A stretch of DNA of 40,492 nt from an uncultured Alphaproteobacteria bacterium (lineage in GTDB: Bacteria; Pseudomonadota; Alphaproteobacteria; RF32; CAG-239). The notes below the pieces were generated by a model. That model saw only the letters and a program-made list of their open reading frames with translations, had not been told where the DNA came from and did not search any database. Position 1 is the stretch's first letter; every line of letters starts with the position of its first letter. A program made the position numbers and the translations under genes. This document shows, one piece after another, positions 1 to 40,492 of the stretch. The DNA lies in the NCBI GenBank assembly GCA_944390895.1, contig CALXRQ010000016.1, positions 1 through 40,492 on the forward strand. The letters run 5' to 3'.

Positions 1-135
1 GCCGACAAGCTGACTTTGGCCGATATGAACGAAGAGTCCGCAAATATGCTGGCTCTGCAGACCAGACAGCAGCTGGCTATTAACTCTCTGAGTTTGGCTT
101 CTCAGGCTGCTCAGTCGGTTCTGAAACTGTTCTGA
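1..135 (+). CDS. Flagellin, C-terminal fragment
   Basis: The window opens inside a gene. The readable 44 residues end with SLASQAAQSVLKLF and a TGA stop. This is the amphipathic C-terminal D0 helix typical of bacterial flagellin, which pairs with the N-terminal helix in the filament core. The upstream part lies outside the window, so length, promoter and copy number cannot be judged. An intrinsic terminator follows 30 bp later, so this is the end of its transcript. Its presence fits the flagellar genes found at 11 kb and 29-40 kb. Confidence 0.85.
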   Translation, partial: ADKLTLADMNEESANMLALQTRQQLAINSLSLASQAAQSVLKLF

Positions 136-164
136 TACTTTGTCAATATAAATCCGTTGCTTTG

Positions 165-193
165 GCTCCCGGCTTGTTCCGGGAGCTTTTTTT
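165..193 (+). terminator. Intrinsic terminator of the flagellin gene
   Basis: GCTCCCGG (165-172) pairs perfectly with CCGGGAGC (179-186) around a 6-nt loop and is followed by a T-run at 187-193. It lies 30 bp after the flagellin stop codon. Confidence 0.9.
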
Positions 194-240
194 ATCCGTA
201 ATTTGCCGCAAAGTTTAATATTAATGTAATATAAATAGAC

Positions 241-268
241 TTGATTTCTGCCGTTTTTATGCTATATT
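241..268 (+). promoter_or_regulatory. Putative sigma-70-type promoter
   Basis: TTGATT (241-246), a 16-bp spacer and TATATT (263-268) make a good housekeeping promoter ahead of the gene that starts at 303. The same hexamer pair and spacer recur upstream of mlaA. The position argues against the in-frame TTG at 267 as a start, because that TTG lies within the -10 box. Confidence 0.6.
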
Positions 269-302
269 GAAAAATGGTTTAGACAAAAAAAGAGAGTTTA
301 CT

Positions 303-2081
303 ATGCCCGATTATGAAAAATTTATGGCAGAAGTTAAATCTGCATTGGCAGAAGACAGAGATCTCAAGATAACGGCGGCGGATATTGAACATTTTTCGCC
401 GCAGCAGATTATGGATATCCGCAAAGTCATTGATGATTACAGCATTGCCTATGTCAACAAGGCATTGCGCCAGAAGCTCATTACCAAAGAAGCAGCCGAT
501 TATTTGAAAGGAATCTTTGGCAATTCCATGGAAACGACGCGCAGCATCTATAAGAATGTCAGCGAAACGCTGTTAAGAAATTTCCGTCCGCATAAATTAA
601 AACGTCTGGCCGAACTTGGCGAGGAACCGTCGCCTGATGAAATTAACGCCATTAACCTTGAAACCGGAAAAGTTGAAGAAAACACCGGCATAGACGGGCA
701 TGACAATATGAAACGCTATAAGGAATACCGCGTAAAGCATATTACGCCGTTTACCAATATGCGTCTGACTTTTTACGACTTCCGTGATAATCCGGTTTAT
801 GTGATTATGCCCGGATTAAAAAACGTGCGCCGTGCCATTGACAAGATAAAAATGCCGGTAGTCGACAAAAAGACCGGCAAGGTGATTTCTCACGGCGGAA
901 AATATTATAATCAGTATCAGGCCGAGGTGCAAAAGCTGCGTACGGCTTGCGGTACCGACAACGCTTTGTTTAAAAGAAAATTAAAAAAGATTCAGCTGCC
1001 GCATGAGCGGTTGAATGACGTTGTCCGCCTGACCATTACCCGCAAATATTATATGGATACGGAAGAAACGCTTAACATCTTTTCTCAGGATCCTAAATAC
1101 GGCGTCATAGAAGCAGAAACCAAAGATGCTTTCAATGCCAACAGTTCTAACAGCAAGGACTATAACGAAAAAAATTATCGCGATAAAAAGATGTTTTTGC
1201 ATATGAGCGTAAAAGGGCATCCGTTTGTTGTGGAATGCCAGATAAAAATCACCAAACTTTTTGAAGGTGATATCAAAACGCATGGGATTTATGCCGGAAA
1301 GTCCAATCCGCCGTTGTCGGAAGCCGGTAATGTCCTGATATCTTCCGAGCACACTGGCGATTACGGTTTGCGTTTTTGGGAAGAGAACCTGAAAAAGTAC
1401 AAAGGCGTCGGAGACCGGCTGATTGCCAGAAAAAATGTTTTCAAATACAAAATGGCCATTCAGAAAATTAACAAGGAATCCATCCGTGCATATAATCTGC
1501 AGGTTTTGGACAAGGCTTTTCGTCTGGAAGACTTTAAGCAGGCCAACGGCAAAAATTTTGATGCCGAGAGCAAAAGCATATACAGCGGCAGAACTGAAAA
1601 AATATTCAAAAGCGTTGCGGACTTTATAACCAAAAACTTTATTTACCGCCCGTTCAAGGCCTATGACATGAGCAATGCTTTCAATGTGACCGATGAAGAG
1701 CTCAAGTCTTTGGGACTGTTGATTAATGCCGAGCAGATGCAGGACTTTGCCGAAAGATACAGCAGTTTCATCATTCCCAAATACAATGGCCGTATTGAAG
1801 GCAATGAAGCGCAGTTTTTCTCGGAAGGGGACAATCGTTTTCTGACGCAGGTTCACTTTTATCAGGACGGCTACAACGAGCGTGAGCTTGACGATGTCAT
1901 CGCCGATAAAGACGAAATCGAAGCCCTGAGGGAACGCGGCTTCAAATATGAAGATCCGAGAACGGAATATATTTACAAAAGACTTGATAATCAGCGCAGA
2001 AATTATCATAATAAAAGACAACAGAGCCAAAAACACAATGCCAGACGCATGTGGGCTCAGTCTCGAAATTATGACAGATAG
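303..2081 (+). CDS. Unrecognised 592-aa protein with a RelA/SpoT-synthetase-like segment
   Basis: I do not firmly recognise this soluble protein. It has no signal peptide or membrane segment and has a strongly basic, Gln/Arg/Asn-rich C-terminus. The ATG at 303 is preferred because AGAGAG precedes it and the upstream in-frame TTG at 267 overlaps the predicted -10 box. Residues about 195-320 hold an Arg/Lys-rich stretch, DVVRLT (239-244), then VVECQIKI (309-316). The spacing is reminiscent of the (p)ppGpp synthetase domain, where a D..R strand precedes a conserved VE.QIRT-type strand. The G-loop and the HD hydrolase domain are not evident. A diverged nucleotidyltransferase is therefore only a suggestion. 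The Sel1-repeat gene follows after 8 bp and is probably co-transcribed. Confidence 0.6.
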   Translation: MPDYEKFMAEVKSALAEDRDLKITAADIEHFSPQQIMDIRKVIDDYSIAYVNKALRQKLITKEAADYLKGIFGNSMETTRSIYKNVSETLLRNFRPHKLKRLAELGEEPSPDEINAINLETGKVEENTGIDGHDNMKRYKEYRVKHITPFTNMRLTFYDFRDNPVYVIMPGLKNVRRAIDKIKMPVVDKKTGKVISHGGKYYNQYQAEVQKLRTACGTDNALFKRKLKKIQLPHERLNDVVRLTITRKYYMDTEETLNIFSQDPKYGVIEAETKDAFNANSSNSKDYNEKNYRDKKMFLHMSVKGHPFVVECQIKITKLFEGDIKTHGIYAGKSNPPLSEAGNVLISSEHTGDYGLRFWEENLKKYKGVGDRLIARKNVFKYKMAIQKINKESIRAYNLQVLDKAFRLEDFKQANGKNFDAESKSIYSGRTEKIFKSVADFITKNFIYRPFKAYDMSNAFNVTDEELKSLGLLINAEQMQDFAERYSSFIIPKYNGRIEGNEAQFFSEGDNRFLTQVHFYQDGYNERELDDVIADKDEIEALRERGFKYEDPRTEYIYKRLDNQRRNYHNKRQQSQKHNARRMWAQSRNYDR

Positions 2082-2089
2082 GAATAATA

Positions 2090-3247
2090 ATGCGCAGATT
2101 ATCTTTGGTTTTGTTTGGTCTGATGACCGCGATTTCGCAGGCTTCGGCTCAGGACGCCGTGCTTTCTCTGAGCGGAGACATCGTTGCTCAGCAGCCTGAA
2201 AAAGAAGAAACGCCGGCGCCGGCCAAGGCGGAAGATATAGCTGCAGCCAAGTCTGAAGACAAAGGCATATTTTCTTTTTTGAATTTTCTGGACAAGAAAA
2301 AGAAGCCGGAAGTTAAGGTAGAAAGCGGTCCGCAGGAGACCGTGCTTGAAAAACTGATTCGTACGGCGGGCGAAGGTGACGTCAATTCTCAGCTCAGTCT
2401 CGGCTATATGTATTTATACGGTGAAGATGGCGTTGAGGTAAACCATAAAAAAGCTTTTGAATATTATAAGATGGCAGCCGCTCAAAATGATAATGTGGCA
2501 ATCAACAATCTGGGCAGTCTTTATTTCAGCGGCATCGGCACCAGAAGAAATCCGCAGCTTGCCGCGCAGATGTTTCAAAAAGCTTCGGAACTCGGCAATA
2601 TTGAAGCTTCGGTCAATCTGGCTTTCTTGTATCTGGCCGGACAGGGCGTCCCCAAAGACGGAAATGCAGCCATGGATCTTTTTATGAAAGCTTCGGCCAA
2701 GAATAATCCGACGGCTGATTTTATGCTGGGTTATGCCTATTTTCGCGGTTATGTCATGGAACAGGATTTGAGGGAAGCCTTTGAGTTGATTCGCAAGGCT
2801 GCAAACGCCGGTTATGACGATGCTCTTTTCCAGCTTTCCGAAATGTATATGAACGGCTGGGGCACGCCGCAAAACTACGGCAATGCGGTTCGGGCGCTGC
2901 GCAAAGCCGTCGATCAGGGTAATGTCGACGCCATGATGGCTTTGGGTGATGTGCTGGCCATTGGCGAAAAATATCCCCGTGACATTTATTATGCCCACGT
3001 TCTGTTCAACGTGGCCTCCGTCCGCGGTGCGGAAGGCGCGGATGAAAAGCGTAATGTTCTGGAGAAGAAGCTCAAGATCGAAGAATTGCTGCAGGCACAG
3101 ACCCAGGCTGAACAATATGTTGAAAAACCTTCGGAACTCACGGTCTATATCCGGCAGACTTTTGGCGACAATATCAAAGGTTATATCAGCGATGCGGTTG
3201 ATGAGCTGATGAAATCCAAAACGCCGGCTCTTAAAGACAAAAAATAA
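2090..3247 (+). CDS. Secreted Sel1-repeat (TPR-like) protein
   Basis: This 385-aa protein starts with a signal peptide, MRRLSLVLFGLMTAISQASA, with likely cleavage before QDA. A Lys/Glu/Pro/Ala-rich linker follows to about residue 85, then about six Sel1-like repeats from about 90 to 320. The repeats carry the A..LG.LY..G.G...N...A...F.KA...G pattern. Such solenoids act as protein-protein scaffolds, often in the periplasm or envelope. The start is supported by TAGGAATAAT just before the ATG. It follows the preceding gene by 8 bp and ends at a strong terminator. No catalytic domain is visible, so its partner is unknown. Confidence 0.85.
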   Translation: MRRLSLVLFGLMTAISQASAQDAVLSLSGDIVAQQPEKEETPAPAKAEDIAAAKSEDKGIFSFLNFLDKKKKPEVKVESGPQETVLEKLIRTAGEGDVNSQLSLGYMYLYGEDGVEVNHKKAFEYYKMAAAQNDNVAINNLGSLYFSGIGTRRNPQLAAQMFQKASELGNIEASVNLAFLYLAGQGVPKDGNAAMDLFMKASAKNNPTADFMLGYAYFRGYVMEQDLREAFELIRKAANAGYDDALFQLSEMYMNGWGTPQNYGNAVRALRKAVDQGNVDAMMALGDVLAIGEKYPRDIYYAHVLFNVASVRGAEGADEKRNVLEKKLKIEELLQAQTQAEQYVEKPSELTVYIRQTFGDNIKGYISDAVDELMKSKTPALKDKK

Positions 3248-3252
3248 TATTC

Positions 3253-3287
3253 AAAAAAAATCCCCCGGATTTCCGGGGGATTTTTTT
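3253..3287. terminator. Bidirectional intrinsic terminator
   Basis: TCCCCCGGA (3261-3269) pairs with TCCGGGGGA (3272-3280). An A-run lies on the left (3253-3260) and a T-run on the right (3281-3287), so it can serve both convergent genes, the Sel1 gene (plus) and the aminotransferase (minus). Confidence 0.9.
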
Positions 3288-3303
3288 GTATCGTCGAAAC
3301 GGC

Positions 3304-4464
3304 TTATGCGGCTTTGTTCATTTTTTTAGCGGCAAAGCTGTTCATTGTCTCAATGACATAATCCTGAGATTCTTTGTCCAGATACGGATGCATCGGAATG
3401 GAAAGAACCGTCTTGGAAAGTTTTTCGCAAACCGGCAGGCTGCGGGTGTTCCATTTGGCGTAAGCGGTCTGAGTGTGAACCGGACGCGGATAATAAGCGC
3501 CGCAGGGAATGCCGTTTTCTTTCAGATAAGCCATCAGTTCGTCTCTGTCATCGCAGTTGATGGTGTAGAGGGCATAGGCAGACTGGCAGTTGTCAAGCAC
3601 ACGTTGCTTTCTGAAATAGTCGCTCAGATTGTTGTCATAGTTTTTGGCAATGGTATAGCGGTCTTTCAGTTCCTGATCAAAAACTTTCAATTTCTGCAAA
3701 ACAACGGCAGCCTGGAAAGTGTTCATGCGGCCGGTCATGCCCAGACGCACGTTGTCATAGTGGTCTTCGGGGCTCATGCCGTGAACGCGGCAGGATTTGA
3801 CCAGTTCGTTTTCTTCATTGGTATTGGAGAAAACTGCGCCGCCGTCGCCGTAGCAGGCCAGCGGTTTGGTCGGATAGAAAGAGGTAGCGGTCATGTCGGT
3901 GATGTTGCCGGCTTTGGTGCCTTTATATACGGAACCATAGCTCTGGGCCGCGTCAGACAAAACTTTCATGCCGTTTTTGTGGGCAATGTTCATAATGGTG
4001 TCATAGTCGCACGGAGAACCGAAAATATCGACGGCAACAACGGCTTTCAGGTTCAGTTTGCCCTCTTTTTTAACTTCTTCAATGGCTTTTTCCAAATCTT
4101 TCGGATTCATATTATAAGTGTCCGGATCAGAGTCAACGAAGACCGGGGTGGCGCCGAGCAGGGCAACACATTCGGCCGAAGCGACAAAGGTGAAAGAGGA
4201 AACGAAGACGGCGTCGCCGGGTTTGACGTTCCAGGCCATCAGAGCCAAAGTCAAAGCATCGGTACCGGAACCGCAGGTCGAGCAGAATTTAGAGCCGGAG
4301 TAATTGGCGAGCTTTTCATCCAGTTCGCGGGTTTCGGGACCCTGAGCATAGCCGCCGTGGTTCAAAATGGTTTTGAAAGCGTTAAGAAAATTTTCCTGTC
4401 CGATAATTTTCTGAGAAGCCTGAACGTCAAAAAGATTAATCGGTTTTGAAGGTTTGTTTGTCAT
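3304..4464 (-). CDS. DegT/DnrJ/EryC1/StrS-family PLP-dependent aminotransferase
   Basis: This 386-aa fold-type I aminotransferase belongs to the family that makes amino sugars on nucleotide-sugar substrates for LPS, capsule or glycoprotein glycans. Visible markers are the GSGTDAL cofactor loop near residue 65, SDAAQ with the PLP-binding Asp171, and SFYPTKPL with the candidate Schiff-base Lys200 followed by GDGGAVF. The ATG at 4464 is chosen over 4473 because the GAGG ribosome-binding site directly abuts the upstream ATG but lies 9 nt from the downstream one. It has its own promoter (4501-4529) and no sugar-biosynthesis neighbours, so the substrate cannot be named. Confidence 0.85.
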   Translation of the reverse strand: MTNKPSKPINLFDVQASQKIIGQENFLNAFKTILNHGGYAQGPETRELDEKLANYSGSKFCSTCGSGTDALTLALMAWNVKPGDAVFVSSFTFVASAECVALLGATPVFVDSDPDTYNMNPKDLEKAIEEVKKEGKLNLKAVVAVDIFGSPCDYDTIMNIAHKNGMKVLSDAAQSYGSVYKGTKAGNITDMTATSFYPTKPLACYGDGGAVFSNTNEENELVKSCRVHGMSPEDHYDNVRLGMTGRMNTFQAAVVLQKLKVFDQELKDRYTIAKNYDNNLSDYFRKQRVLDNCQSAYALYTINCDDRDELMAYLKENGIPCGAYYPRPVHTQTAYAKWNTRSLPVCEKLSKTVLSIPMHPYLDKESQDYVIETMNSFAAKKMNKAA

Positions 4465-4500
4465 ATAAGTCATCCTCTATTGTTGTTTTAACTGAGGATG

Positions 4501-4529
4501 ATACTATGTTAAAACGTAGCGGAAAGCAA
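4501..4529 (-). promoter_or_regulatory. Putative sigma-70-type promoter for the aminotransferase
   Basis: Read on the minus strand: TTGCTT (4529-4524), a 17-bp spacer and TAGTAT (4506-4501), giving a leader of about 30 nt before the ATG at 4464. Confidence 0.5.
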
Positions 4530-4560
4530 AACACAAAAGGTTTCAGAGCTGTAACAAAAA

Positions 4561-5337
4561 TCAGGACGGCTCTGCGTTTCCGGCAGTTACGGCGTAAGAG
4601 ACGATACTTTCGCCGTCGAACCTGTGAATATAATATCCGGCCTGACGTTTAAAATCCTGCATTTCTTCAACCGGCCGGAAATCATAATATGCTTCCCAGT
4701 TGGCGCTGAACGAGGCAACGATCGGCACGCCGGCAATCGTGCCGTGAATGCCGTTATGCACGTGTCCGCAGGCCACCAGCTTTACCGTGTCCCGGTGGCG
4801 GCTGATAATCTCGTTGAATTTGTCGCACCAGGGTTGCCGGGTTTTGATGTCAAAAAAGTTCAGCCCGGCGTTAACGGTGAACTGGTGTACCATAACCACG
4901 GTTGGTTTTCCGTCATCGTCCGCCAGCTTTTCTTCCAGCCACTGCAGCTGACCGTCGTCAACACTGCCGCCGGCCGCGCCGTCCATAAAGCTGTCCAGCG
5001 CGATAAACCGCAGCGGAAAATCGTTGCAGACGTAATCCAGCCGCTTATCGTGTTCGGGCAGCGGATGTTCGGGAGCATATTGTTTCAGTGCGGCAATGAG
5101 TTTTTCGGAATTGTCATGGTTGCCGGTGATGCACAAAAAAGGCGTTTCAAGTTGTTTCAGCATTTGAAAGACGGGGCCGTAGTCCGAAAATCCACGGTTG
5201 ATAAGGTCACCTGTAACCATAATGACGTCGGGTTTGACATCTTGTTTTTTTATGCTGTCAAGAACGTGCCGCAGGCGTTTGATGCCCTTTTCTCCCTGAT
5301 AAGAATAGTGCAAATCGGAAATGTGAAAAATAAACAT
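4561..5337 (-). CDS. Calcineurin-like metallophosphoesterase (CpdA-like)
   Basis: This 258-aa protein carries the full two-metal phosphoesterase signature: D8-L-H10 in the first strand, then GDL, GNHD, VMVHQF and GHVHNG in order. Its size and layout match class III cyclic-nucleotide phosphodiesterases such as CpdA, which hydrolyse cAMP. Related enzymes act on other phosphodiesters, and motif reading alone cannot separate them. No signal peptide is seen, so it is probably cytoplasmic. AAGGAG precedes the ATG at good spacing. The gene is divergent from mlaA. Confidence 0.85.
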   Translation of the reverse strand: MFIFHISDLHYSYQGEKGIKRLRHVLDSIKKQDVKPDVIMVTGDLINRGFSDYGPVFQMLKQLETPFLCITGNHDNSEKLIAALKQYAPEHPLPEHDKRLDYVCNDFPLRFIALDSFMDGAAGGSVDDGQLQWLEEKLADDDGKPTVVMVHQFTVNAGLNFFDIKTRQPWCDKFNEIISRHRDTVKLVACGHVHNGIHGTIAGVPIVASFSANWEAYYDFRPVEEMQDFKRQAGYYIHRFDGESIVSYAVTAGNAEPS

Positions 5338-5404
5338 GGCATAACTCCTTAAAATCCGGGATAATGATACATACGCCGTGGTTAAATATTCTCTAATTTA
5401 GTTA

Positions 5405-5432
5405 TTGATTTCAATTTATTTAATGTTATATT
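5405..5432 (+). promoter_or_regulatory. Putative sigma-70-type promoter of mlaA-mlaC
   Basis: TTGATT (5405-5410), a 16-bp spacer and TATATT (5427-5432). It is identical in hexamers and spacing to the promoter at 241-268. Transcription would begin near 5439, about 30 nt before the TTG start of mlaA. Confidence 0.6.
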
Positions 5433-5470
5433 ACTAAAAAAATGAAATTCCAACATACAGTAGGTGTGAC

Positions 5471-6265
5471 TTGACTATAAAAACGCGCTTGTTTTCCCTC
5501 CTTTCTTCGGTAATGATCTTAACGGCTGCCTGTGCGACGAGTTCTCAGGCCAACGGCCATGAACATGAAGACGGGTTGGAAAGCTTTAACCGTGCCATGT
5601 TTACTTTTAACTATAACCTTGACAAATATGTGTTAAAACCGGTTGCCAAAGGTTATCGCGCCATCACCAACCAAGACGTCAGAAACCGCGTCAGCAGCGC
5701 CATCTCCAACATTAAGGAGCCGGTTTCCGCCGTAAACCAGTTGTTGCAGGGCGAACTGCTCCAGTCCGGAATTTCCGTCAGTCGTTTTGTCATTAATACG
5801 ACGCTGGGTCTGGGCGGAACGTTTGACGTTGCCACCGGCTGGGGGCTGAAAGGCCGTCAGGACAACTTTGAACGCACGCTGGCCAGATGGTGCGTTAAAG
5901 ACGGTCCCTATATCGTCTTGCCGTTTTTGGGGCCCACCACGCCGCGCGCTTTGGTTGGTACCACGGTTGACGGTTTCACCTCTCCCGTATATTGGCTGAC
6001 GGACGGTTCGCATGAGGACGGACTCTATGCTTATGGCGCTTATATCGGCATCAAGACCATTGTCGCCCGCGAAGCGGCGCTTGATATCGGCGATGATCTG
6101 GAGCGCAATTCCGTAGACTTTTACACGACCATGAAATCGGCTTACCTGCAAAACAAGAGCGATATGGATACCTGCTATAACAAGGGAAATATGAGCGCCG
6201 CTTATGATTTTGACTTCGGTATAGACGATGAAGACGAAACATATAACGAGATGGAAGCTGAATAA
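5471..6265 (+). CDS. mlaA: MlaA/VacJ outer-membrane lipoprotein
   Basis: This 264-aa protein is the outer-membrane lipoprotein of the Mla system, which removes mislocalised phospholipid from the outer leaflet. It has a lipoprotein signal ending in LTAAC with Cys21 as the lipidated residue, followed by the hallmark segment DGLESFNRAMFTFNYNLDKY. Later come NPxxx-type helices and VLPFLGPTTPR, typical of VacJ. The likely start is TTG at 5471, since TAGGTG lies 5-10 nt upstream and no in-frame ATG would keep the signal peptide. mlaC follows after 27 bp. A DDEDE-rich tail ends the protein. Confidence 0.92.
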   Translation: MTIKTRLFSLLSSVMILTAACATSSQANGHEHEDGLESFNRAMFTFNYNLDKYVLKPVAKGYRAITNQDVRNRVSSAISNIKEPVSAVNQLLQGELLQSGISVSRFVINTTLGLGGTFDVATGWGLKGRQDNFERTLARWCVKDGPYIVLPFLGPTTPRALVGTTVDGFTSPVYWLTDGSHEDGLYAYGAYIGIKTIVAREAALDIGDDLERNSVDFYTTMKSAYLQNKSDMDTCYNKGNMSAAYDFDFGIDDEDETYNEMEAE

Positions 6266-6292
6266 GCCTCTCAAAATCCAGGAGTGAGATAA

Positions 6293-6916
6293 ATGAAGAA
6301 AAGTATTTTTGCCGCAATTTTAGCCTCTGTTTTTCTTTTTGCAACCGGTGCCAGAGCCGATGTTGACGTCGCCAAGGCCGATGCGTTTGTTCAAAAGGTA
6401 ACCAACGAAGGCATTGAAGATATCATCAATGCCGATGTTCCGCAAAAGGTAAAGGATGAGCGTTTTGAAAAACTGTTTAACAGCGCTCTGGATCTGGACT
6501 TCATCGGTCAGTTTGTTTTGGGACGTTATTGGAAGACCGCCACGCCCGAGCAGCGCAAGGCTTTTATAAAAGTATACCGCGAACTGAACGTCAAAACCTG
6601 GTCGGCCCGTTTTGACGAATTCAAAGGCAAAAGTTTCAAATTTGTCGGTTCCACGCCGTCAAATTCCAAAAATCAGGTATTTATCAATTCTACCGTAGCC
6701 ATGGGCGAGGGTGAGCCGGCCAAAGTGGTCTGGCGCGTAAAACAAACCGGCAGCACGTTTAAAATTGTCGACATCATTATTGAAAACGTCAGTCTGGCAA
6801 TTACGGCCCGCAATGAATATTCCGCCTTTATTAAAAACAATGCCGGCGGAATTGACGCTCTGATTGCCGATTTGCAGAAGAAAGTGAAAGCGCCGGTCAA
6901 GCCGGCCGGAAAATAA
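6293..6916 (+). CDS. mlaC: MlaC periplasmic phospholipid-binding protein
   Basis: This 207-aa protein has a signal peptide of about 22 residues ending ARA before DVDVAKADAFV. The mature part matches the MlaC/Ttg2D family, with F.KLF....D..FIGQFVLGRYW, a TPEQR..F...Y and a late VVWRVK...FKIVDIIIENVSL strand pair. MlaC shuttles phospholipid between outer-membrane MlaA and the inner-membrane MlaFEDB transporter. Those partners are not in this window, so the system is split. The ribosome-binding site is CAGGAGTGAG. The gene ends just before a strong terminator, closing an mlaA-mlaC transcript. Confidence 0.92.
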   Translation: MKKSIFAAILASVFLFATGARADVDVAKADAFVQKVTNEGIEDIINADVPQKVKDERFEKLFNSALDLDFIGQFVLGRYWKTATPEQRKAFIKVYRELNVKTWSARFDEFKGKSFKFVGSTPSNSKNQVFINSTVAMGEGEPAKVVWRVKQTGSTFKIVDIIIENVSLAITARNEYSAFIKNNAGGIDALIADLQKKVKAPVKPAGK

Positions 6917-6930
6917 ATTCCGAAAATAAA

Positions 6931-6959
6931 ACCTCCGCAAAGCTGCGGAGGTTTTTTTT
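6931..6959 (+). terminator. Intrinsic terminator after mlaC
   Basis: ACCTCCGCA (6931-6939) pairs with TGCGGAGGT (6944-6952) around a 4-nt loop and is followed by eight T. Confidence 0.92.
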
Positions 6960-7026
6960 GACTTACAAAAAATTAAACAATCGTCTTTATGCTGTTGATA
7001 TCGGTTCCCGCAATAAGGAGATGAAA

Positions 7027-8859
7027 ATGAAGCAGTTTTATAAAGATGCTGTTGTCGGAGTGCTTGTTTCGCTTCTGATTGTAGGCGGCTATGCGTGTTA
7101 TGATTATATGAACAATCTTTCGGAACCGGATTATCGGATTACCACGCCGGTGCCGCCCTATGATTTCTCTTCCCTGCCGGAGCGCAAGACCATAAGTTTT
7201 GAAGGCCGCGAGATTAATGAAAAAGATTATGTGCGGGTTTTGGTTTTGGATTCTCTGGCGGACGGAATTTTGACCTCGCGCGTCATTGGTTCCGATGAGA
7301 AGCCGACCTCTCGCTATTTTGACTTCAACGGAGACGGTTTCTGGGAGTGGACGGCATCTTTGGGTGATGATGACCTGATGTTGGTATATAATGACAACAT
7401 AAAAGATTTTACACCTCAAAATATTCTGGGTAGTTCTTTTTCATCCCGCCCGCAGGACAAAGTTTCCGGTTTTTCTCAGTTGAATAAACTGAATGGAAAC
7501 AAAGATAGGCTTGAGGCACATGATGACATTTTGCCAAAATTGAAGTTGTTGCCGTCAATTCCCTCCACAGACATAAACAAACATATCTCTGCGCTGCAGC
7601 CTTTGGAAGGAAAGATAAAACTTCCGCTGAAATTAGATGTGATTGCCGCTCGGGAAGTCACCAAAGAAGGCAATGTCCTTGGTGATTATATTGAAGTTGA
7701 GCTGGCTGACGGTAAAAAATCAAAAATTCGGGAAGTGTGGCTTTACACCGAACCCGGTGTGAGCGGTTATTATCCGCCGATACCTGTTACCGATGAAGAA
7801 ATAATATATCTGCCCGACATCAAAGGTTACGGAACCTTATATTCGTTGCATGAGGCTATGCAGCGGGATGCATCCGGGCAACTGAAAAATAAGGTGTGGA
7901 AATATTTGACGGAACCAAACTATTTCACCCGTCGTCAGTTGCTTTTGGATATTTTGTATCTTTGGGCAGGCTGTCAGAATGCAGACCCGCGCAGCCGTCT
8001 TTCCGAAAACGGCAAAAACTATATCGGCGATGCCCGCAAACAGTTCTTTATTGAAAAGGTCATGGGGCAGCCGTTCAGAGGAACCCACACCGGCAAAGAA
8101 GAAACAGCGGCGCCGCATCATGCTTCCGTATTTTATCTGCTGGATTCGTTTAATAAATATGCCGATAGTGTCAGTTTGCGTTTGTCTCTCAGAGGTGTAC
8201 TGAAGGTTTTTAATACGGTATATGGTTATGAGCCGGGAATATTGCAGGATATAATAAATTCAATCATCTTAAATGAATTTATTGGGGACAATGATGAACC
8301 TGATACCGTGATGGTTGTAGATTACATCCGGAGATTTTATGCACAAAACGGAGAACTCCAAACCAAGTTGATGCTTCATGAACTTTATAAGGTATTAAAA
8401 CTTTCCAAAGCTGTGGATATCTTTCTGGTATTGCGCCACAGCGGCGTCATTGCGCCCGGTATTGATATGAAGGACTTCGGTCACTTTGTGATTGAAGGCA
8501 CTGCCGATGGCGAAAATTTGTATGGTACCAAAGGCAATGACATTTTCATCGGCCGTGACGGTAATGATGCTTTTCTCGGCAAAAAGGGAGATGACGTTTA
8601 TATTTTTGACTTAAACGAGGGTGATAACGTGATTATTGAAGAAGGCGGAAACGATACAATTGCTTTCGGTGCCGGTATAAAACCCGAAAACATAGGCCTG
8701 TCTCTGAACGGCAAAGACCTTTTGATTAAGATAAACGGCGGTGAAAGCGGCAGCATTCATGTTCGGGATTATACCGTTGATGACAAATACAAGATAGAAA
8801 ATTTGCTGTTTGCGGACGGTTTGCGTCTAAATATCGCCTCAATGCTTTCTCCTGAATAG
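7027..8859 (+). CDS. Membrane-anchored RTX / haemolysin-type calcium-binding protein with EF-hand-like site
   Basis: A 610-aa protein. Residues about 9-27 form one N-terminal membrane segment (VVGVLVSLLIVGGYACYDY). Residues 99-108, DFNGDGFWEW, match the EF-hand-like site seen in FrpC-type RTX proteins. Residues about 490-555 carry RTX nonapeptide-like repeats (GTKGNDIFIG, GRDGNDAFLG, KKGDDVYIF). The last 50 residues (LLIKINGG...HVRDYTVDD..KIENLLFADG) match the C-terminal haemolysin-related domain. The middle 350 residues are unrecognised. The ATG at 7027 is preferred because AAGGAG lies 6 nt upstream, whereas it directly abuts the ATG at 7021. No type I secretion genes are adjacent, and the anchor suggests a surface or periplasmic protein rather than a free toxin. 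Confidence 0.78.
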   Translation: MKQFYKDAVVGVLVSLLIVGGYACYDYMNNLSEPDYRITTPVPPYDFSSLPERKTISFEGREINEKDYVRVLVLDSLADGILTSRVIGSDEKPTSRYFDFNGDGFWEWTASLGDDDLMLVYNDNIKDFTPQNILGSSFSSRPQDKVSGFSQLNKLNGNKDRLEAHDDILPKLKLLPSIPSTDINKHISALQPLEGKIKLPLKLDVIAAREVTKEGNVLGDYIEVELADGKKSKIREVWLYTEPGVSGYYPPIPVTDEEIIYLPDIKGYGTLYSLHEAMQRDASGQLKNKVWKYLTEPNYFTRRQLLLDILYLWAGCQNADPRSRLSENGKNYIGDARKQFFIEKVMGQPFRGTHTGKEETAAPHHASVFYLLDSFNKYADSVSLRLSLRGVLKVFNTVYGYEPGILQDIINSIILNEFIGDNDEPDTVMVVDYIRRFYAQNGELQTKLMLHELYKVLKLSKAVDIFLVLRHSGVIAPGIDMKDFGHFVIEGTADGENLYGTKGNDIFIGRDGNDAFLGKKGDDVYIFDLNEGDNVIIEEGGNDTIAFGAGIKPENIGLSLNGKDLLIKINGGESGSIHVRDYTVDDKYKIENLLFADGLRLNIASMLSPE

Positions 8860-8898
8860 AAAGCGGATATCGGAGCAGGTATATTTTTTGCAAAAATA

Positions 8899-8924
8899 AA
8901 CCCCGGCAAAACGCCGGGGTTTTT
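8899..8924. terminator. Bidirectional-type intrinsic terminator
   Basis: AACCCCGGC (8899-8907) pairs with GCCGGGGTT (8913-8921) around AAAAC. T follows on the right and A-rich sequence lies on the left, between the convergent RTX gene and accC. Confidence 0.88.
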
Positions 8925-8942
8925 ATAAGTCGCTTCAAAATG

Positions 8943-10286
8943 CTATTTCTTTTTGGAATTCATATATTTTTCCAGCCAGTGAATATTATATTGGCCGTCA
9001 ATGAATTCCGCCTGGGAAATAATTTCCTGATGCAGCGGAATGGTGGTCTTAACCCCCTCTATGACAAACTCTTCCAAAGCGCGGCGCAGACGCATCAGTG
9101 CGGCGTTTCGGGTTTTGCCGTGAACGATGAGTTTGGCAATCATGCTGTCATAATAAGGAGGAATGCTGTATCCGGAATAGATTTCGGAATCAACGCGAAC
9201 GCCGAGACCGCCGGGAGCGTGCCATTCGGTAATCTTGCCCGGCCACGGAGCAAACGTTTCCGGGTCTTCGGCATTAATACGGCATTCAATGGCGTGTCCG
9301 CTGAACTGAATGTCTTCCTGCGAATAGCCGAGCGTTGCACCGCTGGCAATGCGGATTTGTTCTTTGACGATGTCAATGCCGCTGATCGCTTCCGTAATCG
9401 GATGTTCCACCTGCAAACGGGTGTTCATTTCCAGAAAATAGAATTTCCCGTCTTCATACAAAAATTCCATGGTGCCGGCGTTGTTATAGCCGAGAACTTC
9501 TGCTGCATGCCGGGCAATCTCGCCGATTTCCGCGCGTTGTTTCTGGTTCAACGCCGGAGACGGGGTTTCTTCAATCACTTTCTGATGATTGCGCTGAATG
9601 GAGCAGTCGCGCTCGCCCAAATGAACCACATGACCGTAATTGTCGGCCAGAACCTGCATTTCAATATGGCGCGGTTTCTGCAGATATTTTTCCATATAAA
9701 CGACGTCGCTCGGGAAAGATGCTTTGGCCTCGGCTTTGGCCATCGTATATGCTTCCTTCATTTCCTCGTCGTTAAAGGCGGTTTTCATGCCTTTGCCGCC
9801 GCCGCCGTCTTTGGCTTTGACAATAACCGGATAACCGATTTTGTTGGCCCATTCAATGGCGTGTTCGACGCTTTCCAGAGCCGGAGAACCCGGAACGACC
9901 GGCAGTCCGGCGCGGATAGAAGCTTCGCGGGCGGTAATTTTGTCGCCCATCATCCGCATGGTTTCGGGTTTGGGGCCGATAAAGGTAATGCCGTGTTCTT
10001 CCACCATTTCGGCAAAGTCGGCGTTCTCGGAAAGAAAACCGAAGCCGGGATGGATGGCGTCGGCGCCGGTAATGTGCGCTGCGGAAATGATGGCGGATTT
10101 GTTCAGATATGAATCGGTCGAGCGGGCCGGACCGATGCAGACGGCTTCGTCGGCCAGACGGACGTGCATGGCGTCGGCGTCGGCTTCGGAGTGCACGGCA
10201 ACGGTGCGAATACCCATTTCGCGGCAGGCGCGGTGGATTCGCAGGGCAACTTCACCTCGGTTGGCAATCAATACTTTTTCAAACAT
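8943..10286 (-). CDS. accC: Acetyl-CoA carboxylase, biotin carboxylase subunit
   Basis: This 447-aa enzyme uses ATP and bicarbonate to carboxylate the biotin on AccB, the first step of malonyl-CoA synthesis. It has the N-terminal FEKVLIANRGE strand, the ATP-grasp Gly-rich loop GGGGKG (161-166), ERDCSIQR and the C-terminal EMNTRLQVEHPITE motif. Length is as usual for AccC. One residue is unusual: the common QRRHQK reads QRNHQK (Asn233), while His234 and Lys236 remain. It lies 35 bp downstream of accB, the standard accB-accC operon. Confidence 0.97.
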   Translation of the reverse strand: MFEKVLIANRGEVALRIHRACREMGIRTVAVHSEADADAMHVRLADEAVCIGPARSTDSYLNKSAIISAAHITGADAIHPGFGFLSENADFAEMVEEHGITFIGPKPETMRMMGDKITAREASIRAGLPVVPGSPALESVEHAIEWANKIGYPVIVKAKDGGGGKGMKTAFNDEEMKEAYTMAKAEAKASFPSDVVYMEKYLQKPRHIEMQVLADNYGHVVHLGERDCSIQRNHQKVIEETPSPALNQKQRAEIGEIARHAAEVLGYNNAGTMEFLYEDGKFYFLEMNTRLQVEHPITEAISGIDIVKEQIRIASGATLGYSQEDIQFSGHAIECRINAEDPETFAPWPGKITEWHAPGGLGVRVDSEIYSGYSIPPYYDSMIAKLIVHGKTRNAALMRLRRALEEFVIEGVKTTIPLHQEIISQAEFIDGQYNIHWLEKYMNSKKK

Positions 10287-10321
10287 ATTTTCATCCTAAA
10301 AAGTTTTAGTGAAATTTTGAT

Positions 10322-10804
10322 TTATTCAATAACAACCAACGGTTCGCCGTATTCGACCGGATCGCCTGTGGCGACCAGAATTTTGGTTACTTTTCCGCCT
10401 TTGTGCGCCTTAACGGGATTGAAAGTTTTCATGGCTTCAATCAGGCATACCGTATCGCCTTCGGAAACGCTGTCGCCCACTTTGACGTAATCGGGAGAAT
10501 TCGGATCTGCGGACAGATAAACGACGCCGACCATCGGGGATTTAACTGTTCCCGGATTTTTAGAATAGTCTTCATCGTTGGCGGCGGACTGGGCGGCAGG
10601 AGCGGCTGGTGCCGGCAGCGGTGCCATCGGAGCGGCGGGCAATGGCTGAGGAACCGGAGCAAATGCCGGAGCCGGAGCGACGGTAACTTCGCGGGTCAGA
10701 CAGATTCTGCAGGTTTCGTCTTCATATTCCAATTCGGTCAGATTGCTTTTATCCAGAATTTCAGCAAGTTTGCTGATAACTTTTGTATCCAATGGATTTG
10801 CCAT
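10322..10804 (-). CDS. accB: Biotin carboxyl carrier protein of acetyl-CoA carboxylase
   Basis: A 160-aa carrier. A short N-terminal domain is followed by a Pro/Ala-rich linker at about residues 43-73. The C-terminal biotinyl domain begins at VKSPMVG and carries EAMKTFNP with the biotinylated Lys126. The protein ends GEPLVVIE, as most BCCPs do. It hands carboxybiotin from AccC to the carboxyltransferase. First gene of accB-accC; the ATG is preceded by AAGAAAGAGAA. Confidence 0.96.
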   Translation of the reverse strand: MANPLDTKVISKLAEILDKSNLTELEYEDETCRICLTREVTVAPAPAFAPVPQPLPAAPMAPLPAPAAPAAQSAANDEDYSKNPGTVKSPMVGVVYLSADPNSPDYVKVGDSVSEGDTVCLIEAMKTFNPVKAHKGGKVTKILVATGDPVEYGEPLVVIE

Positions 10805-11014
10805 ATTAATTCTCTTTCTTAAAATTAAACAAAATACGCTTATTCATACCGCCGATTTCGGCAAAATACAACAAAAATTATCATTTTTGCATAAAATATC
10901 CCGTTTTTTCATCAAAATCAGAGCTTTTTTGCATATTTTTTGAAATTTGCCGACGAATTGAAAAATGAGGTTGTTGTGTTTGAATGTATTTATCCTTTTG
11001 ATTGTGCTGATAAA

Positions 11015-11030
11015 TGGCACGATTTTTGCA
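11015..11030 (+). promoter_or_regulatory. Sigma-54 promoter of the 403-aa hook-like gene
   Basis: TGGCACGATTTTTGCA fits the -24/-12 consensus TGGCACG-N4-TTGCW exactly. It ends 36 bp before the ATG at 11067. The downstream bases TAAAAT are shared with the second sigma-54 promoter at 29368. FlbD, encoded in this window, is the likely activator. Confidence 0.9.
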
Positions 11031-11066
11031 TAAAATCCTTGAGAAGAATTTTAGGGAGATTTTGTT

Positions 11067-12278
11067 ATGGTTTTAAGCGCATTTATGCCTTCCGTGACCG
11101 GTATGGAGGCTCAGTCTCATGCTTTGGAGCAGGTCAGTACGAACCTGGCCAATATGACGACCGTTGGTTATAAAACCAATGAAACGATGTTTTACACGAT
11201 GCTGGGCTCTCAACCGGCGGTCAAAAGCAACCAGAGCGGTTTGTCTTCGTCCCGGGTGGATGTTACCGGCGTTGGCTACTATGATCGTACCAATGTCAGC
11301 AATCAGGGTATCGTTTCAAGCAGTTCCGGCAATTATGATGCCGCAATTAACGGTACCGGAAACGCGTTTTTCATCGTAAAGGACCGCTATACCAACGATA
11401 CTTACTATACCCGAGCCGGCGATTTTACGACACAGACGACCAACGGTGACGTCTATCTTGTTTCGAAAAACGGTTTGCGTGTTCAGGGTTTTCCCGCTCT
11501 GGAAGACGGAAGCTTTGGTTCTTCTCTTGAAGACATTATGATAACATATCCCGAAAAAATGCCCTCGACGCCGACCACTAAAGCGCAGATTACGTCTAAC
11601 GTGCCGGCTACCGGCGTCAATACCAGCAGCTACGGTATCACCGTATACGGACCCAACAACGACGGCCGCACCATGAATATGGTTTTTACCAAAGTCGAGG
11701 GCAAGACCAACACCTGGGATGTCACTTTCACGGTAGAAGACGGTACCGTAACCACGGCCGAGCCGATTGAAGCGGTTTTCAATCCCGACGGTACGCTTTT
11801 GTCGCCCAAAGACTTCAACGTTACCGTCAATTGGGATGACGGAAGTTCCAATAATGTTGCCATGAATATTGAAAATATGACGCAGTATGACGGCAGCAGC
11901 GGCATCACAAACGTCAAACAGGACGGCGCTCCGGGCGGAAACTTTTTAAGCAGCTCCATCGGAGAAGGCGGTGTCGTCGTAGCCAAATACAGCAACGGCA
12001 AAACTTTGAATATTGCCAAATTGGGTGTCGCGTCTTTCCAGGCGCCGGACAATCTGACGCCCATTTCCGGAACCTTGTTTGAAGCCAATGCCGACAGCGG
12101 AGCCATCACTTATCCTGAAGACAATTATGTCGTTCCCCAGGCGTTGGAACAGTCAACCGCTTCGGCCGAAACCGAATTCAGCAAACTGATGATTGTGCAG
12201 AGGGCTTATGCGCTGAACTCAAGCTCTTTCACCGTCAACGATGAAATGTTGCAGATTGCGGTCAATCTGAAAACATAA
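11067..12278 (+). CDS. Flagellar hook-like protein, 403 aa (FlgE/F/G family, FlgE-like)
   Basis: The N-terminus (SVTGMEAQSHALEQVSTNLANMTTVGYK) is the axial-protein rod/hook motif. NGTGNAFFIVK and YYTRAGDF follow, and the C-terminus (EFSKLMIVQRAYALNSSSFTVNDEMLQIAVNL) is the matching coiled-coil. A FlgE-like middle domain lies between. It is a second hook-family gene in this window besides the 742-aa FlgE at 32 kb. It stands alone behind its own sigma-54 promoter and is closed by a terminator at 12305. The ribosome-binding site is AGGGAG. It could be a second hook protein, a hook variant used at another stage, or a junction component. Confidence 0.85.
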   Translation: MVLSAFMPSVTGMEAQSHALEQVSTNLANMTTVGYKTNETMFYTMLGSQPAVKSNQSGLSSSRVDVTGVGYYDRTNVSNQGIVSSSSGNYDAAINGTGNAFFIVKDRYTNDTYYTRAGDFTTQTTNGDVYLVSKNGLRVQGFPALEDGSFGSSLEDIMITYPEKMPSTPTTKAQITSNVPATGVNTSSYGITVYGPNNDGRTMNMVFTKVEGKTNTWDVTFTVEDGTVTTAEPIEAVFNPDGTLLSPKDFNVTVNWDDGSSNNVAMNIENMTQYDGSSGITNVKQDGAPGGNFLSSSIGEGGVVVAKYSNGKTLNIAKLGVASFQAPDNLTPISGTLFEANADSGAITYPEDNYVVPQALEQSTASAETEFSKLMIVQRAYALNSSSFTVNDEMLQIAVNLKT

Positions 12279-12304
12279 AAAACATATACTAAAGACCTGA
12301 AAAA

Positions 12305-12333
12305 TCCGGCGGAATTACCGCCGGATTTTTTTT
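12305..12333 (+). terminator. Intrinsic terminator of the hook-like gene
   Basis: TCCGGCGG (12305-12312) pairs with CCGCCGGA (12318-12325) around AATTA, followed by eight T. Confidence 0.92.
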
Positions 12334-12359
12334 GCAAATATATGTGAATTATTGTATAT

Positions 12360-12938
12360 TTACCTGCCTTGCAGCTGTGCAGCACGGTGAGCGGCATAAT
12401 CCTTGTTAATTTCGCCGATGTTGTCTCTGAACGGCGACTTTACTGATTTCGGACGTTCTGTAGTTCCGCGTGCACGCCCGACAACGGCTTGTTTGCAACG
12501 ATGGTCAACCATTTCCCATTCTTTTTTTTGGGATGGGTCTACAAGAATACCGCCGTTTGAAAGCGGAACGCCGAGTTCATTTTTAGCAAAGCCGAGCTGA
12601 TTTTCCAACTGGCGGGCAATTTCCGGGTCTTTGGTCAAAATAAATTCGTCGCCCCCGTTGGCCATAGCCGCATAAACGCCGTTATTGGAACCAGTCATGC
12701 CGTTAACGGATCTGCCGTTATTGTTCAACTGAGAATATGCGCTCATCTGGCGGTCAATAGCTTCAAAGTCGTTCATTGTCCCTTCAATGACCTGACTGGT
12801 ACCGTTGCCGACTACGGCAAACTTGAAGTTTTTCCATGTCGAACCGCCAAAAGATAATCCTTTGTTTTCTTTGGGGTAGCCGTTATTGTCATAGGAATCG
12901 GCAATTTTAAGAGCGTTTCCGTTGCGGCGGACAACCAT
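12360..12938 (-). CDS. Orphan hypothetical protein
   Basis: I do not recognise this gene. From the ATG at 12938 it is 192 aa, soluble and Asn/Gly-rich in the middle, with a basic tail (RGTTERPKSVKSPFRD) and no signal peptide or membrane segment. That ATG is preferred because AAGGA lies 7 nt upstream. An in-frame ATG at 13031 would add 31 AT-rich codons of the type read through noncoding DNA and has no ribosome-binding site. The gene faces away from the lipoprotein at 13074 and converges on the hook-like gene. It may belong to the accessory patch that ends at tRNA-Phe. Confidence 0.55.
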   Translation of the reverse strand: MVVRRNGNALKIADSYDNNGYPKENKGLSFGGSTWKNFKFAVVGNGTSQVIEGTMNDFEAIDRQMSAYSQLNNNGRSVNGMTGSNNGVYAAMANGGDEFILTKDPEIARQLENQLGFAKNELGVPLSNGGILVDPSQKKEWEMVDHRCKQAVVGRARGTTERPKSVKSPFRDNIGEINKDYAAHRAAQLQGR

Positions 12939-12948
12939 ATAGGATTCC

Positions 12949-12978
12949 TTGTCAAAGCCCAATTTTTTTATAAATTTG
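12949..12978 (+). promoter_or_regulatory. Possible Bacteroidota-type promoter
   Basis: TTG (12949-12951), 19 bp and TAAATTTG (12971-12978) match the Bacteroidota primary-sigma consensus TTTG-N19-21-TAnnTTTG except for the first T. It would give a leader of about 90 nt before the ATG at 13074. The region is AT-rich, so a chance match is possible. Confidence 0.35.
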
Positions 12979-13073
12979 TCCAAATATTCTTGCCAAAAAT
13001 AAAAAAACGTGCTAAACCGTCGTTTACACACATAGAGTTAATTCACAATTATTACACCTAAATTTTTTAACTT

Positions 13074-13790
13074 ATGAAAAAAATCATGTTTACTGCTTGC
13101 GCAGCAGTTGTGAGTGTTGCAGTTTTTACTGCCTGCGGTAATGGTTCATCTTCGGCTTCAAAGGTTTCAGAGGAGAAAGTCAACGGAACCGCCTATGCCA
13201 TCACCCGAACCACGAATGAAACCGGAACGGTTGTCTTCGGCGTTAAAAACGGTGAGGAGCAGGTCATTCCCAACGACTATGCGTCGATGTCCTATACCCA
13301 TGGTTACTTTCTGGCCGGATATGATAAGATGATGGCCGGCGTAAACCTGAAAGGGGCAGCGCTTTTGGATCCGCAGAACGGAGAGGAGGTCATAACCAGT
13401 GACAGCATCTCTTTCAACGAAGAAGGCGGTTACTTCATCGGAAAGGGCAAACAGTCGGGTATCGCCTTGTTCTACCCTGAAAACAAAGTCGGTTTTTATG
13501 CTTTGCGAGATTATGTCATTTCAGGCAATATCGTGCTGGCAAAGACTTATGAGGGCTGGGGTGCTTACCGTAACACCGCGCCGAATGACACCATCATCGC
13601 GCCCAACGACTATACAAAGATTGTGTTGTTGGATTATGGCAAAAAAGTTGAGTTTTTGGTTCCTTATGAGAAAGGAAACTGGCTCAAGCTTGACGCCAAA
13701 GATGAAGGCGTAGAACTTCTCACTGCCGCTCAGGCCGGAAAGCTGAAAGGCTGGCAAAAGGATGCCGAAGCTTTTGTGATTAAGAAGTAA
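13074..13790 (+). CDS. Lipoprotein with WG-repeat-like domain, Bacteroidota-like
   Basis: A 238-aa protein with a lipoprotein signal (KKIMFTACAAVVSVAVFTAC, lipid Cys21) and then a low-complexity Ser-rich stretch. The rest resembles WG-type beta repeats, with repeated short blocks such as EQVIPNDYASMSY, KQSGIALFYPENKVGFYAL and GWGAYRN..PNDTIIAPNDY. No Shine-Dalgarno sequence precedes the ATG; the upstream bases are CTAAATTTTTTAACTT, a style usual in Bacteroidota but unlike the neighbouring genes. It has its own terminator. Function unknown, probably envelope-located. Acquisition from a Bacteroidota donor is an inference. Confidence 0.75.
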   Translation: MKKIMFTACAAVVSVAVFTACGNGSSSASKVSEEKVNGTAYAITRTTNETGTVVFGVKNGEEQVIPNDYASMSYTHGYFLAGYDKMMAGVNLKGAALLDPQNGEEVITSDSISFNEEGGYFIGKGKQSGIALFYPENKVGFYALRDYVISGNIVLAKTYEGWGAYRNTAPNDTIIAPNDYTKIVLLDYGKKVEFLVPYEKGNWLKLDAKDEGVELLTAAQAGKLKGWQKDAEAFVIKK

Positions 13791-13808
13791 GTTTTAATTC
13801 TTATAATT

Positions 13809-13848
13809 TCCCTTGTTCCGCTGCGAGCCGAACGAGGGATTTTTTTTT
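13809..13848 (+). terminator. Intrinsic terminator of the lipoprotein gene
   Basis: TCCCTTGTTC (13809-13818) pairs with GAACGAGGGA (13830-13839), with one G-T pair, followed by a T-run at 13840-13848. Confidence 0.85.
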
Positions 13849-13928
13849 GCTTTTTTGTCTGCAAAATCTTGTTCGTCTTATCGAATAAGGATGGCGAAGC
13901 CATCAGCGATGAGATTAGATGGACAAGC

Positions 13929-13981
13929 AGGGCCCGTCCCCAAGAGGAGAAGCTTTAGCGCGCTCCGATTGGTTAGAGCAC
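13929..13981 (+). other. tRNA-like fragments beside tRNA-Phe
   Basis: No gene is seen between 13849 and 13983. CCCGTCCCC (13933-13941) is identical to the 3' T-stem/acceptor bases of the neighbouring tRNA-Phe but lies on the opposite strand. It is followed by a D-arm-like element, GCTC (13962-13965) and GAGC (13976-13979) around CGATTGGTTA. The pieces are in the wrong order for a tRNA, so this may be debris of a lost tRNA gene or chance. An ATGGC-GAA-GCCAT inverted repeat lies at 13891-13903. Confidence 0.25.
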
Positions 13982-13982
13982 A

Positions 13983-14011
13983 AAAAAACCGTCTTTAAAA
14001 GACGGTTTTTT
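13983..14011 (-). terminator. Intrinsic terminator of tRNA-Phe
   Basis: On the minus strand, AACCGTCTT (14007-13999) pairs with AAGACGGTT (13995-13987), then a T-run follows (13988-13982 as A on plus). It lies directly downstream of the tRNA. Confidence 0.82.
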
Positions 14012-14013
14012 AA

Positions 14014-14089
<76 letters not shown>

Positions 14090-14180
14090 ATCAGTCAACG
14101 AAAAAGCTTATAAAGCATATTTTACATATTGTCTAGTACAATTTTCATTGTTGTGCTCATTTTTTTTACCGACATAAATA

Positions 14181-14206
14181 AAGTCCCGTCTGAGACGGGA
14201 CTTTTC
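14181..14206 (-). terminator. Hairpin terminator after the DUF2934 gene
   Basis: AAGTCCCGTC (14181-14190) pairs with GACGGGACTT (14194-14203) around a 3-nt loop. On the minus strand it is followed by the moderately U-rich TTTATTTATG. It lies about 20 bp downstream of the minus-strand gene. Confidence 0.65.
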
Positions 14207-14225
14207 ACATTGTCGTATACCGGTT

Positions 14226-14486
14226 TTATTTGGATTTTTTCTTAGAAGTCAAAACAATCTGCGGCATTTTTTTAGTCGTGGAAGATTTTTTGGTCGCAGA
14301 AGAAATCTTGGCAGCGCAGCTGGAAGTTTTTTTGGTTGTTTTGCCTTTGCTGCTCAAAGAAACCATATTGTTGAGCTGGTTGATGGCTGCATTCCAGTCT
14401 TGCAGGCTGGTGTTGGCCGGGCAGCCGTTGTTTTTCCAAATATAGTAAGCAGCTTCACGAATTGCATTTTCATTAAAATTGGTCAT
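14226..14486 (-). CDS. Small DUF2934 protein with Lys/Ser/Thr-rich tail
   Basis: An 86-aa protein. Residues 5-35 (ENAIREAAYYIWKNNGCPA, then SLQDWNAAINQL) match the DUF2934 pattern, in which I...AY.IWE..G.P.......W..AE is conserved. The second half is highly basic and low-complexity (KTTKKTSS, ATKKSSTTKK, SKKKSK), which suggests nucleic-acid contact but does not prove it. The function of DUF2934 is unknown. A GGAGATTTTACA element precedes the ATG. Divergent from the structured RNA and glycan genes at 14.6-16.8 kb. Confidence 0.75.
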   Translation of the reverse strand: MTNFNENAIREAAYYIWKNNGCPANTSLQDWNAAINQLNNMVSLSSKGKTTKKTSSCAAKISSATKKSSTTKKMPQIVLTSKKKSK

Positions 14487-14581
14487 TGTAAAATCTCCGA
14501 TAAAATAAAAGAACCATAAAACAATCTAGAATTGAAATGTTAAAAAAGAATTAGCATTTTGAAAAATAGAGAAAAAATTTC

Positions 14582-14609
14582 TTGCTAAAAGAATTTTATT
14601 TATTAGACT
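14582..14609 (+). promoter_or_regulatory. Possible promoter of the structured RNA
   Basis: TTGCTA (14582-14587), 16 bp and TAGACT (14604-14609). It would start transcription just before the GNRA-capped hairpin at 14618. The -10 is only fair, so this is tentative. Confidence 0.35.
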
Positions 14610-14610
14610 G

Positions 14611-14806
14611 TTTCTTGAACTGAGAAATCAGTTTAGGGCGTCGAAAACCCTTATAAATCTAGTCGTTGCATAACGACTTAAAATATTTATGCCGATTTCT
14701 GTCTCGGACGGATGTCGGCTAAATAAGGCTATGTGCTGAATAAGCCGAGACGTTTGGATTTATACGGTTTTCGAACATCCGCCACCTTTCCGGTGGGTTT
14801 TGTTTT
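14611..14806 (+). ncRNA. Candidate structured RNA with pseudoknot (leader or sRNA), family not recognised
   Basis: No protein gene lies between 14487 and 14832; this stretch instead folds extensively. Seen directly: hairpin AACTGA-GAAA-TCAGTT (14618-14633) with a GNRA loop. A long-range helix pairs TCGAAAACC (14641-14649) with GGTTTTCGA (14766-14774) and, in register, TATAAATC (14652-14659) with GATTTATA (14757-14764). Inside it are hairpin AGTCGTT-GCAT-AACGACT (14661-14678) and helix GTCTCGG (14701-14707) with CCGAGAC (14745-14751). CGGATGT (14709-14715) also pairs with ACATCCG (14775-14781), crossing the long helix as a pseudoknot or a switch. A weak terminator-like hairpin follows at once. 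The GT29 gene starts 26 nt later, so it could be cis-regulatory or an independent sRNA. Confidence 0.6.
14782..14806 (+). terminator. Weak terminator-like hairpin at the end of the structured RNA
   Basis: CCACC (14782-14786) pairs with GGTGG (14792-14796) around TTTCC and is followed by GTTTTGTTTT. It directly abuts the 3' strand of the crossing helix (14775-14781), which would suit an attenuator. Confidence 0.5.
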
Positions 14807-14832
14807 ATCAAAATATATAAGGATGTTTGAAT

Positions 14833-15852
14833 ATGAAACTGATATATAAACAACGCTTGGGCAGCAAGACCGTTATTTCAATTTTGGGAATTAAAATAAA
14901 ATTCAATAACAATAAAGATTCTGTTCTGGAAAAGTTTTGGGAACAGTGGGAGACGGACTATAATCCGCAAAAATTAGAAAAAGACCTCAAAAAATATATT
15001 GCTTCTCAGACGGAAATTCCTGAATATAACCGTGAAATCCGCTTAATTTTGATTTCGACACTGATTGAAAACAATCAGTTACGGGAAGCGGAAACGGAAC
15101 TTGAAAAATATGTCAATCAGTATGGCTATGCCGACATTTATGCTTATCCGCTGATTTGCGCGCATTTGGCCAAACGCGGAAGCGGCGATGAAAGGATCTT
15201 CCAAACCGCAAAAATTTTTGAGCAGCTGGAAGAAAAGCGGCTGAACAACAGCTTATCTGCACTGCTGTCCGGAAAAAGCGTTGCCGTTGTCGGCAACTCT
15301 CCCAATCTTATCGGTCGTAATAACGGCGCCATAATTGACGATTTTGACTATGTTGTCCGTTTTAACAATTATCGCCTGGAGGGATATGAAAACGACTACG
15401 GGCACAAAACAGATATCTGGATATGCTGTCAGGCCAATGATATTCAAAATAAGCCGGAAAATGAAATCAGAAAGTTTTCTTATATTTTATACAATGTAGA
15501 TTTAATGCATACTAAGTTAAGGGGAAAATGTTTTCAGAATATTTGTCAAAACCTGCAATACGGCGTTCCGATTTCATATATTGATGCGTCTTTCAAAAAA
15601 GAGCTGAAAATCACAGAGGTAAAATATCCGTCTTCCGGTTTAAGCGGCCTTTTTCATATTCACAATTTGCACCCGTTGACAAGAAAGGACATATTCGGAT
15701 TTTCTTTTCTGGAAAATGACACTAATTATTACGATCATTATTTTGCCAAAAGAAGCAAACGAAAAATAAAAAAATTTTTGAAAAACTGCCATCATAACTT
15801 TGAAAAGGAAAATATTTTTCTCAATGTTCTCTTTGGAAGTGACAATGGTTAA
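14833..15852 (+). CDS. GT29-family (sialyltransferase-fold) glycosyltransferase
   Basis: A 339-aa protein. The first 25 residues (KTVISILGIKIKF) resemble the short N-terminal motif often seen on polysaccharide-synthesis proteins. A helical, TPR-like part follows to about residue 145. The C-terminal part carries sialyltransferase-type motifs: the L-motif-like GKSVAVVGNSP (147-157) with DFDYVVRFNNY and GHKTDIW after it, the S-motif-like YPSSGL (265-270) with DIFGFSF, and the HX4E motif HNFEKE (321-326). Such enzymes move sialic acid or a related sugar from a CMP donor. No CMP-sugar genes are nearby, so donor and acceptor are unknown. ATG 14833 is 9 nt from AAGGA. It overlaps the next gene by 8 bp. 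Confidence 0.75.
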   Translation: MKLIYKQRLGSKTVISILGIKIKFNNNKDSVLEKFWEQWETDYNPQKLEKDLKKYIASQTEIPEYNREIRLILISTLIENNQLREAETELEKYVNQYGYADIYAYPLICAHLAKRGSGDERIFQTAKIFEQLEEKRLNNSLSALLSGKSVAVVGNSPNLIGRNNGAIIDDFDYVVRFNNYRLEGYENDYGHKTDIWICCQANDIQNKPENEIRKFSYILYNVDLMHTKLRGKCFQNICQNLQYGVPISYIDASFKKELKITEVKYPSSGLSGLFHIHNLHPLTRKDIFGFSFLENDTNYYDHYFAKRSKRKIKKFLKNCHHNFEKENIFLNVLFGSDNG

Positions 15853-16798
15853 AGTTGTGATTTTGAATGACACGACCCGCGACGAAGGGCACATCGGTTG
15901 TCGGCTGGTAATGGAAAATATGCGGAAGCTCTGCCGGGAAAACGGCTGGAACGTGCTGTTTTGCGATCAAAACGGACGAAACGGTTTTTCAAAAAAAGAG
16001 TTTCAGGCTGCAATAGCGCCCGCCGATATTGTCTTGCTCAACGGAGAGGGAACATTACACGATGACGCCGGCAGCGTTTGGTTGCAAAAAGCGGAAATCG
16101 CTAAAGAAAACCATAAAAAAGTGTGCCTGTTGAATGCAACCTGGCAGAACAATCCGCAAAATAAGCGATATCTGCCCTGTTTTGACCTGCTTAGTTTCAG
16201 AGACGAGAAGTCGTTGCGGGAGGCGGAACGGGACGGTGCCGAAAACATATTTTGCACGCCGGATTTGTCTTTTTATTCGTTTAATAAATTAAGGCGGATT
16301 GAACATACCGCTGTCAGAGATATGCTTTGTATCGACAGCACGCTGAAGAGTGTTACGGCGGCGTTGATAAAATATGCCTATAAAAACGATTGTGACATTT
16401 GTTTTATGTATGAGAAAAAGAGAAAAGCCTGGGCTTCCAAATTAGTCTGCAGGTGGCAAAATTTCTGGTCTCGCCGCCATTTTGAGCTTTTGTCTTCGGC
16501 CGAACGGATTGCCCGCTATCAAAAAATTGTTTCCGGACGCTATCATGCCTGTTGTCTGGCGTTTATGATGAACATTCCGACCTTGGGGATTGGCTCCAAC
16601 ACCTGGAAAACGGAGGCATTGTATCAAGAAGCCGGATTGACGGAGTTTTTTCTGCCCGAAATCAGTAAAAATCTAAACGAACGCATTTTGTCTTTTGCCG
16701 GGTTGTCTCCAGAGGCATGGCAGGAAAAATGTTTTGAATATTCAAGCCAAGCGCAGCGGAAAATAAAGTTTTTGTTCCGCCTGTTGGAACATATATAA
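15845..16798 (+). CDS. Polysaccharide pyruvyl transferase-family protein
   Basis: A 317-aa protein with the PF04230-type layout. An N-terminal strand, KVVILNDT, is followed by ADIVLLNGEGTLHDD, the family's GGG.l.-like donor-site segment. SFRDEKSLREAERDG and CTPDLSF come next. The C-terminal IVSGRYHACCLAFMMNIPTL matches the conserved sGRfHa...A...P element. Family members put pyruvate ketals, or other groups, on exopolysaccharide sugars. The ATG at 15845 overlaps the stop of the GT29 gene in the sequence ATGGTTAA, which implies translational coupling. The protein is small for the family. It ends at a strong terminator. Confidence 0.78.
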   Translation: MVKVVILNDTTRDEGHIGCRLVMENMRKLCRENGWNVLFCDQNGRNGFSKKEFQAAIAPADIVLLNGEGTLHDDAGSVWLQKAEIAKENHKKVCLLNATWQNNPQNKRYLPCFDLLSFRDEKSLREAERDGAENIFCTPDLSFYSFNKLRRIEHTAVRDMLCIDSTLKSVTAALIKYAYKNDCDICFMYEKKRKAWASKLVCRWQNFWSRRHFELLSSAERIARYQKIVSGRYHACCLAFMMNIPTLGIGSNTWKTEALYQEAGLTEFFLPEISKNLNERILSFAGLSPEAWQEKCFEYSSQAQRKIKFLFRLLEHI

Positions 16799-16800
16799 AA

Positions 16801-16827
16801 AAACGCCGGCATTAACCGGCGTTTTTC
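16801..16827. terminator. Bidirectional-type intrinsic terminator
   Basis: ACGCCGG (16803-16809) pairs with CCGGCGT (16816-16822), with T-run right and A-run left, between the convergent pyruvyl transferase gene and thrS. Confidence 0.9.
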
Positions 16828-16842
16828 TTTGGCATATTGGGA

Positions 16843-18774
16843 CTATCTGTCCATACTCGGCATTTTGGCCTCTTCAACCAGAGCTTTCACAAAGTCGTCA
16901 AGCTTCATGACTTCCTGTTTGTCGGAACCGATTCTGCGAACCGTGACCGTGCCGTTTTCCTTTTCTTTGGCACCGACGACGGCAATGACCGGAATCTTGG
17001 TAAGCGAGTGTTCGCGGACTTTGTAGTTAATCTTCTCGTTTCTGAGATCGGCTTTGGCATACAGACCGGCCGCGCGGAGCTTTTGAACCACCTCTTCGGC
17101 ATAGTCATTCATTTCGCTGACAATCGGACAGACCACAACTTGCTCCGGAGACAGCCACAGAGGCAGTTTTCCGGCATGGTTTTCAATCAAAATGCCGAGA
17201 AAACGTTCAATTGAACCGAACAGAGCGCGGTGCAACATAACCGGCTGATGTTTCTCGCCGTCTTCGCCGATATATGAGATGTCAAAGCGCTGCGGCAGGT
17301 TCATATCCATCTGCACGGTACCGCACTGCCATTCGCGGCCGATGGCGTCCTTGAGAATAAACTCCAGTTTCGGGCCGTAAAAAGCGCCTTCGCCGGGGTT
17401 GATTTCATATTCGTAGCCGTTGTGTTCAAGCGCGTTGGCCAGAGCCTTTTCGGAAATGTCCCAAACCTCGTCGGAACCGATGCGGTAAATGCTGTCGGGA
17501 CGGGTCGAAAGGTAGATTTTAACGTCATTAAAGCCAAAGTCTTTGTAGATGTCCAAAATCAGCTTAATGGTCTTGACGCATTCTTCTTCCATCTGCTCCA
17601 GCGTGCAGAAGATATGGGCATCGTCCTGGGTAAATTCGCGGACGCGCATCAGTCCCATCAGTGAACCGGAAGCTTCATAGCGGTTGACCATACCGAACTC
17701 GGCCATGCGCAGCGGCAGGTCTCGGTAAGACTTAATACCCTGTTTGTAAACCAGCAGACCGCCAGGACAGTTCATCGGTTTAACGCAGAACTGCTTGTTG
17801 TCCTCGGTTTTGCCGGAGTAGTTGTGCGCGCCGTATTTGTCCCAGTGACCGGAGGTCTCCCACAGGCAGCGGTCCATAATCCGCGGCGTTGCAACTTCAA
17901 TATAACCGTTATTTTCCTGTCTGCGGCGCATATACTCAATCAGCTTGCGGTAGATTTTGTACCCTTTGTCATGCCAGAAGACGGCGCCCGGCGCATATTC
18001 CGGTTCAAAGTGGAACAAGTCCATTTCTCGGCCGAGCTTGCGGTGGTCGCGCTTGGCCGCTTCTTCCATCATGTCAAGATAGGCCTTGAGGTCTTTTTTG
18101 TCGGCCCAGGCCGTGGCATAAATACGCTGCAGCATTTCCTTGGTTGAATCGCCGCGCCAATATGCCCCGGCAACTTTCATCAATTTGAAAGCATCGCCGA
18201 TTTTTCCGGTGGAAGGAACGTGCGGGCCGCGGCACAAATCCGTAAAGCTGCCCTGACGGTACAGCGAAATCGTCTCGCCTTCGGGCAGATCCTCGATAAT
18301 CTCGGCTTTATAATGCTCGCCCAGATCTTTGAAAAATTTAATGGCCTCATCGCGCGGCATGACAATGCGTTCGAGTTTTTCGTCGCGTTTGACGATCTCG
18401 TGCATTTTGGCTTCGATTTTTTCAAAATCGTCGGTCGTGAAAGGTTCTTTGCGCGCAAAGTCGTAGTAAAAACCGTTTTCAATGGCCGGGCCGATTGTGA
18501 CCTGAACATCTTTCCACAGTTCCTTAACGGCCTGAGCCATAACGTGCGAGCAGGAATGACGGATAATTTCCAAACCTTCCTTATCCTTGCCGGTGATGAT
18601 AGTCACGGTTGCGTCGGTAGTGATAGGAGTGCTCAGATCTTGTGTCTTTCCGTTAACGTTAATCGCCAAAGCTGCTTTGGCCAGGTTAGAACTAATCTTA
18701 TTGGCGACGTCAAAACCGTTGACCCCGCTTTCCATCTCTAATTTACTGCCGTCAGGCAATTTAATCGCAACCAT
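16843..18774 (-). CDS. thrS: Threonyl-tRNA synthetase
   Basis: A full-length 643-aa class II synthetase that charges tRNA-Thr. It has an N-terminal TGS domain (about 1-62), the editing domain with HSCSH (His73 and His77 at the same numbers as in E. coli), and the catalytic core with MNCPGG, the motif 2 region and CGTVQMD. The C-terminal anticodon-binding domain begins near VVVCPIV. AAGGATATTAAAT precedes the ATG. It is the downstream gene of the GT4 glycosyltransferase on the minus strand, 100 bp away, with a possible micro-ORF between them. Confidence 0.97.
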   Translation of the reverse strand: MVAIKLPDGSKLEMESGVNGFDVANKISSNLAKAALAINVNGKTQDLSTPITTDATVTIITGKDKEGLEIIRHSCSHVMAQAVKELWKDVQVTIGPAIENGFYYDFARKEPFTTDDFEKIEAKMHEIVKRDEKLERIVMPRDEAIKFFKDLGEHYKAEIIEDLPEGETISLYRQGSFTDLCRGPHVPSTGKIGDAFKLMKVAGAYWRGDSTKEMLQRIYATAWADKKDLKAYLDMMEEAAKRDHRKLGREMDLFHFEPEYAPGAVFWHDKGYKIYRKLIEYMRRRQENNGYIEVATPRIMDRCLWETSGHWDKYGAHNYSGKTEDNKQFCVKPMNCPGGLLVYKQGIKSYRDLPLRMAEFGMVNRYEASGSLMGLMRVREFTQDDAHIFCTLEQMEEECVKTIKLILDIYKDFGFNDVKIYLSTRPDSIYRIGSDEVWDISEKALANALEHNGYEYEINPGEGAFYGPKLEFILKDAIGREWQCGTVQMDMNLPQRFDISYIGEDGEKHQPVMLHRALFGSIERFLGILIENHAGKLPLWLSPEQVVVCPIVSEMNDYAEEVVQKLRAAGLYAKADLRNEKINYKVREHSLTKIPVIAVVGAKEKENGTVTVRRIGSDKQEVMKLDDFVKALVEEAKMPSMDR

Positions 18775-18789
18775 ATTAAATATCCTTAT

Positions 18790-18846
18790 TTAAAATTCAT
18801 TTAGTTTTTGTTTTGCGGCTTTTAAGGCTGCCGCAGCCTCAGGCAT
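18790..18846 (-). CDS. Possible 18-aa micro-ORF upstream of thrS
   Basis: On the minus strand, ATG at 18846 opens MPEAAAALKAAKQKLNEF with a TAA stop 15 nt before the thrS start. A TTG at 18873 in the same frame would extend it to 27 aa, beginning 1 nt after the upstream gene's stop. The peptide would be an amphipathic Ala/Lys helix. No good ribosome-binding site is seen, and this may be chance. The region also holds AGGCTG-CGG-CAGCCT (hairpin), so it might instead be a thrS leader. Confidence 0.2.
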   Translation of the reverse strand: MPEAAAALKAAKQKLNEF

Positions 18847-18874
18847 AATAATATCTTTTGTCAAAAAACTCAAT

Positions 18875-20026
18875 CTAATCTTTCATCAGCTCGTTGTAAA
18901 CGGCAATGGTCTTGTCGCACATCAGCTCGCGGGTAAAGTTTTCCCGCACGTTTTTAATCGCGGCCTTGCCGATTTTGTTTTTTTCGGCGTCGGACAGGTT
19001 AAGCGCCCAGTCCAGCGCGTCGGCCAGCGCCTGCGGATCGTCATATTGATACAGTTTTCCGGTAATGCCGTCTTTGATTGTGTCTAATGAACCGCCGATG
19101 TTGGAGGCGACGACAATCTTGCCCATAGCCTGTCCTTCAACCGAAATGCGGCCGAAAGCTTCCGGTTCGATAGCGGTAGACAGCACCACGTTTGACACCA
19201 TCATCAAAGCCGGAACGTCGCTGTAACGGCCGAAAAATCCGATACGGTTTTCCAGGTGGTATTTGCGCGTCAGCTTTTGCAGGTAGTCAAAATATTTTTG
19301 GCGGCCCTGATTGTCTCCGGTGATGATACAGTAATAATTTTGGCTTTTCATCTTGGCCAGGGCTTCAATCAGAACGTGCTGTCCTTTCCAGCGGGTAACG
19401 CGTCCCGGCAGCAGAATAACAGGCTTGTCCTCGGCAATGTTATATTCTTTTATTTTGTTGATCATGCGTTCCTGCGTCACGGCTTCCGGCGCAAAGCGTT
19501 CAATGTCGGCGCAGCGGTGAATCAGGCGCAGTTTGTCTTCGGCGGCTTTGTAGTTTTGAAGCACGTGATTCTTGATGTGGTTTGAAATCACGATGATTCT
19601 TTCGCCCATGGTCATAATTTTGTTATAGGCCTTTTTTATGCCCCAGGGACCGAGGCCGTAAGTGCCGTGAAACGTGGTCATATAATGCGCGCCGGTGCGT
19701 TTGGCCGCCAGATAGGCGCTCCAGGCCGGTGCCCGGGAACGGGCGTGAACGATGTTGATACCGTTTTCACGAATAAAGGCTTCCAGCCTTTTGGCGTTTT
19801 TCAGAATAACCAGAGGATTTTTGCTTTTTAAGGGCAGGGTAAGGTGCGGCACCTTGGCTTTGTCCAGTTCGTAAACCATGCGTCCGCCTTTGGAAGCCAC
19901 AAAGTTTTTGATGCCCTGTTTCTGCATCGCCTGAGCGATTTCGACCGTGCCGAGCTCGACGCCGCCGGTTTCCAGCTCCGGCAAAACTTGCAGCACCACC
20001 GGGTTTTTGTCTTTACCTTTTCCCAT
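18875..20026 (-). CDS. GT4-family glycosyltransferase
   Basis: A 383-aa GT-B enzyme. The N-terminal half has VLPELETGGVELGTVEIA, the family's G-G-x-E acceptor-side segment, and NIVHARSRAPAW. The C-terminal half has VILLPGRVTRWKGQHVLIEAL for nucleotide-sugar binding and the E-x7-E motif in EPEAFGRISVEGQ, where the two Glu hold the donor. Such enzymes add hexoses to LPS, capsule or lipid acceptors; the sugar cannot be assigned. The ATG is preceded by AAAGGGA at a rather long spacing. It is divergent from the alpha/beta hydrolase with 47 bp between. Confidence 0.88.
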   Translation of the reverse strand: MGKGKDKNPVVLQVLPELETGGVELGTVEIAQAMQKQGIKNFVASKGGRMVYELDKAKVPHLTLPLKSKNPLVILKNAKRLEAFIRENGINIVHARSRAPAWSAYLAAKRTGAHYMTTFHGTYGLGPWGIKKAYNKIMTMGERIIVISNHIKNHVLQNYKAAEDKLRLIHRCADIERFAPEAVTQERMINKIKEYNIAEDKPVILLPGRVTRWKGQHVLIEALAKMKSQNYYCIITGDNQGRQKYFDYLQKLTRKYHLENRIGFFGRYSDVPALMMVSNVVLSTAIEPEAFGRISVEGQAMGKIVVASNIGGSLDTIKDGITGKLYQYDDPQALADALDWALNLSDAEKNKIGKAAIKNVRENFTRELMCDKTIAVYNELMKD

Positions 20027-20073
20027 TTTTTTACTAAAATCCCTTTCAAAATTTATATATCCGGAGCCGACTA

Positions 20074-20826
20074 ATGCAAACTCACACGTTTATCTCGCAA
20101 TTTACAACTAAATTTGAATACATCCAAGCAAAAACTTCTGAAACTAACAAAAATAGCCCCGATTTGACCGTTGTATACATTCACGGGCTCAATTCCGATC
20201 CCTGGGGACGAAAACCCGAAGAGGTGAAAGCGTTTTGCCTGAAGCATAATCTGTCTTTTTTCCGATTCGAACTGGCCGGACACGGTTCCGATTCCGCCAA
20301 TTTTGAAAAAGTGAATTTCAACGATTGGAAAAAACAGGTTTTTGAGGTCGTTGATAACATGGTTGAGGGACGGATTTTGTTTGTCGGTTCTTCTCTCGGC
20401 GGCTGGCTGAGCCTGCTTGCCGCCCGTGACCGTCCGGAGCGCGCGGCCGGCGTTGTCGGGCTGGCTCCGGCGCCGGATTTTACTTACGACATGGAGCGTT
20501 TTGTTTTGACCGACGCCCAAAAGGCCGAACTTTCGCGCGGACGTCTGGTGTTTCCGATGAAAGATTATTCTTACGTCTTCACCCGGGAGCTGTTTGAAAC
20601 CGCCCGGGAAAACCTTCTGTTGGAAGCGCCTCTGGCCATCCGTTGTCCGGTGCATATCCTGCACGGCACCGAAGATAAAAATCTGGATCCGCAAAAGCCT
20701 TTCAGGCTGTTGAAGTGTCTTGAAACCGAAGACGTCGTTCTCAAACTGCTCAAAGGCGCCAACCACCGCCTCGGACGTGACGTCGACATTGCCGAACTGC
20801 ACAATTCTCTGGCCGCTTTTTTGTAA
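20074..20826 (+). CDS. Alpha/beta hydrolase (ABHD10-like serine hydrolase)
   Basis: A 250-aa serine hydrolase. The oxyanion strand is VVYIHGLNSDP, the nucleophile elbow is GSSLGG with Ser107, the acid is probably the Asp in HGTEDKN, and the base is His in GANHRLG. The short length and the HGLNSD start resemble the ABHD10 / small palmitoyl-thioesterase-like group known from alphaproteobacteria and mitochondria. Substrate not deducible. CCGGAG lies 9 nt before the ATG. No signal peptide. Confidence 0.82.
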   Translation: MQTHTFISQFTTKFEYIQAKTSETNKNSPDLTVVYIHGLNSDPWGRKPEEVKAFCLKHNLSFFRFELAGHGSDSANFEKVNFNDWKKQVFEVVDNMVEGRILFVGSSLGGWLSLLAARDRPERAAGVVGLAPAPDFTYDMERFVLTDAQKAELSRGRLVFPMKDYSYVFTRELFETARENLLLEAPLAIRCPVHILHGTEDKNLDPQKPFRLLKCLETEDVVLKLLKGANHRLGRDVDIAELHNSLAAFL

Positions 20827-20830
20827 TACC

Positions 20831-20858
20831 TTGAATTAGTCCGGCTGCCCATTATTTA
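20831..20858 (+). promoter_or_regulatory. Putative promoter of the RND efflux operon
   Basis: TTGAAT (20831-20836), 16 bp and TATTTA (20853-20858), in the 74-bp gap before the adaptor gene. No operator or local regulator gene is seen. Confidence 0.4.
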
Positions 20859-20900
20859 AACCTTAAGACAATAATCTCAAAGTTTTAAGGGCATCGGATC

Positions 20901-22061
20901 ATGCAAAATGAAGTCGGAAAAAAAGTTTATTCAAAACTGTTGATCGTTTTGGCCGTTCTGGCGGCGCTTCTTGTTTATCTTTATGCCTCAAGCGCGCCGG
21001 CCCAAAGCCGCGAAAGCGCGGAGGTTCCGGTATATGGAGCGATACCGGTCAATCCCGGAAAAATTGCGGTTTCGGACAGTTTCGTCGGCTATGTGACGCC
21101 GATACATTCGGTTGCGGTCGTCCCTTACATTAACGGCTTTTTGGACCGGATATTGGTAGAAGGCGGGCAGGAAGTAAAGGCCGGAGACACGCTTATTGTC
21201 ATTAAGCAGGATGAATACAAGGCTCGTCTTGATGCGGCCAAGGCTCAGGTTTTGCAGGCTCAGGCCAACTTCAACAACGCCAGACTTTATTACAATCGCA
21301 CCAAAAAGGCCGGTGCCCGCGCGGTCTCCAAAACCGAACTGGACAATGCCAAAGCCTCGTATCTCTCGGCCGAGGCCGCTTTGGCTCAGGCTAAAGCCGA
21401 CCGTGATCTGGCGCAGGTCAATTTTGACTATACCGTCATCAAGGCGCCGATTGACGGCGTCGTCGGCAACGTCAGCCTTACCAAAGGCGATTATGTTTCT
21501 CCGGGTTCGCAGGCTCTGTTGAAAATTATCCAGTATAATCCGATTCGCGTAGTTTTTTCCATTACCGATAAAGATTATCTTGCCCGTATGAGAGCGGATT
21601 CGTCCGACCTTTTTGCCGGGAACAAAATCAAACTGCGTCTGGCCGACGGGAACGTTTTTGCCAAGGAAGGAACCTTTCGCTTTACCGGAAATGAGATTGA
21701 CCGTCCGACCAGTTCGCTCTCCGTTTATGCCGATTTTGAGAACGCGGATCGGAAACTGCTGGCCAACGCCTATGTCGATGTCCTGATAGAACGGGATTAC
21801 GCCGATGGAATTTTGCTGCCGCAGACCTCAGTCAGCATGGAAGCAAAGGGAAATTATGTTTTTGTCATCAGTCGCGGCGTTCTGGAAAAGAAGGCGGTAG
21901 ATATCATCAGCAATACCGGCGGCAGTTATCTGGTGAAAAACGTTTTTGCGCCCGGAGATTATGTCGTAACCGACAAGATCAGCCGCTTTACGCCGGGGCA
22001 GAAAGCCCGGGTCCGGGTTGAAGATCAGGCCCGGCAGCTTCAAACCGCGGAGAAAAAATAA
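20901..22061 (+). CDS. RND efflux periplasmic adaptor (AcrA/MexA-like)
   Basis: A 386-aa membrane-fusion protein. Residues about 12-30 form an N-terminal anchor. A lipoyl-type half ([22 protein letters not shown]) precedes a coiled-coil hairpin rich in A, Q and K at about 105-170. The second lipoyl half is [20 protein letters not shown], followed by beta-barrel and membrane-proximal domains. It links the inner-membrane pump to the outer-membrane channel. The stop overlaps the pump start by 1 nt (TAATG), so the genes are translationally coupled. Confidence 0.93.
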
Positions 22062-25000
22062 TGTTTTCGGAATATTTTATTGATAAACCCCGTTTTGCCG
22101 GCGTCGTTTCCATCGTTATGGTTTTGCTGGGACTGTTGGCCGTGGCTGTGCTGCCGGTTTCCCAGTATCCGGAAATCACGCCGCCGCAGATTGTCGTTCA
22201 GGCCAATTATCCCGGCGCCAATGCCGAAGTTTTGGTCGATACCGTAGCCGTGCCGATTGAAAACGAAATCAACGGCGTGGAAAATATGCTCTATATGTCT
22301 TCCACTTCCGATGACAGCGGACAATATACGCTGACCATTACTTTTGACATCGGCACGGACCCGGACATTGCGCAGGTAAAGGTGCAAAACCGGCTGCAGC
22401 AGGTCACTTCGCAGCTGCCCGATATCGTTAATCAGGAAGGGTTGAGCGTCAAGACCCAGAATCCGAATATTCTGGGCATGATGGTTCTGCGCTCGCCCGG
22501 CAATACTTACAATGACTTGTTTCTGAGCAATTATGCCTATAATAATCTGCAAAATCCGCTGGCCCGCGTCGACGGCATCGGCAACGTTCAGGTTTACGGT
22601 CCGCAGTATTCGATGCGTATTTGGCTCAATACCGATCGCCTGACCGCGCTCGGTTTGGATTCGACCAGTGTCTACAATGCCATTTCCACGCAGAATGTCC
22701 AGGCCTCGGTCGGAACCATCGGCGCCGCTCCCGCCGCCAAAGACAGCGCCATCGTTTTGTCTTTGAGCGCCAAGGGATTGCTGAATACGGTTGAAGATTT
22801 TAAAAACATCATTTTGACCACTTCTGCCGACGGAGGCATCGTGAGGCTGAAAGACGTTGCCGAAATCGAACTCGGCGCCGACAGCTACAGCGTCAGTTCT
22901 CATTTTAACGACGCGCCGGCGGTCATCATCGGTCTGAGCCAGACGCCGAACTCCAATTCGCTGAACATTATGAAAGACGTTTACAAGGAAATCGAAAGTC
23001 TCAAGCAGAGCTTTCCGCAGGATATGGAGCTTTCCGTCGCATATGATTCGACCAAATATGTCAGCGCTTCGATTGCGAGTATTCTGGAAACGCTGGTCAT
23101 TACCTTTTCGCTGGTGGTGCTGGTGACCTATGTCTTTTTACAGCGCGCCAAAACCACGCTGATTCCGCTGATAACCATTCCGGTATCTCTGATAGCGACT
23201 TTTGCGGTTATCTATATGCTGGGTTTTGACATCAATATTCTGACCTTGTTTGCCATGATTTTGGCCATCGGTCTGGTGGTTGACGATGCGATTATCGTGG
23301 TGGAGCGCGTACAGTATCTGATGGTCTATGAAAAACTGGATTCGCATCAGGCTTCAATCAAGGCCATGCAGCAGATTGCCAGCGCCATCATCGCCACCAC
23401 TTTCGTTCTGCTTTCCATTTTCATTCCGGTAGGGCTGATGGCAGGCATTACCGGAAAGATTTATCAGCAGTTTGCGGTTACCATTGCCACCGCGGTTGTC
23501 TTTTCGGCCTTCAACGCGCTGACGCTCAGCCCGTCGCTGTGCTCCATTTTCTTAAAGGGGGACAAGCAGGACAATCCGGGCGGATTTTTCAAATGGTTTA
23601 ACGAACTCATAGATTTCTTTAAGGAAAAATATCTGAACGTGGTCGGTTTCTTTTCGCAGTATGTCAAATTGACGGCGTTGGTGACGCTGGCCGTAATTGC
23701 CATAATTGCCGTCGGGTTCAAATATACCGCCACTTCTTTTCTGCCGGAAGAGGATCAGGGTATCATTTTTGCCAATTTCCAGCTTGATGATACGGCCAAT
23801 ATCAATCAGACCAATCAGGTGCTTTCAGAGGCATCGGCAAAGATTCTGCAGATTAAAGGCGTAAAGTTTTTTATGTCTGTTGCCGGTTTTTCAATGCTTG
23901 GCGGCGGCGGAGAAAATGTGGCGCTGGGCGTAATCGGTCTTGACGACTGGTCTGAACGCAAATCAAAAAGCCTGTCGATTGAGGCCATCACTGGCAATTT
24001 GACTAAGGCTTTTGCCGGAAACAATCGCGCCGACATTAACTTTTTTGCGCCGCCGTCCATTCCGGGTATCGGCAAAAGCAACGGTCTGTCTCTGGAACTT
24101 ATGGCAACGGACGGCGCCGTTTCTCCGACGCAGCTTTATGACGAAATGGGACGCTTCCTCGGATCGCTGAACGCTTCGCCGGAACTTGCCTATGCTTTCA
24201 GCACCTTTACCGCCAATGCGCCGCATATTTATCTGGACATTGACCGTACCAAGCTGGAAGCCTATAAGATTCCGGTTGCCAATTTGTTTACGGCGCTGCA
24301 AAACAATCTCGGATCGCGTTATATCAACAACATTACCCTGAGCGGACAGATAAACAAAGTCATTCTTCAGGCCGATTTCCAATACCGCAAGTCTGTGGCG
24401 GACGTTGAAAACATTTATGTTCCCTCAAGCGACGGAACGTTGATAAAGGTTAAGAGCTTTGCTGATGTCCGCACCACCATTTCGCCCAAAATCATATACC
24501 GTTACAACCAGTATACCGATGCCTCGATTGTGGCGCAGGCGCGTGAGGGCGTCAGTACCGGCACGGCCATCGAAGCCATCCGCAACATTGCCGCGGAAAT
24601 CCTTTCTTCCGATTATAAGATTGCCTGGACAGGGCTCAGCCTTCAGGAAGTTGAAGCGGCGGGACTGGCGGCGTTTCTGATTGTTTTGGCGCTGGTCTTC
24701 TGCTATCTGTTTCTGGTGGCGCTCTATGAGAGCTGGATGCTGGCCTTTGCGGTTATGTTCTCAACCGTCTATGCAATTTTGGGCGCTTTGGCCGGTTTGC
24801 ACATCATGGGCGAAAGTCTGAGTATTTACGCGCAGCTCGGCTTGATTATGCTGATTGGCCTGGCCGCCAAAAACGCCATTTTGATTGTTGAGTTTACCAA
24901 GGCCTACCGCGATGACGGCGCATCCATTCTGGAAGCTTCCAAAAAAGGAGCCGGAGAGAGATTTCGGGCGGTGTTGATGACGGCGCTGACCTTCATTTTG

Positions 25001-25273
25001 GGTGTTTTCCCGATGATTGTGGCCACCGGTGCCGGCGCCTCCAGCCAGATATCCATCGGAACTTCGGTCTTTTTCGGTATGATTGCGGCCACATTCATCG
25101 GCATCATTTTTATTCCGGCGTTGTTTGCCTTGTTTGAACATATCAAGGAATGGTCGGGCGGCGGCAGAGAAGAAGCCGAAGTTCAGGCACAGGTCAGGGC
25201 GCACGGCGGTGCTTCGGGCATTGCCCTGAATGATGCACCGGCCTCAAAACGGGGAGGAAACGATGACAGGTAA
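22061..25273 (+). CDS. RND multidrug efflux permease (AcrB/HAE1-like)
   Basis: A 1070-aa proton-driven pump of usual HAE1 length, with 12 membrane segments around two large periplasmic loops. It keeps the proton-relay residues: Asp408-Asp409 in [12 protein letters not shown] and Lys937 in [13 protein letters not shown], close to AcrB D407/D408/K940. [19 protein letters not shown] near the start and FLPEEDQG in the middle are family hallmarks. Middle gene of a three-gene operon; it overlaps both neighbours. Substrates cannot be predicted. The last 45 residues are a variable polar tail. Confidence 0.96.
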
Positions 25274-26720
25274 ATATTTGAACGCTGCGCTGCTGCTGGC
25301 TTTGGCCGCCTGTACCGTCGGTCCCGACTATCGGCGCCCCGACTTTTACAGCGACGCGGAAATAGCCGGAAGCCTTAATCTCAAGCCGGATAAGGCGCGG
25401 GCTGTAAATAAGGACTGGTACAAAGACTTCAAAGATCCGGTATTGGATTCTCTTGTTACGCGCGGTTTGGCTTCGTCGCCCGACGCCAAAATGGCGGTAG
25501 CGCGGCTGCGTCAGGCGCGGGCCTCGCTTAAGGCCGCATCGGTTCAGTCTTTGCCTATGTTTGACGCCGACGGCAGTTACCATTACAGTAAGGTCGGCAA
25601 AAACAGCGGATATCCGATTGGTACGGACTATTATCAGACCGGGCTGGACATGTCATGGGAACTTGACATCTGGGGAGCCGGCCGGCGGCAGACGGAAAGT
25701 GCGGCGGCCATGTATAAGGCGGCTGCGGCGGACATAGACAATGTAAAACTGTCTTTGAGCGCTGAGATTGCGTCTGATTATCTGAACCTCAGAACCGCGC
25801 AGGAACAGGTGAGGATTGCCGAGCAGAATCTGGTTTTACAGCAGGATATATATGATATTGTCAACGCCAAATATCAGGCGGGACTGGCCGACGAAAGCGC
25901 GCTGAAACAGGCGCAATACGCCGTCGAGACGACCAAAGGGCTGATTCCGCAGTTTAAATACAACGTTGAAGCCTATCAAAATGCGCTGGCCGTGTTGCTC
26001 GGACAATTGCCGGGCAGTCTGAACGAAGAGCTTAAAAGCACCGACGACAACCTGCTGCGCCGCCGTTTTCGCCTGAATTTGAACAAACTTTTCGAGCTTC
26101 CGGTCAATACGGTGCGCCTGCGTCCGGATGTCCGCATTGCGGAATATCAGCTGATTTCCAAAAATGCCGATATCGGACAGGCCGTTGCGCAGCTGTATCC
26201 CAATCTTTCCTTAAGCGGTTTTCTTGGGTTTCAATCCGGAAAAATTCCCAATCTGATTACGGACAACAGCTTCACCTACAGCTATGCGCCGGCGGTCAGT
26301 CTTCCGTTTCTGCACTGGGGCGAGCTGACGGACAACATCGAGCTGAAAAAAGCGGTGGCGGAAGAATATGTTTACCAGTATCAGTCGGTGCTGCTGAATG
26401 CCGCTTCTGAGGTAAAAAACGCATATACTGCCATTATCCGGGAATTTGAGCGCAATCAGTCGGCAAGGGAAGCCGTTTTGGCGCAAAAGCAGGTTCTGGA
26501 TCTGACCTTGGAACGCTACCGCGAAGGGCTGGTCGATTTTAACAGCGTGCTGAGCGCCGAACAAAATCTGCTTTCGTCGCAAAACGGTTTTGTAGAAAGC
26601 AACGGTGCCGTTTATCAGAACGTGGTTACGTTCTATAAGGCGGTCGGCGGCGGCTACCGGGGCAATGAAGATGAAAAAATCCGCTGCGTCGGAGAATTGG
26701 ACAAACACTGCGCGCTATAA
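25263..26720 (+). CDS. Outer-membrane efflux lipoprotein (NodT/OprM family)
   Basis: A 485-aa TolC-type channel. The signal peptide ends LALAAC, making Cys17 the lipid anchor, and [10 protein letters not shown] after it is the classic NodT/OprM start. Two OEP repeats follow, with SWELDIWG, long helices and RPDVR.AEY. The ATG at 25263 is chosen since GGGAGGAAAC precedes it and the signal peptide starts there; an upstream in-frame ATG at 25230 lies inside the pump gene. It overlaps the pump gene by 11 bp and converges with the next lipoprotein gene, overlapping its end by 6 bp. Confidence 0.93.
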
Positions 26721-27194
26721 CGGCGCGTCGTCAAACGGTTTGTTCTGCAAAACGCGCTGCGGTTTGTAAACGTAAATATTGGTGATCTCGGGAATGTTAG
26801 CCGTACGGTGCCAGTAGCCGCGGGCCTCCATGCACTTGCGATAAACTCTGGGGCTGACTTCAGAATCTTCGCGGATGGAGTTAACCATAATCGGTTGCGC
26901 GCCGGTATAGGGAACGTAAGAAGCCCAGATGCCCTTGCCGGCATGCCAGTCGGCCCGGATGTTGAGTTTGGCGGCTTCTGAATAGAACCAGCTTGAAAAA
27001 TCAGGCAGAAACTTGGTCGGCTCGGCTTCTCTCATGCATTCGGAATGATCGCTGGAAAATTTTTGAATGCCTGTGTTCTCGCGGCTCCAATGGAACACGA
27101 CCTGTCCCTGCGGCTTATCCTCGTAAAAGGAAAATATGCCGCAGCCGCTCAGCATTAGGATCAAAAATCCGATTAACATAAGTCTTTTGTTCAT
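26715..27194 (-). CDS. Hypothetical lipoprotein
   Basis: A 159-aa protein with a lipoprotein signal ending MLSGC (Cys18). It has no recognised domain. The mature part has two Cys (DHSECMREAE and YRKCMEARGYWHR), the second in the R.CM.ARGY context common to small alphaproteobacterial lipoproteins. It starts 9 bp after the FzlA-like gene's stop, so it is probably the second gene of that transcript. The envelope role is unknown. Confidence 0.75.
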   Translation of the reverse strand: MNKRLMLIGFLILMLSGCGIFSFYEDKPQGQVVFHWSRENTGIQKFSSDHSECMREAEPTKFLPDFSSWFYSEAAKLNIRADWHAGKGIWASYVPYTGAQPIMVNSIREDSEVSPRVYRKCMEARGYWHRTANIPEITNIYVYKPQRVLQNKPFDDAPL

Positions 27195-27203
27195 TTCCGT
27201 TAC

Positions 27204-27869
27204 CTAAAAGTCCAAATCGGCATAATGTTTTGCCGGCAGCACGCCCTTGATGTTGTCTTTGAGAATATCCTTAAAACTGGGGCGGGATTTCATTTTTGAA
27301 TACCAGACCTTGGCATTGCGGTAACCGTCCCAGGGCACGTCGCCGAGATAGTCGATGATCGAAAGGTGCGCGGCGGCGGTAATGTCGGCCAGACTGATGT
27401 CTTCGCCGGCCAGATAATTGTTTCTTTCGCACAGCCAGTCAATGTATTCAAGATGGAAGTTCAGATTATTCAGACCGATTTTCAAAATTCTGGAATCGGG
27501 CGCCAGACCTTTGGCAAAACGTTTGTGAATTTTTTCCATTACAATGTTGCGATATACTTCGCGGTAGAATTTTTCGTCAAACCATTCCGTAAGGCGGCGG
27601 ACTTCGGCGCGCGCTTTAACATCTTCCGGCAGCAGACGTACTTCATGGTTGATATCTTCCAAAAATTCGCTGATGGCATAATTGCCGGCAACAACGTTTC
27701 CGTCGCTTAAAAAAATCGGCAGTTCTCCGGCCGGGTTCAGCTTATAAACGTCGGGAGACAGGTTCCACGGCTCTTCGTCTTTGAGGACGAACAGCATTTT
27801 CTTTTCGCTGAGCGCGATTCGTATTTTGCGGCAATACGGCGAAACGGCGTGATGTATGAGTAAAACCAT
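27204..27869 (-). CDS. fzlA: GST-fold protein, FzlA-like
   Basis: A 221-aa protein with a thioredoxin-like N-domain (HHAVSPYCRKIRIALSEK, LNPAGELPIF) and an all-helical GST C-domain (SLADITAAAHLSIIDYLG). The C-terminus LPAKHYADLDF is like that of Caulobacter FzlA, a GST homologue that binds FtsZ and is needed for cell division. FzlA is not thought to act as an ordinary glutathione transferase. The assignment rests on remembered family features; an ordinary GST is the alternative. It has a good promoter (27900-27927) and leads the lipoprotein gene. Confidence 0.7.
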   Translation of the reverse strand: MVLLIHHAVSPYCRKIRIALSEKKMLFVLKDEEPWNLSPDVYKLNPAGELPIFLSDGNVVAGNYAISEFLEDINHEVRLLPEDVKARAEVRRLTEWFDEKFYREVYRNIVMEKIHKRFAKGLAPDSRILKIGLNNLNFHLEYIDWLCERNNYLAGEDISLADITAAAHLSIIDYLGDVPWDGYRNAKVWYSKMKSRPSFKDILKDNIKGVLPAKHYADLDF

Positions 27870-27899
27870 CTTTTTTATCCCTGATCTCTGTCTTTCCGA

Positions 27900-27927
27900 A
27901 TTGTATCAATTTGAAATTAAAGGTCAA
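27900..27927 (-). promoter_or_regulatory. Putative sigma-70-type promoter of the FzlA-like gene
   Basis: On the minus strand: TTGACC (27927-27922), 16 bp and TACAAT (27905-27900), 31 nt before the ATG at 27869. Confidence 0.65.
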
Positions 27928-27946
27928 TAGAGGTTCATAACTTATG

Positions 27947-28798
27947 CTATTGAGGCAGGCTGTAGGCCGGCGGCACGACGCCTCTGTAAGATTCTTCAAT
28001 TTCGTAAATCATTTTTTTCAGATATTTTTCAAGCTTTTCTTTATTTTCGGGCTTTTCTGAATAGGCAGCGAGTTTTCCGCCGAGCAGTGTTCTGAGTTCG
28101 GACATTTTTGAGATGCCGAAAAACAGGGGCATATTCCAGATAACCTGTTTGGAAAAGCTGAGCCGGTCTCTGAGTCCGAGTTTGGAAGTTTCGACAATGC
28201 CGAAGAAATAGCTGGCGAAAACATAGTCGATCTGTCCGGTAAAAAGCTTTTCAAACATGGCGTTGGAGCTGTCGAAACGTTCCAGATTGTAGGCATCCAG
28301 CTGTTCATTGACGTAATCGGTCAGATATTCTTTGTTGCTGATGCCGCCTTTGAGCTTTTTCAGTTGGCTGAGGTTGGTAATGCTTCCGGCTTTTTCCGGC
28401 AGCGTGATGATGGAAACCGGATTGTTGATCATGGACGGAAACACGATGTCAAAACCTTCATACATTTTGGTTTCGTGATAAATGCCGAGTACCAGATCTA
28501 TTTTTCCGCCCTCGGTTTTGCGAATCAGATCCCGATAGTCTCCGTCAAAAACATACTTGACTTTCAATCCCGTGTTTTTGGAAAAATCTCGCATGACTTC
28601 GTCAAACACGCTGATAAAATAACGGTCGCGGCCCTCGGTTTTTATATAACCTATCGGCGGATAGTCGAGAAAGCCGGTGGCCAGCACCACATGCTGATCC
28701 GGATTGTAGGAGAGCATTTTTTTTATTTGCGCCTGAGCGCCTTCGGGCGCGGAAATAATCAATACCGCCAGAAATATTTTTTGTAATAGTTTTTTCAT
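27947..28798 (-). CDS. Periplasmic solute-binding protein (type 2 fold)
   Basis: A 283-aa protein with a signal peptide (KKLLQKIFLAVLIISAPEGAQA). The mature part matches the SBP_bac_3 pattern: VLATGFLDYPPIGYI, then VFDEVMRDFSKNTGLKVKYVF, GKIDLVLGI, and LKKLKGGISNKEY starting the second lobe. Such proteins bring amino acids or similar ligands to ABC importers or sense them. No permease or ATPase gene is adjacent, so this is an orphan receptor. The ATG at 28798 has GAGG 6 nt upstream and is preferred to the ATG at 28816. Divergent from flaF. Confidence 0.82.
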   Translation of the reverse strand: MKKLLQKIFLAVLIISAPEGAQAQIKKMLSYNPDQHVVLATGFLDYPPIGYIKTEGRDRYFISVFDEVMRDFSKNTGLKVKYVFDGDYRDLIRKTEGGKIDLVLGIYHETKMYEGFDIVFPSMINNPVSIITLPEKAGSITNLSQLKKLKGGISNKEYLTDYVNEQLDAYNLERFDSSNAMFEKLFTGQIDYVFASYFFGIVETSKLGLRDRLSFSKQVIWNMPLFFGISKMSELRTLLGGKLAAYSEKPENKEKLEKYLKKMIYEIEESYRGVVPPAYSLPQ

Positions 28799-28908
28799 GT
28801 TCCGCCTCAAAATCATTTGATGAAGATTCGCCTGTTTAAATATAATTTAACCAAATTGTGTTAAAAAACATTTTAGAATTTGTTAAAACTTGTAACCCGA
28901 GGGAGAAT

Positions 28909-29298
28909 ATGAACGTATCGCAAAGGTATACCGAGACAGAAGTTACCGGTTTAGACCAGATTGAGCTTGAAAGTAGAGCGTTGATAAAAACCGCGTCAAG
29001 CCTCAATCAAATCAAAGAAAATTGGGAACTGAAGCAGGGAGACCTTGTCGAGGCGCTGGATAAGAACCGCAGACTGTGGACCGTGATTGCCGGCGCTATG
29101 AGTGATAACACGTCTCCCCAGCCGGATAATATGAAACAAAACCTTCTGACGCTGGCCATGTTCGTGTTTAAGCGAACCATGGAGATAATGGTCAACCCGA
29201 CGCCGGAAAGTCTGGACGTGCTTATCAATATAAATATGAACATTGCCCGCGGTCTTTCCGAGCATGAAACGCCGAACCAAAGTCCTGAAAATCCCTGA
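28909..29298 (+). CDS. flaF: Flagellar biosynthesis regulator FlaF
   Basis: A 129-aa protein matching FlaF: Y.....TE.TGLDQIELESRALIKTASSLNQ, then LVEALDKNRRLWTVIAGAMSD and NLLTLAMFVFKRTMEI. In Caulobacter FlaF is required for flagellin synthesis and secretion and works with the regulator FlbT. The ATG at 28909 has GAGGGAG in front; an upstream TTG at 28858 lacks one. It is monocistronic, with a terminator just after. No flbT is seen in the window; it might lie elsewhere. Confidence 0.9.
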   Translation: MNVSQRYTETEVTGLDQIELESRALIKTASSLNQIKENWELKQGDLVEALDKNRRLWTVIAGAMSDNTSPQPDNMKQNLLTLAMFVFKRTMEIMVNPTPESLDVLININMNIARGLSEHETPNQSPENP

Positions 29299-29315
29299 CG
29301 TAAGACGGTCATCCG

Positions 29316-29342
29316 GCCCCGGTTTATTCCGGGGCTTTTTTT
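29316..29342 (+). terminator. Intrinsic terminator of flaF
   Basis: GCCCCGG (29316-29322) pairs with CCGGGGC (29329-29335) around TTTATT, followed by seven T. Confidence 0.92.
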
Positions 29343-29367
29343 ATTTTAAATCACCGCTCGTTTTTTT

Positions 29368-29383
29368 TGGCACGCTTTTTGCA
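29368..29383 (+). promoter_or_regulatory. Sigma-54 promoter of fliK-flgD-flgE
   Basis: TGGCACGCTTTTTGCA matches the -24/-12 consensus exactly and differs by one base from the promoter at 11015. It lies 32 bp before the fliK ATG. FlbD is the expected activator. Confidence 0.92.
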
Positions 29384-29415
29384 TAAAATTTCTCAGATAA
29401 ATTTTTTTAAGGCTG

Positions 29416-31326
29416 ATGGCTATGGATATTAATGAATTGAATCAAATGAGCGTAACCGCACTTTTCAGCAAGCTGATTTCTCAGCCGAACGTTGCTGTCG
29501 ATTCTTCAAACAGCTTCGCGTCGCTTCTGGGAAAAAATGATGCGGCGTCCGACCTGAAGGCGTCATCGGCCGTTGAGACGCGTCCGGCTAAAAAAGCCGC
29601 TGACGCCGTCGCGGAAACGGACAAGCCCGTTCAAAATGAAAATGTCAAAAAAGACGCGCCGAAAACTTCGGCCGAAAACGGGCGCTCCGAAAATAAAAAA
29701 GTTTCTAAGAAAGACGATGTCTGTAATGCCGCGCCGGAGGAAAAAGTTCCTGCCAGCAGCGATCCGGCTCCGGTCGAAAACAAGGAAACGTCTTCCGATG
29801 TTGCGGATGTCGCGGCCGTGGCGGTAAACAGTGCCGTTCCGACGGCGGAACCTTTAGCTCCGGCGGCAGAAGCCGACGGGTTCAATGCCTTTGAGACTGT
29901 AGCTGCAGTTGACGGTGTTATGGCAGATGGCGCCGTTCTCAAGGGCGATGGTACAGCCGGTAGGGAGGCAGTAGCGCTCCCGGCCGGCTCACTGAAGATT
30001 GTTGCCGTTGACGGCAAGCCGTCCGCTGATTTTGTTCTGACGCCGGAAAGTCTGGCTGCTCATGAAGAAATTTCTTTTGTAAATCCGCAGACCGGAGAAA
30101 CCGAAACGCTTGGCAGCGCTGAGCTGGCGCAGAAAATTTTCGGCGCGGAAACCGTAGATGCCGCGCCGGTGCTGGCAGAAACTCCGCAGTCGCGGCCGGA
30201 AACGGCGGCCGGTGCGGAAACGGTTCAGATTCCGGAGTCTCCGGTGCTTCCCTCGGCTGAAGCGGATCGGTCTTTTGTCGCGCAGGTAAAGGAAACGGTC
30301 GGAAATGTCGTTGAAGATGCGGACGTACAGCCCGCAAATGATGAAAATCTTTCTCTGGCGCTTAAAAATGCGCCGGTTGCGGCGTCCGGTACCAGGAGTG
30401 CCGAAAAAGTATCCGCCGCTGCAATTGACGAGGCGGCGATTCCGGCTGATGACGCCGATATTCAGGCCGCGCAGCTTGAAGAAATTGTCGGCGAAAAACT
30501 TTTGAATGTGGAAGTTGCAGTTGAAGAGGAAAAAATTTCCTACCGCAATGCCCGGGATATGGTCAAAGACCGTATTGCCATCGACCGGGCCGTTGCCGCG
30601 GCTGACAATGCCGAAGCTTCCGATGTGCTTCTGGCTCCCGCCTCAGTGTCCAAAATGCAGTCCCCGGCAGTAAATGCTCCGACGGCTCCTGTCGCTCAGC
30701 AGGTTCCGGCTGCCGCTGTGCAGACGGCTGCGGCAGCAGATGATGCGGCGTCGGTTCCGGCGGCCCTCGGCGAAACGTCGGGCGTTTCGTCCGTGTCAGG
30801 CCATGCGGCAAGTCTGGCCGGTAGTGAAGCTGTTCATGCCGCCAAAGCTGATACCAATGCCAAAACCGCGGAAACTTCTTTTAAGGACGTTTATAAAGGC
30901 ATGAGCCGCGAGGCCGTGGAACAGGTCAAGGTAAATATTACCAAATCTGCGGTTAAAGGCGTCGATACCATTGAAGTTCGCCTCAAACCCGAAGATATGG
31001 GACATATTGAAATAAAAATGCAGATTAAAGAGGGCAGACTGCATGCCCATATCATTTCCAGCCGTCCTGAAACGATGGAGGCTTTGCAGAAGGATGCTCA
31101 AATTTTGGAAAAGGCATTTAACGATGCCGGTTTCCAAACCGATGACAGCAGCTTAAGCTTCAGCTACCGCGGCGACGGTCAGGCCGACCGCCGTCAGGAT
31201 GCCAATGCCGAACTGCGCAGTTTCATCGGCGAAGTTTTTGAGACCGAAGCCAATGCCGAAACACTGAGTGCCGAAGCCGCAAACCAGAACTGGATTTCGG
31301 AAAACGGCGTTAATATCAGGGTTTAG
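29416..31326 (+). CDS. fliK: Flagellar hook-length control protein FliK
   Basis: A 636-aa protein. About residues 30-490 are low-complexity, Ala/Val/Glu/Pro-rich, as in the ruler part of FliK. The C-terminal Flg_hook domain is clear from about 500: VKVNITKSAVKG.DTIEVRLKPEDMGHIEIKM, then GRLHAHIISSRPETMEAL. FliK measures hook length and switches FlhB export specificity. It is the first gene after the sigma-54 promoter, with flgD 20 bp downstream. ATG 29422, two codons in, is better spaced from AAGG and may be the true start. Confidence 0.88.
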   Translation: MAMDINELNQMSVTALFSKLISQPNVAVDSSNSFASLLGKNDAASDLKASSAVETRPAKKAADAVAETDKPVQNENVKKDAPKTSAENGRSENKKVSKKDDVCNAAPEEKVPASSDPAPVENKETSSDVADVAAVAVNSAVPTAEPLAPAAEADGFNAFETVAAVDGVMADGAVLKGDGTAGREAVALPAGSLKIVAVDGKPSADFVLTPESLAAHEEISFVNPQTGETETLGSAELAQKIFGAETVDAAPVLAETPQSRPETAAGAETVQIPESPVLPSAEADRSFVAQVKETVGNVVEDADVQPANDENLSLALKNAPVAASGTRSAEKVSAAAIDEAAIPADDADIQAAQLEEIVGEKLLNVEVAVEEEKISYRNARDMVKDRIAIDRAVAAADNAEASDVLLAPASVSKMQSPAVNAPTAPVAQQVPAAAVQTAAAADDAASVPAALGETSGVSSVSGHAASLAGSEAVHAAKADTNAKTAETSFKDVYKGMSREAVEQVKVNITKSAVKGVDTIEVRLKPEDMGHIEIKMQIKEGRLHAHIISSRPETMEALQKDAQILEKAFNDAGFQTDDSSLSFSYRGDGQADRRQDANAELRSFIGEVFETEANAETLSAEAANQNWISENGVNIRV

Positions 31327-31346
31327 CAGTTACAGGGAGAAAAATC

Positions 31347-32144
31347 ATGACAGACGTTAGCGGAATAACCGGATACGTAAGCAACGGAACCAACAGCACA
31401 AGCAGCAGTTCTCAGCAGCTTTCTGCGGATATGAACACGTTTCTGACGCTGCTTACGACGCAATTGAAATATCAGGATCCGATGGATCCGATGGATACGG
31501 CGGAATTTACCAACCAGCTGGTGCAATATTCTGCGGTTGAACAGTCCATCCAGATGAACGAAAAATTGGATACTCTGTTGTCGCTGAACATTGCCAACCT
31601 TGGCGCGCAGGCGGTCTCTTACATCGGCAAAACCGCGCAGGTCTTGGGTGATGTTATGCCTCTTGACGGCGGAAAAGCCAAAGCCAGCTATACTTTGGAT
31701 AAAGATGTTCTCTCGGCGACAATTACCGTCAAGGATATGAACGGCAAGATTGTCTATACCGAAAAGGGCGACACTTCTTCCGGCACCCATGAATTTACTT
31801 GGGACGGTAAGGATTCTAACGGCATTCAGCTGGAAGACGGCGCTTATCAGATTGTGGTAACGACCAACGTTGCCAATGGTGAAACGGCTGCAACCGTAAC
31901 CACAACCGTTTTTGGTAAGGTAACCGGCGTGGCCAGCGATGCCAACAACGTTTATATCGGCTTGGGCGATGCCGTAACGGCTCAGCTCGGCGATATCGTC
32001 ACCATGCGCGACGACAGCTATTTTGACAAAGACGTCACGCCGCCGGATAACAATGAAGATAATGAAGACGGCGACGCCGGCAACAACGGAGATGCCGGCA
32101 GCGGAGACGGTGAAACGGAAGAAACTCCTCCGGCAGAAAGCTGA
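31347..32144 (+). CDS. flgD: Flagellar hook cap protein FlgD
   Basis: A 265-aa hook-assembly scaffold. The conserved N-domain has MNTFLTLLTTQLKYQDPMDPMDTAEFTNQLVQYS with SAVEQ. A FlgD Ig-like domain follows, with GEHTFTWDG-like THEFTWDGKDSNG. The last 30 residues are an Asp/Glu/Asn/Gly-rich acidic tail not usual for FlgD. It sits between fliK and flgE, the usual partners. A CAGGGAG element precedes the ATG. Confidence 0.95.
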   Translation: MTDVSGITGYVSNGTNSTSSSSQQLSADMNTFLTLLTTQLKYQDPMDPMDTAEFTNQLVQYSAVEQSIQMNEKLDTLLSLNIANLGAQAVSYIGKTAQVLGDVMPLDGGKAKASYTLDKDVLSATITVKDMNGKIVYTEKGDTSSGTHEFTWDGKDSNGIQLEDGAYQIVVTTNVANGETAATVTTTVFGKVTGVASDANNVYIGLGDAVTAQLGDIVTMRDDSYFDKDVTPPDNNEDNEDGDAGNNGDAGSGDGETEETPPAES

Positions 32145-32225
32145 GGAAAATTTAACCCCTCTGACAGAAAGCGGGAACAACGGCATCTAAATGATGCGCT
32201 ATTATAAAACTTTAGGAGAATAAAA

Positions 32226-34454
32226 ATGAGTATTTTTGGTGCAATGCAATCAGGTATTTCAGGTTTGGCGGCTCAGTCGAGTGCGATGGGCTCTATTTCT
32301 GACAATATCGCCAACGTAAACACTGTCGGTTATAAGGGCAACAACGTTGCTTTCCAGACACTGGTAACCAAACAGACTTCAACCAATTCCTATTCCCCGG
32401 GCGGCGTTCAGCCGGTTTCCAAGCAGGGCATCAACGTCCAGGGTCTGCTGGCTGCCAACAGCTCTTCTACGGCGGTAGCCGTAAGCGGCAACGGTTTCTT
32501 CGTTGTCAATCAGGCGGCCAATCCCGGCGAAGGCGACCTGTGGGCTTATACCCGTGCCGGCGATTTCGGCGTCGACCAAAACGGTTATTTGAAAAACACC
32601 GGCGGTTTCTATGCGCAGGGCTGGCCTTTGCTGCCTTGGGACAACAACCCGAACGCCACGGTCGTCAACATCAACGGCATCAATTATATGAAAGCTTATT
32701 ATGCTTCCGACGGTTCAACCGTATACATTAACGACAATATTGTTGACAGCCGCAACCTGCAGCCGATTAACCTTTCCAACATCGGCGGCACCGCTACGCC
32801 GACCCAGCAGTTGAGCTTTGGCGCCAACCTGCCGTCCAGCGATCCGATTTATGATCCGTCAATTCCGAGTGCCGGCGGTAAAAATACGGTTTCCGCGCTG
32901 ATTTACGACAGCCTGGGCAACTCCAGCAACTTGAGCATTACCTACACCAAAGAAAGCTCAAACTCCTGGGGAATGTCGGTAAACGTTCCGTCCGGCGCGG
33001 CCAATATGATTCTGACCGGTAACTATGAAAAATCTGACGGCGGTTCCAAAGACGTATACTATGCGGCCGGACAGCTGGAATTTACGTCCATCCCGTCCAA
33101 CGGCTCAACCATTACCATTACCGACCAGTCGACCGGAAAAGCTTATACCTTTGAATTCCTGACCAACGGCGGTGCGGCTCAGCCGGGCAACATTGCCGTT
33201 GATGCGCAGACCGGCATTACCTCGCCGAGCGACTTCGTCAAGGTCTTCAACGAAGCCATTCAGGCCAATCTGCCGGGAGCCAACCGCTTTACCACTAACG
33301 GCAACAGCATTCAGATTGTGCAGTCTGCAGCCGGCGGCGGTTTGACCATTGATGCCAGCAAAACTTTGGCCTGCACCCAGTCCGCGGCCAATCCGGTGCT
33401 TGAGACGGGTATCCCGACCGGTATTTTTGAAATCCCGGAAATTGACGAAGATATCAAGAACACCGCCCGTTTTGACTTCAGCTCGACCAATCCGACGGAT
33501 TATACCGGCAAAACCTTCACCGTTAACGGCAAAACTTTCAGCTTTATTAACGGCGGTTCTCCGACCGATACTCAGATTGATATTTCCAGCGCTATCGGTA
33601 CGGGCGGCAAAGTCAATGTCAATACGCTGGTCAGCCTGACGGTAGATGTCATCAAGAAAAACGTAACCGAACCTGAGCGCTTTACCGCCAGCGGCAGCAG
33701 CATTGAGATTATGCCGACTTCTACCGGTGACGAAATCGTCATTAACATGCAAAATCTGGTCGGTGTAACCGGCAAGGCCAGACTGGAAGGCAAAACCTGG
33801 ACCACGAACGTAACCAACGGCGATATCAAGATATCAAACCAGTTCAATACCAACGGCACCGACATTGAAACCGGCGCCATGGTTCCGGCCGTCAGATTCA
33901 ATTCCGACGGTACGCCGAAGTACTTCTTCGTCGACAGCATGTCGATTGAATGGGCCAACGGTGCGGAAAATATGAACGACGGTTATCGTCAGGGCACTTC
34001 CATCAGCATCGGCATGGGCAACGTCGGCACCAATGACGGTCTGACCAGCCTGTCCGGCAGCTTCACTACCAACTATATCAAGCAGGACGGTGCCAAGTTC
34101 GGCAGCTATTCCGGCGTCACCGTCAGCGAGAACGGCGTGGTAACGGCTCAGTTTGACAATGGTGAAACTCGTCCGATTGCCATTCTCCCGTTGGCAACTT
34201 TTGCCAACACCAACGGTTTGGGAGCTCTGACCGGCAACGCCTGGATTGAGACCGACAGTTCGGGACAGGCTCTGCTGAAACAGGCCGGAACCAACGGCGC
34301 CGGAGAAATCACTTCCAACGCGCTTGAATCTTCGACCGTTGACTTGGCAACCGAGTTCTCGAATATGATTGTAACCCAGCGTGCATACTCGGCATCAACC
34401 AAAATCATCACCACGGCTGATGAAATGTTGGACGAACTGACCCGTCTGATCTAA
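32226..34454 (+). CDS. flgE: Flagellar hook protein FlgE (large form, 742 aa)
   Basis: The canonical N-terminus SGISGLAAQSSAMGSISDNIANVNTVGYK and the C-terminus FSNMIVTQRAYSASTKIITTADEMLDEL are those of FlgE. At 742 aa it is much longer than the roughly 400-aa enteric type. The extra mass includes two tandem related modules at about residues 290-385 and 415-510, each with a TGK.(Y/F)TF strand, a hydrophobic strand and RFT..G.SI.I. A GTTTTCCGC-type exposed domain probably holds them. It is last in fliK-flgD-flgE, with TAGGAG before the ATG, and ends at a terminator. Confidence 0.95.
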   Translation: MSIFGAMQSGISGLAAQSSAMGSISDNIANVNTVGYKGNNVAFQTLVTKQTSTNSYSPGGVQPVSKQGINVQGLLAANSSSTAVAVSGNGFFVVNQAANPGEGDLWAYTRAGDFGVDQNGYLKNTGGFYAQGWPLLPWDNNPNATVVNINGINYMKAYYASDGSTVYINDNIVDSRNLQPINLSNIGGTATPTQQLSFGANLPSSDPIYDPSIPSAGGKNTVSALIYDSLGNSSNLSITYTKESSNSWGMSVNVPSGAANMILTGNYEKSDGGSKDVYYAAGQLEFTSIPSNGSTITITDQSTGKAYTFEFLTNGGAAQPGNIAVDAQTGITSPSDFVKVFNEAIQANLPGANRFTTNGNSIQIVQSAAGGGLTIDASKTLACTQSAANPVLETGIPTGIFEIPEIDEDIKNTARFDFSSTNPTDYTGKTFTVNGKTFSFINGGSPTDTQIDISSAIGTGGKVNVNTLVSLTVDVIKKNVTEPERFTASGSSIEIMPTSTGDEIVINMQNLVGVTGKARLEGKTWTTNVTNGDIKISNQFNTNGTDIETGAMVPAVRFNSDGTPKYFFVDSMSIEWANGAENMNDGYRQGTSISIGMGNVGTNDGLTSLSGSFTTNYIKQDGAKFGSYSGVTVSENGVVTAQFDNGETRPIAILPLATFANTNGLGALTGNAWIETDSSGQALLKQAGTNGAGEITSNALESSTVDLATEFSNMIVTQRAYSASTKIITTADEMLDELTRLI

Positions 34455-34489
34455 AATATGCACAGCTGACAAAACAATCCTAAAGTTTG

Positions 34490-34519
34490 GCCCCGTCCGC
34501 GGAGACGGGGCTTTTTTTT
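34490..34519 (+). terminator. Intrinsic terminator of fliK-flgD-flgE
   Basis: GCCCCGTC (34490-34497) pairs with GACGGGGC (34504-34511) around a 6-nt loop and is followed by eight T. Confidence 0.92.
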
Positions 34520-34570
34520 GTGCGTTGAAAGGCAAAAGACCGGGCGCGGCTTGTGAATATTTAAAAATAT

Positions 34571-34663
34571 CGTTTCACTAAACGGATTTTTAAGTTATTT
34601 AATAGCTAAGGGAAATATTTTTATTAATGAGCTTCGGCTTAAAAGTAAGATTGGGGAATCTTA
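34571..34663 (+). promoter_or_regulatory. Structured fliF leader with start-proximal hairpin
   Basis: Three hairpins precede fliF: CGTTT-CACT-AAACG (34571-34584), a UUCG-capped AGC/GCT (34630-34639) and TAAGATT-GGGG-AATCTTA (34646-34663). The last is a perfect 7-bp stem whose loop carries the candidate ribosome-binding site GGGG and whose end is 1 nt from the GTG start at 34665. It could control fliF translation. No clear sigma-54 or CtrA full site was found in this 210-bp gap. Confidence 0.45.
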
Positions 34664-34664
34664 A

Positions 34665-36287
34665 GTGAATAACTTTTTGCAGAGTATTAAGAATTTGTCG
34701 CCCGGGAGATTGGCGTCACTTTCGGCAATCATAATCTTTTTAATCAGTTTTTTTGCCTATATTGCCACGCAGATGAACTCGGTTGACTATGCCGTGCTCT
34801 ATACGGATCTGGAGTTGGAAGATGCCAAGCAGATCGTCGCCCGGCTGGATGCCGCCAACATCAAATACCGTTTGACCAAGAACGGCACCGAAGTTATGGT
34901 TCCCCAGGATCAGGTAAACAAAATGCGGGTTGATACCGCAGAAATCGCTCTGGCTTCCAAAGGCTCAAACGTCGGTTATGAAATTTTTGACAACACCGAT
35001 GCGCTGGGATCAACCAACTTTGTGCAGAATGTCAATTTGATCCGGGCGCTGGAAGGCGAGCTTGCCCGTACGATTCGTTCGGTGGATAATATTAAAAGCG
35101 CCAGAGTCCATTTGGTGCTGCCCAAACGCGAGATGTTTTCGAGGGAAGAACAGCCGCCGTCGGCTTCGGTTGTAATCAAAACGACCAAAGGAAAGCTCGG
35201 CCTCAAAGAAATCCAGTCTATCCAGAAGCTGGTTGCCGCCGCGGTGCCGAAACTTGAAGTCAAAAACGTGGCGATTGTCGACAGTGCCGGCAATCTGCTG
35301 ACCAACAATTACGAAGACGAAGAAATGCAGAATAATGCCACCAACGAGGTCATGCGCCTTGAACAGGAGCGCAAGCTGGCTCAAAAGGTGCAAAATCTGT
35401 TGGAAAGGACGGTCGGCCCCGGCAAAGCGCAGGCGCAGGTCAATATCGAAATGGATTTTGATCAGGTCGTCACCAACGAGGAAATCTACGATCCCGATTC
35501 TCAGGTCGTGCGTTCGCAGGCCACCATCACCGAAGAGGGCATAACCAACAGCGGCGAACGGCCGGTGTCGGTTGCTCAGAACATTCCCAACGGCGATACG
35601 GTAACGCCGGGCGCGGGGCTGCTCAACCAAAACTCCAAGACCGAGGAAACCATTAATTATGAAATATCCAAGGTTGTCCGCAACAAGGTCAAAAATGCCG
35701 GTACGGTCAAACGTCTGACCGTTGCCGTAATGGTTGACGGCGTTTATGAAAAAGACGCCGAAGGCAAAAGGGTTTATCGGGACCGCACCAAAGAGGAAAT
35801 GGAGCAGTTGACGGCGCTGGTCAAATCGGCCGTCGGTTATGATGCCAACCGCGGTGATGTCGTTGAGGTGGAAAATATGAAGTTTGCCAGCATTTCCGAA
35901 GAGCCTGAAACGGTCAAGGAAATCCTGATCTTTGGATTTACCAAGGATGAACTGATTCGCATAGCCGAAGGTCTGGGTGTTGCTTTGGTTGCAATTTTGG
36001 TAATATTGTTAGTAATCCGCCCGCTTATCAACAATGCATTTGACAGCGGAGCGGCTGCCGGAGGAGAAGGGCGCTTGCTTGGTGAAAATCCTGAAGACGA
36101 CAATCTTTTGCTTTCCAATTTCCTCAATGAAAATGACGGAGAGCTGGATGAACTGGTCAATATTAACAAAGTAGACGGACGGATTAAGGTTTCGTCGCTG
36201 AAGAAGATTAACGATCTCATTGAGAAAAATCCGGAAGCTGCGGTCAATATCATCCGCGGATGGCTCTATTCCAATGACAACAGCTAG
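34665..36287 (+). CDS. fliF: Flagellar MS-ring protein FliF
   Basis: A 540-aa basal-body ring protein with a membrane segment near residues 18-38 (IIIFLISFFAYIAT). The ring-building motif domains have NYALYTDLEL-like VDYAVLYTDLEL and LEGELARTI, and RVHLVLPKREMF. A second membrane segment lies near 430-450 (GLGVALVAILVILLVI). The C-terminal tail that binds FliG is acidic. The GTG start at 34665 follows GGGGA by 7 nt. First gene of the fliF-fliG-fliH-fliN-flbD-flhA cluster; fliG begins 15 bp later. Confidence 0.96.
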   Translation: MNNFLQSIKNLSPGRLASLSAIIIFLISFFAYIATQMNSVDYAVLYTDLELEDAKQIVARLDAANIKYRLTKNGTEVMVPQDQVNKMRVDTAEIALASKGSNVGYEIFDNTDALGSTNFVQNVNLIRALEGELARTIRSVDNIKSARVHLVLPKREMFSREEQPPSASVVIKTTKGKLGLKEIQSIQKLVAAAVPKLEVKNVAIVDSAGNLLTNNYEDEEMQNNATNEVMRLEQERKLAQKVQNLLERTVGPGKAQAQVNIEMDFDQVVTNEEIYDPDSQVVRSQATITEEGITNSGERPVSVAQNIPNGDTVTPGAGLLNQNSKTEETINYEISKVVRNKVKNAGTVKRLTVAVMVDGVYEKDAEGKRVYRDRTKEEMEQLTALVKSAVGYDANRGDVVEVENMKFASISEEPETVKEILIFGFTKDELIRIAEGLGVALVAILVILLVIRPLINNAFDSGAAAGGEGRLLGENPEDDNLLLSNFLNENDGELDELVNINKVDGRIKVSSLKKINDLIEKNPEAAVNIIRGWLYSNDNS

Positions 36288-36302
36288 TGGGAAAATGGTG
36301 TA

Positions 36303-37325
36303 ATGAAGCAAAACGTTATTGATGATTATAACTTGATTTCCGGCCAGCAGAAAGCCGCGATCCTGATGCTTTCGCTGAACGAAGAACGTTCGGCAACCTT
36401 GTTTTCGCTGATGGATGACGAGGAAATCAAAGAGCTTTCGGTGGTTATGGCCAGCCTCGGCAAGGTCAACTCCAATGTCGTCGAACAGCTTTTTATAGAG
36501 TTTATGGATCGCATATCCAACACCGGTATGCTGATGGGAACTTACGAAAGCACCGAACGCCTGTTGGGCAAGGCGCTGGACAAAGATCGCGTATCCGTCA
36601 TTATGGAAGAAATCCGCGGACCGGCCGGCCGTACCATGTGGGATAAGCTCGGCAATGTCAACGAGCACGTTCTGGCCAATTATCTCAAAAACGAATACCC
36701 GCAGACCATTGCGGTTATCTTGTCGAAAATCAAGGCGGAGCATGCGGCCAAGGTTATTGCGCTGCTGCCGGAAAATTTTGCCATGGAAATCGTCATGCGT
36801 ATGCTGCGGATGGATTCCGTTCAGAAAGAAGTCTTGGACGGTTTGGAAAAGACCCTGCGCAAAGAGTTTATGAGCAATCTGTCCAAATCTTCGCGCCGCG
36901 ATTCTCACGAACTTATCGCCGATATTTTCAACTCTTTGGACCGCAATACCGAAACCCGCTTTATGGAAGCTTTGGAAGAACGTAACCGTGAAAGTGCCGA
37001 CCGCGTCAAATCTCTTATGTTTACCTTTGAAGACCTTATCCGGGTTGACGCTCAGGGTATTCAGGTGCTGCTGCGCAATGTTGATAAAGACAAGCTGGCG
37101 ATTGCCCTGAAAGGCGCTTCCGATACCATTAAAGACCTCTTCTTCAACAATATGTCTTCCCGTGCCGGCAAGATCATCAAGGAAGATATGGAGGCAATGG
37201 GACCGGTTCGCCTGCGCGATGTTGAAGAGGCTCAGCAGTATATCGTTACCACCACCAAAGAGTTGTCCAATTCCGGTGAAATTGTTATCAGCGAAGGCAA
37301 GGATAATGACGAGCTTATCTATTAA
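36303..37325 (+). CDS. fliG: Flagellar motor switch protein FliG
   Basis: A 340-aa rotor protein that links the MS ring to the C ring and receives torque from the stator. The N-domain is QQKAAILMLSLNEE; the middle has the EHPQ-type motif as EYPQTIAVILSKI; the C-terminal torque helix is MFTFEDLIRVDAQGIQVLLRNVDKDKLAIALKGAS, with alternating charges. Length as usual. The motif has Tyr in place of His. In series with fliF and fliH. Confidence 0.96.
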   Translation: MKQNVIDDYNLISGQQKAAILMLSLNEERSATLFSLMDDEEIKELSVVMASLGKVNSNVVEQLFIEFMDRISNTGMLMGTYESTERLLGKALDKDRVSVIMEEIRGPAGRTMWDKLGNVNEHVLANYLKNEYPQTIAVILSKIKAEHAAKVIALLPENFAMEIVMRMLRMDSVQKEVLDGLEKTLRKEFMSNLSKSSRRDSHELIADIFNSLDRNTETRFMEALEERNRESADRVKSLMFTFEDLIRVDAQGIQVLLRNVDKDKLAIALKGASDTIKDLFFNNMSSRAGKIIKEDMEAMGPVRLRDVEEAQQYIVTTTKELSNSGEIVISEGKDNDELIY

Positions 37326-37347
37326 GCCGGTTTCAAGGGCTGTATGA

Positions 37348-38052
37348 ATGGTTGAATTTCGGAAATTTCAGTTTGATAATTTTGTTATCGGCGAGGAGCG
37401 TCCCTCCGAACCGGAAGCGGCTGAAATCGTTCCTGACGTTGTTGTCGAGCCTGTGGTTGAAGACGTTTCCTTTTCCGAACCGAAGACAATCGTCGAGGCC
37501 GAGGCGGAAGAAATAAAGACCTACAGTGAGGAAGAGCTTGCCGCCCGTGTCCGCGAAGCGGAGGAAAAGGCCTATGAAAATGGCTTCAAAGCGGCCCGGA
37601 GCGAAACGGAAGACCGTAACACGGCGCTTTTGGAGGAAATTAACAATCGTCTGCTGATGCTGGCAGCCAACGCCGGCGAACAGGAATGTGCGCTTGAAAA
37701 TCAGGCCGTGGACATTGCCCGGGCCGCCATTCACAAACTGGTTCCGGTATTGGAAAAGGAAAATTCGCAGGCATTGGTGAAAGATTTTCTGAAGGAAAAT
37801 TTCAGAAACTTTAAGGACGAGGCCAAGCTGGCTTTTTATTTCAATCCGGAAATGCTTCCTTTCGTGCAGGAAACGATTGCCGCTCTGGCCAACAAACACG
37901 ATTTTGAAGGCAAAATTTCGCTGCATAAGGACAATACGCTGGCTTTGTCTGATTGCCGGGTTGTCTGGGAGAACGGCGGCGTGGAACGCGACAGCAATAA
38001 AATGCTTGAAAAGGTTGATAATTTACTTGAAGAAAACCGTCAGAAAAACTAA
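37348..38052 (+). CDS. fliH: Flagellar export stalk protein FliH (FlbE-like)
   Basis: A 234-aa acidic protein with FRKFQFDNF at the start, the short motif found in alphaproteobacterial FliH/FlbE. A Glu/Val-rich linker follows, then a coiled coil (EEELAARVREAEEKAYENGF) with GxxxG-like spacing, then a globular end. FliH holds the export ATPase FliI and delivers it to FliN and FlhA. Assigned by position between fliG and fliN and by these features; the sequence family is divergent. AAGGGC lies upstream of the ATG. Confidence 0.82.
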   Translation: MVEFRKFQFDNFVIGEERPSEPEAAEIVPDVVVEPVVEDVSFSEPKTIVEAEAEEIKTYSEEELAARVREAEEKAYENGFKAARSETEDRNTALLEEINNRLLMLAANAGEQECALENQAVDIARAAIHKLVPVLEKENSQALVKDFLKENFRNFKDEAKLAFYFNPEMLPFVQETIAALANKHDFEGKISLHKDNTLALSDCRVVWENGGVERDSNKMLEKVDNLLEENRQKN

Positions 38053-38094
38053 GCTTTAACAATTAAAGCCGATTTTTTTATCAAAGAGGGGAAA

Positions 38095-38445
38095 ATGGAT
38101 AAAAATTTAGAACTTAATGAATTAAACGACGGAGTCGTCAACGGAGACGAACCGGTTTTGCGTTCGGAAAACGACATTGAAGATTTTAACATTCCGAGCT
38201 CGACCAGTGATTTGGAAGCCGTGTACGATATTCCGGTTAAAGTTTCGGCCATTCTGGGCAAGACCCGGATGAAAGTCAGCCAGCTGATGAACTTGAATAA
38301 AGGCGCCATTATTGAATTGGATCGTAAGGTCGGCGAGGCGATAGACGTTTACGTCAACAACAATCTGGTCGCCCGCGGCGAGGTTGTCGTTGTTGATGAC
38401 AAGCTGGGCATTACCATGACCGAAATCGTCAAAGCCGGCAAGTAA
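38095..38445 (+). CDS. fliN: Flagellar motor switch protein FliN
   Basis: A 116-aa C-ring protein. The C-terminal SpoA domain is clear: IPVKVSAILGKTRMKVSQLMNL, then GAIIELDRKVGEAIDVYVNN, then VARGEVVVVDDKLGITMTEIV. The N-terminal 40 residues are acidic. GAGGGGAAA precedes the ATG. It completes part of the switch; fliM is not in this window. Confidence 0.95.
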   Translation: MDKNLELNELNDGVVNGDEPVLRSENDIEDFNIPSSTSDLEAVYDIPVKVSAILGKTRMKVSQLMNLNKGAIIELDRKVGEAIDVYVNNNLVARGEVVVVDDKLGITMTEIVKAGK

Positions 38446-38457
38446 GAGGTAATAAAA

Positions 38458-39780
38458 GTGGAACTGCTGATTGTCGGAACATTAAACGGTCAGATCGGAG
38501 CGGCAAGTAAAATCGCCATCGCTCAGGGTGGTCATGTTTCTTTGGCCGATAACGAAGATTCCGCCCTGGAAATTCTGCGTTCGGGAAAATCCGTGGAATT
38601 GGTGATGATGGATGTCAAGCTTGACATCTATCGTTTTATCAAGTCTCTGGAAGCCGAGCGAATTAATGTTTTGGTGGTTGCCTGCGGCGTTGCCAATGAC
38701 CCCTCGTTGGCGGTAAAGGCCATCAAGGCCGGTGCCAAAGAATATATTCCCCTGCCGCCGGATCCCGAACTGATCGGTGCGGTTTTGGCTGCGGCTACGC
38801 GTGAAAACCACGCCCTGATCTACGGCGACAAAAAAACCGAAGCGGTGCTGAAAATGGCCAAGCAGATAGCTCCGTCGGAGGCCAATGTTTTATTAACCGG
38901 CGCTTCCGGAACCGGTAAGGAAATTTTTTCCCGTTTCATTCACGACAATTCCAAACGCGCCAACAAAAAATTTGTGGCCGTCAACTGTGCCGCCATTCCC
39001 GAAACGCTGCTCGAATCCGAATTGTTCGGTTATGAAAAAGGCGCGTTCACCGGTGCGGTTTCCCGTCGTATCGGCAAGTTTGAGGAAGCTTCCGACGGCA
39101 CCCTGCTGCTTGATGAAATCTCCGAAATGGACATCAGCATTCAGGCCAAACTGTTGCGCGCCATTCAGGAAAAGGAGATCGACCGCATCGGCGGCCGCGC
39201 ACCGATCAAGGTTAACACCCGCATTATAGCCACTTCCAACCGCAACCTTGATGAAGCGGTCAAAAACGGAACTTTTCGTCAGGACTTATATTATCGTCTG
39301 AATGTGGTCAACATCAACATCCCCTCGCTGAAAGACCGCCCGGATGACATTATCGTGCTGGCCAAGCATTTTGTGAAAAAATATTCCGAGTTGAACGAAC
39401 TGCCGCTGAAAGTCATTTCCAAAGCGGCCGAAGACAAACTCATGAACTATCTCTGGCCCGGCAACGTCCGCGAGTTGGAAAATACCGTTCACCGTGCGGT
39501 GCTTTTAAGCACGCAGGAAGAAATTGAGGCGGATGCGGTCATTTTGGATGATGCCGATTCCATAATCAATAAAACGGATTCTTCGACAAAACCGGCTGCT
39601 GCCGTATCGCAGGGAACGACGCTGGCCGGTATGGAACGCAACCTGATTATAGACACGCTGAAGCATACCATGGGCAATCGTACGGTTGCCGCTCAGATAT
39701 TGGGCATTTCGATTCGGACGCTGCGCAACAAACTGAAACAATACGAAGCCGAGGGCTTTGATATTGCTTCCGGCAACTGA
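38458..39780 (+). CDS. flbD: Sigma-54-dependent flagellar activator FlbD
   Basis: A 440-aa bacterial enhancer-binding protein. The receiver (1-115) is degenerate: the usual Asp pair is missing in LLIVGTLNG, Asp52 remains in VMMDV, and the Thr and Lys positions are Ala and non-Lys (VVAC, YIPLPP). The AAA+ domain is intact: Walker A GASGTGKE (148-155), the sigma-54 contact loop GAFTGA (195-200) and Walker B LLLDE (216-220). The C-terminus (about 392-436) is a Fis-type HTH (NRTVAAQILGISIRTLRNKL). This pattern matches Caulobacter FlbD, which is controlled by FliX rather than a known kinase. GTG start; AGAGGTAA upstream. Confidence 0.93.
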   Translation: MELLIVGTLNGQIGAASKIAIAQGGHVSLADNEDSALEILRSGKSVELVMMDVKLDIYRFIKSLEAERINVLVVACGVANDPSLAVKAIKAGAKEYIPLPPDPELIGAVLAAATRENHALIYGDKKTEAVLKMAKQIAPSEANVLLTGASGTGKEIFSRFIHDNSKRANKKFVAVNCAAIPETLLESELFGYEKGAFTGAVSRRIGKFEEASDGTLLLDEISEMDISIQAKLLRAIQEKEIDRIGGRAPIKVNTRIIATSNRNLDEAVKNGTFRQDLYYRLNVVNINIPSLKDRPDDIIVLAKHFVKKYSELNELPLKVISKAAEDKLMNYLWPGNVRELENTVHRAVLLSTQEEIEADAVILDDADSIINKTDSSTKPAAAVSQGTTLAGMERNLIIDTLKHTMGNRTVAAQILGISIRTLRNKLKQYEAEGFDIASGN

Positions 39781-39792
39781 TAACGGACAAAG

Positions 39793-40492
39793 ATGGCAAA
39801 AATGATTCAAAATAATATGTTCGGCAATAAATCCTTTAAGGAAATGCTGATCGGAGCCACCAAACGCGGAGACATTTTCTTTGCGCTGGCCATTATTTTG
39901 ATGCTGGTTATTTTGATTATGCCGATGCCGGCCTGGCTGCTGGACATTTCGCTGGCTTTGTCAATAACCATTTCCTGTCTGGTGCTGATGACGGCCATCT
40001 TCATCGAAAAGCCGACCGAGTTCAGCGCTTTTCCGCTGGTCTTGCTGATAACGACCATGTATCGTCTGGCCTTGAACCTGGCTTCCACCCGCCTGATTTT
40101 ATCCAAAGGCTATATGGGGCCGGATGCCGCCGGTGAGGTCATCAAGGCTTTCGGCGGATTTATCATGGGCAACAATTTTGTCATCGGCGTTATTGTTTTT
40201 GCCATTTTGGTCTTGGTAAACTTCGTGGTCATTACCAAAGGTTCGGGGCGCATTGCCGAAGTTGCCGCCCGTTTTGCCTTGGATGCCATGCCCGGCAAGC
40301 AGATGGCGATTGACGCCGATTTATCCTCGGGGCTGATTAATGAAGACGAAGCCCGCAAACGCCGCGAAGATTTGTCGAAGGAAAGCGCATTCTACGGTGC
40401 CATGGACGGTGCCTCCAAGTTTGTCCGCGGAGACGCTATTGCCGGTCTGCTGATAACCTTTATTAATATCGTGGCCGGCATTATCATCGGTA
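39793..40492 (+). CDS. flhA: Flagellar export gate protein FlhA (5' part)
   Basis: The first 233 codons of a gene cut by the window edge. Multiple membrane helices and the FHIPEP hallmark [16 protein letters not shown] are visible, followed by [36 protein letters not shown] and [32 protein letters not shown]. FlhA is the main channel of the flagellar type III export gate. The ATG at 39793 has CGGA 8-11 nt upstream; an ATG at 39802 is possible. The 3' half lies outside the window. Confidence 0.95.

Follow-up and report, generated by a model that had tools for sequence, protein, structure and literature searches.

The segment at positions 14616-14832 (+) of the window, by which we mean the whole 40,492-nucleotide stretch of DNA analyzed here, is one copy of a multicopy RNA family and almost certainly serves as a cis-regulatory leader, a structured RNA whose family is uncatalogued. 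Judged from its sequences, the leader probably acts as a switch, in which a compact pseudoknotted state would free the Shine-Dalgarno sequence and disfavor a terminator, and an alternative state would hide the Shine-Dalgarno sequence. A sequence-only reading of the window had proposed an unrecognized pseudoknotted cis-regulatory leader at this place, and the proposal is supported by the negative Rfam result and by the covariation described below.

The leader lies upstream of a gene for a glycosyltransferase of the sialyltransferase-like family 29 (GT29; 14833..15852, +; Pfam PF00777, E = 1.4e-18). A polysaccharide pyruvyl transferase gene (15845..16798, +; Pfam PF04230, E = 2.4e-18) overlaps the GT29 gene by 8 bases when its start is taken at 15845, and the two genes probably form one operon with the pyruvyl transferase gene second. 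The 345-bp gap before the GT29 gene had been described as free of reading frames, and it holds no open reading frame of at least 80 amino acids, the smallest size listed. Positions 14560-14840 fold with -85.7 kcal/mol (z = -6.35), and none of 200 dinucleotide shuffles was equally stable. Divergent from the leader, positions 14226-14486 (-) encode an 86-amino-acid protein with a C-terminal tail rich in Lys, Ser and Thr.

A cmscan search of Rfam 15 gave no gathering-level match for the window copy, the sole gathering-level match in the whole window being a tRNA at 14017-14089 (-), and a scan of 20 loci of the family at the gathering level returned only tRNAs. In the region 14400-15000, three matches below the threshold appeared at E values up to 5, one being on the minus strand. 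The weak likeness of 14706-14791 to RF02221 (sRNA-Xcc1; 24.2 bits versus a gathering score of 53) was regarded as chance, as was a match to RF04346 (Plastid-ccsA-ndhD-1, a plastid 3' UTR family; 23.8 bits versus 48.5), in which a long stem resembles P1a plus P1b of the leader. No description of this RNA was found in the open-licence papers searched; a term search of PMC11109978 gave no occurrences, and the retrieved passages of PMC10043782 contained no description of it.

Helices and pseudoknots of the leader

The GNRA-capped hairpin of the sequence-only reading was found at 14617-14634 (+) as P0, GAACUGA-GAAA-UCAGUUU, with the loop GAAA. P0 abuts the 5' side of the domain. Of 107 copies, 97 carry a hairpin of at least 5 bp at this position, compared with a mean of 39 and a maximum of 59 in shuffles, and 90 different 5' arms occur among them.

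The long helix assigned to 14641-14659 and 14757-14774 is present as segments of 8 and 9 bp, but the final two pairs of the shorter segment are reassigned. In the light of related copies, its CC/GG end is better read as parts of two small helices, GGG/CCC (14636-38/14648-50) and CCGU/ACGG. The former closes the hairpin P1', GGG(CGUCGAAAA)CCC (14636..14650, +), whose loop makes P1a; 97-98% of its cells are paired, one of its three pairs changes on both sides, and the other two vary on one side only, the first GGG/CCC pair almost only from G-C to G-U. The latter is P5 (14751..14766, +), which is shortened to CGU/ACG in the window copy and has four pairs in most copies. The P5 loop holds the 3' strand of P1b, 92-96% of its cells are paired, and three of its four pairs show changes on both sides. 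P1a itself pairs UCGAAAA (14641..14647, +) with UUUUCGA (14768..14774, +), all six counted pairs being double-changed and 97.9% of cells paired. P1b pairs UAUAAAUCU (14652..14660, +) with GGAUUUAUA (14756..14764, +), with eight of eight counted pairs double-changed and 90.2% paired.

Both helices predicted inside the long helix are present, at 14661-14678 and 14691-14719. The first, P2 (AGUCGUU-GCAU-AACGACU, +), has double changes in all six counted pairs; pairs one to five are formed in 99.0% of cells and the sixth in 81.0%. Its loop GCAU (14668..14671, +) forms the pseudoknot PK2 with AUGC (14689..14692, +), two bases of which are common to P3. P3 (GCCGAU/GUCGGC, +) is double-changed in four of four counted pairs and paired in 99.0% of cells. 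The stem-loop P4 (GGCU ... AGCC; 14727..14746, +) follows with 94.5% of cells paired, and three of its four pairs vary on one side only, almost solely from G-C to G-U. Stretches between the helices, AAUAAGG and RAAUA, are strongly conserved.

The core strand CGGAUGU (14709..14715, +), which mimics the Shine-Dalgarno sequence, is complementary to ACAUCCG at 14775-14781, as had been noted. This crossing helix is conserved with compensating changes: 96-97% of cells are paired, and five of seven pairs change on both sides. Since the crossing helix overlaps the inner pairs of P3 and PK2 overlaps the outer ones, the helices cannot all form together.

These counts derive from a covariance model, R1, that was built from an alignment (A1) of 21 distinct copies from the genus. 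The 171 model matches gave 144 distinct copies, of which 108 remained after copies at least 90% alike were dropped. The test alignment, A2, holds 104 matches from 100 sources and leaves out five loci that were cut short, at contig ends or weak (L079, L120, L139, L153 and L206). Across the 48 proposed pairs on the 104 copies of A2, including pseudoknots that are absent from the model, 95.1% of cells are standard pairs, compared with 81.2% in shuffles, and 40 of the 48 pairs are double-changed, compared with 24.5; the counts for the nested helices lean towards structure because A2 was fitted to the nested helices of R1. The crossing helix, P5, P1' and PK2 are not helices of R1. The covariation score of A2 was 0.405 versus 0.154 in shuffles, and none of 500 shuffles was as high on any one of five measures, a comparison in which related copies can beat shuffles without any structure. 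When the partners were slid by 1-3 columns, pairing fell to 30.9-46.7%. For PK2, 90.3% of cells are paired, compared with 83.6% in shuffles (0 of 500 as high) and 5.6-47.8% when slid; all four of its pairs are double-changed, which was equally the case in 69 of 500 shuffles. Paired positions contain 221 G-U cells and 74 A-C cells, and this excess indicates an RNA on the plus strand. Most helices thus show compensating changes, P4 and the first GGG/CCC pair being weaker in this respect, and the element has a conserved folded domain with covariation, as a riboswitch does.

A strand complementary to the core and the Shine-Dalgarno sequence, next to a terminator-like hairpin

The switch strand UUCGAACAUCCG (14770..14781, +) has two possible partners. 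Besides the core, positions 14770-14780 are complementary to GGAUGUUUGAA at 14821..14831 (+). This pairing, the most informative of all and absent from the sequence-only reading, covers the Shine-Dalgarno sequence of the GT29 gene (start ATG at 14833) and the bases that follow it. The ACATCC strand after P1a may therefore pair with either GGATGT of the core or GGATGTT of the Shine-Dalgarno sequence, and at the level of sequence these are mutually exclusive structures sharing one strand, as in riboswitches.

Over 103 copies, the duplex of the switch strand with the Shine-Dalgarno leader of the same copy has a mean energy of -10.9 kcal/mol. The mean was -8.82 (sd 0.19) when the leaders were exchanged between copies and -4.34 (sd 0.19) when their sequences were shuffled. 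The duplex reaches -9 kcal/mol or stronger in 71 of the 103 copies and is weaker than -6 kcal/mol in 18; some of these 18 come from wrong automatic start choices, and others look real. With one copy taken for each of 19 classes of switch sequence, the core:switch energy was -15.4 for own partners and -9.87 (sd 0.66) for permuted ones, and the Shine-Dalgarno:switch energy was -8.36 and -6.35 (sd 0.45), respectively, with 0 of 500 permutations as strong in either case. The core, switch and Shine-Dalgarno strands thus co-vary three ways, and the partners tend to track changes of the switch. One genome of the family (G075) has the switch ACACCC with the core GGGTG and the Shine-Dalgarno sequence GGGTGTT, switch and Shine-Dalgarno having changed together in several of its copies. 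At another locus (L203) the switch GAATCC goes with the core GGATTT and the Shine-Dalgarno sequence GGATTTTC, and distant families combine CTCCC-type switch strands with GGGAG cores and GGAG Shine-Dalgarno sequences. Some copies have a Shine-Dalgarno helix that continues into the P1a strand, with 13 bp at locus L028, and there P1a would be excluded too.

In the window copy the core helix has an energy of -8.9 kcal/mol and the bare Shine-Dalgarno helix one of -13.5 kcal/mol, a balance that is indicative only because the energies are pseudoknot-free. The nested (pseudoknot-free) ensemble pairs the Shine-Dalgarno sequence with the switch at a mean probability of 0.905 and a gain of 6.1 kcal/mol. 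Sequestration of this kind would also be expected of an RNA thermometer, in which heat melts the Shine-Dalgarno helix. Such a thermometer is a simple hairpin around the Shine-Dalgarno sequence that lacks a conserved sensing domain, and it needs neither a large conserved domain nor a second, competing strand that copies the Shine-Dalgarno sequence. The leader has a large conserved domain with pseudoknots, and we regard a thermometer as extremely improbable.

As had been pointed out, the crossing helix directly abuts a terminator-like hairpin. The hairpin, CCACC/GGUGG, has a G+C stem at 14782-14796 and then a GUUUUGUUUU tract (14782..14806, +), the order of elements in an intrinsic terminator. 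The 10 nt that follow the stem contain at least six T in 102 of 108 non-redundant copies, compared with 19% of control stretches, and all six pairs of the stem are double-changed in some copies. The crossing helix can be extended by three positions into the 5' arm of the terminator. These positions are paired at 76.4%, compared with 72.9% (sd 0.8) after permutation (0 of 1,000 as high), which is a small effect; all three are paired in 43 of 103 copies. The window copy pairs at one of the three, and because of this weak extension control of termination is less clear there than in many related copies. An antiterminator between AAAACCC on the P1' side and GGGUUUU on the terminator side was also considered and was dropped by eye, as divergent copies, for example L175 and L191, do not keep the pairing.

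Upstream of the leader, alignment with sibling copies places a weak promoter-like pair, TTGCTA and TAGACT separated by 16 nt, at 14582..14609 (+), where several siblings have TTTACA and TAATCT separated by 17 nt; a consensus scan of the window stretch found no promoter. Of 97 copies, 52 have their best -10 box ending 5-8 nt ahead of the first hairpin, a position counted without a shuffled control, and the overall promoter score is slightly above that of shuffles (8.85 versus 8.45). At the other end, the distance from the terminator stem to the start codon, with starts chosen by rule, has a median of 35 nt and is at most 60 nt in 100 of 106 copies, which places the element, like a riboswitch, in the 5' leader near the start codon.

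The same features bear on the idea of a free small RNA, in which the terminator would end most transcripts at about 14806, an RNA of about 190 nt would act in trans, and the closeness to genes would be secondary. The frequent U-tract and the promoter-like boxes just 5' of the first hairpin agree with such an RNA, but the copies sit close to start codons, and the switch co-varies with the Shine-Dalgarno sequence of its own gene, which a trans-acting RNA would not need. For these two reasons we consider a free small RNA improbable.

In the switch that we favor, the compact domain would be held together by pairing of the P1' loop with UUUUCGA, of the P5 loop with P1b, of the P2 loop with AUGC and of CGGAUGU with ACAUCCG. 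The Shine-Dalgarno copy inside the domain would then hold the ACAUCC strand, so that the real Shine-Dalgarno sequence would be free and the gene ON. If the domain were not stabilized, the ACAUCC strand would pair with the real Shine-Dalgarno sequence and the gene would be OFF, and the terminator hairpin beside the switch strand would be unopposed as well. A ligand, probably a small molecule, would stabilize the compact state. We infer that the compact state is the ligand-bound, ON state because the conserved domain is usually the ligand-bound form, the usual logic of riboswitches. The main output may be the Shine-Dalgarno sequence, either in place of the terminator or together with it. Comparison of the copies shows the helices, the exclusivity of the three strands, a terminator signature and a location just ahead of start codons; the RNA would in addition have to be made and to switch in the cell. 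Against the switch stand the 18 of 103 weak duplexes, the weak promoter and little terminator overlap of the window copy, two distant GT29 homologues (L280 and L281; 28-33% identity) that have no copy, the 12 of 83 genomes of the taxonomic family that gave no match, and the competition of P3 pairs with the crossing helix and with PK2.

Downstream genes and distribution of the family

Downstream open reading frames were assigned by rule for 141 of the 144 distinct copies, and 40 further ones were added, 5 of which repeat earlier copies; among the 40 loci of the further set, L237 and L243 gave nothing by a simple pattern. The largest downstream cluster consists of 41 lipoproteins, labeled by reading, and the one member tested has a PEGA domain. 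Other surface proteins are Cys-rich secreted proteins, autotransporter-like proteins (labeled by reading), an outer-membrane beta-barrel cluster and prepilins (Bundlin/PilS). GT29 genes follow the leader at three loci, the window and L248 by Pfam and L279 by similarity, and GT2, GT8, GT1-type and Stealth proteins and a hexapeptide transferase also occur downstream. Choline-kinase-like proteins, again labeled by reading, also occur (one tested is Pfam APH), together with EcoRI-type methylases, an Mrr-type nuclease and small HTH regulators. A simple sequence rule classes 90 of the 137 downstream proteins as looking exported, 5 of these with a prepilin motif, and about one-third as not, restriction-modification and regulatory genes among them. 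The downstream set is dominated by the cell surface and not by glycan synthesis alone. Beyond the sequence-only reading, the family is not confined to glycan genes and recurs ahead of many genes, most of them surface genes.

This gene set allows a real switch with another trigger, such as a regulatory protein, a trans-acting small RNA, or the state of the ribosome or of a secretion system. The downstream genes share a place (surface and export, as the 90 exported-looking proteins of 137 suggest) and not a metabolite, and none of those inspected was seen to reveal a ligand. On the other hand, the leader has the conserved AAUAAGG and RAAUA stretches and several pseudoknots; conserved stretches between helices and several pseudoknots are typical of ligand-binding domains. 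We consider such a trigger rather unlikely as an account of the family, and between a metabolite ligand and a protein or small RNA partner, a metabolite is somewhat more likely.

A DNA search of the genome of the window gave four strong copies, all at E <= 1.9e-26, and the genome has at least two further copies that are divergent. All seven genomes of the genus were matched by DNA search at E <= 1, each with at least one strong copy. R1 matched 71 of 83 sampled genomes of the taxonomic family at E <= 0.01, the other 12 giving no match at this threshold, and 128 of 154 genomes of the order at E <= 1e-3, those listed all coming from one family. At E <= 1e-4 it matched 22 of 385 genomes of the class, with other families included, and 1 of 398 in a sample of the phylum, which was the genome of the window itself. 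Since R1 rests on copies from the genus, divergent members are probably undercounted in the class. Scanning named genomes with a sequence pattern yielded at least 99 loci, and all but 19 of these (L154-L172) were covered here. Their titles name Alphaproteobacteria, proteobacterium/Pseudomonadota, Rhodospirillaceae/Rhodospirillales, Azospirillum sp. (including Azospirillum sp. CAG:239) and bacterial metagenome-assembled genomes; many sources are ruminant and other gut samples, and nearly all records are metagenome-assembled genomes.

A phage or plasmid origin of the RNA was rejected after an exact-pattern scan of IMG/VR viral contigs and a blastn search of plasmids had each given 0 matches. The single match in the phage search was MT836653.1, a fecal scaffold deposited as UNVERIFIED Bacteriophage sp. 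Positions 575-788 of this scaffold (L211) hold a full copy before an autotransporter-like gene, with recombinase-like genes nearby (names by reading), and the scaffold is probably bacterial or mobile DNA rather than phage.

A second build of the RNA, type B, came to light in a set of 26 homologues of one lipoprotein. Directly upstream, 9 of them have a strong R1 copy (more than 100 bits) and 7 a weak one (25-37 bits), and 10 have none. Type B comprises five of the weak copies (L268, L269, L271, L276 and L277) and the fifth R1 match of the genome of the window (on contig C17), and L272 fits it poorly. In type B, GAGC/GCTC (GAGC/GCUC in the RNA) replaces GGG/CCC, P5 has TCAT/ATGA, the core is GGTCGGGGAG-like, the switch is CTCTCCGACC-like and the Shine-Dalgarno sequence is of the GGAG type. 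It precedes the same kinds of gene as type A, and a DNA search with one type B copy matched 12 of 385 genomes of the class (E <= 1e-5). That one gene family carries type A or type B according to species suggests one regulon logic with two RNA builds. Two type B copies in the genome of the window, L185 (G000:C17:23670-23867) before a lipoprotein-like gene and L294 (G000:C10:46394-46630) before an unidentified gene, both have a CGGGGAG core and a GGAG Shine-Dalgarno sequence.

Several loci also show the element in multiple or truncated form. Genome G075 (L173-L184) has 32 matches at E <= 0.01, and 13 fetched copies precede paralogous Cys-rich secreted proteins. Two RNA copies lie close together at L212 (G057:C48) and at L191 (G202:C23), and each copy at L191 precedes its own copy of an 80-amino-acid gene that is HTH-like by eye. 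At L120 (DGGW01000021.1, 5336-5502, -) a copy cut at its 3' end adjoins a gene for a tyrosine integrase (PF00589), which looks as though the RNA gene had been used as an attachment site, and L079 is likewise cut at the 3' end. The multiple, tandem and integrase-side copies indicate that the unit also duplicates, and mobility may contribute.

A DNA repeat that moves or duplicates, of the MITE-like or mobile-promoter kind and with no regulatory switch, would account for several copies per genome at unrelated genes, the 32 matches in G075, the tandem copies and the truncated copy beside the integrase gene. Without function, however, covariation on one strand that tolerates G-U, three-strand co-evolution and closeness to start codons would be unexpected, and we regard a repeat of this kind as very improbable. 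Spread by duplication is compatible with a regulatory role.

Relation to known regulatory RNAs

The family appears to be an uncatalogued structured regulatory RNA that is common in one group of gut and rumen alphaproteobacteria and belongs among the riboswitch-like leader RNAs. Translational riboswitches use an anti-Shine-Dalgarno/anti-anti-Shine-Dalgarno platform. The family resembles them in its 5' leader domain, in the strand common to the domain and to Shine-Dalgarno sequestration and in its exclusive folds, but differs in that the downstream genes are mostly surface genes and not one pathway and that a copy of the Shine-Dalgarno sequence lies inside the domain. With transcription-terminating riboswitches and attenuators it shares a terminator-like hairpin and U-tract that follow the domain immediately and touch the switch strand. 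Unlike in terminating riboswitches, the terminator precedes a Shine-Dalgarno sequence that the same strand can hide, and both levels may be controlled. Like mobile promoters and MITE-like repeats, the promoter-like boxes, leader and Shine-Dalgarno sequence recur as a unit before unrelated genes; unlike them, the family has RNA-level covariation and co-evolution of three strands.

A wider reading, which we offer tentatively, is that the family could be a large new riboswitch class with at least two subtypes that runs a surface program and has spread as promoter-switch-Shine-Dalgarno cassettes. As part of the same tentative reading, one strand would be shared by the internal mimic of the Shine-Dalgarno sequence, the real sequence and the edge of the terminator. 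If so, the program would cover lipoproteins, autotransporters, pilins and surface sugars in gut and rumen alphaproteobacteria, and the ligand would be the cue that guides these bacteria in the choice of their surface.

The three-strand design with a Shine-Dalgarno copy inside the domain is directly testable by paired mutations, and the covariance model with its 144 distinct copies offers a basis on which an Rfam entry and a ligand screen could be built. The family would join many surface genes into one regulon that is invisible to protein annotation alone, and the identity of the ligand would reveal the signal that controls the surface of these bacteria.
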